Source: Piscinibacter caeni
GTDB taxonomy: Bacteria > Pseudomonadota > Gammaproteobacteria > Burkholderiales > Burkholderiaceae_C
Reading direction: 5' to 3'
Assembly (NCBI GenBank): GCA_003265685.1
Contig: QJOU01000001.1
Coordinates: 124,001-188,000 of the forward strand
Length of the DNA: 64,000 bases
The notes under the pieces were generated by a model. That model worked only from the letters and a program-made list of their open reading frames with translations. It searched no databases and was not told the origin of the DNA. Position numbers and translations under genes: made by a program. Position 1 is the first letter of the stretch, and each line of letters begins with the position of its first letter. Shown here one piece after another: positions 1-64,000 of the stretch.

Positions 1-88
1 CGAGGAGGCCGGCAGCAAGCTCGACAAGGCGCGCGAGCTCGGCGTGCCGGTGCTCGACGAAGACGGCCTGCGGGCGCTGCTCGCATGA
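1..88 (+). CDS. ligA: NAD-dependent DNA ligase LigA, C-terminal end (partial)
   Basis: Only the last 28 codons are present. They read EEAGSKLDKARELGVPVLDE and end in LLA at the TGA at 86-88. The pattern GSKLDKAxELGVxVLDE is the end of the BRCT domain that closes bacterial NAD-dependent DNA ligases, which seal nicks in replication and repair. The stop overlaps the ATG of the NUDIX gene (ATGA), so the two are probably cotranscribed. The assignment rests on a short fragment but the motif is characteristic. Confidence 0.8.
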   Translation, partial: EEAGSKLDKARELGVPVLDEDGLRALLA

Positions 89-852
89 ACGTCGCCTGGC
101 TCGAGGGCCTGCGGGCGCGGGCGGACCAGTCGCCCCTGCGCCCACGCGTGCCGCTGCGCCTGGCGGCCAACGCCGCGGTGATCGGCTCGGTCGAGCCGGC
201 GCTGGTCGCCCAGCTCGTGGCCGCCGGCCTGCCGGTGGCGGCGGCGGGTGACGCCGTCGACGTGCAGGGCGACGCCGACGCGGCGCTGGCCCGCATCGCG
301 CGCTGGCTGCACGACGCGGGCCTCGCGAGCCGCTGGCGCGACGAGCTCCTCGCGGTGACCGACGAGAGCGGCCGGGTGCAGGCCGCGGTCGAGCGCGCCG
401 CGGTGCGGCCTCTGGGCATCACGACCTTTGCCGTGCACCTGGTCGGGCGCGACCCGGCGGGCCGCTGGTGGCTGCAGCAACGTGCGCTGGACAAGGCCAC
501 CGACCCGGGCCGCTGGGACACGCTGATGGGCGGCCTGGTGGCCGACCGCGAGAGCCTCGAGCAGACGCTCGAGCGCGAGACCTGGGAGGAGGCCGGCCTG
601 CGGCTGGCCGACCTGGAGGCGCTGCGCGAGCACGGTGCGCTGACGGTGCGCCGGCCGGTGGCCGAGGGCTACATGGTCGAGCGCATGGCGGTCTACTCGG
701 CGCGCGTGCCGGCTCACCTGGTGCCGCAGAACCAGGACGGCGAGGTCGAGCGCTTCGAGTGCGTCGACGAGCCGGCCCTTCGAGAGCGCCTGGCCGCCGA
801 CGCCTTCACGCTCGAGGCGGCGCTGGTGCTGGTGCGTGTGCTGGGGCTGTGA
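85..852 (+). CDS. NUDIX hydrolase with DUF4743-type N-terminal region
   Basis: This 255-residue protein has a NUDIX box at about residues 148-171: a GG start, then RETWEEAGL, matching the Gx5Ex7REUxEExGU signature that binds divalent metal and cleaves nucleoside-diphosphate-linked substrates. The first 110 residues resemble the DUF4743 domain found in front of thiamine-pyrophosphokinase-related NUDIX enzymes. Substrate is unknown. The start overlaps the ligA stop by 4 bp, arguing for translational coupling. It converges on tolA with 24 bp between stops. Confidence 0.85.
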   Translation: MNVAWLEGLRARADQSPLRPRVPLRLAANAAVIGSVEPALVAQLVAAGLPVAAAGDAVDVQGDADAALARIARWLHDAGLASRWRDELLAVTDESGRVQAAVERAAVRPLGITTFAVHLVGRDPAGRWWLQQRALDKATDPGRWDTLMGGLVADRESLEQTLERETWEEAGLRLADLEALREHGALTVRRPVAEGYMVERMAVYSARVPAHLVPQNQDGEVERFECVDEPALRERLAADAFTLEAALVLVRVLGL

Positions 853-876
853 CCGCGGCGCGCGCGGCGGCGCGCC

Positions 877-1674
877 TCACTCGCGCGGCCGGAAGCTGAT
901 CTCGATGGTGGAGGGCACGCGGCCGTCGGTGTCGCGCGGCAGCACCTCGGTCTTGTCGATCGCGCGCAGCACGGCCTCGTCCCAGGCCGGCACGCCGCTG
1001 CTCTTGAGCAGCTTGCGGCCGATGATGGTGCCGTCCGGCGCGGCGCGCACCTCGACCGTGGCCAGCGGGTTGCCGTCGATCGTGTCGCTGAAGACGATGT
1101 TGGGCAGGATGCGCGCCTTGATGCGCCCGGCATAGCTGGCCGAGGGGCCGGCAGTGCGCTGCGCGGTGCCGGTGGACGAGGGCTCGCCGGTGGCGCCGGC
1201 CTGGCTGAGGATGCGCTTCATCTGCGCCTCGCGCAGCGCCTCGAGCCGCTCCTGGTCCTTGCGCTTCGCCTCGGCTTCCTTCTTCTTGCGCTCGGCCTCT
1301 TCCTTCTGGCGCTGCTGCTCCTCGCGCCTGGCCTCTTCCTCCTGGCGCTTCTTCTCCTCTTCCTTCTTCGCCTTCTCGATGGCGATCTGCGCGTCCTGCT
1401 GCGGCTTCTGCACCGGCTCCGGCTTGGGCGGCGGCGGTGTGGGCTTGGGCTGCGGTGCCGGCTCGGGCTCGACGGGCCGGGGCGCGGCGATCTGCGGCAC
1501 GGCCGCCCACAGCTCGGCCTCGACGCCGGCTGGGTTGCTGGAACGCCAGCTGACGCCGAAGGCGATCGCCACGACCAGCAGCGCGTGCACCAGCAGCGCG
1601 AGCCCGAGCCCGCGGCTGATGCCGTCGGGGTTGCGCGGGATCAGCGCGTCTCTGGTGAGGGCCGAGGCGTGCAT
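877..1674 (-). CDS. tolA: Cell envelope integrity protein TolA
   Basis: TolA bridges the inner-membrane TolQR motor to the outer membrane during cell constriction. The 265 residues show the TolA plan: a short cytoplasmic N-terminus, one membrane segment at about 24-42, a proline-rich stretch, a long Lys/Glu/Ala-rich helical region (about 95-165, rich in KKEEEKKRQEEEA-type runs) and a TonB-like C-terminal domain (about 180-265). It is the last gene of ybgC-tolQ-tolR-tolA. The usual next genes tolB and pal are absent; a convergent NUDIX gene lies there instead. Confidence 0.93.
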   Translation of the reverse strand: MHASALTRDALIPRNPDGISRGLGLALLVHALLVVAIAFGVSWRSSNPAGVEAELWAAVPQIAAPRPVEPEPAPQPKPTPPPPKPEPVQKPQQDAQIAIEKAKKEEEKKRQEEEARREEQQRQKEEAERKKKEAEAKRKDQERLEALREAQMKRILSQAGATGEPSSTGTAQRTAGPSASYAGRIKARILPNIVFSDTIDGNPLATVEVRAAPDGTIIGRKLLKSSGVPAWDEAVLRAIDKTEVLPRDTDGRVPSTIEISFRPRE

Positions 1675-1678
1675 GGGC

Positions 1679-2107
<429 letters not shown>

Positions 2108-2119
2108 GCTCCGGCCTCC

Positions 2120-2854
2120 TCAGCGGCTGTGCGCGAAGCCGCTGCTGACCGTGGCCGCGGCAGGTGCCGGACCCGGCGCGCCGACATTGCGCTGCAGGAT
2201 GTTCGAGAACTCCTCGATGAAGGTCTCGAGCTGGATCGCGATGCGGTCGATGTCGCGCGCGAAGCGGTTGTAGGCGATCACCGCCGGGATGGCCGCGAAC
2301 AGGCCGATCGCGGTGGCCACCAGCGCCTCGGCGATGCCCGGCGCCACGGTGGCCAGCGTCACCTGCTGCATGTTCGACAGGCCGACGAAGGCATGCATGA
2401 TCCCCCACACCGTGCCGAACAGGCCGACATAGGGGCTGACCGAGCCGACCGAGGCCAGGAAGCTGAGGTTGGACTCCACCGCGTCGATCTCGCGCTGGAA
2501 GCTCGCGCGCATCGCGCGGCGCGCGCCGTCGAGCAGCGCGCCGGCGTCGAGCACACGCTTCTCGCGCAGCTTCAGGAACTCGCGCATTCCCGAGGCGAAG
2601 ATGCGTTCCATCGGCGCGCCACGGCCGTCGACGCTGCGCTTGCTCGCGTCGGCATACAGCTCGTTGAGGTTGCGGCCGGCCCAGAACTCGCGCTCGAACT
2701 CGTCGTTCTCGCCGCGCACGCGGCGCAGGCCGAACAGCTTGCCGAAGATCACCGTCCAGCTCGCCAGCGAGGCGAGCAGCAGCCCGGCCATCACCAGCTG
2801 CACGACGAAGCTGGCCTGTGTGACGAGCGTGAAGATCGAGAAGTCCTGGTTCAT
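2120..2854 (-). CDS. tolQ: TolQ motor protein (MotA/TolQ/ExbB channel)
   Basis: A 244-residue inner-membrane stator subunit of the Tol-Pal system. The N-terminus MNQDFSIFTLVTQASFVVQL starts the first membrane helix, and LSFLASVGSVSPYVGLFGTVWGIMHAF carries the conserved second-helix region of ExbB/TolQ proteins. The open frame continues upstream, but the conserved N-terminus and the ATG overlapping the ybgC stop fix the start at 2854. It is translationally coupled to ybgC and followed 12 bp later by tolR. Confidence 0.94.
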   Translation of the reverse strand: MNQDFSIFTLVTQASFVVQLVMAGLLLASLASWTVIFGKLFGLRRVRGENDEFEREFWAGRNLNELYADASKRSVDGRGAPMERIFASGMREFLKLREKRVLDAGALLDGARRAMRASFQREIDAVESNLSFLASVGSVSPYVGLFGTVWGIMHAFVGLSNMQQVTLATVAPGIAEALVATAIGLFAAIPAVIAYNRFARDIDRIAIQLETFIEEFSNILQRNVGAPGPAPAAATVSSGFAHSR

Positions 2855-3273
2855 GGCATCTTGCTGAGAAGCTCGGTCGGAATTCGGCGCATCCTGAAAG
2901 TTCCGGCATCGACGCAGCCGATGCGGATGCGGCCCTCGGCCAGCAGCGTGCGCTCGCCCGGCGCACTGCGCCAAGCCTGCTGCACGAGGCTCATCGACAC
3001 CCGGCCCACCTCCTGCGGCATGACGCTGACCTCGAGCAGGTCGTCCAGCCGCGCCGGGGCCAGGTAGCGCACCGCAGTATCGGCGACGACGAAGATCGTG
3101 CCTGTGTCGGTTCGCAAGCGCTCCTGCTCGTACCCGAGCGCGCGCAGCCATTCGGTGCGGGCGCGCTCGAAGAACTTCAGGTAATTGGCATAGAACACGA
3201 CGCCGCCGGCGTCCGTGTCCTCCCAGTAGACGCGCAGCGTGAAGCGGAACGGAAGGTCGTGGGTCTCGGGCAA
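2851..3273 (-). CDS. ybgC: Tol-Pal system-associated acyl-CoA thioesterase YbgC
   Basis: A 140-residue hotdog-fold thioesterase, first gene of the tol operon in many proteobacteria; it acts on acyl-CoA or acyl-ACP and is linked to phospholipid handling at the envelope. The signature VYWEDTDAGGVVFYANYLKF (about 15-34) contains the catalytic Asp of the family. The start appears to be TTG: the conserved region begins only 12 residues later and no in-frame ATG fits. The stop overlaps the tolQ ATG by 4 bp. Confidence 0.92.
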   Translation of the reverse strand: MPETHDLPFRFTLRVYWEDTDAGGVVFYANYLKFFERARTEWLRALGYEQERLRTDTGTIFVVADTAVRYLAPARLDDLLEVSVMPQEVGRVSMSLVQQAWRSAPGERTLLAEGRIRIGCVDAGTFRMRRIPTELLSKMP

Positions 3274-3280
3274 GCCGCGA

Positions 3281-3681
3281 TTATCGCTGCTGCACCCGCT
3301 GGTACACCGGGCCCCACAGCGGGTGGCCGGCCTCGGACTTGGTCAGCGCGAAGGCCGGGTCGGCGGCGCGCGCGGCGCGGAACGCCGCCTCGCACTCGGC
3401 CATGCGGTTGCTGGTGCAGAAGACGAACGCCAGCAGCTTGTGGGCCGCGGCCCGGTCGCGCGGCGACACCAGGCCGGCCTGCAGTGCCGCCTGCAGCTGC
3501 TTCTCGGCCTGCGGGTACTGCGCATCGTCGTAGGCGCGCAGGCCGGCCAGCAGCGCCTTCTCGGCCGGCCGGTCGGCGATGTCCAGCAGCCCGAGCGCCG
3601 GCGCGTTCAACTGCGGCTGGGCGCAGCCGGCGGCCAGCAGGGTGAGCAGGGCGAGCGAGGCGGCGGCGACAAGGCGGGTGG

Positions 3682-3685
<4 letters not shown>
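3281..3685 (-). CDS. TssQ-family type VI secretion-associated lipoprotein
   Basis: A 134-residue predicted lipoprotein. The N-terminus has a basic start, a hydrophobic core and a lipobox LLAAGC with Cys at about 21. The mature part is helical and TPR-like (AYDDAQYPQAEKQLQAALQAG, then LAFVFCTSNRMAECEAAFRAA). This arrangement fits the TssQ-type lipoproteins found near T6SS and kinase genes in Burkholderiales. Its ATG overlaps the kinase stop (ATGA), so both are made from one transcript. No other T6SS gene is in the window. Confidence 0.7.
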
Positions 3686-5334
<1,649 letters not shown>

Positions 5335-5372
5335 CCCGGCAGCTTAGTGCAGCCCCCGGGCGCCCACGCGTG

Positions 5373-5395
5373 AAAAAGACCCGGCCGGGGCCCGT
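5373..5395 (-). terminator. Possible rho-independent terminator after the aminotransferase gene
   Basis: Read on the minus strand, a short GC stem (GGCCC pairing with GGGTC, one G-U pair) is followed by CTTTTTC. It sits between the aminotransferase stop at 5429 and the kinase start at 5334, where the rib-nusB transcript would be expected to end. The stem is short, so the call is tentative. Confidence 0.4.
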
Positions 5396-5428
5396 TGTTA
5401 ACCGTTGCTCACCAAGTCGCGGCGGCGT

Positions 5429-6619
5429 TCAGCGCCGCTGCGACAGCCAGCCGCGCAGGCGCGCCAGCGCCTCCTGCAGTTGCGGCAGCGCACTGGCGTA
5501 GGACAGGCGCAGCCAGCGTTCGCTGCCGTTCCGGCCGAAGTCGCGCCCCGGCGTCAGCGCCACCTGGGCGCCACGCATGGCCTCGAAGACGAAGTCCCAG
5601 CTGCTGGCGGCGTGCGCCGAGCAGTCGGCCCAGGCGTAGAACGCGCCGTCCGGCGGCACCGGGACTGTCAGCCCCATCGCATCCAGCGCCGGAACGACGA
5701 CATCGCGCCGGGCGCGGAATTCGCCGCGCCGGCGTTCGTACTCGGCGATCGACTCCGGCTCGAAGCAGGCCAGCGCGGCGCGCTGGGCGATCGTCGAGGC
5801 GCAGATGAACAGGTTCTGGGCCAGCTTCTCGACCGCCGGCACGAGCGAGGGCGGCAGCACCAGCCAGCCGAGCCGCCAGCCGGTCATCGAGAAGTACTTG
5901 GAGAAGCTGTTCACCGAGATCACGTCCTCGCCGTGGGCGAGTGCGCTGTGGCCGAAGCGCTCGTCGTAGCTCAGGCCGAGGTAGATCTCGTCGACGATCG
6001 TGAAGCCGCCGCGCGCGCGCACCGCGCGCACGATGCGGCCCATCTCGTCGGGGTCGATCGAGGTGCCGGTCGGGTTGGACGGCGAGGCCAGCAGCACGCC
6101 GCGCGTGCGTTCGCCCCAGGCCGCCTCGACGCCGGCGGCGTCGAGCTGGAAACGTTGTTCCGGCCCGGCCGGCAGCAGCACCGGGCGCCCCTCGGCGGCG
6201 GCGACGAAATGCCGATTGCAGGGATAGCTCGGGTCGGGCAGCAGCACCTCGTCGTCGCGGTCGATCAGCGCCAGGCAGGCGAGCTGCAACGCGGCCGAGG
6301 CGCCGGCGGTGACGACGATGCGCGCGGGGGCGATGTCGAGCCCGAAGCGCTGGCCGTACCAGGCGGCGATGCGCTCGCGCAGCGCGGGCAGGCCGGTGGC
6401 GTCGGTGTACTGCGTGCGGCCGTCGCGCAGCGCGCGCTCGGCGGCCTCGCGCACCAGCGGCGGCGCGGTGAAATCGGGCTCGCCGATGTTCAGGAAGATC
6501 ATGCGCCGCCCGCCGCGCGCCGGGTCGCACAGCGGCGACTGCGCCAGCTCGGTGGCCGCCTTGGCGCACTCCATCACGTAGAAGGGCTCGATGTGCTCGA
6601 GCCGCCCGGCGGTCTTCAC
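5429..6619 (-). CDS. Class I/II pyridoxal-phosphate-dependent aminotransferase
   Basis: A 396-residue fold-type I aminotransferase. Visible hallmarks are [16 protein letters not shown] (cofactor phosphate region), [19 protein letters not shown], the [10 protein letters not shown] motif and [17 protein letters not shown] with the Schiff-base Lys. Substrate cannot be told from sequence; an AspC/AlaC-like role is likely. GTG at 6619 overlaps the nusB stop (GTGA). Association with ribH-nusB is a recurring beta-proteobacterial order. It is not an obvious MfnC although the organism makes methylofuran. Confidence 0.87.
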
Positions 6620-7107
6620 CGCGGGGCTGCTCCACGCGCGCGCTGCACCTCGGCCGGGCGCAGCTCGCCGGCCGCCTTGTCGAGCACGCCGTTGACGTAC
6701 TTGTGGCCGTCGGTGCCGCCGAAGCTCTTGGCCAGCTCGACCGCCTCGTTGATGGCCACCTTGTACGGCACGTCCAGGCAGTGCTGCATCTCGTAGACGC
6801 CGATCATCAGCACGCCGTGTTCGATCGGCGACAGCTCGGTGGTCTTGCGGTCGACATGCTTGGCCAGCACCGCGTCGATGCCGGCGGCCTCGGCGATGCA
6901 GCCGTGCAGCAGGGCGTCGAAGTGCACCGCATCGGCGCTGTCGAAGCCGTCCTGCTCGCGCATGTGGGCGTCGATCACGCCCGGCTCGGCACCACCCAGC
7001 AGCCACTGGTACAGGCCCTGCAGCGCGAACTCGCGCGAGCGCCGGCGCGCCGAGGGCGGGCGCTTGCCCATCGGACGCGGTTTCTTCTTGGCCGTGGTTT
7101 CGCTCAC
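6616..7107 (-). CDS. nusB: Transcription antitermination protein NusB
   Basis: A 163-residue NusB that binds boxA RNA with S10 during rRNA antitermination. The [17 protein letters not shown] segment (about 21-37), [17 protein letters not shown] (about 90-106) and [25 protein letters not shown] (about 119-143) are family signatures. It has a basic [17 protein letters not shown] extension. The start is GTG, overlapping the ribH stop by 4 bp. The rib-nusB coupling is common in proteobacteria. Confidence 0.95.
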
Positions 7108-7568
7108 GAAAGGTCTTCCATCAGGCAGGCCATCTCGACCGCCACGCGCGCCGCGTCGCGGCCCTTGTCCTCGGCGCGCGCCCAGGCCTGGGCCTCGTTC
7201 TCGACGGTCAGGATCGCGTTGGCGATCGGGATCTGGTGGTCCAGCGCGACGCGCGTGACGCCCGCGCCGCTCTCGTTGGCCACCAGCTCGAAGTGGTAGG
7301 TCTCGCCGCGGATGATGCAGCCCAGCGCGATCAGCGCGTCGTAGTCGTCGCTGTCGGCCAGCGCCATCAGCGCCACCGGGACCTCCAGCGCCCCCGGCAC
7401 CATGACATGGCGGATGTGCTTCTCGGCCACGCCGAGTGCGCGCAGCTCGGCGATACAGGTCTGCGCCAGCTTGTCGGTGAGCGGCGCGTTGAAACGCGCC
7501 TGCACGATGGCGATGCGCAGGTCCTGGCCGTCCAGATCGACTCCGGCGCCCTTGTCGGCGTCTTGCAT
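7104..7568 (-). CDS. ribH: 6,7-dimethyl-8-ribityllumazine synthase
   Basis: A 154-residue lumazine synthase joining 3,4-dihydroxy-2-butanone 4-phosphate and the ribitylamino-pyrimidine. It shows IAIVQARFN (substrate loop), [30 protein letters not shown] with the catalytic His, and [25 protein letters not shown]. The ATG at 7568 is fixed by the acidic leader preceding the conserved core. It lies 8 bp after ribBA and overlaps nusB. Confidence 0.96.
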
Positions 7569-7576
7569 GAATGCTC

Positions 7577-8671
7577 CTAGGGCGAGACGAAACCGGTGAC
7601 CTCGAGGCCGTAGCCGACCATGCTGGGCATGCGCCGCGGGCTGCCGAGCAGGCGCATCTTCGCCACGCCGAGGTCGCGCAGGATCTGCGCGCCGACGCCG
7701 TAGGTGCGCAGGTCCATCTGGCCGCGTGCCGGCGCGGCCGGCTCGGCGCGCGCCTCGGCCAGCTGCGGCAGCAGGGCGGCAGCGTCCTCGCCGCAGTTCA
7801 GCAGCAGCGCCACGCCGCGCTCGCTGGCCTGCACCGCGGCCAGCGCCTTGGGCAGCGGCCACGAATGGCCGCAGCGGCCGGCATCGAGCAGGTCGAGCAC
7901 CGACAGCGGCTCGTGCACCCGCACCAGCACCTCCTCGCCCGACTGCCAGCGGCCCTTGGTCAGCGCCAGGTGCAGGCCGCCAGTGCGGTCGCGGTACGCG
8001 GCGCAGTCGAACTCGCCCTGGGCGGTGCTCATGCGGCGCTGCGCGACACGCTCGATCAGCGACTCGTTGCGGCTGCGGTACTCGATCAGGTCGGCGATGG
8101 TGCCGATCTTCAGCCGGTGCTCGCGCGCGAACTCGATCAGGTCGGGCAGGCGCGCCATCGTGCCGTCGTCCTTCATCACCTCGCAGATCACCGCGGCGGG
8201 CGTGAGGCCGGCCATGCCGGCCAGGTCGCAGCCGGCCTCGGTGTGCCCGGCGCGCATCAGCACGCCGCCGTCCTGCGCCTGCAGCGGGAAGATGTGGCCG
8301 GGCTGCACCAGGTCGCTCGGCTTGGCCTGGCGTGCCACCGCCGCCTGCACGGTGCGTGCGCGGTCGGCCGCGGAGATGCCGGTGGTCACGCCCTCGGCCG
8401 CCTCGATCGAGACGGTGAACGCGGTGCCGGTCTTCTGGCCGTTGCGCGCAGCCATCGGCGTGAGCTGCAGCCGCTCGCAACGCTCGCGCGTGAGCGTCAG
8501 GCAGATCAGCCCGCGGCCGAACCTCGCCATGAAGTTGATCGCCTCGGGGCTGACATGCTCGGCCGCGAGCACGAGGTCGCCTTCGTTCTCGCGATCCTCC
8601 TCGTCGACGAGGATGACCATGCGGCCGGCGGCGAGCTCGGCGACGAGCTCCGGAATCGGGGAAATCGACAT
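7577..8671 (-). CDS. ribBA: 3,4-dihydroxy-2-butanone 4-phosphate synthase fused to a degenerate GTP cyclohydrolase II domain (RibBX type)
   Basis: The N-terminal half (about 1-205) is a complete RibB domain: [17 protein letters not shown] with the acidic metal-binding loop, [33 protein letters not shown] and [10 protein letters not shown]. The C-terminal half (about 208-364) aligns with GTP cyclohydrolase II, yet the zinc-binding triple-Cys segment is missing: the region after [16 protein letters not shown] has only one Cys, and the RQEG catalytic segment is replaced by NCGED. The RibA half is therefore probably inactive and another ribA must exist elsewhere. It is 10 bp downstream of ribE. 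Confidence 0.9.
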
Positions 8672-8681
8672 GACGGGATTA

Positions 8682-9311
8682 TCAGGGCCGCGGCAGCGAG
8701 CCGCCGAGCATGCGTTCGACGTAACGTGCGATCAGGTCGATCTCGAGGTTGACGGCCTGGCCGGCGTGCAGCGTGCCGAGCGTGGTGTTCTGCACGGTGT
8801 GCGGGATCAGGTTGATGCTGAACTCGCAGGCGCGCTCCAGGTCGGTGACCCGGTTGACCGTCAGGCTCACCCCGTTGACCGTGATCGAGCCCTTGTAGGC
8901 CAGAAAGCGCGCCAGCGCCGGCGGGGCGCTGATGCGCAGCTCCCACGATTCGCCGATCGGCTCGAAGTGCACCACCGTGCCGATGCCGTCGACATGGCCG
9001 CTGACCAGGTGGCCGCCGAGCCGGTCGTTGGCGCGCAGCGCCTTCTCGAGGTTGACCGGCCCGGGTTCGGCCAGGCCGGCGGTGCGCGCCAGGCTCTCGG
9101 CCGAGATGTCGATGCCGAAGCGCGAGGCGTCGCGGTCCAGCGTGGTGACGGTCATGCAGGCGCCGTTGAGCGCGATGCTGTCGCCCAGCACGACGTCGTG
9201 CAGGTAGCCCGCCGGGGCCTGGATGGCGAGCCGCTTGCCGTGGCTCGCGTCGGCGCCCAGGGCGCGCACCTCCTCGATGCGGCCGACGCCGGTGATGATG
9301 CCTGTGAACAT
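8682..9311 (-). CDS. ribE: Riboflavin synthase alpha subunit
   Basis: A 209-residue riboflavin synthase that dismutates two lumazine molecules. It has the duplicated-barrel structure: MFTGIITGVGRIEEV at the start, then the first-repeat GDSIALNGACMTVTTLD and second-repeat GSITVNGVSLTVNRV substrate motifs, with GGHLVSGHVDGIG between them. It sits between ribD (58 bp) and ribBA (10 bp). Confidence 0.96.
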   Translation of the reverse strand: MFTGIITGVGRIEEVRALGADASHGKRLAIQAPAGYLHDVVLGDSIALNGACMTVTTLDRDASRFGIDISAESLARTAGLAEPGPVNLEKALRANDRLGGHLVSGHVDGIGTVVHFEPIGESWELRISAPPALARFLAYKGSITVNGVSLTVNRVTDLERACEFSINLIPHTVQNTTLGTLHAGQAVNLEIDLIARYVERMLGGSLPRP

Positions 9312-9369
9312 GCGCCGATTGTCGCAGGCACGCCGCGACGGCGTCGTCGCCCAGGTGTCAGGGCCGCGG

Positions 9370-10485
9370 TCAGAAGCGTTCGCGGCCGGGCGGTCGGGCG
9401 ATCAGGCGCAGGTCCGCGCCGACCGGCTGCACGTCGACCCAGCGCAGGTCGAGCGACTGCTCGAGCCGCTCCAGCGGGCCGAAGGCGGCCAGCTCGCGCC
9501 CGAGTCCGAGCAGGCGCGGCGCCATGTAGACCAGGAACTCGTCGACCAGCCCTTCGCGCACGAACGAGCCGTTCAGCTTGTGGCCGGCCTCGAGGTGCAG
9601 TTCGTTGACGCCGCGGCGCGCCAGGTCGGCCAGCATCGTGGGGAGGTCGACCTTGCCGGCGGGCCCCGGCGCGAAGGCGATCTCGGCGCCGCGGGCGCTC
9701 AGCGCCTCCTCGCGTTCGGCGTGCGCCTGCGCGGCATACAGCAGCACCTGGCCTTGCGGCTCGAACAGGCGTGCCGAGGGCGGCGTCTCGAGGCGCGAAT
9801 CGACCACCACGCGCAGCGGCTGGCGCGTCGTCTCGACCAGACGCACGTCCAGCCGCGGGTCGTCATCCAGCACGGTGCCCACGCCGGTCAGCACCGCGCC
9901 GGCGCGCTTGCGCCAGGCATGGCCGTCGGTGCGCGCGGCCGCGCCGGTGATCCACTGGCTCACGCCGTTGGGCAGCGCGCTGCGGCCGTCCAGCGAGACG
10001 GCGCACTTCATGCGCACCCACGGCCGGCCCCGCACGACGCGCGAGAAGAAGCCGATGTTGAGCTCGCGCGCCGCCTCGGCCTGCAGCCCCTCGATCACCT
10101 CGATGCCAGCGGCGCGCAGCCGCGCCGCGCCCTGGCCGGCGACCTGCGGGAACGGGTCCTCGAGCGCCATCACGACCTTGCCGACACGCGCGGCGATCAG
10201 CGCATCGCAGCACGGCGGCGTGCGGCCATGGTGGGCACAGGGCTCGAGCGTGACGTACACCGTCGCACCCTCGACCGACGCGCCGCGCGCCGCCGCGTCG
10301 CGCAGCGCCATCACCTCGGCATGCGGCCCGCCGGCCTGCTGCGTGTGGCCGCGGCCGAGCACGCGGCCGTCGGGCGCGGTGATCACGCAACCGACGCGCG
10401 GATTCGGTTCGGTCAGGCCAAAGCCCTGGCGCGCCAGCACGAGGGCCTCGAGCATCGGGTCGGTCGGGACAGCGTCGTCGCTCAT
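9370..10485 (-). CDS. ribD: Bifunctional riboflavin deaminase/reductase RibD
   Basis: A 371-residue fusion catalysing steps two and three of riboflavin synthesis. The N-terminal deaminase (about 1-150) has the zinc motifs HAEVMAL and PCAHHGRTPPC; the C-terminal reductase (about 155-371) has VRMKCAVSLDGRSALPNGVSQWI and a cofactor region around LTGVGTVLDDDPRL. It begins 18 bp downstream of the pilV-like gene on the same strand. No FMN riboswitch was seen in front of it. Confidence 0.95.
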   Translation of the reverse strand: MSDDAVPTDPMLEALVLARQGFGLTEPNPRVGCVITAPDGRVLGRGHTQQAGGPHAEVMALRDAAARGASVEGATVYVTLEPCAHHGRTPPCCDALIAARVGKVVMALEDPFPQVAGQGAARLRAAGIEVIEGLQAEAARELNIGFFSRVVRGRPWVRMKCAVSLDGRSALPNGVSQWITGAAARTDGHAWRKRAGAVLTGVGTVLDDDPRLDVRLVETTRQPLRVVVDSRLETPPSARLFEPQGQVLLYAAQAHAEREEALSARGAEIAFAPGPAGKVDLPTMLADLARRGVNELHLEAGHKLNGSFVREGLVDEFLVYMAPRLLGLGRELAAFGPLERLEQSLDLRWVDVQPVGADLRLIARPPGRERF

Positions 10486-10503
10486 CGGACCATTCTCCGC
10501 GAA

Positions 10504-10917
10504 TCAGCGCGGCAGCACGGCGATGCCGGGCAGCGCGGGGTCGAGGGTCGCGAGCAGCGTGGCCAGCGTGAGCTGCTGCGGCGCGCCGTCGGGCGCATCC
10601 CACTGCACGCTGACGCTCAGGGCGACGGCGTTCGGCCAGGTGCCGGCATCGACGCGGCGCACCAGCCGGAAGCGTGTGCTCGCCAGGGCCGGGTCGACCA
10701 GGCGATCGTCCGCCGCCGGCACGCCCGGGGCGGCCCGCATCGACTCCACTTCCGCCTGGGCCAGCCGCACCGCCTCGCTGCGCTGGCGGGCCAGCTCGGC
10801 ATGCCGGCGCAGCTCGGGCTGCAGGCGCAGCACGGCGAGCAGGCCGAGCGTCAGCACCAGCAGGCCGAGCAGGGCGTCGACCAGTCCGAGGCCGCGTTGG
10901 CGTGGGATTCGGGTCAT
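10504..10917 (-). CDS. pilV: PilV-like type IV minor prepilin
   Basis: A 137-residue protein with a type IV prepilin N-terminus: basic leader, RGLGLVDALLGLLVLTLGLLAVLRLQ, then a globular tail. The residue at mature +5 is Asp rather than the usual Glu. It follows PilW- and PilX-like genes, the position expected for PilV. The start at 10917 directly precedes the leader and has an AAGGAG-type ribosome site. It is the last pilin gene before ribD. Confidence 0.72.
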   Translation of the reverse strand: MTRIPRQRGLGLVDALLGLLVLTLGLLAVLRLQPELRRHAELARQRSEAVRLAQAEVESMRAAPGVPAADDRLVDPALASTRFRLVRRVDAGTWPNAVALSVSVQWDAPDGAPQQLTLATLLATLDPALPGIAVLPR

Positions 10918-10928
10918 CGTTCGCTCCT

Positions 10929-11921
10929 TCAGAAGTCGCGCCAGCTGCCCGGCACGCGCACGAAGCTGCCGTGGCCGTTGCGCAGGCGCTGCAGCACGGC
11001 CGGGTCGTGGGCCAGATCGAACGGCCCGCTGCCGGCGGCGGCGCCCTCGACGAGCAGGGCGCCGCGCCACGGTGCGGTCGGCCCGGCCCAGTCGACCGCC
11101 GCGGCCAGCGCCAGGCCGGTGAAGCCGACCGCGCCCTCGATGCGCAGCCGGCCGGCGACGACCAGCAGCAGCGGCCGCTCGATCGAGCCGAGCGTCAGCG
11201 GCCCGCGCAGCAGCAGGTCGCCCTCCACGGCGATCAGCGCGCGCTGCGCCGCCGCGGCCGCCACGGCCGCACCGCAGTCGCCGCTGCAGGCCAGGCGCTG
11301 CACCACCGGCTGGGCCAGCCAGGTCGGGCGGGCCATGCCGAAGTGGCGCACGAAGAAGGCCTCGGCCGGCACACCGGAATCCTTCAGCGTCAGCGCGGCG
11401 GCGGGCGGCTGGGCCAGCGCCGGCTGCAGCGCGAGCAGCACCTCCTGGCGGGCGACGGCATCGGGCGGCCCGGCACCGTCGGCCACCAGGCGCACGATGC
11501 CCGGCCGGCCGGCATCGGTGAAGTTCAGGGTGAACGAGGGCGCCGACGCCGGGGCGGGCGGCGCTGCGGCGTCGGCGCAGCGGCAGGTCCACGCGTTGCC
11601 GTCGAGCGTGCAGCGCGCGGCCACCGGGACCGGCACGATGCGGCCGCCGTCGTCGATCGCCAGGTGCCGGCGGCGGAAGTCCTGCGTGCCGCCGGCGCGG
11701 CAGTCGTCGCCGACCGGCTGCGGCGAGTTCAGCAGTGCCGTGCCCCATTCGAGGCCCGCCTCCGCGGCCTCGAAAGCCTCGGCGCCGCGCACCTGGTTGG
11801 CCGACAGGCGCAGCTCCAGCAGAAGTTGCCGGTTGGCCACGAGCAGGCCGAGCAGGGTGGTGACGAGCAGCAGCAGCGTGACGATCACGGTGCTCGCGCC
11901 GCGCTGGTGACGGTGGTGCAT
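10929..11921 (-). CDS. pilX: PilX-like type IV pilus assembly protein
   Basis: A 330-residue protein starting MHHRHQRGASTVIVTLLLLV, with a membrane segment at about 10-30 and a PilX-type continuation SANQVRGAEAFEAAEAGLEWG. As in PilX/GspK proteins the +5 Glu of ordinary pilins is missing. The C-terminal two thirds carry several Cys residues (CTLDGNAWTCRC, CSGDC) likely to form disulfides. Start 11921 is chosen over an ATG 18 bases upstream because AAGGAG lies 7 bases before it. It is longer than typical PilX proteins. Confidence 0.68.
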   Translation of the reverse strand: MHHRHQRGASTVIVTLLLLVTTLLGLLVANRQLLLELRLSANQVRGAEAFEAAEAGLEWGTALLNSPQPVGDDCRAGGTQDFRRRHLAIDDGGRIVPVPVAARCTLDGNAWTCRCADAAAPPAPASAPSFTLNFTDAGRPGIVRLVADGAGPPDAVARQEVLLALQPALAQPPAAALTLKDSGVPAEAFFVRHFGMARPTWLAQPVVQRLACSGDCGAAVAAAAAQRALIAVEGDLLLRGPLTLGSIERPLLLVVAGRLRIEGAVGFTGLALAAAVDWAGPTAPWRGALLVEGAAAGSGPFDLAHDPAVLQRLRNGHGSFVRVPGSWRDF

Positions 11922-11938
11922 GGTTGATCTCCTTGCCA

Positions 11939-12610
11939 TCAGGCCGGACAGGCGCCGATCGGCACCGGGTTGCGCAGCCGCACCTCGGCCTCGAGCTGGC
12001 GCTGCACCGACGGGTCGGCCGCCGCCCGCGCGCTGAGGCGGATCGCCAGGCTGCGTGCCTGCAGCCGCACGTTGCAGGTCGCGCCCGGCGGGCAGGGGTT
12101 GGCGCAGTGCCCGAGCAACGAGACTTCCTGCAGCCGCGGCCGCAGCTCGAAGGCGGTGATGGTGACCGAGGCCGGGTCGCTGAGCGCCTGCCAGCCGGCA
12201 CTGCCCAGCTGCAGCTCGAGCACGCCGTTGCGCAGGCGCAGGCCGAACTGCTCGTTGGCGTCGAGCCGGTGGTTCTCGGCGGCGTCGCGCGAGTAGGCAT
12301 AACTCGCCGCGCCGGAGGCCGCCGCCAGCGGCGCCAGCGCGGCGTACGGATTGCCCACCGGCGCGGAGGCCGACCAGGCCCACAGCGCCACCGCCGGATC
12401 GCCCCAGTGGCAGGCGCGCCGCAGGTCGCGCGCCACCAGGTCGGCGGTGGCGCGCAGTTCCTGCATCAGCCGCAGTTCGGCGCCGGCACTGCGCTGCTCG
12501 CGGGTCTGTGCCGACAACAAGGTGATCGCTGCGGCGACCACCAGCATGCCGAGCGCCAGCCCGACCAGCAGCTCCACCAGCGAAAGCCCCCGCACCGGGC
12601 GATCCATCAC
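11939..12610 (-). CDS. pilW: PilW-like type IV minor prepilin
   Basis: A 223-residue prepilin with the leader MMDRPVRG, cleavage before LSLVELLVGLALGMLVVAAA (Glu at +5) and the long PilW-type tail containing LRATADLVARDLRRACHWGD. It overlaps the PilE-like gene upstream by 4 bp. It should be processed by PilD and take part in priming type IV pilus assembly. Confidence 0.8.
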   Translation of the reverse strand: MMDRPVRGLSLVELLVGLALGMLVVAAAITLLSAQTREQRSAGAELRLMQELRATADLVARDLRRACHWGDPAVALWAWSASAPVGNPYAALAPLAAASGAASYAYSRDAAENHRLDANEQFGLRLRNGVLELQLGSAGWQALSDPASVTITAFELRPRLQEVSLLGHCANPCPPGATCNVRLQARSLAIRLSARAAADPSVQRQLEAEVRLRNPVPIGACPA

Positions 12611-13050
12611 AGTCCCCCCCAGCAGCGGCGGTTGGCCGCGGCGTCGTTCAGGCGCGATTCGTCCGGGCCGGAGCTGCGCGTGACCATCGCGCCGTCGACC
12701 GTCAGGCGCAGCACGCGGCAGGCACGATCGCCGGCCTGGGCGCCGGCGGCCACGGCCTGCAGCACGTAGCGGTCGGCATCGGCCTCGGTCACCGCGAGCG
12801 TGTAGTGGCCGCCCGACGTGGTGGGAGAGACGCCGATCTGCGCCAGGCTGCCGTAGCCGCGCTGGTTGAAGCGCCAGCGCTCCTGCGCGGCCTGGGCCTG
12901 GGTGAGCGCCACCAGTGCATCGGCGCGGCGCGACTTCTGCAGCGCGCCGTGGAACGACGGCCAGGCGAGGCCCGAGAGCACACCCGCCACCGACATCGCG
13001 GCGAGCAGTTCGACGAAGGTGAAGCCGGTCTGGCGACGACGGGTCGGCAT
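12607..13050 (-). CDS. pilE: PilE-like type IV minor prepilin
   Basis: A 147-residue protein with a canonical prepilin motif: MPTRRRQTG then FTFVELLAAMSVAGVLSGLA, then ALQKSRRADALVALTQAQAAQERWR typical of PilE/ComP-like minor pilins. Two Cys residues lie in the tail (DRACRV and NRRCWGGL). A GGGAG ribosome site precedes the ATG at 13050. The upstream frame extends further but has no prepilin features. Confidence 0.8.
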   Translation of the reverse strand: MPTRRRQTGFTFVELLAAMSVAGVLSGLAWPSFHGALQKSRRADALVALTQAQAAQERWRFNQRGYGSLAQIGVSPTTSGGHYTLAVTEADADRYVLQAVAAGAQAGDRACRVLRLTVDGAMVTRSSGPDESRLNDAAANRRCWGGL

Positions 13051-13064
13051 GGTGATCTCCCGGG

Positions 13065-13607
13065 TCAGCAGGCGCGGTAGCCGGGCACGGCGGCCAGCGG
13101 CGAGCAGGTGCGCAGGCGGCCCATCACGTTGACCACGTGGTGGATCGCGCGGCCGTCGGCGGCCACGACGCGCAGCGTGGCACTCGGCGTGGCGGTGCCG
13201 TGGCGCGGGTCGAACAGCAGCGAAGGGCTGCTCGCCTGCAGGCCGAGGCGCTCGGCGGCGCTCCAGGCGACGCTGCGGATGGCCTGCGCGCCGCCGCTGC
13301 AGGCGGCCGTGCCGTCGCCGGCGCAGCGGCAGTCCGCGGCCGCGCCGGTGTGCACCAGGTAGCAGCCCTGCGCTGCATCGAGGCTCAGGCGCACCGGCCG
13401 ATTGCGCGCCAGCGCCTCGCCACGGGCGAACTGCAGGTCGCCGGCGAGTTGTTTGGCCGCGCCGTCGAGCCGGCGCAGCTCGAGCACGGTGTTCAGGTTC
13501 GGCGCGGCGAGGCCGGCGACGACGGCTGCGAGGCCGAGCGTCACGGTCGTCTCGACCAGGCTCAGGCCGTGCTGGCGCGAGTGCCTTTGGGAGTGCGTGC
13601 GGGTCAT
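13065..13607 (-). CDS. fimT: FimT/GspH-like type IV minor prepilin
   Basis: A 180-residue pseudopilin with the leader MTRTHSQRHSRQHG, then LSLVETTVTLGLAAVVAGLA (Glu at +5) and the GspH/FimT core AAKQLAGDLQFARGEALARN. The ATG at 13607 is preferred over one two codons upstream because GGAGG lies 6 bases before it. It heads the fimT-pilE-pilW-pilX-pilV run, 132 bp after nrdR. Confidence 0.82.
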   Translation of the reverse strand: MTRTHSQRHSRQHGLSLVETTVTLGLAAVVAGLAAPNLNTVLELRRLDGAAKQLAGDLQFARGEALARNRPVRLSLDAAQGCYLVHTGAAADCRCAGDGTAACSGGAQAIRSVAWSAAERLGLQASSPSLLFDPRHGTATPSATLRVVAADGRAIHHVVNVMGRLRTCSPLAAVPGYRAC

Positions 13608-13739
13608 GTGCATCCTCCGGTTGGAATCGATGCACGGACTCTAGGAATCGCCGTCGCGCGGCGCGTCCCGCCGGGGGGCGAACGGGCGGTCCTCGTCGCG
13701 GGGCCCCCGACGGCGGTTCCCCCGGGCGGGGGAGGCGCC

Positions 13740-14183
13740 TCAAATGTCCCGGATCAGCTGCCGGAACTCGTCCACGTCCTCGAAGCTGCGGTAGACCGAG
13801 GCGAAGCGCACGTAGGCCACCTTGTCGATGCGCTTGAGCTCGCGCATCACCAGTTCGCCCAGGCGGGTGGAGGGCACTTCCTTGGCGCCGCTGTTGAGCA
13901 GCTTGTCCTGGATGCGCTCGACCGCGGCGTCGATCTGCTCGACGCTCACCGGCCGCTTGCGCAGCGCCAGGGTCATCGAGCCGCGCAGCTTGGCGAGATC
14001 GAACTCCTCGCGCGTGCCGTCCTTCTTGACCACCGAGGGCAGGGCGATCTCGGCGCGCTCGTAGGTGGTGAAGCGCTTGTCGCAGTGCTGGCAGCGCCGC
14101 CGCCGGCGCACCACGTCGCCCTCGTCGGACTCGCGCGTCTCGACGACCTGGGTGTCTTCGGAACTACAGAACGGGCAGCGCAT
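13740..14183 (-). CDS. nrdR: Transcriptional regulator NrdR
   Basis: A 147-residue repressor of ribonucleotide reductase genes. The zinc ribbon MRCPFC and CQHC (Cys 3, 6, 31, 34) is followed by RFTTYERAE and an ATP-cone (about 49-139) that senses ATP/dATP. It lies 63 bp downstream of glyA, the usual pairing in beta-proteobacteria, and is separated from it by a stable hairpin and a hexanucleotide repeat. Confidence 0.96.
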
Positions 14184-14192
14184 CGCCGAGAA

Positions 14193-14212
14193 GGGGTCGC
14201 GCCAGCGACCCC
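14193..14212 (-). repeat. Perfect 8-bp hairpin between glyA and nrdR
   Basis: GGGGTCGC and GCGACCCC form a perfect inverted repeat with a 4-base loop, ending 9 bases before the nrdR ATG. On the transcribed strand it is followed by TTCTC, not a proper U-tract. It may attenuate readthrough or occlude the nrdR ribosome site. Confidence 0.55.
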
Positions 14213-14222
14213 ACCATCGTGT

Positions 14223-14246
14223 TCAGCGTCAGCGTCAGCGTCAGCG

Positions 14247-14249
<3 letters not shown>
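14223..14249 (-). repeat. Hexanucleotide tandem repeat at the glyA stop codon
   Basis: The unit TGACGC occurs four times in a row, followed by a further TGA, read on the glyA strand. The first TGA is the glyA stop, so slippage would add or remove units only in the untranslated spacer before nrdR. Confidence 0.7.
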
Positions 14250-15494
<1,245 letters not shown>

Positions 15495-15560
15495 GAAGGC
15501 AGTCCTCGTCAGCGGATGTCCCCGGGGGCCGGCCGCGCACCGAAGGCGCGGTCGCAGGGC

Positions 15561-15672
15561 TGCCCAGGCGAACGGCTCGTTCGGCAGGCGAAGCACCGTG
15601 CCGACCGCGCTCCCCGGTGGTTCACCACCTCAGGCCCCAGGGCGGGGCCGCATCGCCAGTCGCACGGTGCCG
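15561..15672 (-). promoter_or_regulatory. ZTP (pfl-motif) riboswitch upstream of glyA
   Basis: Read on the minus strand, the leader holds the conserved parts of the pfl/ZTP aptamer: P1 arms CACCGTGC and GCACGGTG, the core GACTGGCG, the hairpin GGTGGTGAACCACC followed by GGGGAGCG, and a 3' domain with CGAAC and GTTCG arms ending in CGCCTGGGCA. The class binds ZTP/ZMP, a sign of 10-formyl-folate shortage, and normally switches on folate one-carbon genes such as glyA. About 66 bases separate it from the ATG, enough for an expression platform (a GC hairpin at about 15532-15550). Confidence 0.88.
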
Positions 15673-15674
15673 AA

Positions 15675-15703
15675 AGTGTAGCGGAGTGCCCCGCTCAGCG
15701 AAG
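15675..15703 (-). promoter_or_regulatory. Candidate sigma70 promoter for the riboswitch-glyA transcript
   Basis: On the minus strand TACACT (15675-15680) resembles a -10 element and TTCGCT lies 16 bases upstream as a weak -35. The predicted start falls a few bases before P1 of the riboswitch, which supports the placement. Confidence 0.45.
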
Positions 15704-16585
15704 CAGCGCGACCCGCTCGCTCCGGGCCTTGTCGGCCTCGGCGGGATTCGGCTCGGGCCGATCCGACACCGGCGTGGCGGCAGGCGCCGAGGCCGCCGGG
15801 GCAGCGACGACCACGATCGCGGCGTTCACCGGCACGCTGCGGCCGCCGGCCACCTGCTTCAGGTGGTTCTGTTCGGCCAGGACCTTGCCGGCGTAGCCGC
15901 CATCGTCATCCAGATTGGCGGCCCCGACATACCAGCGCAAGCCGGCCTCGAGACCCCCGGCACGCTGGATGCACTCCTTGAGCACCTGAACGCCGACACG
16001 CAGGTTGGTCACCGGGTCGAAGGCGGCGTGCGTGCCGCCGAAGGCCGAGTACTTGTCGTCGTGCACCTTGGTCATCACCTGCATCAGCCCCTGCGCGCCC
16101 ACCGGGCTCTGCGCGAACGGGTTGAAACTGGATTCGATCGCCATCACGGCGAGGATCAGCGTCGGGTCGATGCCGGCACGTTCGCCGACATGCCAGGCCT
16201 CCTTGACGAGCCGGCTGATCGGCTCCGGGGCGACGCGGTAGCGACGCGAAAGCCAGTTCGCCACCAGCGCCTGCTGTTTGGTGAGCTCGCGCGGGTCGGC
16301 GGCGGTGGCGCGCGCCACGGCGCTGGGTTCGCTCAGCTGGGCCGCAAGAAGCTCGGCGGGGTCGGCACGCGCCTCCTGGCGTGCCTGCAGCCAGCCGAAC
16401 ACCTGCTCTTCGGCGGCGTGACGCAGCTCGGGCCTTCCGAGCGCGAAGATGACGGCTGCCACGATCAGCAGCCCGATCAGCGCAAGCGTGTTGTGGCAGA
16501 CCTCGAGCAAGCCATGCCCGACATCCTTCGCAAACACGGCGGCGGATTGGCCCGCCGCTACCCACCATCGTCGAAGCATCTCCAT
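15695..16585 (-). CDS. Membrane-anchored lytic transglycosylase (SLT domain)
   Basis: A 296-residue protein with a membrane helix (about 31-50, LALIGLLIVAAVIFAL) and a periplasmic SLT domain. The catalytic region reads ILAVMAIESSFNPFAQSPVGAQGLMQV, with the Glu of ESSF as the expected acid, then LRVGVQVLKE and LRWYVGAANLD. It should cleave peptidoglycan glycan strands. AGGAG lies 4 bases before the chosen ATG at 16585. The C-terminal 40 residues are low-complexity. It is unusually long after the catalytic domain for MltE. Confidence 0.85.
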   Translation of the reverse strand: MEMLRRWWVAAGQSAAVFAKDVGHGLLEVCHNTLALIGLLIVAAVIFALGRPELRHAAEEQVFGWLQARQEARADPAELLAAQLSEPSAVARATAADPRELTKQQALVANWLSRRYRVAPEPISRLVKEAWHVGERAGIDPTLILAVMAIESSFNPFAQSPVGAQGLMQVMTKVHDDKYSAFGGTHAAFDPVTNLRVGVQVLKECIQRAGGLEAGLRWYVGAANLDDDGGYAGKVLAEQNHLKQVAGGRSVPVNAAIVVVAAPAASAPAATPVSDRPEPNPAEADKARSERVALLR

Positions 16586-16823
16586 GTCACTCCTGTTGCT
16601 TCGGCGCTGCGCCGAGCGTGGGGCTCCGCGTCGGGAGCCTGCTGCGCCTGGCAGCGATACTCTTCGTCTGTTCGCCCGGCGGCCCTGCCGTCGGGAGCTT
16701 GTCGTCGGGACCGGGCCGTCTCGACCCAGTCTGGCAGCGTTGCGTCTGCCGGCCATCCCCGCAGGTCGGGATTCGGGTTATCCCTTGTTCGAGCGAAGAC
16801 GGCCCGGATTCTGGAAGCCTCGT

Positions 16824-16843
16824 CATAACCAGTCAAGGTTATG
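16824..16843. promoter_or_regulatory. Perfect inverted repeat upstream of ubiD (candidate operator)
   Basis: CATAACC and GGTTATG flank AGTCAA, 26 bp before the ubiD ATG, in an AT-rich island (about 16820-16870) that stands out from the GC-rich surroundings. No repressor is identified. The 16586-16869 intergenic region otherwise shows no gene. Confidence 0.5.
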
Positions 16844-16869
16844 GAATTTGATCTTAATTACGATTTTGT

Positions 16870-18429
16870 ATGAAGTATCGGGACTTGCGCGACTTCATGG
16901 CTGGGCTGGAGACGTCCGGCGAACTGCGGCGGGTCGCAGATCCAGTCTCGGCGCGGCTCGAGATGACAGCAGTCAGTGACTTCGTGCTGCGCCAGGGTGG
17001 CCCGGCACTGCTGTTCGAGCGGCCCGACGGTTACAAGTTTCCGGTCCTGGCCAACCTGTTCGGCACGCCCCGGCGGGTCGCGCTGGGCATGGGCGCCACC
17101 GAGGTGGGGGAGTTGCGCGAGGTCGGGCTGTTGCTGGCCAGCCTCAAGGAGCCCGAGCCGCCGAAGGGCCTGCGCGATGCCGGCAAGCTGTTACAGATGG
17201 CCAAGGCCTTGTGGGACATGAAGCCGGCCGTGCTGCGGCAGGCGCCTTGCCGCGAGGTGCTGCTCGAAGGCGACGACATCGACCTCGGCCGACTTCCGGT
17301 GCAGACCTGCTGGCCGGGCGACGCCGGGCCGCTGATCACCTGGGGCCTGGTGATCACGCGCGGCCCGCAGGGCGGACCATCGGCGCGTGCGCGCCAGAAC
17401 CTGGGCATCTACCGCCAGCAGGTGATCGGCCCACGGCGCGTGATCATGCGCTGGCTCGCGCACCGCGGCGGCGCGTTGGATTTCCGCGAGTTCGCGCGCG
17501 AGAAGCCCGGCCAGCCGTTCCCGATCGCCGTGGCGCTGGGCGCCGACCCGGCCACCATCCTCGGCGCGGTGACCCCGGTGCCCGACACGCTGTCGGAGTA
17601 CCAGTTCGCCGGCCTGCTGCGCGGCGGCCGCACCGAGCTGACCGAGGCCGGCGTGGGCGACGCCGGCGTGATGCTGCAGGTGCCGGCGCATGCGGAGTTT
17701 GTGCTCGAAGGGCACATCCCGCCGGCTGCGCCGGGCTTCACCGGCACCAGCGAGCACGGCGTGCCGCTGAAGGAGGTGGACGGCTACCTGCATGCGCTCG
17801 AGGGCCCGTTCGGCGACCACACCGGCTACTACAACGAGCAGGACTGGTTCCCGGTGTTCGAGTTGCAGCGGCTGACGCACCGGCGCGACGCGATCTACCA
17901 CTCCACCTACACCGGCAAGCCGCCCGACGAGCCGGCCGTGCTCGGCGTCGCTCTGAACGAGGTGTTCGTGCCGATCCTGCAGAAGCAGTTTCCGGAGATC
18001 GTCGACTTCTACCTGCCGCCCGAGGGCTGCAGCTACCGGATGGCGATCATCAGCATCCGCAAGCGCTACCCGGGCCATGCGAAGCGCCTGATGTTCGGGC
18101 TGTGGAGCTTCCTGCGCCAGTTCATGTACACCAAGTTCATCGTGGTGACCGACGACGACGTCGACATCCGACGCTGGGACGAGGTGGTCTGGGCCATCAC
18201 CACCCGCATGGACCCGGTGCGCGACACCACGCTGGTCGACCATACCCCGATCGACTACCTCGACTTCGCCTCGCCGGTCAGCGGGCTGGGCGGCAAGATG
18301 GGGCTGGATGCGACCAACAAGTGGCCCGGCGAGACGCAGCGCGAATGGGGCCGCGCGATCGCGATGGCGCCCGAGGTCACCCGGCGGGTGGAGGGCATCG
18401 TCGCGCAGATCATGAAGCGCGCCGGCTGA
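16870..18429 (+). CDS. ubiD: UbiD family decarboxylase (3-octaprenyl-4-hydroxybenzoate carboxy-lyase)
   Basis: A 519-residue prenylated-FMN-dependent decarboxylase of ubiquinone synthesis. It starts [22 protein letters not shown] and has [44 protein letters not shown], the [10 protein letters not shown] segment, [11 protein letters not shown] and [25 protein letters not shown]. Length is normal for bacterial UbiD. No ubiX is nearby, so the cofactor partner is elsewhere. Confidence 0.95.
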
Positions 18430-18572
18430 CAAGAGGAAAGACGCACGGACGCCGCCCTTGAACTCGCCGCCGGCCTGACCTAAGGTTTGGTGGCCTGCCC
18501 TGCAGGTCTTTCCGATGGCGCAGTCCCTGCGCGCCAGGAGCCCCGGACCTTCTACCTCCGGAGCCCCGGATC

Positions 18573-18620
18573 GGTGGCGTCAGCCACCCGCCCCTCCCAC
18601 CTCTGGTCGGGAGGGGTTTG
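18573..18620 (+). terminator. Stem-loops with short T-run after ubiD
   Basis: Two hairpins follow each other: GGTGGC/GCCACC (loop GTCA, 18573-18588) and CCCCTCCC/GGGAGGGG (18591-18598 and 18609-18616), the second followed by TTTGT. This could end ubiD and insulate the C1 island. The T-run is short. Confidence 0.5.
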
Positions 18621-18663
18621 TACTTCTGGGGTACCGTTTCCGCTCTGTCGCAAGGAGACCACC

Positions 18664-19053
18664 ATGACGCAATGGCGACGCAAGGGCGCGGACGAGGTCT
18701 ACAGCGCCGACGAGGTGGAAGGCCGCCTGAAGGTCGAACTGCCCCACTGGTACCTCGAGGACGGCTGGATCCGGCGCAAGTACAAGACGAGCGGATGGAA
18801 GGCCACGCTGATGGTGGTCAACACCGTCGGCCACCTCGCCGAAGCCGCCTGGCACCACCCGGACCTGACCGTTTCGTACGCCTTCGTGACCGTCAAGCTG
18901 ATGAACCACGCCGCCAAGGGCATCACCGAGAAGGACTTTGCGCTGGCGCGCAAGATCGAGGAGGTGCTGATGTGGCAGCCCGGGCGGGAGGAGGGCGCGG
19001 TGCTCGAGGGCACGCCCGACGACCCGCGCTTCAAGTACCTCAAGTACGACTGA
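18664..19053 (+). CDS. Pterin-4a-carbinolamine dehydratase-like protein
   Basis: A 129-residue protein whose core GHLAEAAWHHPDLTVSYAFVTVKLMNH matches the dehydratase active-site pattern (ExxxHHP, then a second His about 20 residues on). Such proteins recur at H4MPT clusters of methylotrophic proteobacteria, suggesting a step in pterin handling rather than phenylalanine hydroxylation; this is inference. AAGGAG precedes the ATG at 18664. It is the first gene of the plus-strand C1 block. Confidence 0.8.
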   Translation: MTQWRRKGADEVYSADEVEGRLKVELPHWYLEDGWIRRKYKTSGWKATLMVVNTVGHLAEAAWHHPDLTVSYAFVTVKLMNHAAKGITEKDFALARKIEEVLMWQPGREEGAVLEGTPDDPRFKYLKYD

Positions 19054-19098
19054 GCCGGGCGACGCGGCCGCCAGCCGGGCGGCAGTGCGCTGACACAA

Positions 19099-19157
19099 TG
19101 TCCCCGCCCCGGGACACCGCCACCCGGGGACGGTCGGCCGCACGCCGGGTGCGGCCG
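19099..19157 (+). repeat. Two stem-loops between the dehydratase and beta-RFAP synthase genes
   Basis: TGTCCC/GGGACA (19099-19116) is followed by a perfect 9-bp stem CGGCCGCAC/GTGCGGCCG with a 5-base loop (19135-19157). No immediate T-run follows (CTTTTCC comes about 13 bases later). They may tune readthrough or mRNA stability. Confidence 0.45.
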
Positions 19158-19207
19158 CGGAACGGGGATTGCTTTTCCACGTGGATGAACCGGCCCGCCG
19201 TGCCTCG

Positions 19208-20218
19208 ATGAACGCTCCCACGACCGACCTGCACCAGGGCGCCGGGGTGGCGGTGCATGCCCCTGGGCGCCTGCACCTGGGCTTCCTCGATCCTGCCGGC
19301 ACGCTCGGGCGACGCTTCGGCAGCATCGGGCTGGTGGTCGAGGGCTTCGAGACCGTCGTGTCGCTGCAGCCGGCGCGTCGCGACGAGGTCGGCGCCGACC
19401 CCGCCGCGTCCGACGCGGAGCTCGAGCGTGCCGTGGCCTGGCTGCAGCGCCTGCGCGACGAGACCGGACTGACCCGCCCGCTGCAGCTGCGGTTGCACCG
19501 GACGCTGCCCGTGCACGCCGGCTTCGGATCGGGCACCCAGCTGGCGCTGGCACTGGGGCGGGCGTTCGCCGCCAGCCACGGCCTGCAGGTCGACACGCCG
19601 ACGCTGGCCCGCTGGCTCGGCCGCGGGCTGCGTTCGGGCATCGGCATCGCCGGCTTCGACGTCGGCGGGCTGCTGGTCGACGGCGGGCCGGCGCCCGACG
19701 GTGCCCCCGCCCCCTTGCTCGCACGCATCGCCTGGCCCACCGACTGGCGTGTGATCGTGGTGCTCGAGCCGGCGCAGCGCGGCCTGTCCGGCGCCCAGGA
19801 GCGCGAAGCGATCGCCCGGCTGGCGCCGCTGGCGCGCGCGCAGGCCGCCGACATCTGCCACCAGGTGCTGATGCGCCTGCTGCCCGGTGCGGCGCAGGCC
19901 GACTTCGCCGCCTTCGCGGCCGGGCTGAACGCGGTGCAGCAGGTGCTCGGCGCGCATTTCGCACCGGCCCAGCACGGCAGCCCCTGGACCAGCCCGGCGG
20001 TCGAGCGCCTGATGCACTGGCTGCGCGAGGCGCCGGGCACCCCGGTGGCGCTGGGCCAGAGCAGCTGGGGGCCGACCGGCTTCGCGATCGTCGAGTCGGC
20101 CGCGCGCGCCGAGGCGCTGCTGGCCGCGGCGCGCGCCGCCGGCGTGGTGGACGACGCGCTCGCGTTGCAGGTCGTCGCCGGCCGCAACACCGGTGCCACG
20201 CTGGCCGCGGCACCCTGA
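19208..20218 (+). CDS. mptG: Beta-ribofuranosylaminobenzene 5'-phosphate synthase
   Basis: A 336-residue GHMP-superfamily enzyme that joins p-aminobenzoate and PRPP with decarboxylation, the committed step of methanopterin synthesis. It shows APGRLHLGFLDPAG near the N-terminus, the GHMP loop PVHAGFGSGTQLALALGRAF (about 100-119), GIGIAGFDVGGLLVDGG and a C-terminal QSSWGPTGFAIV. Start 19208 is chosen because the conserved region begins about 18 residues later; an earlier in-frame ATG exists at 19169. The pABA source is probably PabBC at 40443. Confidence 0.9.
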   Translation: MNAPTTDLHQGAGVAVHAPGRLHLGFLDPAGTLGRRFGSIGLVVEGFETVVSLQPARRDEVGADPAASDAELERAVAWLQRLRDETGLTRPLQLRLHRTLPVHAGFGSGTQLALALGRAFAASHGLQVDTPTLARWLGRGLRSGIGIAGFDVGGLLVDGGPAPDGAPAPLLARIAWPTDWRVIVVLEPAQRGLSGAQEREAIARLAPLARAQAADICHQVLMRLLPGAAQADFAAFAAGLNAVQQVLGAHFAPAQHGSPWTSPAVERLMHWLREAPGTPVALGQSSWGPTGFAIVESAARAEALLAAARAAGVVDDALALQVVAGRNTGATLAAAP

Positions 20219-20245
20219 CCGAATCACCTTCCGAGAGACCACGCG

Positions 20246-21160
20246 ATGGAACGCCCCTACATCCTGCACATGTTCACCCCGGGCCGGCAGATGAGCCCGT
20301 TCGACATCAACATGGCCGCCGACGCCGGCTACCAGATCATCGTGCCGTACTGCGACGCCAGCCTGGAGAGCATCACCGGGCTGACGCAGGACGCGATCTT
20401 CTCGCGCGGGCCCAAGGGCGTGCAGCGCACCGGCATCTTCATCGGCGGGCGCGACGCCGTGCTCGCCGCCGACATGCTCGAGCGCGCCAAGAAGGCGATG
20501 GTCAAGCCCTTCGTGGTCTCGCTGATGGCCGACCCGAGCGGCGCCTACACCACCGCGGCGGCGATGGTGGCCTGCGTCGAGGCGGCGCTGAGGAAGCAGG
20601 GCACCGCCGGGCTCGACGGCCAGCGCGTCGTCGTGCTCGGCGGCACCGGGCCGGTCGGGCGCATCGCCGGCGTGATTGCCGCGCAGGCGGGTGCCACTGT
20701 CTCGCTGTCCAGCCGCAACGGCATCGATGTCGCCGAGCAGGCCGCCCGCGAGACCGGCGCACGCTTCGGCGTCACGCTGCACGGCATTTCCGGCGGCGAC
20801 CGGGCCGCCGTGCGCACCTCCATCGGCGAGGCCGACGTGCTGCTGGCCTGCGCTGCCGCCGGCGTGCAGGTGGTCTCGGCCGAGGACCTGGGCGTCGCCA
20901 AGGACGTGAAGGTCGCGGCCGACGTGAATGCGGTGCCGCCCGAGGGCATCGCCGGCGTCGGCGTGATGGACGACGCCAAGCCGCTGGCGGGTACGGCGGC
21001 GCTGGGCATCGGTGCGCTGGCGATCGGCAACGTCAAGTACCAGACGCAGCACCGCCTGCTGGTGCAGATGCGCGACGCGGAGAAGGCGGTGCAGCTCGGC
21101 TTCGCCGAGGCCTTTGCCACCGCGCGGGCCTTCCTCGCAGAGTCTGCCGCCAAGCAGTGA
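20246..21160 (+). CDS. mtdB: NAD(P)-dependent methylenetetrahydromethanopterin dehydrogenase
   Basis: A 304-residue MtdB that oxidises methylene-H4MPT to methenyl-H4MPT in the cytoplasm. It opens with YILHMFTPGRQMSPFDINMAADAG, has FVVSLMADPSGAYTTAAAMVA and a Rossmann dinucleotide loop VVVLGGTGPVGRIAGVIAA (about 129-147), then LSSRNG. The cofactor preference (NAD or NADP) cannot be settled by eye. The stop overlaps the next gene's GTG. Confidence 0.95.
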   Translation: MERPYILHMFTPGRQMSPFDINMAADAGYQIIVPYCDASLESITGLTQDAIFSRGPKGVQRTGIFIGGRDAVLAADMLERAKKAMVKPFVVSLMADPSGAYTTAAAMVACVEAALRKQGTAGLDGQRVVVLGGTGPVGRIAGVIAAQAGATVSLSSRNGIDVAEQAARETGARFGVTLHGISGGDRAAVRTSIGEADVLLACAAAGVQVVSAEDLGVAKDVKVAADVNAVPPEGIAGVGVMDDAKPLAGTAALGIGALAIGNVKYQTQHRLLVQMRDAEKAVQLGFAEAFATARAFLAESAAKQ

Positions 21161-22287
21161 CGCGCCTCGCCCTCGCGGGCTACTCCGTGCGTGTGCTGGC
21201 CGAGCTGGCTGCGCTCGAGGGCCATGAGGTGGTGGCCCTGGACCTGTTCGGCGACCGCGATACGCGCCGCGCCGCCGACGACTGGCTGCGCATCGGCGAC
21301 CCGGCGTCGCTGCGCATCGACGCCGAGGCGCTGCTCGCGGCGCTCGAGGCGCTGCGCGGGCAGGGCGTGGACGGCTGGATCGCCGGCAGCGGCTTCGACG
21401 GCCGCACCGACCTGCTCGCCGCCGGCGCGCAGTGCCTGCCGCTGATCGGCAACGATGCCGCGACCGTGGCCCGGGTGCGCGACCCCGGGGCCTTCTTCGC
21501 CGCGCTCGACGCGGCCGGCATCGCGCATCCGCCGGTGCGGCGCGACTGGCCCGCCGACCGCGAAGGCTGGCTGGTCAAGGACGCGGCCGGCAGCGGCGGT
21601 ACGCACATCGTCGCCGCACCGCGCCACTCGCTGCGCGCGCTGTCGGCCACCGCCTACCTGCAGCGCGAGCGGCCCGGCATGCCGATGTCGGCCACCTTCG
21701 TCGCCGACGGGCGCGACGCCGTCGTGCTGGGCTGCAACGAGCAGATCGTGCAGGAGCGGCACGGCTGGCGATTCCTCTACAGCGGCGTGGTCGGGCCGGT
21801 GCCGGTGTCCGTGGCCGTGCTCGACGCGGCCACGCATGCCGTGTGCAGCCTGGTCGCGGCCTTCGGCCTGCGCGGCCTGGGCAGCCTGGACTTCCTGCTC
21901 GAGGGCGACGCCCTCGAGGTGCTGGAGCTGAACGCCCGACCGCCGGCCAGCGTGGCGCTGTACCCGCAGGTGGGCGAGCTCGGGCCGATCGAGACGCACC
22001 GGCGCGCCTGCTGCGGCGACGGGCTGCCCGTGGTGCGGCGCGCCGCCGACACGGTGCGCGGCAGCGAGATCGTGTTCGCACGGGCACCGCTGCGGCTGGT
22101 CGAGCGCCAGCTCGCCTGGCTGGCGCTGCAGCCGGACGTGCACGATCTGCCCGACGTTCCCTGGGCCTGGTCGCCCGGCGAACCCATCTGCAGCGTCGGC
22201 GCACAGGGTGCGAGCGCCGCAGCCGTGCGCGATAAGCTCGCGCGGCGCAGCGACGCGTTGCTCACCTCCCTGGAGACCCTGGCATGA
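21157..22287 (+). CDS. ATP-grasp domain protein of the H4MPT cluster
   Basis: A 376-residue ATP-grasp (carboxylate-amine ligase-like) protein. After an N-terminal region beginning MTRLALAGYSVRVLAELAAL, there is WLVKDAAGSGGTHIV (ATP-binding loop), LGSLDFLL and the metal-binding end LEVLELNARPPAS. Homologues recur between mtdB and mch in bacterial H4MPT clusters but the ligation they catalyse is unassigned; a side-chain step of H4MPT or methylofuran is a fair guess. GTG overlaps the mtdB stop and its own stop overlaps the mch ATG. Confidence 0.82.
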   Translation: MTRLALAGYSVRVLAELAALEGHEVVALDLFGDRDTRRAADDWLRIGDPASLRIDAEALLAALEALRGQGVDGWIAGSGFDGRTDLLAAGAQCLPLIGNDAATVARVRDPGAFFAALDAAGIAHPPVRRDWPADREGWLVKDAAGSGGTHIVAAPRHSLRALSATAYLQRERPGMPMSATFVADGRDAVVLGCNEQIVQERHGWRFLYSGVVGPVPVSVAVLDAATHAVCSLVAAFGLRGLGSLDFLLEGDALEVLELNARPPASVALYPQVGELGPIETHRRACCGDGLPVVRRAADTVRGSEIVFARAPLRLVERQLAWLALQPDVHDLPDVPWAWSPGEPICSVGAQGASAAAVRDKLARRSDALLTSLETLA

Positions 22288-23288
22288 ACCCACATTCCCC
22301 GGCACTGGCCGGCGTCGAGCTGAGCCTGAACCGGCAGGTGCAGGCGCTGGTCGATCGCCTGGTCGCACAGGCGGCGGCGCTGCGCGTGGCCGTGCGGCGC
22401 GACCCGCTCGGCCCGACCATCGTCGACGCCGGCATCGAGGCGCCGGGCAGCATTGCCGCCGGGCTGCTGATCGGCGAGATCTGCATGGGCGGCTTCGGGC
22501 AGGTCGGCCTGCGCAGCGGCGCGGTCGACGGCTGGCCGAGCTGGCTGGAGGTGCGCAGCTCGCAGCCGGTGCTGGCCTGCCTGGCCGGCCAGTACGCCGG
22601 CTGGAGCCTGGCGGCCAGCAAGGAGGAGACCGGCGGCAAGAAGTTCTTCTCGCTCGGCTCCGGGCCGGCGCGTGCGCTGGCGGCCAAGGAGGCGCTGTTC
22701 GCCGAGCTCGGCTACCGCGACCGCGCCGAGCGCGGCGTGATCGTGCTCGAGGTCGACCGGGCGCCGCCGGCGGTGATCCTCGAGAAGCTGCTGCGCGACT
22801 GCGGCCTGGTACCCGAGGCGCTGACCGTGGTGCTGACGCCCACCAGCAGCCTGGCCGGCACGACGCAGGTGGTCGCGCGGGTGCTCGAGGTGGCGCTGCA
22901 CAAGGCGCACGAGCTCGGCTTCGACCTGTCGCACGTGGTCGACGGCGTGGCGACGGCGCCGCTGCCTTCGCCCAGCCCCGACGGCGTGGAGGCGATGGGC
23001 CGCACCAACGACGCGATCCTCTATGGCGGGCGGGTGCACCTGGCCGTGCGCGGCGGCGACGACGCGGCCCGCGACCTCGCGCAGCGCCTGCCGTCGCGCA
23101 ACTCGAAGGACTACGGCCGCTCCTTCGCGCAGATCTTCAAGGACGTGCAGTACGACTTCTACAAGATCGACGGCGCGCTGTTCGCACCCGCCGAGGTGTG
23201 GGTCAGCAATGTCGACAGCGGCCGCACCTGGCATGCCGGCGCGCTCGACATGGACCTGCTGCGGCGGCTCTGGCTGGAGGCGGAGTGA
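22284..23288 (+). CDS. mch: Methenyltetrahydromethanopterin cyclohydrolase
   Basis: A 334-residue Mch that hydrolyses methenyl-H4MPT to 5-formyl-H4MPT. Family segments include LNRQVQALVDRLV, GIEAPGSIAAGLLIGEICMGG, SQPVLACLAGQYAGWSL, FFSLGSGPARALA, the central LTPTSSLAGTTQVVARVLE and GRTNDAILYGGRVHL. Length is normal. The 85 bp downstream are filled by three hairpins. Confidence 0.96.
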   Translation: MNPHSPALAGVELSLNRQVQALVDRLVAQAAALRVAVRRDPLGPTIVDAGIEAPGSIAAGLLIGEICMGGFGQVGLRSGAVDGWPSWLEVRSSQPVLACLAGQYAGWSLAASKEETGGKKFFSLGSGPARALAAKEALFAELGYRDRAERGVIVLEVDRAPPAVILEKLLRDCGLVPEALTVVLTPTSSLAGTTQVVARVLEVALHKAHELGFDLSHVVDGVATAPLPSPSPDGVEAMGRTNDAILYGGRVHLAVRGGDDAARDLAQRLPSRNSKDYGRSFAQIFKDVQYDFYKIDGALFAPAEVWVSNVDSGRTWHAGALDMDLLRRLWLEAE

Positions 23289-23290
23289 TT

Positions 23291-23363
23291 CGCGTCCGAG
23301 CGCCGGGCCGCCCCAAGCCGGACGCGACCCTCGCGGAGGGTCGGGCGATGTACACGTCGCCCG
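23291..23363 (+). repeat. Three consecutive stem-loops between mch and the RimK-like gene
   Basis: Three perfect inverted repeats lie back to back: CGCGTCCG/CGGACGCG (23291-23298, 23319-23326), GACCCTC/GAGGGTC with loop GCG (23326-23342), and CGGGCGA/TCGCCCG with loop TGTACACG (23342-23363). None has a T-run. They fill nearly all of the mch-RimK-like spacer. Confidence 0.75.
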
Positions 23364-23373
23364 GGGTGTCGTC

Positions 23374-24297
23374 ATGATGCGCGTCGCGATCGCGACCGAC
23401 GAGGTGGGCTGGCATACGCGCCAGCTGCAGGCAGCCCTGCGTGCCCACGGTGCGCTGGGGCGCTGCCTGGACTTGGCCGACGTGCGCATCGACACCGGCC
23501 ACGCCTGGCATGGCCTGGCACTGCCGGGCTTCGGCCGCGAGCTGCCCGACGCGGTGCTGGTGCGCGGCATCGCCGGCGGCAGCTTCGAGCAGGTGACGCG
23601 CCGGCTCGGCGTGCTGCATGCGCTGCGCGAGCTCGGCGTGCCCGTCTACAACGACGCGCGGGCGATCGAGCGCAGCGTCGACAAGTCGATGACCTCGTTG
23701 CTGCTGCATGCCGCCGGCGTGCCGTGCCCGCCGACCTGGGCCGTCGAGTCGGCGGCCCAGGCGCAGCAGATCGTGATGCGCGAGGCGGCTGCCGGCCACG
23801 CGCTGGTGCTCAAGCCACTGTTCGGCTCGCAGGGCAAGGGCCTGCAGCGCATCGGCCAGGTCGACGGCGCGTTCCGCGCGCTGCCGCCGCTCGAGCGCGG
23901 CTATGGCGGCGTGGCCTACCTGCAGCGCTTCGTGCCGCCGGTCGCGCAGCCGGGGTTCGACTGGCGCGTGCTGGTGATCGGTGGGCTCGCGGTGACGGCG
24001 ATGCGGCGCGTCAGCGCGCACTGGATCCACAACGTCGCGCAGGGGGCACGTGTCGCGCGCGCCGAGCTCACGCCCGAACTGGCGCGCCTGGCGCAGGATG
24101 CGGCGCGGGCGCTGCAGATGGACTACGCGGGCATCGACCTGATGCCCGGCCCGACCGGGCCGCTGGTCATCGAGGTCAACGGCGTGGCCGCCTGGCACGG
24201 GCTGCAGCGCGTCACCCCGTTCAACATCGCCGGCGCGCTGGTCGACGACCTGCTCGGGCGGCGCTGCGCCGCGCAGGCGCCGGCCCGGCGCGCATGA
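23374..24297 (+). CDS. RimK-like ATP-grasp ligase of the H4MPT cluster
   Basis: A 307-residue RimK-type ATP-grasp enzyme. It has PVYNDARAIERSVDKSMTSLLLHAAGVPCPPTW, the ATP loop ALVLKPLFGSQGKGLQRI, YLQRFVPP, the FDWRVLVIGGLAVTAMRRVSAHWIHN segment and the metal site GIDLMPGPTGPLVIEVNGVAAW. Archaeal relatives MptN/CofF add glutamate to H4MPT or F420; here a glutamyl addition to H4MPT or methylofuran is inferred. Two ATGs at 23374 and 23377 are possible starts. Confidence 0.82.
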   Translation: MMRVAIATDEVGWHTRQLQAALRAHGALGRCLDLADVRIDTGHAWHGLALPGFGRELPDAVLVRGIAGGSFEQVTRRLGVLHALRELGVPVYNDARAIERSVDKSMTSLLLHAAGVPCPPTWAVESAAQAQQIVMREAAAGHALVLKPLFGSQGKGLQRIGQVDGAFRALPPLERGYGGVAYLQRFVPPVAQPGFDWRVLVIGGLAVTAMRRVSAHWIHNVAQGARVARAELTPELARLAQDAARALQMDYAGIDLMPGPTGPLVIEVNGVAAWHGLQRVTPFNIAGALVDDLLGRRCAAQAPARRA

Positions 24298-25151
24298 TCA
24301 CGGTCGACCCGGTCGAGCGCGCACGCGCGGCCTTCCTGGCCGCCTGCACGCTCGACGTGGCGGTGCGCAAGCCCGGCAACGTGAGCCTGGCCTCGGCCGG
24401 GCACGGCATGCAGGCGCGGCAGTTCGTCGCCAGTGCCGACGCCGCGGCGGTGCCGCTGTTCGAGCGCGGCGCCGCGGTCGGCCGGCGCATCGAGCGGGCG
24501 GTGCAGGCCAGCTGGGCCAGCGCCGGCTGCAACACCAACCTCGGCATCGTGCTGCTGTGCGCGCCGATCGCCCGGGCCGCGGAGCGGCGCGGGCCGGCCA
24601 CGCCCTGGGCCGAGGCGTTCGAGGCCGAGCTGGCCAGCCTGACGGTGGACGACGCCGCGGCGGCCTACCGCGCCATCGCGCTGGCCAACCCGGGCGGCCT
24701 GGGCACGGCGCCGGCGCAGGACGTGCACGCCGCGCCCAGCGTCGGCCTGCGCGAGGCGATGGCGCTGGCGGCCGGGCGCGACCTCATCGCGCGCCAGTAC
24801 GCCGACGGGTACCGCGAGCTGCAGGCCGCCGCCGAGGCACTCAGCGCCTCCGGGTTTGTACTCATGCCGCCGGCGCTGCCGGCGCCCCTGGACGCGCTTG
24901 CCGCAGCACCCGTGCAGCGGCTGTTCCTGCACTGGCTGGCGTCTTTTCCCGATTCACACATTGTTCGAAAACACGGCGAGGCCGTGGCACAGACTGTCAT
25001 GCACGCGGCGCAGGCCTGGCTGGGCGTGGCGCAGCCGCAGCGTGACCCGGCCTTCGCCGCCTGGGACGAGGCCCTCAAGGCGCAGGGCATCAACCCCGGG
25101 ACCAGCGCGGACCTGACCGTGGCGACCCTGCTGCTCGCCGCGCTGGCCTGA
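24294..25151 (+). CDS. CitG-like triphosphoribosyl-dephospho-CoA synthase family protein
   Basis: A 285-residue protein of the CitG/MdcB fold. Recognisable parts are [70 protein letters not shown] and the C-terminal [18 protein letters not shown]. No citrate or malonate decarboxylase genes are near, and homologues recur in methylotroph H4MPT clusters where they are implicated in the pathway, so a nucleotidyl or ribosyl transfer in cofactor assembly is likely, though unproven. The ATG overlaps the preceding stop. Confidence 0.8.
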
Positions 25152-25213
25152 CACGCGGCTGACGCGTGGCATGGATCGTGATAGGGTCTTCGCCGCGCTG
25201 GTGCATGACCAGT

Positions 25214-25223
25214 GTGTCGACAC
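25214..25223. promoter_or_regulatory. Palindrome in the fae leader
   Basis: GTGTCGACAC is a perfect 10-bp palindrome 35 bp before the fae ATG, within the 106-bp spacer. It could be an operator or a short hairpin in the leader. No convincing promoter hexamers were identified. Confidence 0.3.
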
Positions 25224-25257
25224 CCCGCAGAACCACACCACAGGAGATTGCATAGCC

Positions 25258-25767
25258 ATGGCAAAGATTGATCGCATGATGGTCGGTGAGTCGCTCGTCG
25301 GCGACGGCAACGAGGTTGCCCACATCGACCTGATCATCGGGCCGCGCGGCTCGGCTGCCGAGTCCGCCTTCGCCAACGCGCTGACCAACAACAAGGACGG
25401 CTTCACCTCGCTGCTCGCGGTGGTGGCGCCGAACCTGCTGACCAAGCCGGCGACCGTGATGTTCAACAAGGTCACCATCAAGGGTGCCAAGCAGGCCGTG
25501 CAGATGTTCGGCCCGGCGCAGCGCGGCGTCGCGATGGCGGTGGCCGACAGCGTCGAGGACGGCACCATCCCGGCCGCCGAGGCCGACAACCTGTTCATCT
25601 CGGTCGGCGTGTTCATCCACTGGCTTGCCGAAGACGACAAGAAGATCCAGGACTACAACTACCGTGCCGTGCGCGAGTCGATCCAGCGTGCCGTCGCCGG
25701 CTCGCCGACCGCGGCGGAAGTCGTTGCCAAGAAGGGTACCGTCGCGCACCCGTTCCAGGCGAAGTGA
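25258..25767 (+). CDS. fae: Formaldehyde-activating enzyme Fae
   Basis: A 169-residue Fae that condenses formaldehyde with H4MPT to methylene-H4MPT, normally among the most abundant proteins of a methylotroph. The N-terminus [20 protein letters not shown] is followed by [11 protein letters not shown], whose His 22 corresponds to the catalytic His 17 of the Methylobacterium enzyme, and by [27 protein letters not shown]. The ATG at 25258 has AGGAGA 10 bases upstream; an earlier in-frame ATG at 25171 is not conserved. A strong terminator follows. Confidence 0.97.
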
Positions 25768-25773
25768 GTTCGA

Positions 25774-25796
25774 CGCGCAGCCCTTGTGGCTGCGCG
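25774..25796 (+). repeat. Hairpin directly after fae
   Basis: CGCGCAGCC and GGCTGCGCG form a perfect 9-bp stem with a 5-base loop, 7 bp after the fae stop and upstream of the terminator proper. It lacks a T-run and may protect the mRNA 3' end. Confidence 0.6.
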
Positions 25797-25823
25797 ATGT
25801 CGGGCAGAGGGTTGAGAGGGATC

Positions 25824-25852
25824 ACCGACCGGCTTGCCGGTCGGTTTTTTAT
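25824..25852 (+). terminator. Strong rho-independent terminator after fae
   Basis: The arms ACCGACCGGC and GCCGGTCGGT pair perfectly around TT and are followed by a run of Ts (25845-25850). It ends the plus-strand block starting at 18.6 kb. There is no matching T-run for the convergent folB transcript. Confidence 0.92.
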
Positions 25853-25872
25853 TGGGGCCGCAGACTCGGCGC

Positions 25873-26349
25873 CTAGCGCCCGCCGGGCACCATGCCGCTG
25901 CCGATCAGGTGCAGCACCGCGGCCGCCGAGCGCGGCTTCTCCGGGGCCCAGCGTTCGATCTGCACGCCCACCGCCTGCACGTCGTCGAACTTGCGCGGCT
26001 TGACGACCTTCACACGCACCCAGCGCGCACCGAACTCGTCGATCAGGATCGTCGCCACTGCCTCGGCGAAGGCCTCCAGCAACTGCAGCCGGTGCTCGCG
26101 CAGCAGGCGCTGCAGGCGCTCGCGCACCACGCCGTAGTCGATCGTGTCGCCGATGCGGTCGGTGTCGCAGGCGCGCGGCCGCGGCACGCCGGCATGCACG
26201 TCGATCACCAGCGGCTGCGCCTGGTGCAGCTCGCTGGTGTGGATGCCGATCACCGTCGCGCCGGTGAAGCCCTCGATGAAGATCAGGTCGAGCGCGGCGT
26301 CCTCGGACGTGCGCGGGGCCGGTGCCAGGGGCTGCGGGCTGATGGACAT
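25873..26349 (-). CDS. folB: Dihydroneopterin aldolase
   Basis: A 158-residue FolB-family aldolase that cleaves dihydroneopterin to 6-hydroxymethyl-dihydropterin, a precursor of both folate and methanopterin. Signatures are LIFIEGFTGATVIGIHTSELHQAQPLVIDV, CDTDRIGDTIDYGVVRERLQ with the catalytic-region acids, LLEAFAEAVATILI and VRVKVVKPRKF. Its place inside the C1 island suggests service to H4MPT synthesis. It converges on fae and is divergent from the sigma54 regulator. Confidence 0.88.
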   Translation of the reverse strand: MSISPQPLAPAPRTSEDAALDLIFIEGFTGATVIGIHTSELHQAQPLVIDVHAGVPRPRACDTDRIGDTIDYGVVRERLQRLLREHRLQLLEAFAEAVATILIDEFGARWVRVKVVKPRKFDDVQAVGVQIERWAPEKPRSAAAVLHLIGSGMVPGGR

Positions 26350-26515
26350 CAATTCGACCTTCGTGCGTGGGTGGTCCGGACGGTTTCGCCGTGCTGCAAA
26401 ATGCGCGCCCGCGCCGGCGGACCATCGGTGTTTCCCGGGGGGGGACAGACCCCGTTGAAGCACACAATCCGCGGGCGAGTGCCGCAGCAGACGGCTCACT
26501 GTACCGGAGACACCG

Positions 26516-28561
26516 ATGACCCTGTCCATGCGCCACGCCGACCGCCACGCCGACCGCATCCTCGAGCTGGTGCGCAGTGGCCGGCCGGAGCTCGGCAGCG
26601 ATGTGGTCGCGCAGTCCTGGGGCCGCTGCATCAACGAGTACCGGCTGCATCCGGCCAAGCCGCACGACCCGGTGTTCATCAGCCGCGTCGAGCTCGAGGA
26701 GCGTCGTGCCCGGCAGGCCGACATCATCGCCTGCGCACGCTACGAGATGACCACGCTGTACCAGCAGCTGGCCGACGTCGAGAGCGCGGTGGTGCTGACC
26801 GATACCGACGGCGTGATCATCCACATGGTGTCGTCGCCCGAGTTCGCCGCCGAGGTCGGCCCGCTGGGCCTGCGCGTGGGCGGCAAGTGGAGCGAGCACG
26901 ACGCCGGCACCAACGGCATGGGCACCTGCCTGGCCGCCGGCGGGCCGGTGTCGGTGCGGCGCGAGGACCATTTCTACACCCAGTTCACGCAGCTCACCTG
27001 CTCGGCCGTGCCGGTGTACGACCCGTCGGGCGAGATCGCCGCGGTGCTCGACGTCACCAGCCGTTCCAGCCTGATGCAGCAGCACCTGCTGGTGCTGCTG
27101 GGCATGACGGCGCGCATGGTCGAGAACCGCCTGATCGACGCGCGCTACCGCAACGCGCACCCGCTGCACTTCCACAGCCGGCCGGAATTCGTCTACACGC
27201 TGCACGAGGGCAGGCTGGCGGTGGGCGACGACGGGCGCATCCTCGCTGCCAACCGCAGCGCGCTGTTCCAGCTCGGCATGCAGTCGATGGAGGACATCCG
27301 CACGCGCAAGATCGAGGACCTGTTCCAGACCTCGCTCGAAGACATGCTGCAGCGGAGCATGTCGTCCTCGTTCCACCCGGTGGTCACCTACCGTGCCAAC
27401 GCGGCACTGCGCTTCTTCGCGGTGGCGCGCCGGCCGGCCACCGATGCCAAGGGCGCCCCGCTGGCGCTCGCCGCGGGTGCCGCGGCGGCGGAGAGCGCCA
27501 GCGTCGTCGCCCCGACGCCGCAGCGCGTGCCCCTGCGGCCGGCCGTGCCGCGCCCGGCCGGCGCGCCCGGCTCGATCTTCAAGGACCCGCGCCTGACCGC
27601 CCATCTCGACACCGCGCGCCGCGTGATCGCGCGCCAGACGCCGGTGCTGCTGTGCGGCGAGACCGGCTCGGGCAAGGAGGTGTTCGCGCGCGCGGTGCAC
27701 GAGGCCAGCCCGCATGCCGGCGGCGCCTTCGTCGCGGTCAACTGCGCCAGCCTGCCGGAGACCCTGATCGAGTCCGAGCTGTTCGGTTACCGCGCGGGTG
27801 CCTTCACCGGCGCGCAGCGCACCGGCCGGCGCGGCAAGATCCTGCAGGCCGACGGCGGCACGCTGTTCCTCGACGAGATCGCCGACATGCCGCTCGAACT
27901 GCAGGCGCGCCTGCTGCGCGTGCTCGACGAGCGCCAGGTCACGCCGCTGGGCACCGAGGAGACGCACCCGGTCGACTTCCAGCTCATCAGCGCCAGCCAC
28001 CAGCACCTGCCGCAGCGCGTGCGCGAGGGTCGCTTCCGCGAGGACCTGTACTACCGCCTGGCCGGCATCGAGCTGCTGCTGCCGCCGCTGCGCGAGCGCA
28101 GCGACCGGCGCGACCTGATCGCCCATGTGCTGGCCACCGAATCCGGCGGCGTCGGCGCGCTGTCGGCCGAGGCCGAGCGGCTGCTGCTCGAGCACCCCTG
28201 GCCGGGCAACCTGCGCCAGTTGCGCCACGTGCTGCGCACCGCGGCGGCGCTGGCCGACGGCCGGCCGATCACGCGCGAGCACCTGCCTTCGCTCACCCAG
28301 GCAATCGCCCCCGCCGCGGTGCCGCCGTCGGTGGCGCAGTCGCGCCCCGCGGTGGCGGCGGCCGAGCCGGTGGCCTCGGCCGAGACCGCACTGCCGGTGA
28401 AACTCAATCCCATCCAGGCCAACGAGCGTCAGGTTCTGCTCCAATTGCTCGAACAGCACCGCTGGAACGTGAGCAATGTCGCCAAGGCGCTCGATGTCAG
28501 CCGAAACACCCTCTACCGCAAGCTCCACAAGCTCCACATCGAGGTCTCCCACCCCGACTGA
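26516..28561 (+). CDS. Sigma54-dependent transcriptional activator (AcoR type: GAF, AAA+, Fis HTH)
   Basis: A 681-residue bacterial enhancer-binding protein. The N-terminal part (about 65-215) is GAF-like with AcoR features (WSEHDAGTNGMGTCLAAGGPV, then FTQLTCSAVPVYD). The AAA+ core has Walker A GETGSGKE (about 381), the sigma54-contacting GAFTGA loop (about 428), GTLFLDEIADMP (Walker B) and RFREDLYYRL. The C-terminus is a Fis helix-turn-helix, NVSNVAKALDVSRNTLYRKL. GGAGA precedes the ATG. It heads the block that includes dmrB and mfnB; sigma54-like promoters occur before fhcB and the M48 gene. The inducer is unknown. Confidence 0.93.
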   Translation: MTLSMRHADRHADRILELVRSGRPELGSDVVAQSWGRCINEYRLHPAKPHDPVFISRVELEERRARQADIIACARYEMTTLYQQLADVESAVVLTDTDGVIIHMVSSPEFAAEVGPLGLRVGGKWSEHDAGTNGMGTCLAAGGPVSVRREDHFYTQFTQLTCSAVPVYDPSGEIAAVLDVTSRSSLMQQHLLVLLGMTARMVENRLIDARYRNAHPLHFHSRPEFVYTLHEGRLAVGDDGRILAANRSALFQLGMQSMEDIRTRKIEDLFQTSLEDMLQRSMSSSFHPVVTYRANAALRFFAVARRPATDAKGAPLALAAGAAAAESASVVAPTPQRVPLRPAVPRPAGAPGSIFKDPRLTAHLDTARRVIARQTPVLLCGETGSGKEVFARAVHEASPHAGGAFVAVNCASLPETLIESELFGYRAGAFTGAQRTGRRGKILQADGGTLFLDEIADMPLELQARLLRVLDERQVTPLGTEETHPVDFQLISASHQHLPQRVREGRFREDLYYRLAGIELLLPPLRERSDRRDLIAHVLATESGGVGALSAEAERLLLEHPWPGNLRQLRHVLRTAAALADGRPITREHLPSLTQAIAPAAVPPSVAQSRPAVAAAEPVASAETALPVKLNPIQANERQVLLQLLEQHRWNVSNVAKALDVSRNTLYRKLHKLHIEVSHPD

Positions 28562-29162
28562 GCAGGGTGCGCTCGACAACGCGGCGGTCCCGACGCGCTC
28601 TCGCTTCGCCTGGTGCATCACCGGCTCCGGGCACTTCCTCGACGAATCGATGGCGCTGGCGCAGCGCCTGCCCGGGCTCGACCTGTTCCTGTCGGACGCC
28701 GGCGAGGAGGTGCTGGGCATCTACGGCATCCGGCTCGAGGACCTGCGGCCGCGCTTCGCGCCGGGCTTCCGCCTGGTGCGCGACAAGACCGCCAGCGCCG
28801 TGCCGGTGGGCATGCTGTACGAGGACATCTACCACACGGTGGTGATCGCCCCGGCCACGAGCAACACGGTGGCCAAGTGCGCCTTCGGCATCAGCGACAC
28901 GCTGCCGACCAACATGTTCGCGCAGGCCGGCAAGCTGCGCATCCCGGGCATCGTGTTCGCGTGCGACACCGAGCCGGTGGTGGTGACGAAGTCGCCGCAC
29001 GACTGGGTCACGCTGCGGCCGCGCCGCATCGAGCTCGACAACGTCGACCGGCTGCGCGAGATCGACTTCTGCCGCGTGGTGGCCTCGCCGGCAGAACTGG
29101 AAGCCGCTCTCGAGAAGCGCCTGCACGAACTGTCCTTGTCGTGGACCACATCCTCTTCCTGA
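28494..29162 (+). CDS. dmrB: Dihydromethanopterin reductase-like flavoprotein
   Basis: A flavoprotein of the HFCD/archaeoflavoprotein fold; the Burkholderia homologue DmrB reduces dihydromethanopterin to H4MPT. The recognisable protein starts at FAWCITGSGHFLDESMALAQ, with VVIAPATSNTVAKCAFGISDTLPTNMF and GIVFACD later. No start codon lies between the regulator stop and that region, so the gene probably begins inside the regulator's last codons (ATG at 28494, or 28476), overlapping it by about 68 bp. It overlaps the next gene by 22 bp. Confidence 0.78.
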   Translation: MSAETPSTASSTSSTSRSPTPTEQGALDNAAVPTRSRFAWCITGSGHFLDESMALAQRLPGLDLFLSDAGEEVLGIYGIRLEDLRPRFAPGFRLVRDKTASAVPVGMLYEDIYHTVVIAPATSNTVAKCAFGISDTLPTNMFAQAGKLRIPGIVFACDTEPVVVTKSPHDWVTLRPRRIELDNVDRLREIDFCRVVASPAELEAALEKRLHELSLSWTTSSS

Positions 29163-30517
29163 CCGGCCGCCTGGCGCAGCCGCAGCTCGAGAAGGTGCTG
29201 GGCTCGATCGAGGACGCGCCCTTCACCTGGGAGGTGCGCGAGATCGGCCTGCAGGTCGCCGCGCTGATGACGGCGGAGATGATCCGCCGCCGCGTCGCCG
29301 CGCCGGTGCAGGCGAACCGCATCGTCGTGCCCGGGCGCTGCCGCGGCGACCTGGACGCGCTCACGGCGCACTACGGCATCCCGGTGCAGCGCGGGCCCGA
29401 GGAGCTGAAGGATCTGCCGCGTTTCTTCGACCGCGCCGCGCGGCCGGTGGACCTGAGCGAGTACGAGCTGGCGATCTTTGCCGAGATCGTCGACGCGCCG
29501 CGCCTGTCGGTCGAGCAGATCGTCGCGCGCGGCCGCGCGCTGAAGCGCGACGGCGCCGACGTGATCGACCTCGGCGGCCTGCCCGAGACACCGTTCCCGC
29601 AGCTCGAGGACGCGGTGCGCGCGCTCAAGGCCGAGGGCTTGGCGGTCAGCGTCGATTCGATGGATCCGCAGGAACTGCTGCGCGGCGGCCGCGCAGGGGC
29701 CGACTACCTGCTCAGCCTGCACGAAGGCACGCTGTGGATCGCCGACGAGGTGGCGGCGACGCCGGTGCTGATCCCGCGCGTGCCGCACGACGAGGCGTCG
29801 CTCTTCGCCGCTGTCGAGGCGCTGCAGGCGCGCGGCCGCGCCTTCCTGGCCGACCCCATCCTCGACCCGATCCCGTTCGGCCTGACCGCCTCGATCGTGC
29901 GCTACCACCGGCTGCGCGAGCGCTTCCCCGAGGCGCCGATCATGATGGGCATCGGCAACCTCACCGAGCTGACCGAGGCCGACACCTCCGGCATCAACGC
30001 GCTGCTGTTCGGCCTCGCCGCCGAGCTGAACGTGGCCGCCGTGCTGACCACGCAGGTCAGCGCGCATGCGCGCCGCGCGGTGCGCGAGGCCGACTGGGCG
30101 CGCCGCATCATGCATGCCGCGGCACGCCAGCGCTCGCTGCCCAAGGGGCTGTCCGACGCGCTGATGACGGTGCACGCGAAGCACCCGTTCCCCGACTCGC
30201 CCGAGGAGATCGCCGCGACGGCCGCGCAGGTGCGCGACCCGAACTTCCGCGTGCAGGTGTCCGAGGCCGGCGTGCACGTCTACAACCGCGACGGCCTGCG
30301 CACCGGGCAGGGTGCCTTCGAGCTGTGGCCGCAGCTCCACCTGGAAAACGATGCCTCGCACGCCTTCTACATGGGCGTGGAACTTGCACATGCAGAGCTC
30401 GCCTGGCGGCTCGGCAAGCGTTACGTGCAGGACCAGCCGCTGGACTGGGGCTGCGCCGACGAGCGCGACGCCGAGGACCTGAACGCCTGGTGTGCACCGG
30501 GCACGACGAGACGATGA
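29141..30517 (+). CDS. Dihydropteroate synthase-like protein (DUF6513 N-terminus)
   Basis: A 458-residue protein. The first 120 residues (DHILFLTGRLAQPQLEKVL on) are the DUF6513-type domain; the rest is a TIM-barrel related to pteroate synthase: GADVIDLGGLPET, LAVSVDSMDPQEL, DPILDPIPFGLTAS, PIMMGIGNLTELTEADTSGINALLFGLAAE. In methanogens a protein of this kind is the candidate for coupling the pterin to beta-RFA-phosphate, and the same job is inferred here. GTG at 29141 is the best start, and the stop overlaps the DUF447 gene (ATGA). Confidence 0.83.
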   Translation: MDHILFLTGRLAQPQLEKVLGSIEDAPFTWEVREIGLQVAALMTAEMIRRRVAAPVQANRIVVPGRCRGDLDALTAHYGIPVQRGPEELKDLPRFFDRAARPVDLSEYELAIFAEIVDAPRLSVEQIVARGRALKRDGADVIDLGGLPETPFPQLEDAVRALKAEGLAVSVDSMDPQELLRGGRAGADYLLSLHEGTLWIADEVAATPVLIPRVPHDEASLFAAVEALQARGRAFLADPILDPIPFGLTASIVRYHRLRERFPEAPIMMGIGNLTELTEADTSGINALLFGLAAELNVAAVLTTQVSAHARRAVREADWARRIMHAAARQRSLPKGLSDALMTVHAKHPFPDSPEEIAATAAQVRDPNFRVQVSEAGVHVYNRDGLRTGQGAFELWPQLHLENDASHAFYMGVELAHAELAWRLGKRYVQDQPLDWGCADERDAEDLNAWCAPGTTRR

Positions 30518-31095
30518 ACGACCAGATCTTCGAGGCGGTGGTGACCACGGTCAGCGCCGAGGGCGCGAGCCATGTCGCGCCGATGGGTGTGCGCTACCAG
30601 TCCGGCCGCGTGGTGCTGATGCCGTTCAAGCCCTCGACCACCCTGGCCAACATCCTGGCCACCGGCCACGCGGTGCTGAACATCGTGGTCGACGGTCGGG
30701 TGTTCGCGGGCTGCGTCACCGGGCGCCGCGCCTGGCCGACGCTGCCGGCCGAACGGATCCCCGGCGTGCGCCTAGCGGCGGCGCTCAGCCATGTCGAGCT
30801 GCGCCTGGCCGAGCAGGCGGACGACCCGCAGCGGCCGGTGCTGCGCATGGAGCGCGTCCACGAGGTCGTGCACTCGGTGTTCCCCGGGCTCAACCGTGCG
30901 CAGGCGGCGGTGGTGGAGGGCGCGGTGCTGGTCAGCCGGCTGCACATGCTGCCGGCGCAGAAGGTCGACGCCGAGATGGCCTACCTGCAGATCGCGATCG
31001 ACAAGACCGCCGGCGCCGGCGAACACGAGGCCTGGGGCTGGCTGCGCGAGGCGGTCGCCGCGCACCGCGCGCAGGCCGCGGAGGCGCCGCGATGA
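30514..31095 (+). CDS. DUF447 family protein of the H4MPT cluster
   Basis: A 193-residue protein with a flavin-reductase-like split barrel: IFEAVVTTVSAEGASHVAPMGVRY, LMPFKPSTTLANIL, GHAVLNIVVDGRVFAGCVTGR, then NRAQAAVVEGAVLVSRLHMLPAQKVDAEMAYLQIAIDKTAG. DUF447 proteins accompany methanopterin genes in archaea and methylotrophs; the reaction is unknown and an FMN-binding role is only suggested by the fold. It overlaps both neighbours by 4 bp. Confidence 0.82.
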   Translation: MNDQIFEAVVTTVSAEGASHVAPMGVRYQSGRVVLMPFKPSTTLANILATGHAVLNIVVDGRVFAGCVTGRRAWPTLPAERIPGVRLAAALSHVELRLAEQADDPQRPVLRMERVHEVVHSVFPGLNRAQAAVVEGAVLVSRLHMLPAQKVDAEMAYLQIAIDKTAGAGEHEAWGWLREAVAAHRAQAAEAPR

Positions 31096-31835
31096 TCCGC
31101 CTGCTGGTCAGCGTGCGCGATGTCGAGGAGGCGCTCGTCGCGGCCCGGGGCGGGGCCGACTTCATCGACCTGAAGGAGCCGGGGCAGGGCGCGCTCGGCG
31201 GCCTGCCGATTGAAACCATCGGCGCGATCGTCGCCGCCCTGCGCGGCGCGGGCTGCCGGCTGCCGGTCAGCGCGACGATCGGCGACGTCGCGCTGGACGA
31301 GGCCGACGAGATCCTGCGCCGCGTCGCGGCGGTCGCGGCCTGCGGCGTGGACGTCGTCAAGGTCGGCCTTCCGCGCGAGGACGGCGCGGTCGCGGTGCTC
31401 GATCGCCTGGCCGGCTGCGGCCACCCGGTCATCCCGGTCTTCATCGCCGACCGCGGCCTCGACCCGGCCACGCTCGTCCATGCCCTCGGGCTGGGCTTTC
31501 CCGGCGTGATGGCCGACACGGCCGACAAGTCGGCCGGCTGCCTGTTCGATGCGGTGTCGGTGCTGGCGCTGTCGCGCTTCGTCACGCGCGCCCGCACGGC
31601 CGGCACGATGGTCGGGCTGGCCGGTGCGCTGCGCCTGAAGCACCTGGAGCGGCTGGCCGGCCTCGCGCCGGACTTCGCCGGCTTCCGCAGCGCGGTATGC
31701 GCCGGCGCGCGCGACGGCCGGCTCGAGCCGGACCTGCTGGAGACGCTGGTGCAGGCGCTGCGCCGCGTTCAGGCGCCGAGCGAGCGCGCCTCGCCGATCA
31801 GCAGCGAGCGCATGCGCGCCAGCTCGCCCTTGTGA
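31092..31835 (+). CDS. mfnB: (5-formylfuran-3-yl)methyl phosphate synthase MfnB
   Basis: A 247-residue TIM-barrel (DUF556) enzyme that makes the furan ring of methylofuran from two glyceraldehyde-3-phosphates. It reads MIRLLVSVRDVEEALVAARGGADFIDLKEPGQGALGG, LPVSATIGDV, VDVVKVGLPRE and FPGVMADTADKSAGCLFDAV, then VGLAGALRLKHL. The last 20 or so residues (after RRVQA) extend beyond the usual end and are encoded antisense to the 3' end of the convergent kinase gene, a 67-bp overlap. Confidence 0.9.
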   Translation: MIRLLVSVRDVEEALVAARGGADFIDLKEPGQGALGGLPIETIGAIVAALRGAGCRLPVSATIGDVALDEADEILRRVAAVAACGVDVVKVGLPREDGAVAVLDRLAGCGHPVIPVFIADRGLDPATLVHALGLGFPGVMADTADKSAGCLFDAVSVLALSRFVTRARTAGTMVGLAGALRLKHLERLAGLAPDFAGFRSAVCAGARDGRLEPDLLETLVQALRRVQAPSERASPISSERMRASSPL

Positions 31836-32368
31836 ACCACGTCGATCGGGAACGCCGCGCCGCGCGCGATGCCGGCGAAGCGCCGATCGAGCACGCCCGC
31901 CTCCTCCAGCTCCGCCAGGCTCGCCTGCGGGTCGATGGCGCAGGACTTCACCACCACCATGTGCTCGGCATTGAGCTGGCGCGCCAGGTCCAGCGCGATG
32001 CTGTCGCCGGTGAGATCCCAGTTGGCCAGCGGGTCGGGCCCGTCGCGCATCCAGTCGTAGGGCAGCCACAGCGCGGTGTGGCCGGCGTGCAGCACCTGGC
32101 GAATCTCCTCCATGCTGCGCGCGAGGCGCAGCGCCGGGTTGATGCCATGGGCCAGGTAGGCGGTCTGCGCCATGGCCAGCACCGCCATGTTGTGGGCCGG
32201 CAGGTCGTCGAACTGCCAGCGCACCTGCGCTTGCCGCACCTCGTCGGCGAAGCGTCCGCCGCCGCAGACCACGGTGACACGGCCGCCGCCGAGCCGGGCG
32301 AGCAGGTCCAGCCATTGCGGCAGGGCCGGGTCGCCGTTCAGGCTGCCGCCGAGCTTGACGACCCACAT
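31769..32368 (-). CDS. mfnE: Amino acid kinase family protein, MfnE-like
   Basis: A 199-residue amino-acid-kinase fold protein: MWVVKLGGSLNGDPALPQWL, VTVVCGGGRFADEVRQAQ, LTGDSIALDLARQLNAEHMVVVKSCAID and PIDVVHKGELARM. Archaeal MfnE phosphorylates the aminomethylfuran phosphate made after MfnB, and location beside mfnB and the MfnF-like gene supports that role. Start 32368 (ATG) overlaps the upstream stop by one base. Its 3' end overlaps mfnB on the other strand. Confidence 0.8.
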   Translation of the reverse strand: MWVVKLGGSLNGDPALPQWLDLLARLGGGRVTVVCGGGRFADEVRQAQVRWQFDDLPAHNMAVLAMAQTAYLAHGINPALRLARSMEEIRQVLHAGHTALWLPYDWMRDGPDPLANWDLTGDSIALDLARQLNAEHMVVVKSCAIDPQASLAELEEAGVLDRRFAGIARGAAFPIDVVHKGELARMRSLLIGEARSLGA

Positions 32369-33426
32369 CAGCGCAGGTCCTCCGCGAGCAGCGCCGCCAC
32401 CGCGACGGCCGGGGCGCACACGCCGGCCCAGCGGGCCGTGCCGGGCGCGGCCGTGGGGGCGAGCGGGGCGATGTCGCGCCCGTAGTCGAGCGCCGTGGCG
32501 CCGGCGCTCAGCAGCTCCGGCACCAGGAAGGCGCCGCAGCCCGCGCCCACCAGCAGCAGCGCGGCCTCGCGCGGCTGCGAGCCGAGCACGTGGTCGAGCT
32601 GGCTGCGCAGTTCGGCGAGCTGCAGGGCGCGCCAGGCCCGCGCGAACTCGAGCCATTCGGCCGCGTCGGCGTCGCGCGCGTCGAGCCCGATCATGCGCGC
32701 CAGCCGGGCGCGCGAGCCGGCGGCGTCCTTCGCCGCATGATCGGCGCTGGGCTGCTGGTCGTGCGCCGGGTCGAGCTCGCCGGTGAGCCGGTAGACGTCG
32801 GCCGTGGTGGCGAAGAACTCGTTCATCACGTTCAGCCGTTCGCCGCGCCAGGGCACACGGCGCGCGACGGCGCACAGCGGGGTGCGCACCACGCCCTGGT
32901 AGACCAGCTCGCCGCGCGCCAGGCGCTGCACGTCGCTGCGGCTGGTGGTGGGCACGCGGCCGTTGGCGAAGGCGATCAGGTCGGTGGTCGTGCTGCCGAT
33001 GTCGACCAGCACGCCGGCCGAGCGCGGCAGCGCACGGGCGACATGGCGCGCCGTCGCGAGCCAGTTGGCCGAGGCGATCTGCAGCCACTGCCGCCCGGCC
33101 TGCGCGGCGTCGCACCAGCCGGCATCGCCGGCGAAGAAACGCGGTGCGTGCAGCGCGCCGGCCAGCAGCGCGGCGATGCGCTGCACGCCGTGTTCGCGGT
33201 GCTCGAACAGGTCGACCATCTCGCCGGTCATCGTGACCGCGTGCTGCGCCTGCGCCAGTCCGGGCCAGCGGGTTGCGGCCTGCGCCAGCACGTGCTCCAG
33301 GTGCTCGGTGCCCTGCCACAGCGCGCAGGGCCATTGCGCCACGTCGAGCACCCGCGAGCCGACCAGGCGGCAGGCCTTGACATGCGCGCCGCCGACATCC
33401 CAGCCGAAGCACTGCGGCTCAGCCAT
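32368..33426 (-). CDS. mfnF: MfnF-like protein (hydantoinase/oxoprolinase-type ATPase fold)
   Basis: A 352-residue H4MPT-linked protein with an actin-like ATPase fold: FGWDVGGAHVKACRL at the start (phosphate loop), AVTMTGEMVDLFEHREHGVQRI, VLVDIGSTTTDLIAFANG (second phosphate motif) and LLLVGAGCGAFLVPEL. The archaeal homologue MfnF joins the aminomethylfuran unit to the glutamyl-tyramine part of methanofuran. ATG at 33426 overlaps the upstream ATP-grasp stop by 8 bp. The in-frame extension upstream of the ATG is not conserved in appearance. Confidence 0.8.
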   Translation of the reverse strand: MAEPQCFGWDVGGAHVKACRLVGSRVLDVAQWPCALWQGTEHLEHVLAQAATRWPGLAQAQHAVTMTGEMVDLFEHREHGVQRIAALLAGALHAPRFFAGDAGWCDAAQAGRQWLQIASANWLATARHVARALPRSAGVLVDIGSTTTDLIAFANGRVPTTSRSDVQRLARGELVYQGVVRTPLCAVARRVPWRGERLNVMNEFFATTADVYRLTGELDPAHDQQPSADHAAKDAAGSRARLARMIGLDARDADAAEWLEFARAWRALQLAELRSQLDHVLGSQPREAALLLVGAGCGAFLVPELLSAGATALDYGRDIAPLAPTAAPGTARWAGVCAPAVAVAALLAEDLR

Positions 33427-34411
33427 GGCCGGCTCCGGCGCCGCGCCCGGCCAGCAGCTCGGCGGCGATGTTGCGCCCGAGCGAGGCCGACAGCCCGACA
33501 TACGCGCTCGTCACGCGCGGGTTGATCTCGATGAGCACCGGGCCGCGCTGCGGATGCCAGACGACGTCGAGGCCGACGAAGCCGTGCAGGCCCGGCAGCG
33601 CCTGCGCCACCTGTGCGGCCAGCGCCGCCAGGGCCGGGCGGCGTGTATCGTCGGCCGGGATCACGTTGACGTCGACACCGCGGAAGTGCAGTGCGCCAGC
33701 GCCGTCCACGACGATGTGCTGCCGGTTCACGCTCAGCAGGTCGGCGCTGCCGTCGCGGCACAGCATCGACACGCTGAGCGCCTCGCCCTCGACCCAGGGC
33801 TCCAGCCAGGCGCTGCCGGCCGGACGCGAGGCGAGGTCGCGCGCGGCGGCGCTGCGCTCGAGGTGCACGCGCGAGTCGATCGCGCCCGTGCCGTCGTCGG
33901 GCTTGACCACCCAGCGCCGCACCGAGGGGTCGTCGCGCCAGGCCAGCGGCGTGGCGACGCCCTGCGCGTGCAGTTGCTCCACCGTCGCGCGCTTGCTCGA
34001 GGCCACCGCGATGGCCGCGGGCGTGCAGCCGAGCCAGCGCGCCGGCTCGACCGCCGCGGCCAACCGGCGCAACAGCCCGCCGGTCTCCGGGGCGACCAGC
34101 CAGACCGCGTCGTGCTGGCGGGCCTGCCGGGCGACGAAATCCGTCGGTGTCTCGCCCGGGCGTGCGCTGGCGCAGGAAGCGCCGGGCGGATTCGTGCCGG
34201 CGGCGTCACAGGTGGCGACGGTGACGGCACAATCGGGCGCACACAACATGTCGAGCACCATCGCATCGCGCATCGCGACGCCCATCGGCATCAGCTCGGC
34301 GGCGGCCTGCGGGTCGTCGTCGAGGCGGCCGCCGCCGCTGAGATACTCGTAGACGAACACCCGCCGCAGCGCCCCGGCCTGCCCAACGCCTCCGCCGTCC
34401 TGCCGGCTCAC
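33419..34411 (-). CDS. ATP-grasp ligase, MfnD-like
   Basis: A 330-residue ATP-grasp protein. The core starts at RRVFVYEYLSGGG; later parts include VASSKRATVEQLHAQGVATPLAW, RWVVKPDDGTGAIDSRV (ATP-binding Lys), WLEPWVEGEALSVSMLC and GLDVVWHPQRGPVLIEINPRVTSAYVGL (metal-binding Glu/Asn). Archaeal MfnD ligates glutamate to tyramine; here the acceptor may be tyrosine, since no MfnA decarboxylase is seen. The start is either GTG 34411 (good GAGGGGG site) or GTG 34360. It heads mfnF-mfnE. Confidence 0.78.
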   Translation of the reverse strand: MSRQDGGGVGQAGALRRVFVYEYLSGGGRLDDDPQAAAELMPMGVAMRDAMVLDMLCAPDCAVTVATCDAAGTNPPGASCASARPGETPTDFVARQARQHDAVWLVAPETGGLLRRLAAAVEPARWLGCTPAAIAVASSKRATVEQLHAQGVATPLAWRDDPSVRRWVVKPDDGTGAIDSRVHLERSAAARDLASRPAGSAWLEPWVEGEALSVSMLCRDGSADLLSVNRQHIVVDGAGALHFRGVDVNVIPADDTRRPALAALAAQVAQALPGLHGFVGLDVVWHPQRGPVLIEINPRVTSAYVGLSASLGRNIAAELLAGRGAGAGHG

Positions 34412-34423
34412 ATCCGCCCCCTC

Positions 34424-35119
34424 ATGCTGCTCGTTCCGGTGATCGACCTGATGCACGGCCAGGTGGTACGCGCCGTGCGCGGCGAGCGCAGCGCATACCG
34501 GCCGATCGTCTCCCGCCTGGCCGCCGGCAGCGACCCGCTGACCCTGGCGCGCGCGCTGCTCGAGCGCTGCGGCGCGCAGACGCTGTATGTGGCCGACCTC
34601 GATGCGCTGCTCGGCGGTGCCCCCCAGGCCGAGGTGCTGCGCGCCCTGCTGGCCGACCGGCCGGGCCTCGAACTCTGGCTCGACGCAGGCTTCGCCACGC
34701 CGGCGCAGGCGCAGCGGCTGCGCGACGACCTGGGCGCCGACGGCGCGCGCGTGGTGCCGGTGTTCGGCAGCGAGTCGCTGCGCTCGGCGGCCGGGTTGCC
34801 GGCCGATGCCATCCTGTCGCTGGACCGCCGCGGCAGCGAGCGGCTCGATCCGGCGGGCTGCTGGGATGCACCGCAGCATTGGCCGCGGCGCGTGATCGTC
34901 ATGACCCTGGAGCGGGTCGGCGCGGACAGCGGCCCGGACCTGGACACGCTTGCTGCGGTGCAGCGGCGCGCCGGCGACCGCTGGCTGATCGGCGCCGGCG
35001 GCATCCGCCACGCCGACGACCTGCGGCGTGCCGAGGCGGCCGGGGCCGGCGCCTGGCTGGTGGCCAGCGCGCTGCACGACGGTCGGATCGACGGCTCCAT
35101 GGCCGACCACAGATCATGA
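34424..35119 (+). CDS. HisA-like TIM-barrel protein of the H4MPT cluster
   Basis: A 231-residue protein related to the histidine enzyme HisA: MLLVPVIDLMHGQVVRAVRGERSAYRPI, TLYVADLDALLGG, LWLDAGFATPAQA and WLIGAGGIRHADDLRRAEAAGAGAWLVASALHDG. The Asp of the first strand is kept, but the second catalytic strand, normally TDxxRDG, reads MTLERVGADSG, so HisA activity is doubtful. It recurs in methylotroph H4MPT clusters; its function is unknown. Its ATG is 12 bp from the divergent gene's GTG and has no obvious ribosome site. Confidence 0.8.
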   Translation: MLLVPVIDLMHGQVVRAVRGERSAYRPIVSRLAAGSDPLTLARALLERCGAQTLYVADLDALLGGAPQAEVLRALLADRPGLELWLDAGFATPAQAQRLRDDLGADGARVVPVFGSESLRSAAGLPADAILSLDRRGSERLDPAGCWDAPQHWPRRVIVMTLERVGADSGPDLDTLAAVQRRAGDRWLIGAGGIRHADDLRRAEAAGAGAWLVASALHDGRIDGSMADHRS

Positions 35120-35169
35120 TTCGTGCCATCGCCCCGGGCCGGCCGCAGGCGCCTTCTCGGGCCGGAATC

Positions 35170-35184
35170 GCCACACTGTGTGGC
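35170..35184. promoter_or_regulatory. Dyad upstream of fhcB (candidate enhancer site)
   Basis: GCCACACTGTGTGGC is a perfect 15-bp dyad centred at 35177, about 97 bp upstream of the start predicted for the sigma54-like promoter, the distance expected for an activator site. Because ACTTTT follows, it could instead be a weak terminator for the HisA-like gene. Confidence 0.5.
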
Positions 35185-35247
35185 ACTTTTGGCCGGCGCG
35201 ACGCGGCCGTGCCCGGCGCCGTCGACCCGGCGCCGAAGTCGCCGCAG

Positions 35248-35262
35248 TGGCACATGGATTGC
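35248..35262 (+). promoter_or_regulatory. Candidate sigma54 (-24/-12) promoter before fhcB
   Basis: TGGCAC, five bases, TTGC matches the sigma54 consensus in every fixed position, with GG and GC 10 bases apart. The expected transcription start, about 35274, is only 3 bases before the fhcB ATG, so the transcript would be nearly leaderless. No ribosome site is visible in that gap, which fits a leaderless message or argues that the promoter is spurious. Confidence 0.5.
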
Positions 35263-35276
35263 GTCCCCCAATACTC

Positions 35277-36482
35277 ATGACCGCCTCCGCCGCCTGGACC
35301 TGCCCGTTCTGTCCGCTCACCTGCGACCACCTCCGGGTGCGCGCCGGCGCCGCCACGCTCGAACTCGACGGCGGGAACTGCCCCCGGGCGGCCCGCGCCC
35401 TGGCGCAGTTCGGCGCCGCGCCGGCCGATGCGGCCCCGGAAATCGACGGCCAGCCGGTCACGCTGGAACAGGCGGCGGCCGCCGCCGCGGCCTTGCTTGC
35501 TGCGGCGCAGCAGCCCCTGTTCGGCGGGCTCGGCACCGACGTGGCCGGCGCGCGCGCGCTCTATCCGCTCGCGTGTGCGACCGGTGCGATCTGCGATCCG
35601 GCCGGCGGCGCCGCACTGATGCAGGGCCTGCGCGCGCTGCAGGACCGCGGCCAGTTCACCGCCACGCTGGCCGAGCTGCGCACGCGGGCCGACCTGATCG
35701 TCTTCATCGGCGCGGTGCCGGAGGACGTGGCGCCGCTGGTGCGCGAGCGCTGCGGCATCGGCGACCCGCAGGTGCCGCAGCGGCAGGTGGTCGTGCTCGG
35801 CGCCGACGTGCCGCTGCACGGTGACCTGTTCGACACGCTGGGCCTGCTGGCGGCGCTGGTGGCGGGCCGCCGCGTGGCGGCGCCGGAGCCGCTGCAGGCG
35901 CTGGCGCAGCGCCTGCGCGCGGCGCGGTATGCGGTGCTGGTCGGCGCGCCGCCGGCGCTGCCGCCGCAAGGCGCCCTGCTGATCGAGGCGGTGCACCGCA
36001 TCGTCAACGACCTGAACGCGAGCACGCGCGCAGCCGCCTTGTGGATCGGCGGCGGCAACGGCAGCGCGACGGTGAACCAGGTGTTCGCGTGGCTGTCCGG
36101 CCTGCCGCTGCGCAGCCGCGCCGGGCCGCGCGGGCTGGAGCACGAGCCGCTGGCCTTCGACGCTGCGCGCCTGCTGGCCGACGGCGAGGTCGACGCGCTG
36201 CTGTGGGTGGCGAGCTTCGACGCGGCCGCGCAAGCGCCGGACAGCGGCGCCCCGCTGATCCTGCTCGGCCACCCCGCGCTCGCGCCGAGTGCGCGGCGCG
36301 CGGGCCGGCGCAGCGTGTTCATCCCGGTCTCGACACCGGGCATCGGCAGCGACGGCCACCTGTTCCGCACCGACGGCACGGTGCTGATGCCGCTGCACGC
36401 GGCGCGCCGCGACACGCTGCCGGGCGTGGCCGCCGCGGCCGGCGCGATCCTGCAGGCGCTGCGCGCCGGGAGGCCGTCATGA
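35277..36482 (+). CDS. fhcB: Formyltransferase/hydrolase complex subunit B
   Basis: A 401-residue homologue of FwdB/FmdB. The N-terminus MTASAAWTCPFCPLTCDHLRV has the CxxCxxxC-type arrangement of the family, and the body continues with ALFGGLGTDVAGARALYPLA-like and LWIGGGNGSATVNQVFAWLSG segments. In bacteria the Fhc complex moves formyl from H4MPT to methylofuran and hydrolyses it to formate, and this subunit is shorter than archaeal FwdB and thought to lack redox function. It is first of fhcB-A-D-C, overlapping fhcA by 4 bp. Confidence 0.92.
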   Translation: MTASAAWTCPFCPLTCDHLRVRAGAATLELDGGNCPRAARALAQFGAAPADAAPEIDGQPVTLEQAAAAAAALLAAAQQPLFGGLGTDVAGARALYPLACATGAICDPAGGAALMQGLRALQDRGQFTATLAELRTRADLIVFIGAVPEDVAPLVRERCGIGDPQVPQRQVVVLGADVPLHGDLFDTLGLLAALVAGRRVAAPEPLQALAQRLRAARYAVLVGAPPALPPQGALLIEAVHRIVNDLNASTRAAALWIGGGNGSATVNQVFAWLSGLPLRSRAGPRGLEHEPLAFDAARLLADGEVDALLWVASFDAAAQAPDSGAPLILLGHPALAPSARRAGRRSVFIPVSTPGIGSDGHLFRTDGTVLMPLHAARRDTLPGVAAAAGAILQALRAGRPS

Positions 36483-38170
36483 GCAGCCTGCTGTTGCGCG
36501 GGGGCACCGTGGTCGATCCGATCGGCGGCAGCGGGCAGCGCGATGTCGCGGTGCGCGACGGCCGCATCGTCGCGCCGCTGGCCGGTGAGCGCTACGAACG
36601 CGAGATCGACGCGACCGGCTGCGTCGTGATGGCCGGCGGCATCGACCTGCACACCCACATCGGCGGCGGCAAGGTCAACCTCGCGCGCATGCTGATGGCC
36701 GAGGACCACCGGCAAGGCGTCGAGCCGATCGCGCTGCCGGGCAATGCGCTCGAGCTGGCCTCCTGCGGCAACTGCACGCCCGGCACGCTGGCCACCGGCT
36801 ACCGCTACGTCGAGATGGGCTACACGGCGGCCTTCGAGCCGGCCATGGTGCCGAGCAACGCGCGCCACGCCCACATGGAGATGGGTGACGTGCCGGTGCT
36901 CGACCACGGCGCCTACGTGATGCTCGGCAGCGACGAGCTGTTCCTCGAGCTGCTGGCCCAGGGCGGGCCGGACCTGAAGAACTTCGACCAGATCCGCGAC
37001 TACACCGCCTGGACCATCAATGCCTCCAAGGCGATGGGCGTGAAGGTGGTCAACCCGGGCGGCATCTCGGCCTTCAAGTTCAACCAGCGCAAGCTCGACG
37101 TCAACGAGCCGCACGTGCACTGGCAGGTCACGCCGCGCCAGGTGGTGCACGCGCTGGCGCGTGCGCTCAAGGAACTCGGTGTGCCGCACCCGCTGCACAT
37201 CCACGGCAGCAACCTCGGCGTGGCGGGCAACATCCGCTCGACGCTCGAGACCATCGAGGCGCTCGAGGGCTTGCCGGCGCACCTGACGCACATCCAGTTC
37301 CACGCCTACGGCACCGAGGGCCCGAAGAAGTTCTCCTCGGCCGCGCTGCAGCTGGCCGAAGCCGTGAACGCCAACCCGCAGATCAGCATCGACGTCGGCC
37401 AGATCATGTTCGGCCAGACCGTCACCGCCTCGGGCGACACGATGCGCCAGTTCGCGCAGAGCGGCCTCGCGACCCCGCGCAAGTGGGTCGGCGCGGACAT
37501 CGAGCTGATGGCCGGCTGCGGCGTGGTGCCGTTCCGCTACCGCGAGCAGAGCTTCGTCAACGCGCTGCAGTGGGTCATCGGTCTCGAGATCTTCCTGCTC
37601 GTGAAGAACCCCTGGCAGGTGGTGCTGACCACCGACCACCCGAACGGCGGGCCGTTCACCAGCTACCCGCACCTGATCCGCCTGCTGATGGACCGCAGCT
37701 TCCGCGAGGAGCAGCTCGCCAAGCTGCACCCCGAGGTGGCGGCGAACTGCGCGCTGCGTTCGATCACGCGCGAGCTGAGCCTGGAGGAGGTGGCGATCCT
37801 CACGCGTGCCGCGCCGGCGAAGCTGCTCGGCCTGACGGACCGCGGCCAGCTCGGCGTGGGCGCGGCGGCCGACATCGCCGTCTACCGCGAGCAGGCCGAC
37901 CGCGAGGCGATGTTCCGCACGCCCGATTGGGTGTTCAAGGACGGCGTGCTGGTCGCGCAATCCGGCCGCGTGACCGCCACGCCGGTGGGCGGCACGCATT
38001 TCGTCGAGCCCGGCTTCGACCCGATCATCGAGAAGACCTTGCGCAAGCACTGGCAGGAGCGCGCCGCGATCGCCTTCGACAACGTCGCGATCACGCACGA
38101 CGAACTCTGCTCGTGCTGCAACGGCGGGCGGCTGCTGCCTGCCGCGTGCTTCAGCGGAGACGCCGCATGA
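36479..38170 (+). CDS. fhcA: Formyltransferase/hydrolase complex subunit A
   Basis: A 563-residue amidohydrolase-fold subunit that hydrolyses formyl-methylofuran to formate. Metal-site motifs are AGGIDLHTHIGGGKVN (HxH), PHPLHIHGSNLG, FHAYGTEG and a later TTDHPNGGPF with the catalytic Asp; the binuclear-site Lys region (FEPAMVPSNARHAHMEMGD on) is also present. ATG overlaps fhcB, and the stop overlaps fhcD, so the subunits are translationally coupled. Confidence 0.96.
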   Translation: MSSLLLRGGTVVDPIGGSGQRDVAVRDGRIVAPLAGERYEREIDATGCVVMAGGIDLHTHIGGGKVNLARMLMAEDHRQGVEPIALPGNALELASCGNCTPGTLATGYRYVEMGYTAAFEPAMVPSNARHAHMEMGDVPVLDHGAYVMLGSDELFLELLAQGGPDLKNFDQIRDYTAWTINASKAMGVKVVNPGGISAFKFNQRKLDVNEPHVHWQVTPRQVVHALARALKELGVPHPLHIHGSNLGVAGNIRSTLETIEALEGLPAHLTHIQFHAYGTEGPKKFSSAALQLAEAVNANPQISIDVGQIMFGQTVTASGDTMRQFAQSGLATPRKWVGADIELMAGCGVVPFRYREQSFVNALQWVIGLEIFLLVKNPWQVVLTTDHPNGGPFTSYPHLIRLLMDRSFREEQLAKLHPEVAANCALRSITRELSLEEVAILTRAAPAKLLGLTDRGQLGVGAAADIAVYREQADREAMFRTPDWVFKDGVLVAQSGRVTATPVGGTHFVEPGFDPIIEKTLRKHWQERAAIAFDNVAITHDELCSCCNGGRLLPAACFSGDAA

Positions 38171-39075
38171 TCCGCAACGGCGTCACCATCGACGACACCT
38201 TCGCCGAAGCCTTTCCGATGAAGGGCACGCGGCTCGTGATCACCGCGCACAACGCCACCTGGGCGCGCCACGCGGCGGTGGCGGCCACCGGCTTCGCGAC
38301 CTCGGTGATCGCCTGCGGCTGCGAGGCCGGCATCGAGCGCGAACTCGCCCCCGACGAAACCCCCGACGGCCGGCCCGGCATCGCGGTGCTGATCTTCTCG
38401 ATGTCGGGCAAGGAGCTCGCCAAGCAGATCGAGCGGCGTGTCGGGCAATGTGTGCTGACCTGCCCGACCACGGCGGTCTACGCCGGCATCGCGGACGGCG
38501 AGGCCGTGGCGCTGGGCAAGAACCTGCGCTTCTTCGGCGACGGCTGGCAGATCAGCAAGGTGATCGGCGGCATCCGCTACTGGCGCGTGCCGGTGATGGA
38601 CGGCGAATTCGTGGCGCAGGAAACCACCGCGGTGGTCAAGGGCGTGGGCGGCGGCAACCTGCTGCTGCTGGCGCGCGACACCGACGCCGCGCTGGCCGCG
38701 GCAGAGGCCGCGGTGGCCGCGATGCAGAAGCTGCCCAACGTGATCATGCCCTTCCCCGGCGGGGTGGTGCGCTCCGGCTCCAAGGTCGGCAGCAAGTACC
38801 CGGCGCTCGGCGCCTCCACGAACGATGCGTTCTGCCCCAGCCTGGTGGGCCTGGCGGCGAAGACCGAACTGACCGCGGAGACCCGCTGCGTGATGGAGAT
38901 CGTGATCGACGGCCTGACCGAGGCCGACGTGGCCGCCGCGATGCGCGCCGGGCTGGAGGCCGGCATCGCCCTCGGCGCGGCCGGCGGCCTGCTGCGCATC
39001 TCGGCGGGCAACTACGGCGGCAAGCTCGGGCCCTTCCACTTCCACCTGCGCAAGCTGATGGGGGAGGGGTCATGA
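38167..39075 (+). CDS. fhcD: Formylmethanofuran:H4MPT formyltransferase (complex subunit D)
   Basis: A 302-residue Ftr homologue that transfers the formyl group between H4MPT and methylofuran. It reads NGVTIDDTFAEAFPMKGTRLVITAHN, GFATSVIACGCEAGIERELAPDETPDGRPG, ELAKQIERRVGQCVLTCPTTAVYAG and the C-terminal ISAGNYGGKLGPFHFHLRKLM. Length equals archaeal Ftr. It overlaps fhcA and fhcC by 4 bp. Confidence 0.96.
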   Translation: MIRNGVTIDDTFAEAFPMKGTRLVITAHNATWARHAAVAATGFATSVIACGCEAGIERELAPDETPDGRPGIAVLIFSMSGKELAKQIERRVGQCVLTCPTTAVYAGIADGEAVALGKNLRFFGDGWQISKVIGGIRYWRVPVMDGEFVAQETTAVVKGVGGGNLLLLARDTDAALAAAEAAVAAMQKLPNVIMPFPGGVVRSGSKVGSKYPALGASTNDAFCPSLVGLAAKTELTAETRCVMEIVIDGLTEADVAAAMRAGLEAGIALGAAGGLLRISAGNYGGKLGPFHFHLRKLMGEGS

Positions 39076-39863
39076 GCGGTTGGACCCTGAAGCTCAAGAG
39101 CGCGCCGACGCTGCGGCTCGACCTGCGTGGCGTGCTGCCGGGGCTCGACGATCCCGCGGCGCTGTCGGTCGGCTGCGGCAACGCGCTCGTGCCGCTGGCC
39201 GAGTTCTTCAGCGCGACCCGGCGCGACGACGACAAGCTCGTGCTCGAGGGCGATCTCGCCAAGGTGGACCGCATCGGCTGGCAGATGACGCAAGGCACGC
39301 TGATCGTCGACGGCCCGGTCGGCGACCACGCGGGCGGCGCGATGCGCGGCGGCGAACTGCGCATCGGCGGCAATGCGCGCGACCTGGCCGGCTGCGAGAT
39401 GGCCGGCGGCCTGCTCGAGATCGGCGGCGATGTCGGCGACTTCGCCGCGAGCACCTTGCCCGGCAGCATGGACGGCATGCGCGGCGGAACGCTGATCGTG
39501 CGCGGCCGCGCCGGCGCGCGCTTCGGCGACCGCATGCGCCGCGGCACCGCGCTGCTGTTCGGCGACGCGGGAGACTTCCTCGGCTCGCGCATGGTGGCCG
39601 GCACCATCGCGCTGGCCGGCCGATGCGGCGCGCATGCGGGCTACGGCATGCGGCGCGGCAGCCTGGTGTTCGCTGGCGCGGCGCCGGCCGACTCGCCGAC
39701 CTTCGTGCCGGCGGTCGCCGACGCGCCGGTGTTCTGGCAGCTGCTGGCGCGCGACCTGGCGCGCCATGGCGGCGCCTTCGCCGAGCTGCCGCGCCGCGCC
39801 ATCCGGCGCCGCCTGGGCGATCTCGCCGCCGGCGGCAAGGGCGAGCTGATCACGCTGGCCTGA
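39072..39863 (+). CDS. fhcC: Formyltransferase/hydrolase complex subunit C
   Basis: A 263-residue FwdC-like beta-helix protein. The repeated GG-rich turns (GDHAGGAMRGGELRIGGNARD, MAGGLLEIGGDVGDF, MRGGTLIVRGRAGARFG, MRRGTALLFGDAGDFLG, MRRGSLVFAG) are typical of the glutamate-synthase-type right-handed helix. It holds the complex together and has no catalytic motif. GGAGGGG precedes the ATG, which overlaps fhcD. Confidence 0.94.
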   Translation: MSGWTLKLKSAPTLRLDLRGVLPGLDDPAALSVGCGNALVPLAEFFSATRRDDDKLVLEGDLAKVDRIGWQMTQGTLIVDGPVGDHAGGAMRGGELRIGGNARDLAGCEMAGGLLEIGGDVGDFAASTLPGSMDGMRGGTLIVRGRAGARFGDRMRRGTALLFGDAGDFLGSRMVAGTIALAGRCGAHAGYGMRRGSLVFAGAAPADSPTFVPAVADAPVFWQLLARDLARHGGAFAELPRRAIRRRLGDLAAGGKGELITLA

Positions 39864-39903
39864 GAATCGCCGCCTTCTTTCCTTCCCCACTTCCGAAGAC
39901 GAC

Positions 39904-40434
39904 ATGAACGACTACCTGTTCCACGCCGGCGAGGCGACCGTGCTCGCGGCCGAAGGCCAGTTCACCGATGCGATGCCCGAGATCCTGATCGGCCGCACCA
40001 GCGGCCCGGTCGGCCAGGCCTTCGCCAACATGATGGCGCAGACCAAGGGCCACACCGCGATGTTCGCGATCCGCGCCTGCAACCAGCTGGTGCGCCCCGC
40101 GACCATCCTCGTGCCGAAGGTGACGCTCAAGGACGTCGCCAACATCGACCTGTTCGGCGGCGTGGTGCAGAGCGCCACCGCCGACGCGGTGGTCGACTGC
40201 CTGATCGAGGGCGTCATCCCCAAGGCGCTGGCCAACGAGCTGTGCATCATCAGCCTGGTGTGGATCGATCCGCGCTGCGCGAAGGACCCGAACCTCGACA
40301 AGAAGGACATGTACCGCACCAACTACGAGGCGACGAAACTCGCGATCAAGCGTGCGCTGAACAACGAGCCTTCCGTCGAGGAGCTCATCGCGAACCGCCA
40401 CACCATCAAGCACGACATGGACGACTGGAGCTGA
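39904..40434 (+). CDS. Formaldehyde-activating enzyme homologue lacking the catalytic His
   Basis: A 176-residue Fae-family protein: ILIGRTSGPVGQAFANMMAQTKGHTAMFAIRACNQLVRPATILVPKVTLK and IDLFGGVVQSATADAV align with Fae. Where Fae has AHIDLIIG this protein reads AMPEILIG, so the acid/base His is a Met, and the N-terminus is different. Fae homologues of this sort exist in methylotrophs (Fae2/Fae3 type) without shown activity. Its place between fhcC and pabBC suggests a binding or regulatory role. Confidence 0.88.
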   Translation: MNDYLFHAGEATVLAAEGQFTDAMPEILIGRTSGPVGQAFANMMAQTKGHTAMFAIRACNQLVRPATILVPKVTLKDVANIDLFGGVVQSATADAVVDCLIEGVIPKALANELCIISLVWIDPRCAKDPNLDKKDMYRTNYEATKLAIKRALNNEPSVEELIANRHTIKHDMDDWS

Positions 40435-40442
40435 GGCTCCCG

Positions 40443-42275
40443 ATGGACGGGGTGTTCGCGCTGCTCGACGACCGCGACGCGAGCGCGGCGCACCCGACGA
40501 GCCGGCTCTACACCGGCTTCGTGCGCGAGCACCGTTGCACCGACCCGGCCACGCTCGACGCGCTGTGTGCGGCGGTGGAAGCCGACCAGCGGACCGGCCT
40601 GCACGCCGTGCTGCTGGCGGACTACGAATGGGGCGCGAAGCTGCTGGGTGCCGGCGTGCTGGCGCGTGATCACGGGGCCTGCCTGCGCGTGCTGATGTTC
40701 GGGCGCCTCGAGCGCCTCGCGCGCGCGCAGGTCGACGAGCGCCTCGCCACGGTGACCGGCGCGCCCTGCGGCACGCTGGACCTGCGCGCGAGCGTCACGC
40801 GCGAGGAGTTCACCGAGGCCATCGCGCGCATCCATGCCGCGATCGCCGACGGCCAGACCTACCAGGTCAACTACACCTACCGCCTGACCGGCCGCGCCTA
40901 CGGCGAGCCGCTGGCGCTCTACCGTGCGCTGCGCACCCGCCAGCCGGTGGCCTACGGCGCCTTCCTCGCGCTGGCCGAGGGCGCCTGCGTGCTCTCGCTC
41001 TCGCCGGAGCTGTTCGTGCGCCATGCTGCGGGCATCGCCACCGCGCGGCCGATGAAGGGCACGGCCGCGCGCATCACCGCGCCCGAGGGCGACAGCGAGA
41101 CCGCGCGGCTGCTCTCGCTGGACATCAAGAACCGCGCCGAGAACCTGATGATCGTCGACCTGCTGCGCAACGATCTCGGGCGCATCGCGGTGACCGGTTC
41201 GGTGACGGTGCCCGAGCTGTTCGCGATCGAGCCGTACACGACGGTCTTCCAGATGACCTCGACGGTGCAGGCGCGGCTGAAGCCCGAGGTCGACCTCGCC
41301 GCGCTGCTGCGCGCGGTGTTCCCCTGCGGCTCGATCACCGGTGCGCCCAAGCACCACACGATGGGCCTGATCGCCGCGCTCGAGAGCACGCCGCGCGGCC
41401 TGTACTGCGGCGCGATCGGCTGGCTCGACGCGCCGCCGCCGGGCCGGCGCCTGGGCGACCTGTGCCTGTCCGTGGCGATCCGCACGCTGGTTCTCGGCGC
41501 GCCGCAGGCCGACGCCACGCGGCCGCTGCGCCTGGGCATCGGCGCCGGCATCGTGAAGGACAGCGTGGCGGCGGACGAATACGAGGAATGCCGCCTGAAG
41601 GCGCGTTTCCTCACCGGCCTGGATCCGGGCTTCGAGCTGTTCGAGACCGTGCTTGCGCAGGCCGACGGGAGCCTGCCGCACCTGGCCCGTCACCTCGCGC
41701 GGCTGGAACGCAGCGCCGCGGCGCTGGGCTTCGCCCTGGACGTGGACGCCGCCCGCGAGGCGCTGCTCGACGCGGCACGTTCGCCCGCCGGCAGCGCGCG
41801 GCGGCTGCGCCTGGCGCTCGCGAAGCAGGGCCGCCTCGTGCTGACGCAGGCGCCGCTCGCGCCACTGCCCGAGGGGGAGGTCGGCCTGCTGATCGCGCCG
41901 CAACGCCTGCCGTCGGCCGATCCGCTCGCGGCCCACAAGACGACCCGCCGGGCCCATTACGACGCGGGCGTGCGCGCCGCCGAGGCGGCCGGTGCGTTCG
42001 ACAGCCTGTTCCTCACGGCCGACGGCCGGCTGGTCGAGGGCGGGCGCAGCTCGGTGTTCCTGCGCCTGGGGGGCCGCTGGTTCACGCCCCCGCTGGCCGA
42101 TGGCGCCCTGCCCGGCGTGATGCGCTCGGTGCTGCTCGACGACCCGGCCTGGAACGCGCAGGAGCGCCGCCTGACGCTGGCCGACCTGGAGGCGGCCGAG
42201 GCGGTGGTGGTCTGCAACGCGCTGCGCGGCGTGCTGCCGGCGCGCCTGCTGCAGCCCGTGCCGGCGGCGCCGTGA
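40443..42275 (+). CDS. pabB: Aminodeoxychorismate synthase component I fused to aminodeoxychorismate lyase (PabBC)
   Basis: A 610-residue fusion making p-aminobenzoate from chorismate. The PabB part (about 1-395) has IADGQTYQVNYTYRLTG, SLSPELFVRH, ATARPMKGTA, LMIVDLLRNDLGRIA and PCGSITGAPKHHTMGLI. The PabC part (about 400-610) is a PLP lyase: FELFETVLAQADGSLPHL, a Lys in AHKTTRRAHYDAG and DGRLVEGGRSSVFLR. pABA is the substrate of beta-RFAP synthase, which explains its presence next to fhc. The glutaminase PabA is not in the window. Confidence 0.92.
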   Translation: MDGVFALLDDRDASAAHPTSRLYTGFVREHRCTDPATLDALCAAVEADQRTGLHAVLLADYEWGAKLLGAGVLARDHGACLRVLMFGRLERLARAQVDERLATVTGAPCGTLDLRASVTREEFTEAIARIHAAIADGQTYQVNYTYRLTGRAYGEPLALYRALRTRQPVAYGAFLALAEGACVLSLSPELFVRHAAGIATARPMKGTAARITAPEGDSETARLLSLDIKNRAENLMIVDLLRNDLGRIAVTGSVTVPELFAIEPYTTVFQMTSTVQARLKPEVDLAALLRAVFPCGSITGAPKHHTMGLIAALESTPRGLYCGAIGWLDAPPPGRRLGDLCLSVAIRTLVLGAPQADATRPLRLGIGAGIVKDSVAADEYEECRLKARFLTGLDPGFELFETVLAQADGSLPHLARHLARLERSAAALGFALDVDAAREALLDAARSPAGSARRLRLALAKQGRLVLTQAPLAPLPEGEVGLLIAPQRLPSADPLAAHKTTRRAHYDAGVRAAEAAGAFDSLFLTADGRLVEGGRSSVFLRLGGRWFTPPLADGALPGVMRSVLLDDPAWNAQERRLTLADLEAAEAVVVCNALRGVLPARLLQPVPAAP

Positions 42276-42931
42276 CGCTCGCGCTGTTCGACCTGGATCA
42301 CACGCTGATCCCGTTCGACAGCGGCATGGCCTGGACGCGCTTCCTGATCGGGCGCGGTGCCTTGCCGCCGGAGGCGGAGGACCGCTACCTCGACTGCTGC
42401 CGCCGGCATGTCGAGGGCACGCTGGACATCCATGCGCTGCACCACGCGGCGATCGGCCCGCTGCACGCCTTCGAGCCGGCGCAGCTCGACGCGTGGCGCG
42501 CCGAGTTCGGCGCGGCGATGCAGCAGCACCTGCCGGCTGAGATGCGTGCGCTGGTGCGCCGCCACCTCGAGGCGGGCGACCTGTGTGCGCTCGTCACCGC
42601 CACCAGCCGGCTGATCGCCGAGCCGCTCGCCCGGGGTTTCGGCCTGGACCATGTGCTGGCCACCGAATCGGAGCTGGTCGACGGCCGACCGACGGGCGCC
42701 ATCGTCGGCCTGCCGTGTTTTCGTGCGCACAAGGTGGTGCACGTCGGCCAGTGGCTGGCCCGGCTGGGCCGGCCGCCGCTGGGCGCCTTCGAGCGCTCCT
42801 GCTTCTATTCGGATTCGATCGGCGACCTGCCGCTCATGACGAAAGTCACGGATCCGGTCGCGGTGCGGCCCGACGAACGGCTGCGCGCCCATGCGATCAC
42901 GCACGGTTGGGCCTGTTTTCCACCCGGATAG
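42272..42931 (+). CDS. HAD-superfamily IB phosphatase (SerB-like)
   Basis: A 219-residue HAD hydrolase starting TLALFDLDHTLIPFDSGMAW (DxDxT nucleophile loop), with a helical cap, LVTATSRLIAEPLARGFG (motif II Thr), ATESELVDGRPTG and FYSDSIGDLPLM (motif III/IV acids). This is the HAD-IB SerB-like subtype; the substrate is unknown. GTG overlaps the pabBC stop (GTGA). As last gene of the fhc block it might dephosphorylate a cofactor intermediate; dephospho-H4MPT is the known form in Methylobacterium. Confidence 0.85.
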   Translation: MTLALFDLDHTLIPFDSGMAWTRFLIGRGALPPEAEDRYLDCCRRHVEGTLDIHALHHAAIGPLHAFEPAQLDAWRAEFGAAMQQHLPAEMRALVRRHLEAGDLCALVTATSRLIAEPLARGFGLDHVLATESELVDGRPTGAIVGLPCFRAHKVVHVGQWLARLGRPPLGAFERSCFYSDSIGDLPLMTKVTDPVAVRPDERLRAHAITHGWACFPPG

Positions 42932-42944
42932 CGCACGCACGTCT

Positions 42945-42971
42945 CAAGTCGGTGCGCCGGCACGCCGATAG
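42945..42971 (+). promoter_or_regulatory. Candidate sigma28 (FliA) promoter for the chemoreceptor gene
   Basis: GCCGATAG (42964-42971) matches the sigma28 -10 GCCGATAA at 7 of 8 positions, and CAAG lies 15 bases upstream as a weak -35. It is about 60 bp before the chemoreceptor ATG, and the class is known to transcribe chemotaxis genes. Confidence 0.5.
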
Positions 42972-43033
42972 CCCGCCCAGGAATCGGTGCTTGGCAGTAA
43001 GCCGAACGTTCGTTGCGCCAATGGAGGCTCGGG

Positions 43034-44143
43034 ATGGAATGGGTTCGCAGGTTCAGTCTGGTGAAGCGGGTGGTGGCCGGCATGTCGGTGATGAGCGCGG
43101 GCAGCATCGGCCTGGGCGCCTCGGGGGCCTGGGCGGCCTCGCACGCCGCGGCGTCCTACGCCACGCCGCTGGCGCTGGCCACCGGAGGCGTCGCGCTGTT
43201 CGGTGCGCTGGCCACCTGGGCCATCGTCAGCAGCATCAAGTCCAGCGTCGAGCCGACGGTGCAGGCGGTGATCCGCATCGCCGGAGGTGACCTGGAGACC
43301 AAGATCGAATCGACCGGCAAGGACGAGATCTCCTGGCTGCGCTACGAGCTCAACTCGATGCGCAAGAAGCTGCGCACCATGGTGCTGGACGTGCGGCAGA
43401 CGGCCGACGGTGTGGGCGTGGCCTCGGTGGAGATCGCCAGCGGCAACACCGACCTCTCCTCGCGCACCGAGAGCCAGGCCAGCGCGCTGCAGCAGACCGC
43501 GAGCTCGATGCAGCACCTCGCCCAGTCGGTGCAGGAAACGGCCCGCACGACGCAGGAGGCGCGCCACGTGGTGCAGGCCTCCAGCCGCGCGGCGGAGCAG
43601 GGCGCGCAGACCATGCAGCAGGTCGTCGAGCGCATGGGCGAGATCAACACCAGCGCGTCGCGCATCGGCGAGATCATCGGCGTGATCGACGGAATCGCCT
43701 TCCAGACCAACATCCTCGCCCTGAACGCGGCCGTCGAGGCGGCGCGGGCCGGCGAACACGGCCGCGGCTTCGCGGTGGTGGCCTCCGAGGTGCGTGCGCT
43801 GGCGCAGCGCAGCTCGACCGCGGCGCGCGAGATCAAGACGCTGATCAGCGACAGCTCCTCGCGCGTGGACGCCGGCTCCCGGCTGGTGGACGAGGCGGGC
43901 GGCCAGATGAAGGAGATCCTCGCCAGCGTGCAGAAGGCCAATGCGCTGATCGGCGAGATCGCCGAGGCCGGCCAGACGCAGGGCGAGGGGCTGGCGCAGG
44001 TGAACCAGGCGGTGGCCCAGATCGACACCGTCACGCAGCAGAACGCCGCGCTGGTGGAGCAGCTGGCCGCGGCGGCGCAGTCGCTGAAGGACCAGTCGGG
44101 CCGCCTCGGCGAGGCGATGAGTTCCTTCCGCGTCGCCGCCTGA
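43034..44143 (+). CDS. Methyl-accepting chemotaxis protein without a periplasmic sensor domain
   Basis: A 369-residue MCP. Two hydrophobic segments (about 17-38 and 47-68) are separated by only a few residues, so there is no periplasmic ligand domain. A HAMP-like linker (about 70-125) leads to the signalling domain with the hairpin tip [48 protein letters not shown]. Start 43034 has GGAGG 6 bases upstream. It has no C-terminal CheR-docking pentapeptide. Input probably comes from the membrane region or a partner. Confidence 0.92.
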
Positions 44144-44166
44144 TCAGGGCCGGGCCAGGGGGTCTC

Positions 44167-44799
44167 TCAGGGCGTCTCCGCGAGGGCGGCGCGCAGCGAT
44201 GCGACGCGCTTGCGCGTGCCGGGGTGCGTCGCGGTGTCCTGCGTCATGCCCAGGTGCATGAAGGCCATCAGCGCGATCGCCGGGTCCTGCCCCATGCGGC
44301 GCATCGCCCGCACCGCGAAGGCATCGGCCTCGAACTCCTGCCGGTGCGCCAGCCGCGAGGCCTCGCGGCCCAGCGCGCCGGCCACCGGGTCGGTCGTCCC
44401 GGGGTGGACCTCTCCCGGAATCCAGCGCTGGTAGACCAGCGCCATCTGCAGCCAGTGCCGCTGCATCACGTGGCCCAGCTCGTGCGCCAGCACGAAGCAG
44501 CGCTCGCCTTCGCTCAGGTCGGCCAGCGACTCGTTGGCCATCACGATGTGCCCGTGCACCGTCTCGGCCAGCACCGGCCCACGGATCACGCGCAGGTCCA
44601 CCGGCGGCAGCTCCGGCAGGCCCGCCAGCACCGCCGCGAAGCTGTGCCGCACCAGCTGGGCCGGCGCGCTGTCGGGATCGGCTCCCGGCTGCGCTTCGAA
44701 CCGTTGCTGCTGCGAACGCCGCAGCACGTCGACGATGTCTTCGGCATGCGCCGAACCCACCAGGGACAGGACCAGGAGCAGAAACCGCCACGCTCGCAT
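44167..44799 (-). CDS. Exported M48-family metallopeptidase
   Basis: A 210-residue protein with a signal peptide (MRAWRFLLLVLSLVGSAHA) and an M48 core: VLAHELGHVMQRH (zinc motif HELGH, 106-110) and HRQEFEADAFAVRAMRRMG with the third ligand Glu. It should work in the periplasm, in envelope protein quality control or processing. Length is short, without TPRs. GAGG lies 6 bases before the ATG, and a sigma54-like promoter lies 55 bp upstream, separating it from the response regulator gene. Confidence 0.86.
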   Translation of the reverse strand: MRAWRFLLLVLSLVGSAHAEDIVDVLRRSQQQRFEAQPGADPDSAPAQLVRHSFAAVLAGLPELPPVDLRVIRGPVLAETVHGHIVMANESLADLSEGERCFVLAHELGHVMQRHWLQMALVYQRWIPGEVHPGTTDPVAGALGREASRLAHRQEFEADAFAVRAMRRMGQDPAIALMAFMHLGMTQDTATHPGTRKRVASLRAALAETP

Positions 44800-44853
44800 G
44801 TTGCACCTCGCTGGGCCGCCTCGACCTGCGAGGCATCTTGACGGGTGTCTATC

Positions 44854-44868
44854 GCAACCGGCGTGCCA
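44854..44868 (-). promoter_or_regulatory. Candidate sigma54 promoter before the M48 peptidase gene
   Basis: On the minus strand TGGCACG, four bases, TTGC matches the full sigma54 consensus. The predicted start at about 44842 gives a 43-base leader. A perfect palindrome GGGTTAACCC (44875-44884) lies just upstream. Confidence 0.55.
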
Positions 44869-44906
44869 GATTAGGGGTTAACCCTGACCTGGGGGGTGAT
44901 GGGGGG

Positions 44907-45539
44907 TCAGATCTGGATCAGCCCCCACTGCAGCGCCACCAGCGTCAGCTCGGACTGGTTGTTCGCGCCGAGCTTCTGCTTCACGTGGTAGAGGTGGGTG
45001 CCGACGGTGCTGGGCGAGAGCTTCAGGTTCTCGGCGATTTGCGCCACGCTCTGGCCGCGGGCGAGCTGGATGAAGACCGAGAACTCGCGCTCGGAAAGGG
45101 CCTCGGCCGGGCTGGTCTCGCCCTTGACCTGGGCCATCGCCAGCGAGCGGGCGGTCTGTGCGTCGACGTAGGCCTCGCCGGCGGCCACCGCCGTGACCGC
45201 GGCGATCAGCGCATCGGGCGCGCTGCGCTTGGTCAGGTAGCCGAGCGCGCCGGCGCGCAGCACGCGGCGCGGGTGGGCCGTGTCCTCGTGCGCCGAGAGC
45301 ACCAGGATGCGCGCCTTGGCGTCCTGCGCCAGGAGGCGCCGCACCGCCTCCAGCCCGCCCATGCCGGGCATCGAGATGTCCATCACCACCACGTCGGGCT
45401 TCACGCGGCCGTACTCGGCGCAGGCCTGCTCGCCGCTGTCGAGCTCCGCCACCACCTCGACGGCGGCATCGGCCAGCAGCATGCGGAAGCCCATGCGCAC
45501 CAGCGCATGGTCGTCGACCAGCATCACGCGGATCGTCAT
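44907..45539 (-). CDS. NarL/LuxR-type response regulator
   Basis: A 210-residue two-component regulator. The receiver (about 1-120) has IRVMLVDDHALVRMGF, the phospho-acceptor region PDVVVMDISMPGMGG and LVLSAHED, then YLTKRSAPD with the conserved Lys. The C-terminal LuxR helix-turn-helix (about 145-205) has LSEREFSVFIQLARGQSVAQIAENLKLSPSTVGTHLYHVKQKL. ATG overlaps the kinase stop by 4 bp. Its targets may include the pqq or quinoprotein genes, inferred from position only. Confidence 0.94.
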   Translation of the reverse strand: MTIRVMLVDDHALVRMGFRMLLADAAVEVVAELDSGEQACAEYGRVKPDVVVMDISMPGMGGLEAVRRLLAQDAKARILVLSAHEDTAHPRRVLRAGALGYLTKRSAPDALIAAVTAVAAGEAYVDAQTARSLAMAQVKGETSPAEALSEREFSVFIQLARGQSVAQIAENLKLSPSTVGTHLYHVKQKLGANNQSELTLVALQWGLIQI

Positions 45540-46906
45540 CGGGTCTCCAGGAGGGAATCGGGCACCGGCAGCGGCACCTGCACCGCGAGCAGCACGCCGT
45601 GCGGTTCGGCGGGCTCGATGCGCAGGCTGCCGCGCAGGGTCTCCACCCGCTCGGCCAGCCAGCGCAGGCCGTAGTGGCCGGGGCGCTGCCAGCCCTGCGG
45701 CGGCAGGCCGCGGCCGTTGTCGCGCAGCTCGAGCTGCACGCCCTGCGCGTCGGCCGCCAGATGCACCTGCACCTGCGTGGCCTCGCCATGCCGCAGCGCG
45801 TTGGTCAGGCCCTCCTGCACCGCGCGGTAGAGCGTCAGCGCCAGCTCGGGGGGCAGCGGCACCTCGCCCAGCGCCACGCGGGTGTCGATCGTCACCCCGG
45901 GCTGACTGCGCCGGGTGCGCTCGACCAGGTCGTCGAGCGCCTCGGCCAGGCCGAAGTTGTCGAGCACCAGCGGCGCGAGGCGCGGGATGATGCCGTGCAT
46001 CGCGTCGTACAGGCGCGAGGACTCGTCGGCGATCACGCGCGCCGCCTGCTCCGAGGCCGGGTCGCGCGAGCCCACCCGCTGCGCGATCGACAGCGCCATG
46101 CTGCGCATCGCGGTGACCGACTGGCCCAGCTCGTCGTGCAGCTCGCGCGCGATCATGCGGCGCTCCTGCTCGATGTGCTGGTCGATCCAGCGCGTCAGCT
46201 CGCGGTTGTCGGACAGCTGCGCCTCGGCCCGGGCGGCGCGTCGCTCGGTCTCGATGTGGGTCTGCAACTCGCCGACCATGCGGTTGAAGGCCGCGCCGAT
46301 GGCTGCCGCCTCGCGGCCCGGCAGCGGCGGCAGCGCGACCTCGAAGCGCCCGCCCTGCAGCTGGTTGAGCGCGTCGACGATCTGCCCGAACGGCCGCACC
46401 GTGCGGCCGACCAGCCAGAACACCGCCGCGTTGACGAGCACCAGCATCGCCAGCGCACCGGTCACCAGCCAGAAGAGATAGTCCCAGGCATCGACCGCGG
46501 CGCGCGAGGCGTTCGAGCGCACCTCGAGCCGGCCGTCCGGGAACTCGATCGACTGCGTCGACGGCGGCGGGGCGATCAGCGCCTCGAACCAGGCCGGCGC
46601 ATCGCGCCCGGCCTTGTAGGACGATGGCGGCGACTGGTACAGCAGCGTGCCGGCGCCGTCCAGCAAGGTGATGTCGTTCGAGCGCACCCGGCCGATGCCC
46701 TGCAGGAAGGCCAGCATCGCCGGCGTGCCCTGGGCCGCGTAGCGCCAGGCGGTGCGGTTGAGCAGCTGCGCCGCGACGCGGTTGGCGGCCACCACCTCCT
46801 CGTGCACCGAGTCGCGCATGCTGCGCAGCTGCAGGCCCATCACGACCAGCGTGAACAGCACCGTCAGCGAGCCGACGATCAGGTTGATCTTCAGGCGCAG
46901 CGTCAT
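45536..46906 (-). CDS. Sensor histidine kinase (HisKA_3/HATPase)
   Basis: A 456-residue membrane kinase. Membrane helices at about 7-27 and 155-178 flank a periplasmic sensor of about 125 residues; HAMP follows, then EQERRMIARELHDELGQSVTAM with the phospho-acceptor His, and a HATPase with RAVQEGLTNALRHGEATQV (N box) and LRDNGRGLPP (G box). ATG at 46906 overlaps the peptidase stop. The sensed signal is unknown. MxaY/MxaX-like systems of this type control methanol oxidation in other methylotrophs, which is only an analogy here. Confidence 0.93.
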   Translation of the reverse strand: MTLRLKINLIVGSLTVLFTLVVMGLQLRSMRDSVHEEVVAANRVAAQLLNRTAWRYAAQGTPAMLAFLQGIGRVRSNDITLLDGAGTLLYQSPPSSYKAGRDAPAWFEALIAPPPSTQSIEFPDGRLEVRSNASRAAVDAWDYLFWLVTGALAMLVLVNAAVFWLVGRTVRPFGQIVDALNQLQGGRFEVALPPLPGREAAAIGAAFNRMVGELQTHIETERRAARAEAQLSDNRELTRWIDQHIEQERRMIARELHDELGQSVTAMRSMALSIAQRVGSRDPASEQAARVIADESSRLYDAMHGIIPRLAPLVLDNFGLAEALDDLVERTRRSQPGVTIDTRVALGEVPLPPELALTLYRAVQEGLTNALRHGEATQVQVHLAADAQGVQLELRDNGRGLPPQGWQRPGHYGLRWLAERVETLRGSLRIEPAEPHGVLLAVQVPLPVPDSLLETR

Positions 46907-47805
46907 GCGGCGGGCTCGTCGAAATCGCCGTGCGCGGCGAAGCGCTCCAGCGCGCCCACCATCGCCGCGACCATCGCCGGGTGGGTGGGGTCGTGGCCGG
47001 CGCCCTCGATCCAGCGCAGCCGCGCGCGCGGCAGCGCGGCCGCGACGCGGCGCGCCCCGGCCGGCGGACAGATGCGGTCGGCGCTGCCGTGCAGCAGCAG
47101 CGTGGGCACCTGCGGCAGCGCGGCGCAGCGCGCCAGCAGCGGCGCCTCGTCCAGGAAGCAGTCGGCGCGCAGGTAGTGGCTCTGCACGCGGTAGCGGTCG
47201 ACCAGGGTGTCGAGCTGGGCCGGGTCGGGCTCGCCCGGCGCCGTGCCGGCGAGCTGCTGCTCGGCGCGCCACCAGCGGCGCGCCGCCTGGCGCGCGGCGG
47301 CCGGGTCGGCGCCGTGCAGCGCGTGGGCAAGGGCGGCGAGGTCCAGGTCGGCCGCGGCGGCGAAGGCCTCGATGTCCTCGCGCCGGGCCAGGAAGGTGGC
47401 GCGCAGCAGCAGGCCGCTGACGGCCGCGGGCTCGGCCGCGGCATGGGCGATCGCGAGCGTCGCACCCCAGGAGCCGCCGACCACCAGCCAGCGCTCGATG
47501 CCCAGCGCCTCGCGCACGCGGCGCAGGTCGGCCAGCAGCTCGGCCGTGGTGTTGTGCGCGGTCGCGCCGCGCGGCGTGCTGCGCCCGGCGCCGCGCTGGT
47601 CGGGGCAGACGATGCGCCAGCGTCGCGGGTCGAAGAAGCGCCGCAGCAGCGGCGAGCCGCCCGAGCCCGGACCGCCGTGCAGCACGACCGCCGGAATGCC
47701 GTCGGCCGCGCCGTGCTCGGCCACGTGCAGCACATGGCCGTCGCCGACCGGCAGCGCATGCGTGGCCAGCGGCGGCGTGTCCTCGTGCAGGGCGGATCCG
47801 GGCAT
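46903..47805 (-). CDS. Alpha/beta-hydrolase, proline iminopeptidase type (S33)
   Basis: A 300-residue prolyl aminopeptidase-like hydrolase. It has VVLHGGPGSGGSPLLRRFFDP (oxyanion HGGPG), CPDQRGAGRSTP, the nucleophile elbow VVGGSWGATLAI with Ser, a helical cap, LLLHGSADRICPP (Asp region) and WIEGAGHDPTHP with the catalytic His. No signal peptide, so cytoplasmic. It starts the minus-strand peptidase-kinase-regulator operon, divergent from pqqA. A role in trimming the PqqA peptide is possible but unsupported beyond position. Confidence 0.87.
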   Translation of the reverse strand: MPGSALHEDTPPLATHALPVGDGHVLHVAEHGAADGIPAVVLHGGPGSGGSPLLRRFFDPRRWRIVCPDQRGAGRSTPRGATAHNTTAELLADLRRVREALGIERWLVVGGSWGATLAIAHAAAEPAAVSGLLLRATFLARREDIEAFAAAADLDLAALAHALHGADPAAARQAARRWWRAEQQLAGTAPGEPDPAQLDTLVDRYRVQSHYLRADCFLDEAPLLARCAALPQVPTLLLHGSADRICPPAGARRVAAALPRARLRWIEGAGHDPTHPAMVAAMVGALERFAAHGDFDEPAA

Positions 47806-47820
47806 GGGCGGGATGGTATC

Positions 47821-47867
47821 GGGACCACCCGCGGTCCCAATCATGAAAATCATGAGGCCCGATTCAT
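47821..47867. promoter_or_regulatory. Repeats in the pqqA/peptidase divergent region
   Basis: GGGACC/GGTCCC inverted repeat (47821-47838), then TCATGA twice separated by AAA (47841-47855), and a further TTCATG at 47863-47868. The motif spacing suggests a protein binding site in the 171-bp shared upstream region. No clear -10/-35 was assigned. Confidence 0.4.
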
Positions 47868-47933
47868 GGTCCGGGGACTGTGCGGCGGCGGCCCGCGCGG
47901 TGACGATACGGCACGGGAAACGACCTCCCCGCG

Positions 47934-47949
47934 CCCACCGTCCGGTGGG
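47934..47949 (+). repeat. Hairpin in the pqqA leader
   Basis: CCCACCG and CGGTGGG form a perfect 7-bp inverted repeat with a 2-base spacer, 27 bp before the pqqA ATG. The tight loop would open slightly in RNA. Confidence 0.4.
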
Positions 47950-47976
47950 GGCGACCACCGCCCTAGGAGAACCTGC

Positions 47977-48051
47977 ATGACCTGGACGACCCCGACCGCC
48001 ACCGACTTCCGCTTCGGCTTCGAAATCACGATGTACGTCGCGGCCCGCTGA
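47977..48051 (+). CDS. pqqA: PQQ precursor peptide PqqA
   Basis: A 24-residue peptide, MTWTTPTATDFRFGFEITMY followed by VAAR. Glu 16 and Tyr 20, in the conserved ExxxY spacing, are the residues crosslinked by PqqE to become the PQQ skeleton. AGGAGA lies before the ATG. It is too short for most gene finders. A terminator hairpin directly follows and pqqB starts 64 bp later. Confidence 0.97.
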   Translation: MTWTTPTATDFRFGFEITMYVAAR

Positions 48052-48065
48052 GCGGCTGAACCCCG

Positions 48066-48101
48066 AACCGCCGCCGGGCTCGCGCTCGCGCGGCGGTTTT
48101 T
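48066..48101 (+). terminator. Terminator/attenuator between pqqA and pqqB
   Basis: AACCGCCGC (48066-48074) pairs perfectly with GCGGCGGTT (48090-48098), followed by TTTTTC. This resembles a functional rho-independent terminator placed inside the operon, so most transcripts would end after pqqA. Confidence 0.85.
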
Positions 48102-48115
48102 CTTCCCAGGCTCCC

Positions 48116-49036
48116 ATGCGCATCACGGTTCTCGGCGCCGCCGCCGGCGGTGGATTCCCGCAGTGGAACTGCAACTGCCGCAACTGCGCCGGCGTGCGCA
48201 GCGGCGCGGTGCGCGCCCGGCCGCGCACCCAGTCGTCGATCTTCGTGCGCGACGATGCCGCGGTGGACGGCGTGCTGTTCAACGCCTCGCCCGACATCCT
48301 CGAGCAGATCCGCGCCAACCCGGTGCTGCAGCCCCACCGCGCGCTGCGCGACACCGCGATCGCCGGCGTGGTGCTGATGGACGGCCAGATCGACCACGCC
48401 ACCGGGCTGTTCATGCTGCGCGAGCGCGGCCGGCCGCTGCCGCTGTGGTGCACCGACCCGGTCGAGCAGGACCTGACCCAGGGCAACCCGATCCTGCGCG
48501 TGCTCGGCCACTACTGCGGCGTGCAGCGCGAGCGCATCGTGCCCGACGGCACGCCGTTCACGATCCCCGGCGCGCCGGGCCTCGCCTTCCGCGCCTTCGC
48601 GCTGGCCAGCAAGGCGGCACCGTACTCGCCGCACCGCGACGCGCCGGTGCCGGGCGACAACATCGGCATGCTGATCAGCGACCGCGCGAGCGGCCGCAGC
48701 GCCTTCTACGCGCCCGGCCTCGGCGAGATCACGCCGGCGCTGTTCGACGTGATGGCGGGCGCCGATGCGGTATTCGTCGACGGCACCTTCTGGACCGACG
48801 ACGAGATGATCGCGCTCGGCCTGTCGAAGAAGACCGCGCGCGACATCGGCCACCTGCCGCAATCCGGCGCCGGCGGCATGATCGAGTGGCTCGACAGGCT
48901 GCCTGCGCCGACGCGGCGCTTCCTCATCCACATCAACAACACCAATCCGATCCTCGACGAGGACTCGCCGCAGCGCGCCGAACTGGCGCGCCACCGCATC
49001 GAGCCCTGCGAGGACGGCGTCACCCTCGAGATCTGA
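48116..49036 (+). CDS. pqqB: PQQ biosynthesis protein PqqB
   Basis: A 306-residue metallo-beta-lactamase-fold protein, now thought to hydroxylate the tyrosine of the crosslinked intermediate. It reads [28 protein letters not shown], with the Cys cluster binding structural zinc, [31 protein letters not shown] and a distal [10 protein letters not shown] and [19 protein letters not shown]. Length is normal for PqqB. Confidence 0.97.
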
Positions 49037-49037
49037 G

Positions 49038-49748
49038 ATGACTGCTCCTGCCTGGTCGCGTGACGAGTTCGAAGCCAAGCTGCGCGAGCGCGGCCGCTCG
49101 TACCACATCCACCATCCGTTCAACGTGATGCTGAACACGGGCAAGGCCACGCCCGAGCAGATCCGCGGCTGGGTGGCGAACCGCTTCTACTACCAGATCG
49201 CGATCCCGATCAAGGACGCGGCGGTGATGTCCAACTGCACCGACCGCGAGGTGCGGCGCGGCTGGATCCAGCGCATCCTCGACCACGACGGCTTCGAGAT
49301 CGGCGGCGTCAAGGACCCCGGCGGCATCGAGGCCTGGCTGCGACTGGGCGAGGCGGTGGGCCTGACGCGCGCGGAGATCGAGGACCAACGCCACCTGATC
49401 CCGGCGGTGAAGTTTGCGGTCGATGCCTACGTCAACTTCGCGCGCCGGGCGCCCTGGCAGGAGGCGGTGTGCTCCTCGCTCACCGAGCTGTTCGCGCCGG
49501 AGATCCACAAGCAGCGCCTGGCCACCTGGCCTGAGCATTACGCCTGGATCGAGCCGCAGGGCCTGAGCTACTTCCGCAACCGCGTCAGCCAGGCGCGGCG
49601 CGACGTGGAGCAGGGCCTCGCGATCACGCTGGACTACTTCGACACCCGCGCGCTGCAGGAGCGCGCGCTCGAGATCCTGCAGTTCAAGCTCGACATCCTG
49701 TGGGCGATGAACGATGCGATGGCGCTGAAGTACGGCGTGAACGCGTGA
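49038..49748 (+). CDS. pqqC: Pyrroloquinoline-quinone synthase PqqC
   Basis: A 236-residue helical oxidase that performs the final ring closure and oxidation to PQQ without metal or cofactor. It shows [72 protein letters not shown] and [17 protein letters not shown] with the conserved active-site His and Arg residues. It lies 1 bp after pqqB and overlaps pqqD by one base. Confidence 0.97.
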
Positions 49749-50020
49749 TGGAGCTGGGCGCCGACAGCCGCCCGCGCATCGGCGCGGGCTTCCGGCTCCA
49801 GTGGGAGCCGGCGCAGCAATGCCACGTGCTGCTCTACCCCGAGGGCATGATCAAGCTCAACGGCAGCGCCGGCGAGATCATGAAGCGTTGCGACGGACAG
49901 GCCACGCTGGCGGCGATCGTTGCCGACCTCGAGAAGGCCTTCGGCGCCAGCAATCTCGAAGGCGACGTGCGTGGCTTCATCGACGTGGCCGCGAAGCAGC
50001 GCTGGCTCACCTGGGACTGA
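49748..50020 (+). CDS. pqqD: PqqA-binding chaperone PqqD
   Basis: A 90-residue RiPP recognition element that presents PqqA to PqqE. It has PRIGAGFRLQWEPAQQCHVLLYPEGMIKLNGSAGEIMKRCDG, the winged-helix region typical of PqqD. ATG at 49748 overlaps the pqqC stop (TGATG). Free-standing here, not fused to PqqC or PqqE. Confidence 0.95.
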   Translation: MELGADSRPRIGAGFRLQWEPAQQCHVLLYPEGMIKLNGSAGEIMKRCDGQATLAAIVADLEKAFGASNLEGDVRGFIDVAAKQRWLTWD

Positions 50021-50024
50021 ACGA

Positions 50025-51152
50025 ATGAGCACGATTGGCCCGCCGCTCTGGCTGCTCGCGGAGCTCACCTACCGCTGCCCGCTGCACTGCGTGTTTTGCT
50101 ACAACCCGGTCGACTACGCGACGCAGCCGCAGGAGCTCTCCACCGACGACTGGCTGCGCGTGCTGCGCGAGGGCCGCGAGATGGGCGCCGTGCAGCTCGG
50201 CCTATCGGGCGGCGAGCCGCTGCTGCGTGACGACCTCGAGGTGATCGTTGCCGAGGCACGGCGCCTGGGCTTCTACACGAACCTGCTGACCTCGGGCGTG
50301 GGACTGACCGAGGCGCGCGCCAAGGCGCTGAAGGACGCGGGGCTGGACCATGTGCAGCTCTCGTTCCAGGACTCGACGCGCGAGATGAACGACTTCCTCT
50401 CGCACACCAAGACCTTCGAGCTCAAGAACAAGGTCGCGAAGATCATCAAGGACCAGGGCTGGCCGATGGTGATGAACGTCGTCATCCACCGCCTGAACAT
50501 CGACCACATCGACCGCATCATCGGCATGGCCGCGGAGTTCGGCGCCGAGTACATCGAGCTGGCGAACACGCAGTACTACTCCTGGGCCTTCGTCAACCGC
50601 GCGCAGCTGCTGCCCACGCGCGAGCAGCTGATCCGCGCCGAGGCGGTGACGGACCAGTGGCGCCGGAAGATGGGCGAGAAGATGCGCATCTTCTTCGTCG
50701 CACCCGACTACCACGAGGGCAAGGCCAAGAAGTGCGTCAACGGCTGGGGCAGCATGTTCATCACCGTCACGCCCACCGGCGACGTGCTGCCCTGCCACAC
50801 CGCGAAGATGCTGCCCGGGCTGAGCTTCCCGAACGTGCGCGAGGCGAGCCTGCGCCACGCCTGGTTCGAGTCCGACGGCTTCAACCGCTACCGCGGCACC
50901 GGCTGGATGAAGGAGCCGTGTGCGAGCTGCGACCGCAAGGAGGAAGACCTGGGCGGCTGCCGCTGCCAGGCCTACCTGATCGCCCACGACCCCGAGGCGG
51001 CCGACCCGGTGTGCAGCAAGAGCCCGCTCCACGGCAAGGTGCTCGAGGCCGTCGCGCAGGCCGAACGCGGCGCGCCGGCGATGACGGAACACCCGCTGGT
51101 GTTCCGCGACCCGGCCAGCTCGCGCCGGCTGGCGGGCAAGGCCGCGGTGTAG
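50025..51152 (+). CDS. pqqE: Radical SAM peptide cyclase PqqE
   Basis: A 375-residue radical SAM enzyme that forms the Glu-Tyr carbon-carbon bond in PqqA. The cluster motif CPLHCVFC (Cys 18, 22, 25) is followed by LGLSGGEPLLR, and the SPASM region near the C-terminus contains KKCVNGWGSMFITVTPTGDVLPCHTAK and CASCDRKEEDLGGCRCQ for auxiliary clusters. It starts 4 bp after pqqD. It is the last pqq gene seen; no pqqF/pqqG protease follows. Confidence 0.97.
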   Translation: MSTIGPPLWLLAELTYRCPLHCVFCYNPVDYATQPQELSTDDWLRVLREGREMGAVQLGLSGGEPLLRDDLEVIVAEARRLGFYTNLLTSGVGLTEARAKALKDAGLDHVQLSFQDSTREMNDFLSHTKTFELKNKVAKIIKDQGWPMVMNVVIHRLNIDHIDRIIGMAAEFGAEYIELANTQYYSWAFVNRAQLLPTREQLIRAEAVTDQWRRKMGEKMRIFFVAPDYHEGKAKKCVNGWGSMFITVTPTGDVLPCHTAKMLPGLSFPNVREASLRHAWFESDGFNRYRGTGWMKEPCASCDRKEEDLGGCRCQAYLIAHDPEAADPVCSKSPLHGKVLEAVAQAERGAPAMTEHPLVFRDPASSRRLAGKAAV

Positions 51153-51224
51153 CCGCGCCGCGGCATTGCGTCACGCCGAGGCGCGCCGCCGGCCGCGCGC
51201 CGGGCGACGCCGGCCCGGACAATC

Positions 51225-51254
51225 GCCCATCCGCGCCCATCCGCGCCCATCCCC
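51225..51254 (+). repeat. Short tandem repeat upstream of the GGDEF-EAL gene
   Basis: The 10-base unit GCCCATCCGC occurs three times in a row, the third with one change, ending 6 bases before the ATG. Copy-number change could move the promoter or ribosome site. Confidence 0.6.
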
Positions 51255-51260
51255 AGGCCC

Positions 51261-53747
51261 ATGCCGCAACGCCCGATCGCTTCGATGGCTCCCGTCGACC
51301 TGGATTCGCCGAATGCGGAGCAGCTCTGCCGCGTGCTGCTCTCGCAGACTGACGACCTGGTCGTGGTGCTCGACGCCGACCTGCGTGTGTGCCTGATCAA
51401 TCCGGCCGCCAAGGCCGCCCTCGGCCTCGCCGGGCCGGTGCCGGCGCTCGCCGCGCTCGACGACCTGGGCGCGATCCGCGCCGAGGATCGGCGCCAGGTC
51501 GCGCAGGCCTGCGCTGCCGTGCTGGCCGGCGCCACGGCGCTGCCGCTGCGGGTGGCCCTGGGCGGGGGGGCGGCACACGGGCAGGTGTATCGCCTGCGCG
51601 TGCTGGCGATGCGCGGCGCGGCGCGCGGCGCGAAGGCCGTCGTGCTGCACGGCGCCGACGTGACCGATCTGGCCGAGGTCGAACGGCGGCTGCGTGAACG
51701 CGAGCGCGAGTTCCGCACCCTGGCCGAGAACTCGCCCGACAACATCATCCGCTACGGGCTGGATCTGCGCGCGGTCTACTGCAACCAGGAGATCGAGGAG
51801 CGGGTGGCGGTCGAGTCGCGCCGGCTGCTCGGCCGCACGCCGGTGGAGGGCGCGCCGCCGGGCCTGGTCGGCGCCGAGGCCTTCCAGGCCCAGGTGCAGC
51901 GCACCCTGGCCAGCGGCGAGCGCGCCACCGTCGAGTTGCGCGTGCCGACGCCCGCCGGCGACTTCCGCGTGCACCACGTCGTCATCGCGCCGGAGTACGA
52001 CGCCCAGGGCACGATCTGCGGCGCCATCGCCGTGGGGCGCGACGTGACCCCTCTGGTCCAGGCGCTGGAACGCCTGGCGGAGGCCGAGCGCGAGTTCCGC
52101 ACCCTGGCCGAAAACGCGGGCGACAACATCGTGCGCTGGGACGAGGTCGGCCGCATGATCTACGTGAACCCGGCCATGGCGCGGGTGCTGGGCCGGCCGG
52201 CCGAGGCGCTGATCGGCCTGACGGCGCCCGAGGCCTACCCGAGCGGCGAGTTCGACATCGTCTACGAGGCGGTGCGCGAGGTCCAGCGCAGCGCCCAGCC
52301 CCGGCTGCTCGAGCTGGACTGGCTGCCCGGCCCCGGGCAGCGCCGCCAGTTCCACCAGATCCGCCTGGTGCCGGAGTTCGACGCCTCGGGCACCGTGCGC
52401 ACGGTGCTGGGCGTCGGGCGCGACGTCACCGAGGCCGTCGAGCAGCGCGAGCTGATCGAATCCCTCGCGCGCCAGGACCCGCTCACCCGGCTGGCGAACC
52501 GCCTCGCGCTGGCCGAGCGCGCCGAGGGCATTCTCGCGGGCGCCCAGCGCCACCACGGCAAGGCGGCGGTGCTGCTGGTCGACCTGGACGGCTTCAAGGC
52601 GATCAACGACGGCCTCGGCCACAGTGCCGGCGACGAACTGCTGTGCGAGGTGGCGCGCCGCTTCGCCGAGGCCCTGCGGGCGGATGACCTGCTCGTGCGG
52701 CTGGGCGGCGACGAGTTCGTCGTGCTGGCCCCGGACGTCGACACGCCCGCCGGCATCGGCCGGGTGGCCGGCAAGCTCCATGCGGCGCTGGTGGCGCCGG
52801 CCACGATCATGGGGCGCCAGGTGCGCGTGACGGCGAGCATCGGCGTGGCCGTGTTCCCGGACGACGGCGCGGGCATCGAGCGGCTCCTGGCGCGCGCGGA
52901 CAGCGCGATGTACCAGGCCAAGCGTGCCGGCCGGTCGCGTACCGAGTTCTACACCGATGCCATCGGCGCCGCGGTGCAGCGCCGGCTGGTGCTTGAGCAG
53001 GCGCTGCGCGAGTCCTGCCACGGCGCGGGCATGCAGCTTCACTACCAGCCCAAGGTGGCACTGGGCGAGCCGGCCTCGCCGGTGGGCGCCGAGGCGCTGC
53101 TGCGCTGGGAGCACCCGGTGCTGGGTGCTGTCTCGCCCGGCGAGTTCATCCCGCTGGCCGAGGACACCGGGCTGATCGTCACCCTCGGCGCCTGGGTGCT
53201 GGAGCAGGCCGCCGAGCAGGCGCGGCGCTGGAACGCGGGTCGCGACAGCGCGTTCAAGGTGGCCGTCAACGTGTCGGCCCGGCAGCTCGTCGAGCCCGGC
53301 TTCGCGGAGTGGGTCGAGCAGGCCCTGCAGCGCACCGGATGCCGCGCCGAATGGCTGGTGCTGGAGGTCACGGAAAGCGTGTTCGCCGAGGAGTCCGGGC
53401 GGGTCCAGCGCACGCTGGGCCGGCTGCGGACCCTGGGCATCCACATCGCCCTGGACGACTTCGGCACCGGCTTCTCGGCGCTGAGCTACCTGGCCCGCTT
53501 CCCGGTCGACGAGCTGAAGATCGACCGCAGCTTCGTGCGCGCCATCGGCGACGGCGAGCGGCACCGCGAGCTGCTGCGCGCCTTCGTCGCCATGGCCGGC
53601 GCGCTCGGCCTCGCGCTGGTCGCCGAAGGGGTGGAAACCGCCGCCGAGGAGCAGTTCCTGCGCGAGACGGGCTGCGCGGTGATGCAGGGCTGGTTCTTCG
53701 GGCGCGCCGTGCCCGCCGAGGCCTTCGCGCGCCAGTGGCTGGCGTGA
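51261..53747 (+). CDS. PAS-PAS-PAS-GGDEF-EAL cyclic-di-GMP signalling protein
   Basis: An 828-residue cytoplasmic protein. Three PAS-like units precede the output: one at about 20-140, then two near-copies starting EREFRTLAENSPDNI (about 147) and EREFRTLAENAGDNI (about 275), the latter showing internal duplication. The GGDEF domain is intact (RLGGDEFVVL, about 481) and so is the EAL domain (GAEALLRWEHP about 609, FGTGFSALSYL, ELKIDRSFV), so it may both make and degrade c-di-GMP. No membrane helices. It lies 108 bp after pqqE, with no sign of cotranscription. Confidence 0.94.
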   Translation: MPQRPIASMAPVDLDSPNAEQLCRVLLSQTDDLVVVLDADLRVCLINPAAKAALGLAGPVPALAALDDLGAIRAEDRRQVAQACAAVLAGATALPLRVALGGGAAHGQVYRLRVLAMRGAARGAKAVVLHGADVTDLAEVERRLREREREFRTLAENSPDNIIRYGLDLRAVYCNQEIEERVAVESRRLLGRTPVEGAPPGLVGAEAFQAQVQRTLASGERATVELRVPTPAGDFRVHHVVIAPEYDAQGTICGAIAVGRDVTPLVQALERLAEAEREFRTLAENAGDNIVRWDEVGRMIYVNPAMARVLGRPAEALIGLTAPEAYPSGEFDIVYEAVREVQRSAQPRLLELDWLPGPGQRRQFHQIRLVPEFDASGTVRTVLGVGRDVTEAVEQRELIESLARQDPLTRLANRLALAERAEGILAGAQRHHGKAAVLLVDLDGFKAINDGLGHSAGDELLCEVARRFAEALRADDLLVRLGGDEFVVLAPDVDTPAGIGRVAGKLHAALVAPATIMGRQVRVTASIGVAVFPDDGAGIERLLARADSAMYQAKRAGRSRTEFYTDAIGAAVQRRLVLEQALRESCHGAGMQLHYQPKVALGEPASPVGAEALLRWEHPVLGAVSPGEFIPLAEDTGLIVTLGAWVLEQAAEQARRWNAGRDSAFKVAVNVSARQLVEPGFAEWVEQALQRTGCRAEWLVLEVTESVFAEESGRVQRTLGRLRTLGIHIALDDFGTGFSALSYLARFPVDELKIDRSFVRAIGDGERHRELLRAFVAMAGALGLALVAEGVETAAEEQFLRETGCAVMQGWFFGRAVPAEAFARQWLA

Positions 53748-53751
53748 GTCG

Positions 53752-54363
53752 CTACAGCGACTGCAGGTAGGCCGCCACCGCCTTCATCTGCGCCTCGTTC
53801 ATCGCGCGCACCTCGTTCTTCATGATCACGCCGTGCGGGCGCAGCGGCGTCTTGAACACCTTGAGCTGGCGCACGATGTAGTCGGCATGCTGGCCCGCCA
53901 GGCGCGGGAAGCCGGTCTGGCCCTCGGCCTTGTCGCCGTGGCACGAGGCACAGGCGCGCACGCCGAGCGCCGGCAGGCCCTTCTCGAAGATCGCCTTGCC
54001 CTGGTTCATCAGCGCGGGGTTGCCCGCCCGCCCGGGGCGCGGCTCCTGCTTCGCGTAGTAGTCGGCCAGGCCCTCGATCGCGCCGTCGGTCAGCAGCGCG
54101 GAAACGCCGTACATGTAGGCCTGCACGTCGGTCTCGGCGCGCGACTTGTCGCGGAAGTCCTTCAGCTGGCGGATCGTGTACTCGCGTGCCTGCCCGGCCA
54201 GCGCCGGGAAGCGCGAGTCGTTGCTGCGCCCGAAATCGCCGTGGCAGGTGGCGCAGACGTGCACCGCACGCTGCACCAGTTCGTCGTCTGCGCTGCCGGC
54301 CGCCTGCGCCAGCGGCGCGAACAGCGCGGACACCAGCAGGCTGCCCAGAACCGTCTTCTTCAT
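53752..54363 (-). CDS. Cytochrome c4-type dihaem protein
   Basis: A 203-residue exported cytochrome with signal peptide MKKTVLGSLLVSALFAPLAQA and two haem sites, CATCH (37-41) and CASCH (138-142), each followed by a FPALAGQ/FPRLAGQ segment and distal Met regions (YMYG, VIMKNEVRAMNE). The repeat structure is that of cytochrome c4. It can pass electrons in the periplasm, here possibly from quinoprotein dehydrogenases to oxidases. A GAGGGGA site precedes the ATG. Confidence 0.93.
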   Translation of the reverse strand: MKKTVLGSLLVSALFAPLAQAAGSADDELVQRAVHVCATCHGDFGRSNDSRFPALAGQAREYTIRQLKDFRDKSRAETDVQAYMYGVSALLTDGAIEGLADYYAKQEPRPGRAGNPALMNQGKAIFEKGLPALGVRACASCHGDKAEGQTGFPRLAGQHADYIVRQLKVFKTPLRPHGVIMKNEVRAMNEAQMKAVAAYLQSL

Positions 54364-54427
54364 GCTGTCCCCTCAATGGTTGCAGGGACATTCTCGGCAG
54401 CGCGCGGCCTGCGGCGGTTGCGGTGCG

Positions 54428-55135
54428 TCAAGCGCCGCCGCGCGATGTCGCTCCCCGACCCAGCAGGTCGCGCTGGAAGTCGACCAGCGGACTGCTGCCG
54501 AGTTCGTCGCGCAGCGCCTGCCAGGCCGGGGCGTCGGCCTCGATCTGCGCGATCAGCCCCGCGTCCGCGTCGACGGCCTGCTCGGCACGGCCGCTGCGTG
54601 CGTCGACCCAGGCCAGCCTGAGCGTCGCGCCGGGCGGCGCGACCAGGCGCAGTTCCAGGCGGCCGGGCAGCGGGGCGCGCCCGAGCCGGCGCAGCACGGC
54701 GAGCTTGGCCAGCTCCAGCGTCGTGTCGTCGATGCCGGCCTGCGACGCCAGGAGCTTCTCGCGCAGCGCCGGCCAGCCGAACACCGTGCGCAGCGCGACC
54801 CCTTCGGCAAGTTCACGGGCCGCAACGCCGGCCTGCTCGCCGTAGGCGAGGTCGAAGGCCGCCTGGCTGGATGCCACGCAGGCGCGCCAGTCGACCCGCC
54901 GGTCCAGCGGCCAGACCGCGATGTACAGGTGCCGCCCGAGCTCGAGGTAGGCGAACTGCGGCTCGGCGCGGAACCGCGTGCCGCAGGACGGGCAGGTCTC
55001 GCGCTGGAAGCTGCCGTCGAGGATCGCCTCGCGCAGGTCGGGCCGCCGGTCGGCGTTGACGCTCGCGACCAGCTCGAACTCGACCGGCGTGGCACACGAC
55101 GGGCAGGCGAGGGTGACGGTCTGGAACAGCGACAT
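54428..55135 (-). CDS. CpXC domain protein
   Basis: A 235-residue protein with an N-terminal zinc-ribbon of the CpXC type: TLACPSCATPVEFELVASVN and RETCPSCGTRFRAEPQ supply four Cys. The remainder is an alpha/beta region (FAYLELGRHLYIAVWPLDRRVDW, then a helical part) without known function. It follows the large protease-like gene by 25 bp on the same strand, so they probably act together. A role as a cofactor or immunity factor is a guess. Confidence 0.75.
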   Translation of the reverse strand: MSLFQTVTLACPSCATPVEFELVASVNADRRPDLREAILDGSFQRETCPSCGTRFRAEPQFAYLELGRHLYIAVWPLDRRVDWRACVASSQAAFDLAYGEQAGVAARELAEGVALRTVFGWPALREKLLASQAGIDDTTLELAKLAVLRRLGRAPLPGRLELRLVAPPGATLRLAWVDARSGRAEQAVDADAGLIAQIEADAPAWQALRDELGSSPLVDFQRDLLGRGATSRGGA

Positions 55136-55160
55136 GACGGGCCGTGGCGCTCACACCTTC

Positions 55161-58073
55161 TCAAGGCGCGATCTTCTTCAGCCACTCGAGCGCCGGGTGG
55201 CGTGCGCCGAGCTTGCGGCTGCGGTAGCCGGCGTACAGCTCGGCGAACCACTCGCCGGGCGCGCGGAACTGGTAGCCGGTCAACCCCTTCTTGCGCTCGC
55301 TGGCCGGGTAGCTGACCCAGACGCGCGGGTAGGCCTCGTGGTAGATCGTGTCGCCGATCGTCAGCGTGTTGCAGGCGGCCTGGTCCTTGTAGACCTCCGC
55401 CCGGCCGGCCAGCTCGCGCCACTGCACGATGCCCTGGCGCAGGTCTTCCCAGGTGAGCCCGCCTGGCGCCGCGGCCTTCGGCTCCGGCGGCGGCGCGCTC
55501 GGCGTGTTCAGGATCAGGTCGAGCACGTACTGGCGTTGCTCCGCGGTCACGAAGCCGTAAGACGCGGCCACCGCGTCGGCGATCGGCTTCACCGCGGTGC
55601 CGTAGGTCTTCCAGTTGCCGTACTTGGGGTCCTGCTCGTGCCGCGTCATGAAGCGGTGCCGGTCGTCCAGGCCGTGCCCGGCCTCGTGCAGCGTGGCCCA
55701 GTTCAGGCGCTCGACCGGGTTGGTGTTGGCCGGCTGGAAGTCGCGCTCGACGGCGGGCAGCTGCGGCCGATTGGTGCCGCGCACCGTCAGGTCGGCGCCG
55801 AAGCGCTGCTTGTCGGCACCGCCGGCCGCGCTGCCGAGCGCGATGGTCGCCGCCTGCGCCTGGTACTCGTCGTCCGCCGAATCGGCGTCGGTGTGGGTCA
55901 CGCGGCGCAGGCTCGGGCCGGCCTGCACGTCCTGCGGCGGCAGCTTCGCCAGCGTCTGGCTGATCACCTTCAGTGCCCGGATCTCGCCGGCCTGCGGTGA
56001 CCACGCGTCGAGCGTGAACTCGAGCCCGTGGCGCGCCCGGGCGATGGCCGTCATGGCCTTGGCGCTGCCCTTCTCGGGGAAGTCGGCGATCAGCTTCTCG
56101 AGGGCTGCAGCCCCGCCGTTCTTCATCATCCGCTCGGCTGCCGCCGCCAGGGCCGGATCGTCGGGCTTGCTGGCCGACAGGCTGCGCACCGTGGCCTCGT
56201 CGATGCGCACCTTGATTGCGGCCAGTGCGCGGTTCGCCTCGGCGAAGCGCAGGGCGTCGGCCTGGGACAGCGCCGCCTTCGCCAGCGCGGCCAGCTGGGC
56301 GCGGAACTTCGGGTCGGCGACCGCCTTGACCAGGCCATCCACGTTGCGCGCCTCGGTGTCGAACCGGCGCCGTTCGACGGCCGCCTGCTCGACGAGGCCC
56401 GCCGCATCGTCGGCGCGCTGCAGCGCCGCCAGCGCGGCCGCCGCGTCCGGCAGCTTGATCCGGGCCCGCGCGTCGGCCAGCGCGGCATCGACCGGCGCGA
56501 GCCGGGCCTTCAGTGCGGCCGCGGACGGCAGGCTGTCGAGGGCCTTGCGGCGGGCCTCGCTCTTCGCCAGCGCCGCATCGAACTGGCCGTGCTGTACCTG
56601 GGCGCGGCGCGCTGCCGCGAGGTGCTGCGCCGCCTCGCCCAGCCGGGCCAGCGCCGTCTTGCCTTCGCCTTGCTTGAGCGCGGCATCGACCTGGCCGGCG
56701 CTCGACGCGAAGTGGCGCAGCTCGCCGGCGGCGTCGGCCGCGAAGGCGGTCTTGCCCGCCGCGTCGGCCTGGGCGCGCAGCGCGGTCAGGCTGTTCTGCA
56801 GGCCGGTGAGGTCGGTGGCGTTGCCGGCCAGCGCCTGTGCCTTCAGGATCGGCCCGCGGCTCAGCGCGAGGTCCTTCAGACGCGCCAGCTCGACGCTGGC
56901 GCGCGCCACGCCGTCGTGCCCGGCACTGTAGCCCGCCGCCAGGTCACCGCCGGCCTCGGCGCGGGCCACCATCGCCGCCGAGTCGGCGAGCAGCTTGTCG
57001 ATCGCGGCGCGCTCTGTGGCGAGCGACTTGGCGGCGGGATCCTTGGCCAGTGTCGCGGCATCGCGCAGCGCGGCGGCGCGCAGCTGATCGTAGGAGGCGA
57101 CCCAGGACGAGATCGAGAGCCAGACCTCGCCGCGTTCGGCCGCCTGCTGCAGCAGGCGCATCGCCTCGTCGAAGCCCATCTCGGCCGGCGTGGCCAGCGT
57201 GTCCGCACGGCTCAGCAGCGCCTGCAGCGGCGCGGCGCGGGGGCCCATGCGGGGCACGGCCTTGAGGCGGTCCAGCGTGTCGGCGGTCTTGCGCCGCTGC
57301 GCGTCGAAGGCCTCGCGGCGCTCCATCATGTGGGCGGTCGGCGCGAGGGTGCCGAGCGCCCGCCTGGCGGCCATCACCACCAGGCCCCAGGTGTTGCTGG
57401 AGACCGCGCCGTCCATCTGCACGATCAGCCTGTCGACCTGGGCCAGGTCGGCCGCCGCGAAGTTGCGCAGCGGCGCGCCCTTGGCCTGCAGCGCCGCGCG
57501 CACCCGCTTGACCTCGTCGACCAGCGGCTGCAGCAGCTGGCGCAGCAGCACGATGGATTTCTTCAGCTCCTCGATGCCGGAGATCGGCTTGGGCGGCGTG
57601 CCGTAGGCGATCTTGTCGATGCGCTTGAGCTCGTCATCGACCACCTGCTGCAGCTTCGGGTCCTCGATGCCCTTCAGCGCCTGGCTCATCGCGTCGAGCG
57701 TGGCGCGCGCCTTGACGTACTCGATGAAGTAGTTCGCCAGGTTCTGGGTCGCGGCGAGCTTCTCGCTCGCCTGCCGGAGCCACTCGCTCGCCGCCGTGGG
57801 GTCGCCCCGGCGCGCGGCCTCGCGGCCCTTGTCCAGCAGGCCCGCGACCTCGCCGATCTGCGCCTGCACGCGGGCCTGCTGCGGGTGGCGCCGCAGCGCG
57901 TCGAGCCGGGCGCGCACCGGCGCGCTGGCGTCCGCGTAGTCGTGGTCCGGATCGCCCGGGCCCGCATCGGCGACACGCACCGGCCGCGGACTGTGCGCGG
58001 CGGCGCCGCCGATGCCGGCAGGCGCACGCTGGCGTGTCGGCAGCAGTCCGAGCGCTTCGAGCAGTCGTCCCAC
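55161..58073 (-). CDS. Large Ala-rich helical protein with C-terminal lethal-factor-like metalloprotease motif
   Basis: A 970-residue protein. Residues 1-700 are Ala/Leu-rich helical segments of about 80-90 residues that look like diverged repeats (for example LARLGEAAQHLAAARRAQVQ and DAAAALAALQRADDAAGLVEQA). The C-terminus contains NWATLHEAGHGLDDRHRFM (HExxH at about 794) and EWFAELYAGYRSRKLG (about 943), the two zinc-binding motifs of ATLF-type proteases. GTG at 58073 is chosen because GGAG lies 5 bases upstream; a GTG at 58124 is possible. No signal peptide. Substrate unknown; an effector is one possibility. Confidence 0.72.
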   Translation of the reverse strand: MGRLLEALGLLPTRQRAPAGIGGAAAHSPRPVRVADAGPGDPDHDYADASAPVRARLDALRRHPQQARVQAQIGEVAGLLDKGREAARRGDPTAASEWLRQASEKLAATQNLANYFIEYVKARATLDAMSQALKGIEDPKLQQVVDDELKRIDKIAYGTPPKPISGIEELKKSIVLLRQLLQPLVDEVKRVRAALQAKGAPLRNFAAADLAQVDRLIVQMDGAVSSNTWGLVVMAARRALGTLAPTAHMMERREAFDAQRRKTADTLDRLKAVPRMGPRAAPLQALLSRADTLATPAEMGFDEAMRLLQQAAERGEVWLSISSWVASYDQLRAAALRDAATLAKDPAAKSLATERAAIDKLLADSAAMVARAEAGGDLAAGYSAGHDGVARASVELARLKDLALSRGPILKAQALAGNATDLTGLQNSLTALRAQADAAGKTAFAADAAGELRHFASSAGQVDAALKQGEGKTALARLGEAAQHLAAARRAQVQHGQFDAALAKSEARRKALDSLPSAAALKARLAPVDAALADARARIKLPDAAAALAALQRADDAAGLVEQAAVERRRFDTEARNVDGLVKAVADPKFRAQLAALAKAALSQADALRFAEANRALAAIKVRIDEATVRSLSASKPDDPALAAAAERMMKNGGAAALEKLIADFPEKGSAKAMTAIARARHGLEFTLDAWSPQAGEIRALKVISQTLAKLPPQDVQAGPSLRRVTHTDADSADDEYQAQAATIALGSAAGGADKQRFGADLTVRGTNRPQLPAVERDFQPANTNPVERLNWATLHEAGHGLDDRHRFMTRHEQDPKYGNWKTYGTAVKPIADAVAASYGFVTAEQRQYVLDLILNTPSAPPPEPKAAAPGGLTWEDLRQGIVQWRELAGRAEVYKDQAACNTLTIGDTIYHEAYPRVWVSYPASERKKGLTGYQFRAPGEWFAELYAGYRSRKLGARHPALEWLKKIAP

Positions 58074-58147
58074 GTGGACTCCCGGTGGCAGACGGCCCAC
58101 TGTAGCGAGGCAGCCCCGCGGCACATCCCTAGCTCAGGCGCCGCGGG

Positions 58148-58672
58148 TCATTGCTCCAGGCGCAGGATCTCGAGCTGCTCGGGCACCGTCTCGAAAGTGC
58201 CGGTGCCGGCGGGCATCTGCATCAGCGGCTTGCCCTCGCCGTCGAGCAGCCAGACGCTCGGGTAGACCAGCTGGCGCACGCGCTCGTCGCCGATCTTCTT
58301 CATGAACTCGGTGTAGCCCCAGCTCTGCGTGCCGATGCGAAAGCGCAGCCGGTCGGCCTGCACCTTCAGGCTGCTGCGCAGGTCGTAGAGCAGCCAGTCC
58401 TTCTGGAAGTGGGGCAGCAGCGCGTCGACGTTCTTGTCGAGGAAGGCCTCGTACTTGCGGCAGAACGGGCAGTCGTTCGCGCCCAGGTAGACGTAGAGCT
58501 TCTTCTTCTCCGCCCGCGCGCGGGCGAGCGCCGGGCCGAGGTCGAACTCGTACTGCTCGGGCAGCCCCTGCGGCTGCACGACGGTGGCGCCGTAGCGCGG
58601 CGGCAGGCCGATCGCCCAGGCCGCGCCGGCCGCCAGCAGCAGCGGCACGGCGAGCGCGGCGCGGCGCCTCAT
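58148..58672 (-). CDS. Exported thioredoxin-like protein (SoxW type)
   Basis: A 174-residue thioredoxin-fold protein with signal peptide (MRRRAALAVPLLLAAGAAWA) and the redox motif ANDCPFCRKYE (Cys 68 and 71). It ends with a LVYPSVWLLDGEGKPL strand including the cis-Pro region. In Sox systems SoxW keeps the carrier protein reduced; here it would act on the SoxYZ-like proteins encoded upstream. ATG overlaps the upstream stop by 4 bp. Confidence 0.82.
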   Translation of the reverse strand: MRRRAALAVPLLLAAGAAWAIGLPPRYGATVVQPQGLPEQYEFDLGPALARARAEKKKLYVYLGANDCPFCRKYEAFLDKNVDALLPHFQKDWLLYDLRSSLKVQADRLRFRIGTQSWGYTEFMKKIGDERVRQLVYPSVWLLDGEGKPLMQMPAGTGTFETVPEQLEILRLEQ

Positions 58673-59496
58673 GAGGAGGCCGAGACCATCAGCGTGCCGA
58701 CGAAATGGCCGTCCTTCGAATCGGTCACCTCGGCGCGCAGCTCGCCGTCGCCGTGCGGAACGAAGTTGAAGCGCAGCGTCGGGTTCTCGCTGACCGAGAA
58801 GTCGAGCTCGGCGTCGAACACCTTGCGCTGGGCATAGCTGACCTTGATCGAGCGCACGAAGTGCGGCGGGATGTACATCACCGTCTGCTGGTTCAGCTCG
58901 AATCCGGTGTCGTTCGGGTGCACCACGGTCACGTCGGCCGGCGTGGGCTGCTCGAGCTTCACGCCGGCGGGCAGCTTGAACATCGTGCGGCCGATCAGGT
59001 GCAGCGCCTCGCGGTTGGGCGGCGCGGAGCAGCCGCCGGAGGTCTTCACGTAGCGCGAATCGGTGTGCAGCGAGCCGTCGCTCAGCTCGCCGACCACGCG
59101 CACGTGGCTGTACTCGTCCACGCGCAGCCGGGTCTCGAAGTCGGCCTGGCCGATCTCGGTGGTCAGGTCCAGTACCGCGGCCACCGGCGAGGGGTTCTTG
59201 TCCACCACGACCCACAGCCGCTTGACGTAGCGCTCGGGCCGCTGCGCCAGCAGCGAGGTGATCTTCACCGGTACCGAGGCGCCGTAGGCGGCGCGCAGCG
59301 GCGCGGCGACCTGGATCACGTCGCGCCCGGCGCGCAGCGGGCGGCCGGGGAAGAGCCGCGCCGACAGCTTGTCCCATTCGGGCGAGGAATCCTCGTGGCG
59401 GGCCGAGGGCAGGCCGCCTTCGGCCGCCCAGGCCGGCAGCGTGACGGCGGCCAGGCCGGCGAGGGCGTGGCGGCGGGACAGGCGCAGCGGTTTCAT
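58669..59496 (-). CDS. Quinoprotein-associated SoxYZ-like carrier, copy 1
   Basis: A 275-residue fused SoxY-SoxZ-like protein. The N-terminus has an apparent Tat signal (LSRRHALAGLAAVTLPAWA). The SoxY part (about 45-165) ends near KTSGGCSAPPN, whose single Cys 156 corresponds to the substrate-carrying Cys; the SoxZ part (about 170-275) includes IPPHFVRSIKVSYAQRKVFDAELDFSVSENPTLRF. This fused form occurs next to PQQ enzymes rather than thiosulfate oxidation. Its cargo is unknown. Paralogous to the protein at 61975. Confidence 0.83.
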   Translation of the reverse strand: MKPLRLSRRHALAGLAAVTLPAWAAEGGLPSARHEDSSPEWDKLSARLFPGRPLRAGRDVIQVAAPLRAAYGASVPVKITSLLAQRPERYVKRLWVVVDKNPSPVAAVLDLTTEIGQADFETRLRVDEYSHVRVVGELSDGSLHTDSRYVKTSGGCSAPPNREALHLIGRTMFKLPAGVKLEQPTPADVTVVHPNDTGFELNQQTVMYIPPHFVRSIKVSYAQRKVFDAELDFSVSENPTLRFNFVPHGDGELRAEVTDSKDGHFVGTLMVSASS

Positions 59497-60464
59497 CGTG
59501 ACGGCTCCGACTTGAAGATCAGCTCGCGTTCGAAGCGCAGGAACGCGACCGAGGCGTTGCGGCGGTGAATGATCTCGTATTGATCCCAGGCTTCATAGTC
59601 TGGCAGATCCGCAGCGTCAGCCACGTTGATCAGCGACGCACCCGATTCGACCAGCGCGCGGGTCTTCTTCTCCAGGGCCGCCAAGTAGGTCTGGACGGCG
59701 CCGATGGCGGCGCCGGGCTCGGACAGCGGGCCGTGCCCGGGCACGACCCGCCGCGCGCCGACCTCGCGCAGCCCGGCCAGCGCCCGGTGCCAGCCGGGCA
59801 GCTCGCTGTCCTGGATGTCGGGCACGCGTCGAACGTCCAGCAGGCCGCCGGCGAACAGCACCCCGCTTTGTACGTCGAGCACCGCGATGTCGCCCGGGCC
59901 GCTCGAGTGACCGAAGTACAGCACCCGCACCGGTCGGCCGATCAGGTCCAGCGTCTGCGCGGCGTCGAAAGTACGGTCGGGCTTGTAGACGTGGCTGCCC
60001 TGCATGGCCGGCTCGCCGGCGACCTGGCGCAGCGTCTTCAGGCAGGTCTCGCAGCGCGAGGCCATCAGGCGCGCGCTGCGCTCGTGCATCGCCACCGGGA
60101 TGCCGCGCGACTGGAAGGCCGTGCCGCCGAACAGGAACTCCGGCCGCACGTGGGTCACCAGCGCGAGCCGCACGGGCTGGTCGGTCACGCTGGCGATCGC
60201 CTCGAGCAGCGCCTGGCCGTGCGCATGCGAGGTGCCGGTGTCCACCACGATCACGCCCTGCGGCCCGACGATGAAGCCGCTGTTGCCGATGCGCCCGAGG
60301 TTGGCCGCGTCGGCTGCGCCGGCGCTGCCTTCGAACATGTAGACGCCGGGCGCGAGCGCGACCGGCCGCGGCCCGCGCGGCGTCACGCTCGCGCAGCCGC
60401 CCAGCGCGGCCAGCAGGCCGAGGCCGAGCAGTGCCGTCCAGGCACGCCACCAGGTGCTGATCAC
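59493..60464 (-). CDS. Quinoprotein-system metallo-beta-lactamase-fold lipoprotein (SoxH-related) with altered metal motif
   Basis: A 323-residue lipoprotein (lipobox LGGC, Cys 24). The fold is recognisable: VIVVDTGTSHAHGQALLEAI, VLYFGHSSGPGDIAVLD, GVLFAGGLLDVRRVPDIQD and RRVVPGHGPLSEPG. The motif that binds zinc, usually HxHxDH after ALVT, reads HVRPEF (105-110), so two or three ligands are lost. A CETC pair at about 138-141 is extra. It overlaps copy 1 of the SoxYZ-like gene by 4 bp. The change may mean a non-hydrolytic role. Confidence 0.8.
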   Translation of the reverse strand: MISTWWRAWTALLGLGLLAALGGCASVTPRGPRPVALAPGVYMFEGSAGAADAANLGRIGNSGFIVGPQGVIVVDTGTSHAHGQALLEAIASVTDQPVRLALVTHVRPEFLFGGTAFQSRGIPVAMHERSARLMASRCETCLKTLRQVAGEPAMQGSHVYKPDRTFDAAQTLDLIGRPVRVLYFGHSSGPGDIAVLDVQSGVLFAGGLLDVRRVPDIQDSELPGWHRALAGLREVGARRVVPGHGPLSEPGAAIGAVQTYLAALEKKTRALVESGASLINVADAADLPDYEAWDQYEIIHRRNASVAFLRFERELIFKSEPSR

Positions 60465-60471
60465 GGCGCGC

Positions 60472-61002
60472 CTACTTGCCTTCGACGATCTTCTTCAGGT
60501 TCGCCAGGCCCGACTGGTAGACGCCGGTGATGGCGGCCACCGCGGCCTCGTCGTTCTGGTCCGGCGGCGGGTCGTTGTTCGGGTAGCCGCGGTAGAAGGC
60601 GCCGCGCCACTCGACGACGGCCTTGTTGCCGTCGGCCTTGACGCTGATCGTCGAGGTGTAGTTCGTTACCGGCAGCGCGCCGCCGTCCTTGGCGCGGTAG
60701 CTGTAGCGCATCTTCGCGTCGTCCCAGGCCTCCAGCGTCTCGGTCAGCTTGCCGCCGTTCTTCAGCTCGAGCTGGCGCACCGAACCCTCCTCGTTGCCCT
60801 TGTCGGCCGGGCTCCTTGCGACGGCGGGGTGCCAGTCCTTCAGCGCGTCGAAGTTGCGGATCTTCGCCCACACGGCGGCGGCGGGCGCGTCGATCGTCAC
60901 GGTCTCGGTCACCTTCTGGCGCGTCGGGCCGTGGGCCAGCGCGCCGGCGGCCGCCAGGCCGAGCGCGGCGGCCAGCAGCGTGCGGCGGGTGGAAAGCATC
61001 AT
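60472..61002 (-). CDS. Exported SRPBCC (START-like) protein
   Basis: A 176-residue protein with a signal peptide (STRRTLLAAALGLAAAGALAHG) and the SRPBCC fold: VTETVTIDAPAAAVWAKIRNFDALKDWHPAV, LTETLEAWDDAKMRYSYR and a C-terminal helix AVAAITGVYQSGLANLKKIVEG. The fold has a hydrophobic ligand pocket, so it may bind a small molecule such as a quinone in the periplasm. It lies 7 bp upstream of the SoxH-like gene. Confidence 0.8.
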   Translation of the reverse strand: MMLSTRRTLLAAALGLAAAGALAHGPTRQKVTETVTIDAPAAAVWAKIRNFDALKDWHPAVARSPADKGNEEGSVRQLELKNGGKLTETLEAWDDAKMRYSYRAKDGGALPVTNYTSTISVKADGNKAVVEWRGAFYRGYPNNDPPPDQNDEAAVAAITGVYQSGLANLKKIVEGK

Positions 61003-61030
61003 CGGGAGTCTCCGGGGTGGTTGATGGGGT

Positions 61031-61978
61031 TCATTCGGGCGCGCCGATGAAGGCGCCGAAGCCGCGGCTGTTGCGACCGGTCGGAATGCGCTCGAGCGCG
61101 CGGCCGCTGGCCGCGTCGAGCACGCTGACCTCGTCGTCCATCCAGTTGACGACGTAGACGCGCTCGCCGTGCGCCGCGATGCCCTCCGGGTAGCCGAAGC
61201 CGGGCAGGGTCTTGAGCACGCGCAGGCTGTCCGCGTCGAGCACGCTGACGCTGTCGGCATGCTGGTTGGTGACGTACAGCAGCCGGTCGCCGTCGGCCAG
61301 CGCGGCGCCGTAGGGTGCCTTGCCGACCTTGACGGTGTGCGTCACGCGCAGCGTCGGCAGGTCGATCGCGCTCAGGTCGTCGCTCTGCACGTTCAGCGCG
61401 AATAGCCGCCGGCGCGGCGCATCCAGCAGCAACGCGAACGGGTGCGTGCCGACCGCCACGCGCGCGCGGACGCGTCGCTCGACCAGGTCGACCAGCGCGA
61501 CGCTGTCGTCGTCGCGCTCGGCCACGTAGACGGTGCGGCCGTCCGGGTCGACGGCTACACCGGCCGGCGCGCGGCCGACAGCGATCTCCAGCGGCGGCTC
61601 GGCCGGGCGCCCCGCGTCGATCGCCAGCAGCCGGTTGCGGTACCAGTCCGCCACGAACACGGTGCGGCCGTCGGCCGACGCGCCGATGCCCACCGGCCCG
61701 GCGCCGGCCGGCAGCGTGTCGACCACGCGCTGCGTGCGCATGTCGATCACCGAGACGGTCTTGTCGTCCGGGTTCGAGACGTACACGCGGCCGGCCCGGC
61801 TGGCCGCCACCACGCCGGCCGGCGAGCGCCCGACCGGCACCGTGGCCACGACGGCATCCCGCGCCAGGTCGATCACCGACACGTCGTGGCTGCCCTGGTT
61901 GGTGATGTAGGCGAATGGCGCAGCCTGTGCCGCCGCCGCGCCCATCAGCAGCGCGAGCGCCGCGGCGTGCCGGCTCAT
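61031..61978 (-). CDS. YVTN-family beta-propeller protein, PQQ-associated
   Basis: A 315-residue exported protein with signal peptide (SRHAAALALLMGAAAAQAA) and repeated blades of about 42 residues: FAYITNQGSHDVSVIDL, VYVSNPDDKTVSVIDM, VFVADWYRNRLLAID, VYVAERDDDSVALVDL, LFALNVQSDDLSAIDL, LYVTNQHADSVSVLD and VYVVNWMDDEVSVLD. Seven blades make a complete propeller. Relatives accompany PQQ dehydrogenases and may scaffold them. The ATG overlaps the second SoxYZ-like gene. Confidence 0.85.
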   Translation of the reverse strand: MSRHAAALALLMGAAAAQAAPFAYITNQGSHDVSVIDLARDAVVATVPVGRSPAGVVAASRAGRVYVSNPDDKTVSVIDMRTQRVVDTLPAGAGPVGIGASADGRTVFVADWYRNRLLAIDAGRPAEPPLEIAVGRAPAGVAVDPDGRTVYVAERDDDSVALVDLVERRVRARVAVGTHPFALLLDAPRRRLFALNVQSDDLSAIDLPTLRVTHTVKVGKAPYGAALADGDRLLYVTNQHADSVSVLDADSLRVLKTLPGFGYPEGIAAHGERVYVVNWMDDEVSVLDAASGRALERIPTGRNSRGFGAFIGAPE

Positions 61979-62808
61979 CGCGGGTTGTCGCGCAGCGCCT
62001 GGGCGGCGACGAAGCGCAGGTCCTTGGAGTCGACCACTGTGGCGCGCAGTTCGCCGCCGCCGCCCTGCGGCAGGAAGTAGAAGCGGAAGTTCGGGTTCTC
62101 GCTCATCGAGAAGTCGACGTCGGCCGAGAGCACCGGCCGGCCGGCGTAGCTCACGTCGATCTTGCGCACGTAGTGCGCCGGGGTGTACTGGCGCGTGGCC
62201 TGGTCCATCGCCAGGCCGGAGTGGTTCGGGTGCTCGATGGCGAGCTGCGCCAGCACCGGCTCCTTGCCCTTCAGGTCGCCCTCGACCCGGAAGCGCATCT
62301 GCCCGAGCGTGGCCTGCGCCGCCGCGGCGTCCGAGCCGGCCGGTGCCGAGCAGCCGCCCGAGGCCTTGACGAAGCGCGTCACCATGTGCAGCTTGCCGTC
62401 GCTCGTCTCGGCGATCGCGCGCACATGCGAGTAGGCGTCGACGCGCACGCGGGTCTCGATGTCGGCGCGCCCGCTGTCGGGCGTGAACGAGAAGATGCCC
62501 GAGATCGGCGACGGGTTGGCGTCGATGATCAGGTACAGCTTGCTGATGTACCAGGCCGCGCCGGCCGGCACGCGGGTGCGGATCGCGATCGGCACCACCG
62601 CCGCGTCCACGGCCCGTACCGGCGCCTCGAGCTTGAGCAGCTCGGGCGCGGCCGGCTGGACCGGCCGGTTCTCGAACAGGCTGGCGCGCACCTTCTGCCA
62701 CACCGGGCTGGCGGCCGGGTCGTCGCCGGGCTGCAGCGTGGCGGCCGACGCGGCAGCGGCCAGCAGGGCGGCCGGCAGGGCGAGCAGGAAGCGGCGCAGC
62801 GTGTCCAT
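61975..62808 (-). CDS. Quinoprotein-associated SoxYZ-like carrier, copy 2
   Basis: A 277-residue paralogue of the protein at 58669, with a Sec signal (RRFLLALPAALLAAAASAA), SoxY-like part ending KASGGCSAPAG (Cys 153) and SoxZ-like part with YTPAHYVRKIDVSYAGRPVLSADVDFSMSENPNFRF. The two share the same architecture and motif spacing but differ in export signal, one Tat-like and one Sec. It overlaps the propeller gene by 4 bp and follows the small Cys protein by 8 bp. Confidence 0.83.
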   Translation of the reverse strand: MDTLRRFLLALPAALLAAAASAATLQPGDDPAASPVWQKVRASLFENRPVQPAAPELLKLEAPVRAVDAAVVPIAIRTRVPAGAAWYISKLYLIIDANPSPISGIFSFTPDSGRADIETRVRVDAYSHVRAIAETSDGKLHMVTRFVKASGGCSAPAGSDAAAAQATLGQMRFRVEGDLKGKEPVLAQLAIEHPNHSGLAMDQATRQYTPAHYVRKIDVSYAGRPVLSADVDFSMSENPNFRFYFLPQGGGGELRATVVDSKDLRFVAAQALRDNPR

Positions 62809-62816
62809 CGCGGCCC

Positions 62817-63176
62817 CTACTGCGGCGCGCCGATGAAGCAGGCCTTCTTCACCTTGGCCTGCAGGTTGCGCCAGCGGCTGAGCTGGGGCTTGACGGTCTC
62901 GTTGTCGCGCAGTTCGCTGCCGCGCTCGCCGCCGATCGAGATCGCCTTGACCACCGTGGTCATCTCGACGTAGTCGTCGAACTTGACCTCCGCGGCGACG
63001 CGGTCGGCCGCGCAGGAGCACTTGTTGACCATCTCGAAGTTCGGGCCGGGATGATCGCGCATGCACTCCTGCACGTAGAGCACGCGGTCGACGGTCGGGA
63101 AATCGTTGGCCTGCGCGAGGGCGGACAGCGCCAGCAGTCCGCCTGCGGCGAAGGCGAGGCGCGGGGCAAGTTTCAT
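62817..63176 (-). CDS. Small exported Cys-containing protein of the quinoprotein operon
   Basis: A 119-residue protein with signal peptide MKLAPRLAFAAGGLLALSALA and a short mature domain with four Cys (YVQECMRDHPGPNFEMVNKC, then SCAADR, and KKACFIG). The spacing suggests two disulfides. No domain is recognised. It is cotranscribed with the SoxYZ-like genes and could be a redox partner of the thioredoxin-like protein; that is inference from context. Confidence 0.72.
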   Translation of the reverse strand: MKLAPRLAFAAGGLLALSALAQANDFPTVDRVLYVQECMRDHPGPNFEMVNKCSCAADRVAAEVKFDDYVEMTTVVKAISIGGERGSELRDNETVKPQLSRWRNLQAKVKKACFIGAPQ

Positions 63177-63193
63177 GGGGCTCTTCTCGGGGG

Positions 63194-63865
63194 TCAGGGA
63201 TTGCGGTGGGCGCCGTCGATCAGCAGTTCCTCGACGAGCACCGGCTGGGCCGGGTTCGGGCCGTCGACGCGGGTGCGGATCGAGTAGACGCCGCCGGGCA
63301 CGGCGTCGGACAGCGTGAACTCGTAGGTCTTGCCGGCGAGCTGCTCGAAGCGGGCCTTGAGCGGGTCGTCGACATAGGGCGCGACGATGAACTGCCGCGC
63401 CGCCACCGGCTTGCCGCCGTACAGCACCGTCGCGCTCATCTCCTTGGCGCCCTGGAAGATCGCCATGCGGATGCGCTTCTGGAAGTAGGTCGACTGGCCC
63501 TTGGTCAGGCGCTTCATCTCGCGCACGTCGCGCTCGAGGAAGTACAGGATCACCGGGTTGCCGGTGGCTGCCTCGATCTCCGGCAGGTTGACCCGGTGTT
63601 CGCCTTCCAGGAAGTCGGCCGAGACGGCGCAGCAGGAGCCGTCGGCGGCCGGCTTCAGGTGCACCAGCACCGGTTCGGCGTAACCCGACTCCAGGCTGCC
63701 GGACTTGCGGAAGCCGTAGCGCAGCGTGGTCGGCGGCTTCATGGCCGCCAGGTGGTTGGTCATGAACAGGGCACGCTCGGCACTCGAGAAGTCGTCCGCC
63801 GCGCGGGTGGCGAGGGCGGCCGAGGCCAGAAGCAGGAGCGCGGCGAGCCGCGTCGGCAGGGACAT
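63194..63865 (-). CDS. Exported protein of the quinoprotein operon, function unknown
   Basis: A 223-residue protein with signal peptide (PTRLAALLLLASAALATRA) and a beta-rich mature part: FMTNHLAAMKPPTTLRYGFRKSGSLE, PAADGSCCAVSADFLEGEHRVNLPEI, TGNPVILYFLERDVREM and VPGGVYSIRTRVDG. A vicinal CC pair (about 80-81) is conspicuous. It is the upstream neighbour of the small Cys protein (17 bp). I do not recognise the family with certainty; similar proteins occur beside SoxYZ-like carriers. Confidence 0.7.
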   Translation of the reverse strand: MSLPTRLAALLLLASAALATRAADDFSSAERALFMTNHLAAMKPPTTLRYGFRKSGSLESGYAEPVLVHLKPAADGSCCAVSADFLEGEHRVNLPEIEAATGNPVILYFLERDVREMKRLTKGQSTYFQKRIRMAIFQGAKEMSATVLYGGKPVAARQFIVAPYVDDPLKARFEQLAGKTYEFTLSDAVPGGVYSIRTRVDGPNPAQPVLVEELLIDGAHRNP

Positions 63866-63881
63866 GCGCAAGGTGGGCCTT

Positions 63882-64000
63882 CTAGTGGTGGTCGGGCCGG
63901 CAATCGGCCGGCAGATCGGGATCGGTGCTGCGCGCGCGCAGCGCCTCGAGCTGCGCCCGCACCGCGGCATGGGCCGGCGCGAGGCGCAGCGAGCATTCGA
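63882..64000 (-). CDS. C-terminal end of an unidentified protein (partial)
   Basis: The frame read from the right edge ends at the TAG 63882-63884 with the sequence ECSLRLAPAHAAVRAQLEAL followed by a helical, charged tail ending DCRPDHH. Two other frames are also open, so the choice rests on composition. It lies 16 bp upstream of the next gene on the same strand, consistent with the operon continuing beyond the window. Family unknown. Confidence 0.4.
   Translation of the reverse strand, partial: ECSLRLAPAHAAVRAQLEALRARSTDPDLPADCRPDHH

Follow-up and report, generated by a model that had tools for sequence, protein, structure and literature searches.

A Putative Periplasmic Thiol Relay in a Predicted Lanthanide-Type Methanol Dehydrogenase Operon of Piscinibacter caeni

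Results

Gene Content of the Locus

The window analyzed here is a 64,000-nucleotide stretch of contig QJOU01000001.1 of Piscinibacter caeni. Its right end carries eight contiguous minus-strand genes (58148-63865), all of them open, with three 4-bp overlaps and gaps of 7, 28, 8, and 17 bp between them. Hydrophobic N-terminal signals were judged by eye to be present on all eight proteins, as expected from the initial annotation, which had described eight adjacent exported genes with 4-bp overlaps or short gaps. That annotation ended the operon at 64000, which proved too early. The run goes on with a trypsin-like protease gene (minus strand; Trypsin_2, 92.4 bits) that has its 3' end in the window (63882-64000) and continues to 64853. 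Past the window edge, but still in window numbering, lie xoxJ (64874-65725; TIGR03871, 290.4 bits against a cut-off of 212), xoxG (65722-66105), and xoxF (66209-68032; TIGR03075, 717.6 bits against a cut-off of 480). The initial annotation suggested looking to the right of the window for a xoxF-type dehydrogenase and cytochrome genes; xoxFGJ is present there, upstream of the run. The full order is xoxF-xoxG-xoxJ-protease-C222-C119-SoxYZ1-propeller-SRPBCC-SoxH-B-SoxYZ2-Trx. Because the same order was found again in a congener (G204) and in many Burkholderiales, it is not a product of chance.

XoxF belongs to the PQQ alcohol dehydrogenase family and carries the motif WD[FY]DG (as DEWDFDGINE), whose extra Asp we take as the marker of lanthanide-type enzymes. 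By family score and motif, the upstream enzyme is a predicted lanthanide-type XoxF methanol dehydrogenase, and the eight genes are predicted to form the downstream portion of a xoxF-xoxG-xoxJ operon reaching beyond the window edge.

The two genes nearest the protease encode small exported proteins, C222 (63194-63865, minus strand; 223 aa, with CC at residues 78-79) and C119 (62817-63176, minus strand; 119 aa, five helices, with Cys 38, 53, 55, and 113). Neither matches a family over cut-off. C222 bears a modest likeness to LolA/RseB half-barrels, although comparison with the LolA/RseB/LprG proteins gave no Pfam or PDB sequence match over cut-off. The AlphaFold model of C119 had a pLDDT of 83.7. 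Both had been singled out earlier for their cysteines. This holds for C119, in which all four are invariant in 66/66 relatives, but not for the CC of the 223-aa protein, which is kept in only 31 of 57.

Three further genes encode an exported YVTN/YNCE-type beta-propeller (61031-61978), an exported SRPBCC protein (60472-61002), and a Trx-like exported protein of 174 aa (58148-58672), all on the minus strand. The propeller matches YNCE/YVTN models, with TIGR02276 repeats over cut-off and a TIGR03866 score (246.4 bits) under the cut-off of 287.3. The SRPBCC protein, presumably MxaD-like, is assigned by Pfam to Polyketide_cyc2 (120.7 bits, cut-off 27.4). The Trx-like protein has a CxxC active-site motif, CPFC, at residues 68-71 (58460-58471), and falls below every family cut-off (Pfam Thioredoxin_2, 21.1/27 bits; Thioredoxin_7, 20.6/27 bits).

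Two Single-Cysteine Carriers

SoxYZ1 (61975-62808, minus strand; GGCSAP at 62341-62358, Cys153) and SoxYZ2 (58669-59496, minus strand; GGCSAP at 59020-59037, Cys156) are single-Cys SoxYZ fusions. Both pass Pfam SoxY and SoxZ, and their TIGR04557 scores (267.2 bits for SoxYZ1 and 227.9 for SoxYZ2, cut-off 140) place them in the quinoprotein dehydrogenase-associated SoxYZ-like carrier family. The initial annotation called the operon uncharacterized. As regards function that remains apt, although both the carrier family and its association had already been named and discussed (PMC12997753 section 15).

All 148 carriers collected keep the arm Cys, and in 146 of them the carrier domain has no other Cys, as would fit covalent carriage or a mixed disulfide. 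All 21 candidate second copies fall in the SoxYZ2 clade (support 1.0). The named loci comprise the top 80 of 586 relatives; among the 19 of these with two carriers, the second carrier and the Trx gene occur together in 18.

A SoxH-like Lipoprotein That Has Lost Metal Ligands

SoxH-B (59493-60464, minus strand) is a metallo-beta-lactamase-fold lipoprotein with a lipobox-like LGGC24 (by eye) and a degenerate metal site. The initial annotation called it SoxH-like; it scores below the cut-offs of both quinoprotein relay zinc metallohydrolase models (TIGR04558, 185/300 bits; TIGR04559, 210.8/280 bits). At the ligand positions, which we take by metallo-beta-lactamase numbering to be HxHxDH, third His, Asp, and fourth His, its residues are H R E F H G H, versus H H D H H D H. 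Three of the seven ligands are kept, all of them His, and the protein has a CxxC motif, CETC (60042-60053).

This pattern extends well beyond the window. In a set of 154 SoxH sequences, a count that excludes four short pieces, SoxH-B forms a paralogous clade (support 0.82) whose 60 members all have CxxC and all have lost three to seven of the seven ligands. CxxC occupies the same two columns in 60/60 SoxH-B proteins versus 0/89 intact ones, the latter being SoxH-A sequences that keep all seven ligands. SoxH-A (TIGR04559, quinoprotein relay system zinc metallohydrolase 2) aligns with SoxH-B over its full length and has the same fold and gene neighborhood; however, SoxH-B was below the TIGR04559 cut-off in 6/6 proteins scanned. 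The initial annotation had the lipoprotein processing what the carrier holds. A hydrolase role is unsupported for the protein in the window because four metal ligands are lost and CxxC is gained.

SoxH-A over cut-off was found in 25/39 carrier genomes versus 0/41 dehydrogenase genomes lacking the carrier, which argues that SoxH and carrier act together. No SoxH-A was found over cut-off in any of the 14 genomes tested that have SoxH-B only (positive controls, 8/8), yet both carriers retain their Cys in these genomes. One locus (L103), with SoxH-B and a SoxH-A piece cut off at a contig edge, was left out of this test. SoxH-B also occurs alongside SoxH-A and one carrier at loci with no Trx-like gene, e.g., in Thauera and Caballeronia, so the link to Trx is clade-limited. 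What the sequence shows, then, is the gene set and its order, two single-Cys carriers, and a SoxH-like lipoprotein with a CxxC and with most of its metal site gone.

Association with Lanthanide-Type Dehydrogenases

We profiled the fused carrier across 299 Pseudomonadota genomes. It was present in 39, every one of which has a PQQ alcohol dehydrogenase, and an operon found mostly in genomes with no PQQ enzyme, which would have spoken against the tie to quinoproteins, is thus not what we see (0/39). With xoxFGJ directly upstream, that tie can be sharpened to lanthanide-type enzymes: the carrier is in 38/57 lanthanide-motif genomes versus 1/26 dehydrogenase genomes without the motif. It is missing from 6/31 XoxF-motif genomes, so XoxF does not depend on it everywhere.

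C119 and C222 were profiled in 80 genomes, all with a PQQ dehydrogenase (57 with the lanthanide motif and 23 without). Among these, the four-Cys C119 follows XoxF almost perfectly from genome to genome (30/31 XoxF-motif genomes versus 1/49 other dehydrogenase genomes), and it is present in 5/6 XoxF genomes that lack the carrier. We infer that C119 and C222 are part of the XoxF core set and not of the carrier module.

Discussion

Our preferred reading, which we put forward tentatively, takes these genes as the accessory half of an operon for a lanthanide-type methanol dehydrogenase, in which the carriers may form a periplasmic thiol relay for XoxF. The GGCSAP Cys would take an adduct formed at or near the quinoprotein, whether on PQQ, on the vicinal disulfide, or from the aldehyde product. 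A loaded carrier would be acted on by the SoxH-A zinc hydrolase in relatives, whereas in this lineage SoxH-B, by way of its CxxC, and the CPFC Trx-like protein would reset it by thiol-disulfide exchange. It is possible, if somewhat doubtful, that the chemistry has switched, with a duplicated zinc hydrolase turned into a metal-poor CxxC protein that displaced the hydrolase in Piscinibacter/Rubrivivax-type bacteria and left a redox-driven relay, and with C119 as a near-obligate partner of XoxF. Against a relay, the CxxC of SoxH-B and its remaining His and Glu could bind metal instead. In P. putida, disrupting the homologues led to minimal phenotypes when short-chain alcohols were supplied and rare earths were not (PMC12997753 section 15), and M. 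extorquens META1p1703-1705 is not among the genes hit at least 4 times that are displayed in the available part of a XoxF transposon screen report (PMC7391723).

The fused carriers have the SoxY and SoxZ folds of the Sox system (SoxYZ, SoxB, SoxAX, SoxCD) and an arm Cys after GG. However, SoxY of that system has a free C-terminal arm, whereas GGCSAP here lies within the chain. The gene make-up of the mxaFJGI...D and xoxFGJ methanol operons of methylotrophs offers a second comparison. They likewise have XoxF, cytochrome c, XoxJ, and an SRPBCC protein. An MxaD homologue plays a part in the La-dependent growth of M. extorquens (PMC7391723). Here, in contrast, the gene run also takes in the thiol module and C119 and C222, which have no family over cut-off. 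Other close parallels are the ped cluster genes PP_2666, PP_2677, and PP_2678 of P. putida KT2440 and META1p1703-1705 of M. extorquens. There, too, a PQQ dehydrogenase and a SoxH-like protein are neighbors of a SoxYZ fusion; in M. extorquens, xoxFGJ is close by and a thioredoxin-like gene is present (PMC12997753 section 15). The present run differs in having two carriers, a CxxC SoxH-B replacing the zinc hydrolase, and C119 and C222, all of them together with xoxFGJ in a single run, and no rhodanese gene was identified in it.

Ancestry shared with SoxY, SoxZ, and SoxH invites two sulfur-based explanations. That the run is a branch of the Sox thiosulfate oxidation pathway is extremely improbable. 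Against the models for true SoxY and SoxZ, the carriers score far under cut-off (67.2 and 60.7/125 bits; 49.2 and 54.3/76 bits), and among the 299 genomes they occur only with PQQ dehydrogenases. No soxB over cut-off, whose linkage would have counted against the initial annotation, lies on the contig of the carrier genes. The only SoxB over cut-off in the genome is on another contig (C32), beside a separate soxY and soxZ, and 20/39 carrier genomes have none over cut-off; for these reasons we agree that thiosulfate oxidation is unlikely. Alternatively, the SoxYZ fold might have retained its sulfur-binding role, so that the carrier would keep sulfite or sulfane sulfur from adding to PQQ by trapping it first and would be unloaded by SoxH or Trx. 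PQQ protection has been proposed, citing thiosulfate inhibition of methanol growth in Hyphomicrobium (PMC12997753 section 15). SoxB is also commoner with the carrier, both overall (19/39 versus 30/260 other genomes, p = 3e-7) and within lanthanide-motif genomes (19/38 versus 4/19, p = 0.047). Still, the association is not significant when lanthanide genera are counted (10/21 versus 4/14, p = 0.31), it leaves the carrier genomes without SoxB to be accounted for, and a guard alone does not explain the restriction to lanthanide-type enzymes. We consider such a guard unlikely.

Two other explanations look to XoxF itself. Formaldehyde from XoxF might form a thiohemiacetal on the carrier Cys, be oxidized to a thioester, and be released by a SoxH hydrolase. 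This scheme resembles a protein-bound version of glutathione-dependent formaldehyde oxidation. The single reactive Cys per carrier and the intact, carrier-confined SoxH-A are consistent with it, as is formaldehyde production by M. extorquens XoxF1 (PMC6414531; PMC7391723). However, the SoxH-B-only genomes keep two carriers with no SoxH-A detected, and no enzyme was identified to oxidize the bound aldehyde, which makes the scheme quite unlikely. The gene set might instead serve XoxF biogenesis by making or repairing its vicinal CC disulfide, and C119 by itself could be a maturation factor. CC is present in all 49 dehydrogenases aligned across the site, C119 is nearly XoxF-specific, and a ped review suggests disulfide formation (PMC12997753 section 15). 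Yet the CC is shared by dehydrogenases whose lanthanide position is Ser/Thr, while the carrier is nearly absent from motif-less genomes, and some XoxF-motif genomes do without it. A maturation role for the whole set is therefore improbable.

The thiol relay reading bears on two questions, the accessory needs of lanthanide dehydrogenases and the role of the quinoprotein-associated SoxYZ carrier. Because cultured species, Rubrivivax gelatinosus among them, have apparently lost the zinc hydrolase, the chemistry is open to test: any mechanism that relies on hydrolysis by that enzyme should fail in them. C119 is an obvious knock-out target.

Gene Organization

The eight contiguous minus-strand genes described in the initial annotation were borne out and span 58148-63865; neighbours overlap by 4 bp in three cases and are otherwise separated by 7 to 28 bp. 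The source genome is 6.87 Mb in 310 contigs, and the window is C1:124001-188000. The annotation had also proposed a search for xoxF and cytochrome genes to the right of the window. They are there: past the window edge, the same strand carries genes for a trypsin-like protease, XoxJ (TIGR03871), a small cytochrome c (xoxG) and a 607-residue XoxF (TIGR03075). Based on coordinates, the protease gene is flanked by gaps of 16 and 20 bp, xoxJ shares a 4-bp overlap with xoxG, and xoxG and xoxF are 103 bp apart. XoxF has vicinal cysteines at 131/132 and the motif DEWDFDGINE, the second Asp of which we take to be the mark of lanthanide use. Because these four genes continue on the same strand, the eight genes are the downstream part of a twelve-gene run, which is probably a single transcript. 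We are nearly certain of its identity as a xoxF run that includes TIGR04557 carriers.

Genes on either side were also inspected. Divergent from xoxF and just beyond the window lies a PQQ-dehydrogenase-type ABC set (L003:4159-8307, plus strand). Its ATPase (TIGR03864), propeller (TIGR03866) and PedC permease (TIGR03861) are over the cut-offs, and its binding protein is below (TIGR03863, 367 of 413.6). PMC12997753 describes the P. putida PedA1A2BC system as a transporter of lanthanides. The ABC set is followed by a TonB-dependent receptor, a MoxR-type AAA ATPase and a VWA-domain protein that scores below the cut-offs (all three within L003:10877-17249, plus strand), which by eye may have a role in lanthanide uptake or dehydrogenase assembly. 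On the other side, the next minus-strand frame (55161-58124, up to 987 aa) had no family match over cut-off in profile scans; it has HEAGH near its C-terminal part, by eye a motif of the zinc-peptidase type. A 203-aa diheme c-type cytochrome (53752-54363; Cytochrom_C over cut-off) has a relative that neighbours this operon at several loci of Burkholderiales.

Distribution of the Carrier

We searched one set of 299 Pseudomonadota genomes for the carrier, PQQ alcohol dehydrogenases, the lanthanide-type motif and SoxB. Carriers were counted only if over cut-off with no internal stop, which drops adjacent soxY-soxZ pairs read through (39 genomes versus 50 raw). The proposed tie to quinoproteins held: rather than occurring mostly without a PQQ enzyme, the case named as refuting, all 39 carrier genomes fell within the 83 whose dehydrogenase match exceeded the cut-off (Fisher p = 6e-26). 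Among those 83, the carrier was present in 38/57 with the motif versus 1/26 without (p = 3e-8), "without" meaning no match to the exact DNA pattern, so a divergent lanthanide enzyme would escape. By genus, the counts were 21/35 versus 0/19. The only motif-less carrier genome (G054, locus L074) has Ser or Thr at the position in both locus dehydrogenases.

SoxB was over cut-off in 19/39 carrier genomes versus 30/260 others (p = 3e-7). Among lanthanide-motif genomes the counts were 19/38 with the carrier versus 4/19 without (p = 0.047); among lanthanide genera they were 10/21 versus 4/14, which is not significant (p = 0.31). All these p values are inflated by shared ancestry, which genus counts lessen and do not remove. 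The window genome has soxB, soxY and soxZ, all on contig C32.

Carriers and Thioredoxin-like Gene

Both window carriers, SoxYZ1 and SoxYZ2, are over the TIGR04557 cut-off and under those of true SoxY and SoxZ. Their solved relatives up to E 0.01 are SoxY and SoxZ chains only, and the best three named carriers, at 78 to 85% identity, come from Piscinibacter assemblies. The arm Cys was found in 148/148 fused carriers from the fetched loci and is the sole Cys of the domain in 146. SoxYZ2 forms a separate clade (21/21, support 1.0). The thioredoxin-like gene is present in 18 of the 19 named two-carrier loci; the one exception, L100, lies on a contig of 13.2 kb whose sequence stops shortly after the second carrier.

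The second carrier is of a different kind at two loci from Alphaproteobacteria (L046, L047). At another alphaproteobacterial locus, a different thioredoxin-like frame with CPIC follows the carrier (L050:11449-11859), which would fit repeated recruitment of a redox partner. The window genome has a second carrier locus (L068, G000:C27:50280-57191) with a PedH-type lanthanide-motif dehydrogenase (WDFDGVNE).

Two Types of SoxH-like Protein

From the fetched loci we compared 154 SoxH-like sequences of more than 200 residues, scoring the fifth metal ligand within a short local window owing to a small insertion. All seven ligands are kept in 89 (SoxH-A), none with a domain CxxC. In another 60 (SoxH-B), between three and seven ligands are lost, and every sequence has a CxxC whose cysteines fall in one shared pair of alignment columns. 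The CxxC sequences form a clade with all 60 inside and none of the others (support 0.82). TIGR04559 was passed by 3/3 scanned SoxH-A found beside XoxF or the carrier, and TIGR04558 by two scanned SoxH from PedH-type loci; none of six scanned CxxC proteins, the window protein included, passed either. The remaining five, from PedH-type loci of Burkholderiales (L063, L064, L065, L066, L068), have a degenerate site without CxxC (NHDYHGH), seen as NHDY..G.H in the window genome's own L068 copy on C27. Since the degenerate L063 protein still scores 391 of 300 on TIGR04558, the label "zinc metallohydrolase" may be misleading for these five.

SoxH-A and SoxH-B occur together at 44 fetched loci, and SoxH-B alone at 16. 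In whole-genome searches, SoxH-A over cut-off was absent from the B-only genomes of the window and of its congener G204, and from 12 named ones, several of the latter being metagenome bins and possibly incomplete. The G204 assembly consists of one contig, and isolates include Rhizobacter sp. Root404, two Rubrivivax gelatinosus and Ideonella aquatica. A fifteenth genome (G274, PedH-type locus L065) likewise had no SoxH-A over cut-off. The searches thus cover 15/16 B-only loci; the sixteenth, L103, has a SoxH-A piece cut off at its contig edge. SoxH-A was recovered in 8/8 control genomes with both types. Parsimony on the XoxF tree (38 tips, some nodes weak) gives four changes between the two states. 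Since SoxH-A was not detected in these genomes and all carriers at B-only loci keep their Cys, the zinc step appears dispensable for carrier retention, and the CxxC protein would be the remaining SoxH-type partner.

Discussion

The association of carrier and SoxH with lanthanide and PQQ dehydrogenases is already in print, since the ped review PMC12997753 reports that SoxYZ-like and SoxH-like proteins are conserved alongside these enzymes. The review notes that in M. extorquens their genes, together with one for a thioredoxin-like protein, lie close to xoxFGJ, offers disulfide formation, cofactor stabilisation and PQQ protection as untested roles, and reports minimal phenotypes in P. putida without rare earths. 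According to PMC7391723, an MxaD homologue, orf6 and orf7 matter for La-dependent methanol growth. Our literature search found no account of the CxxC SoxH paralogue, the missing hydrolase or the 119-aa four-Cys protein C119.

The genes, cysteines, ligand losses and co-occurrence are established at the level of sequence. The run encodes a chain of thiol-bearing proteins that share a compartment: XoxF with its CC ring, C119 with four Cys, the carriers with one Cys each, SoxH-B with CxxC and the thioredoxin-like protein with CPFC. Most economically, these would act as a thiol relay that removes an adduct from XoxF or from its vicinity. We put this mechanism forward tentatively, as an explanation that falls a little short of being probable; every transfer step, the transfer direction and the cargo are what we infer. 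If the chemistry is confirmed, replacement of a hydrolase by a CxxC paralogue would come as a surprise to specialists.
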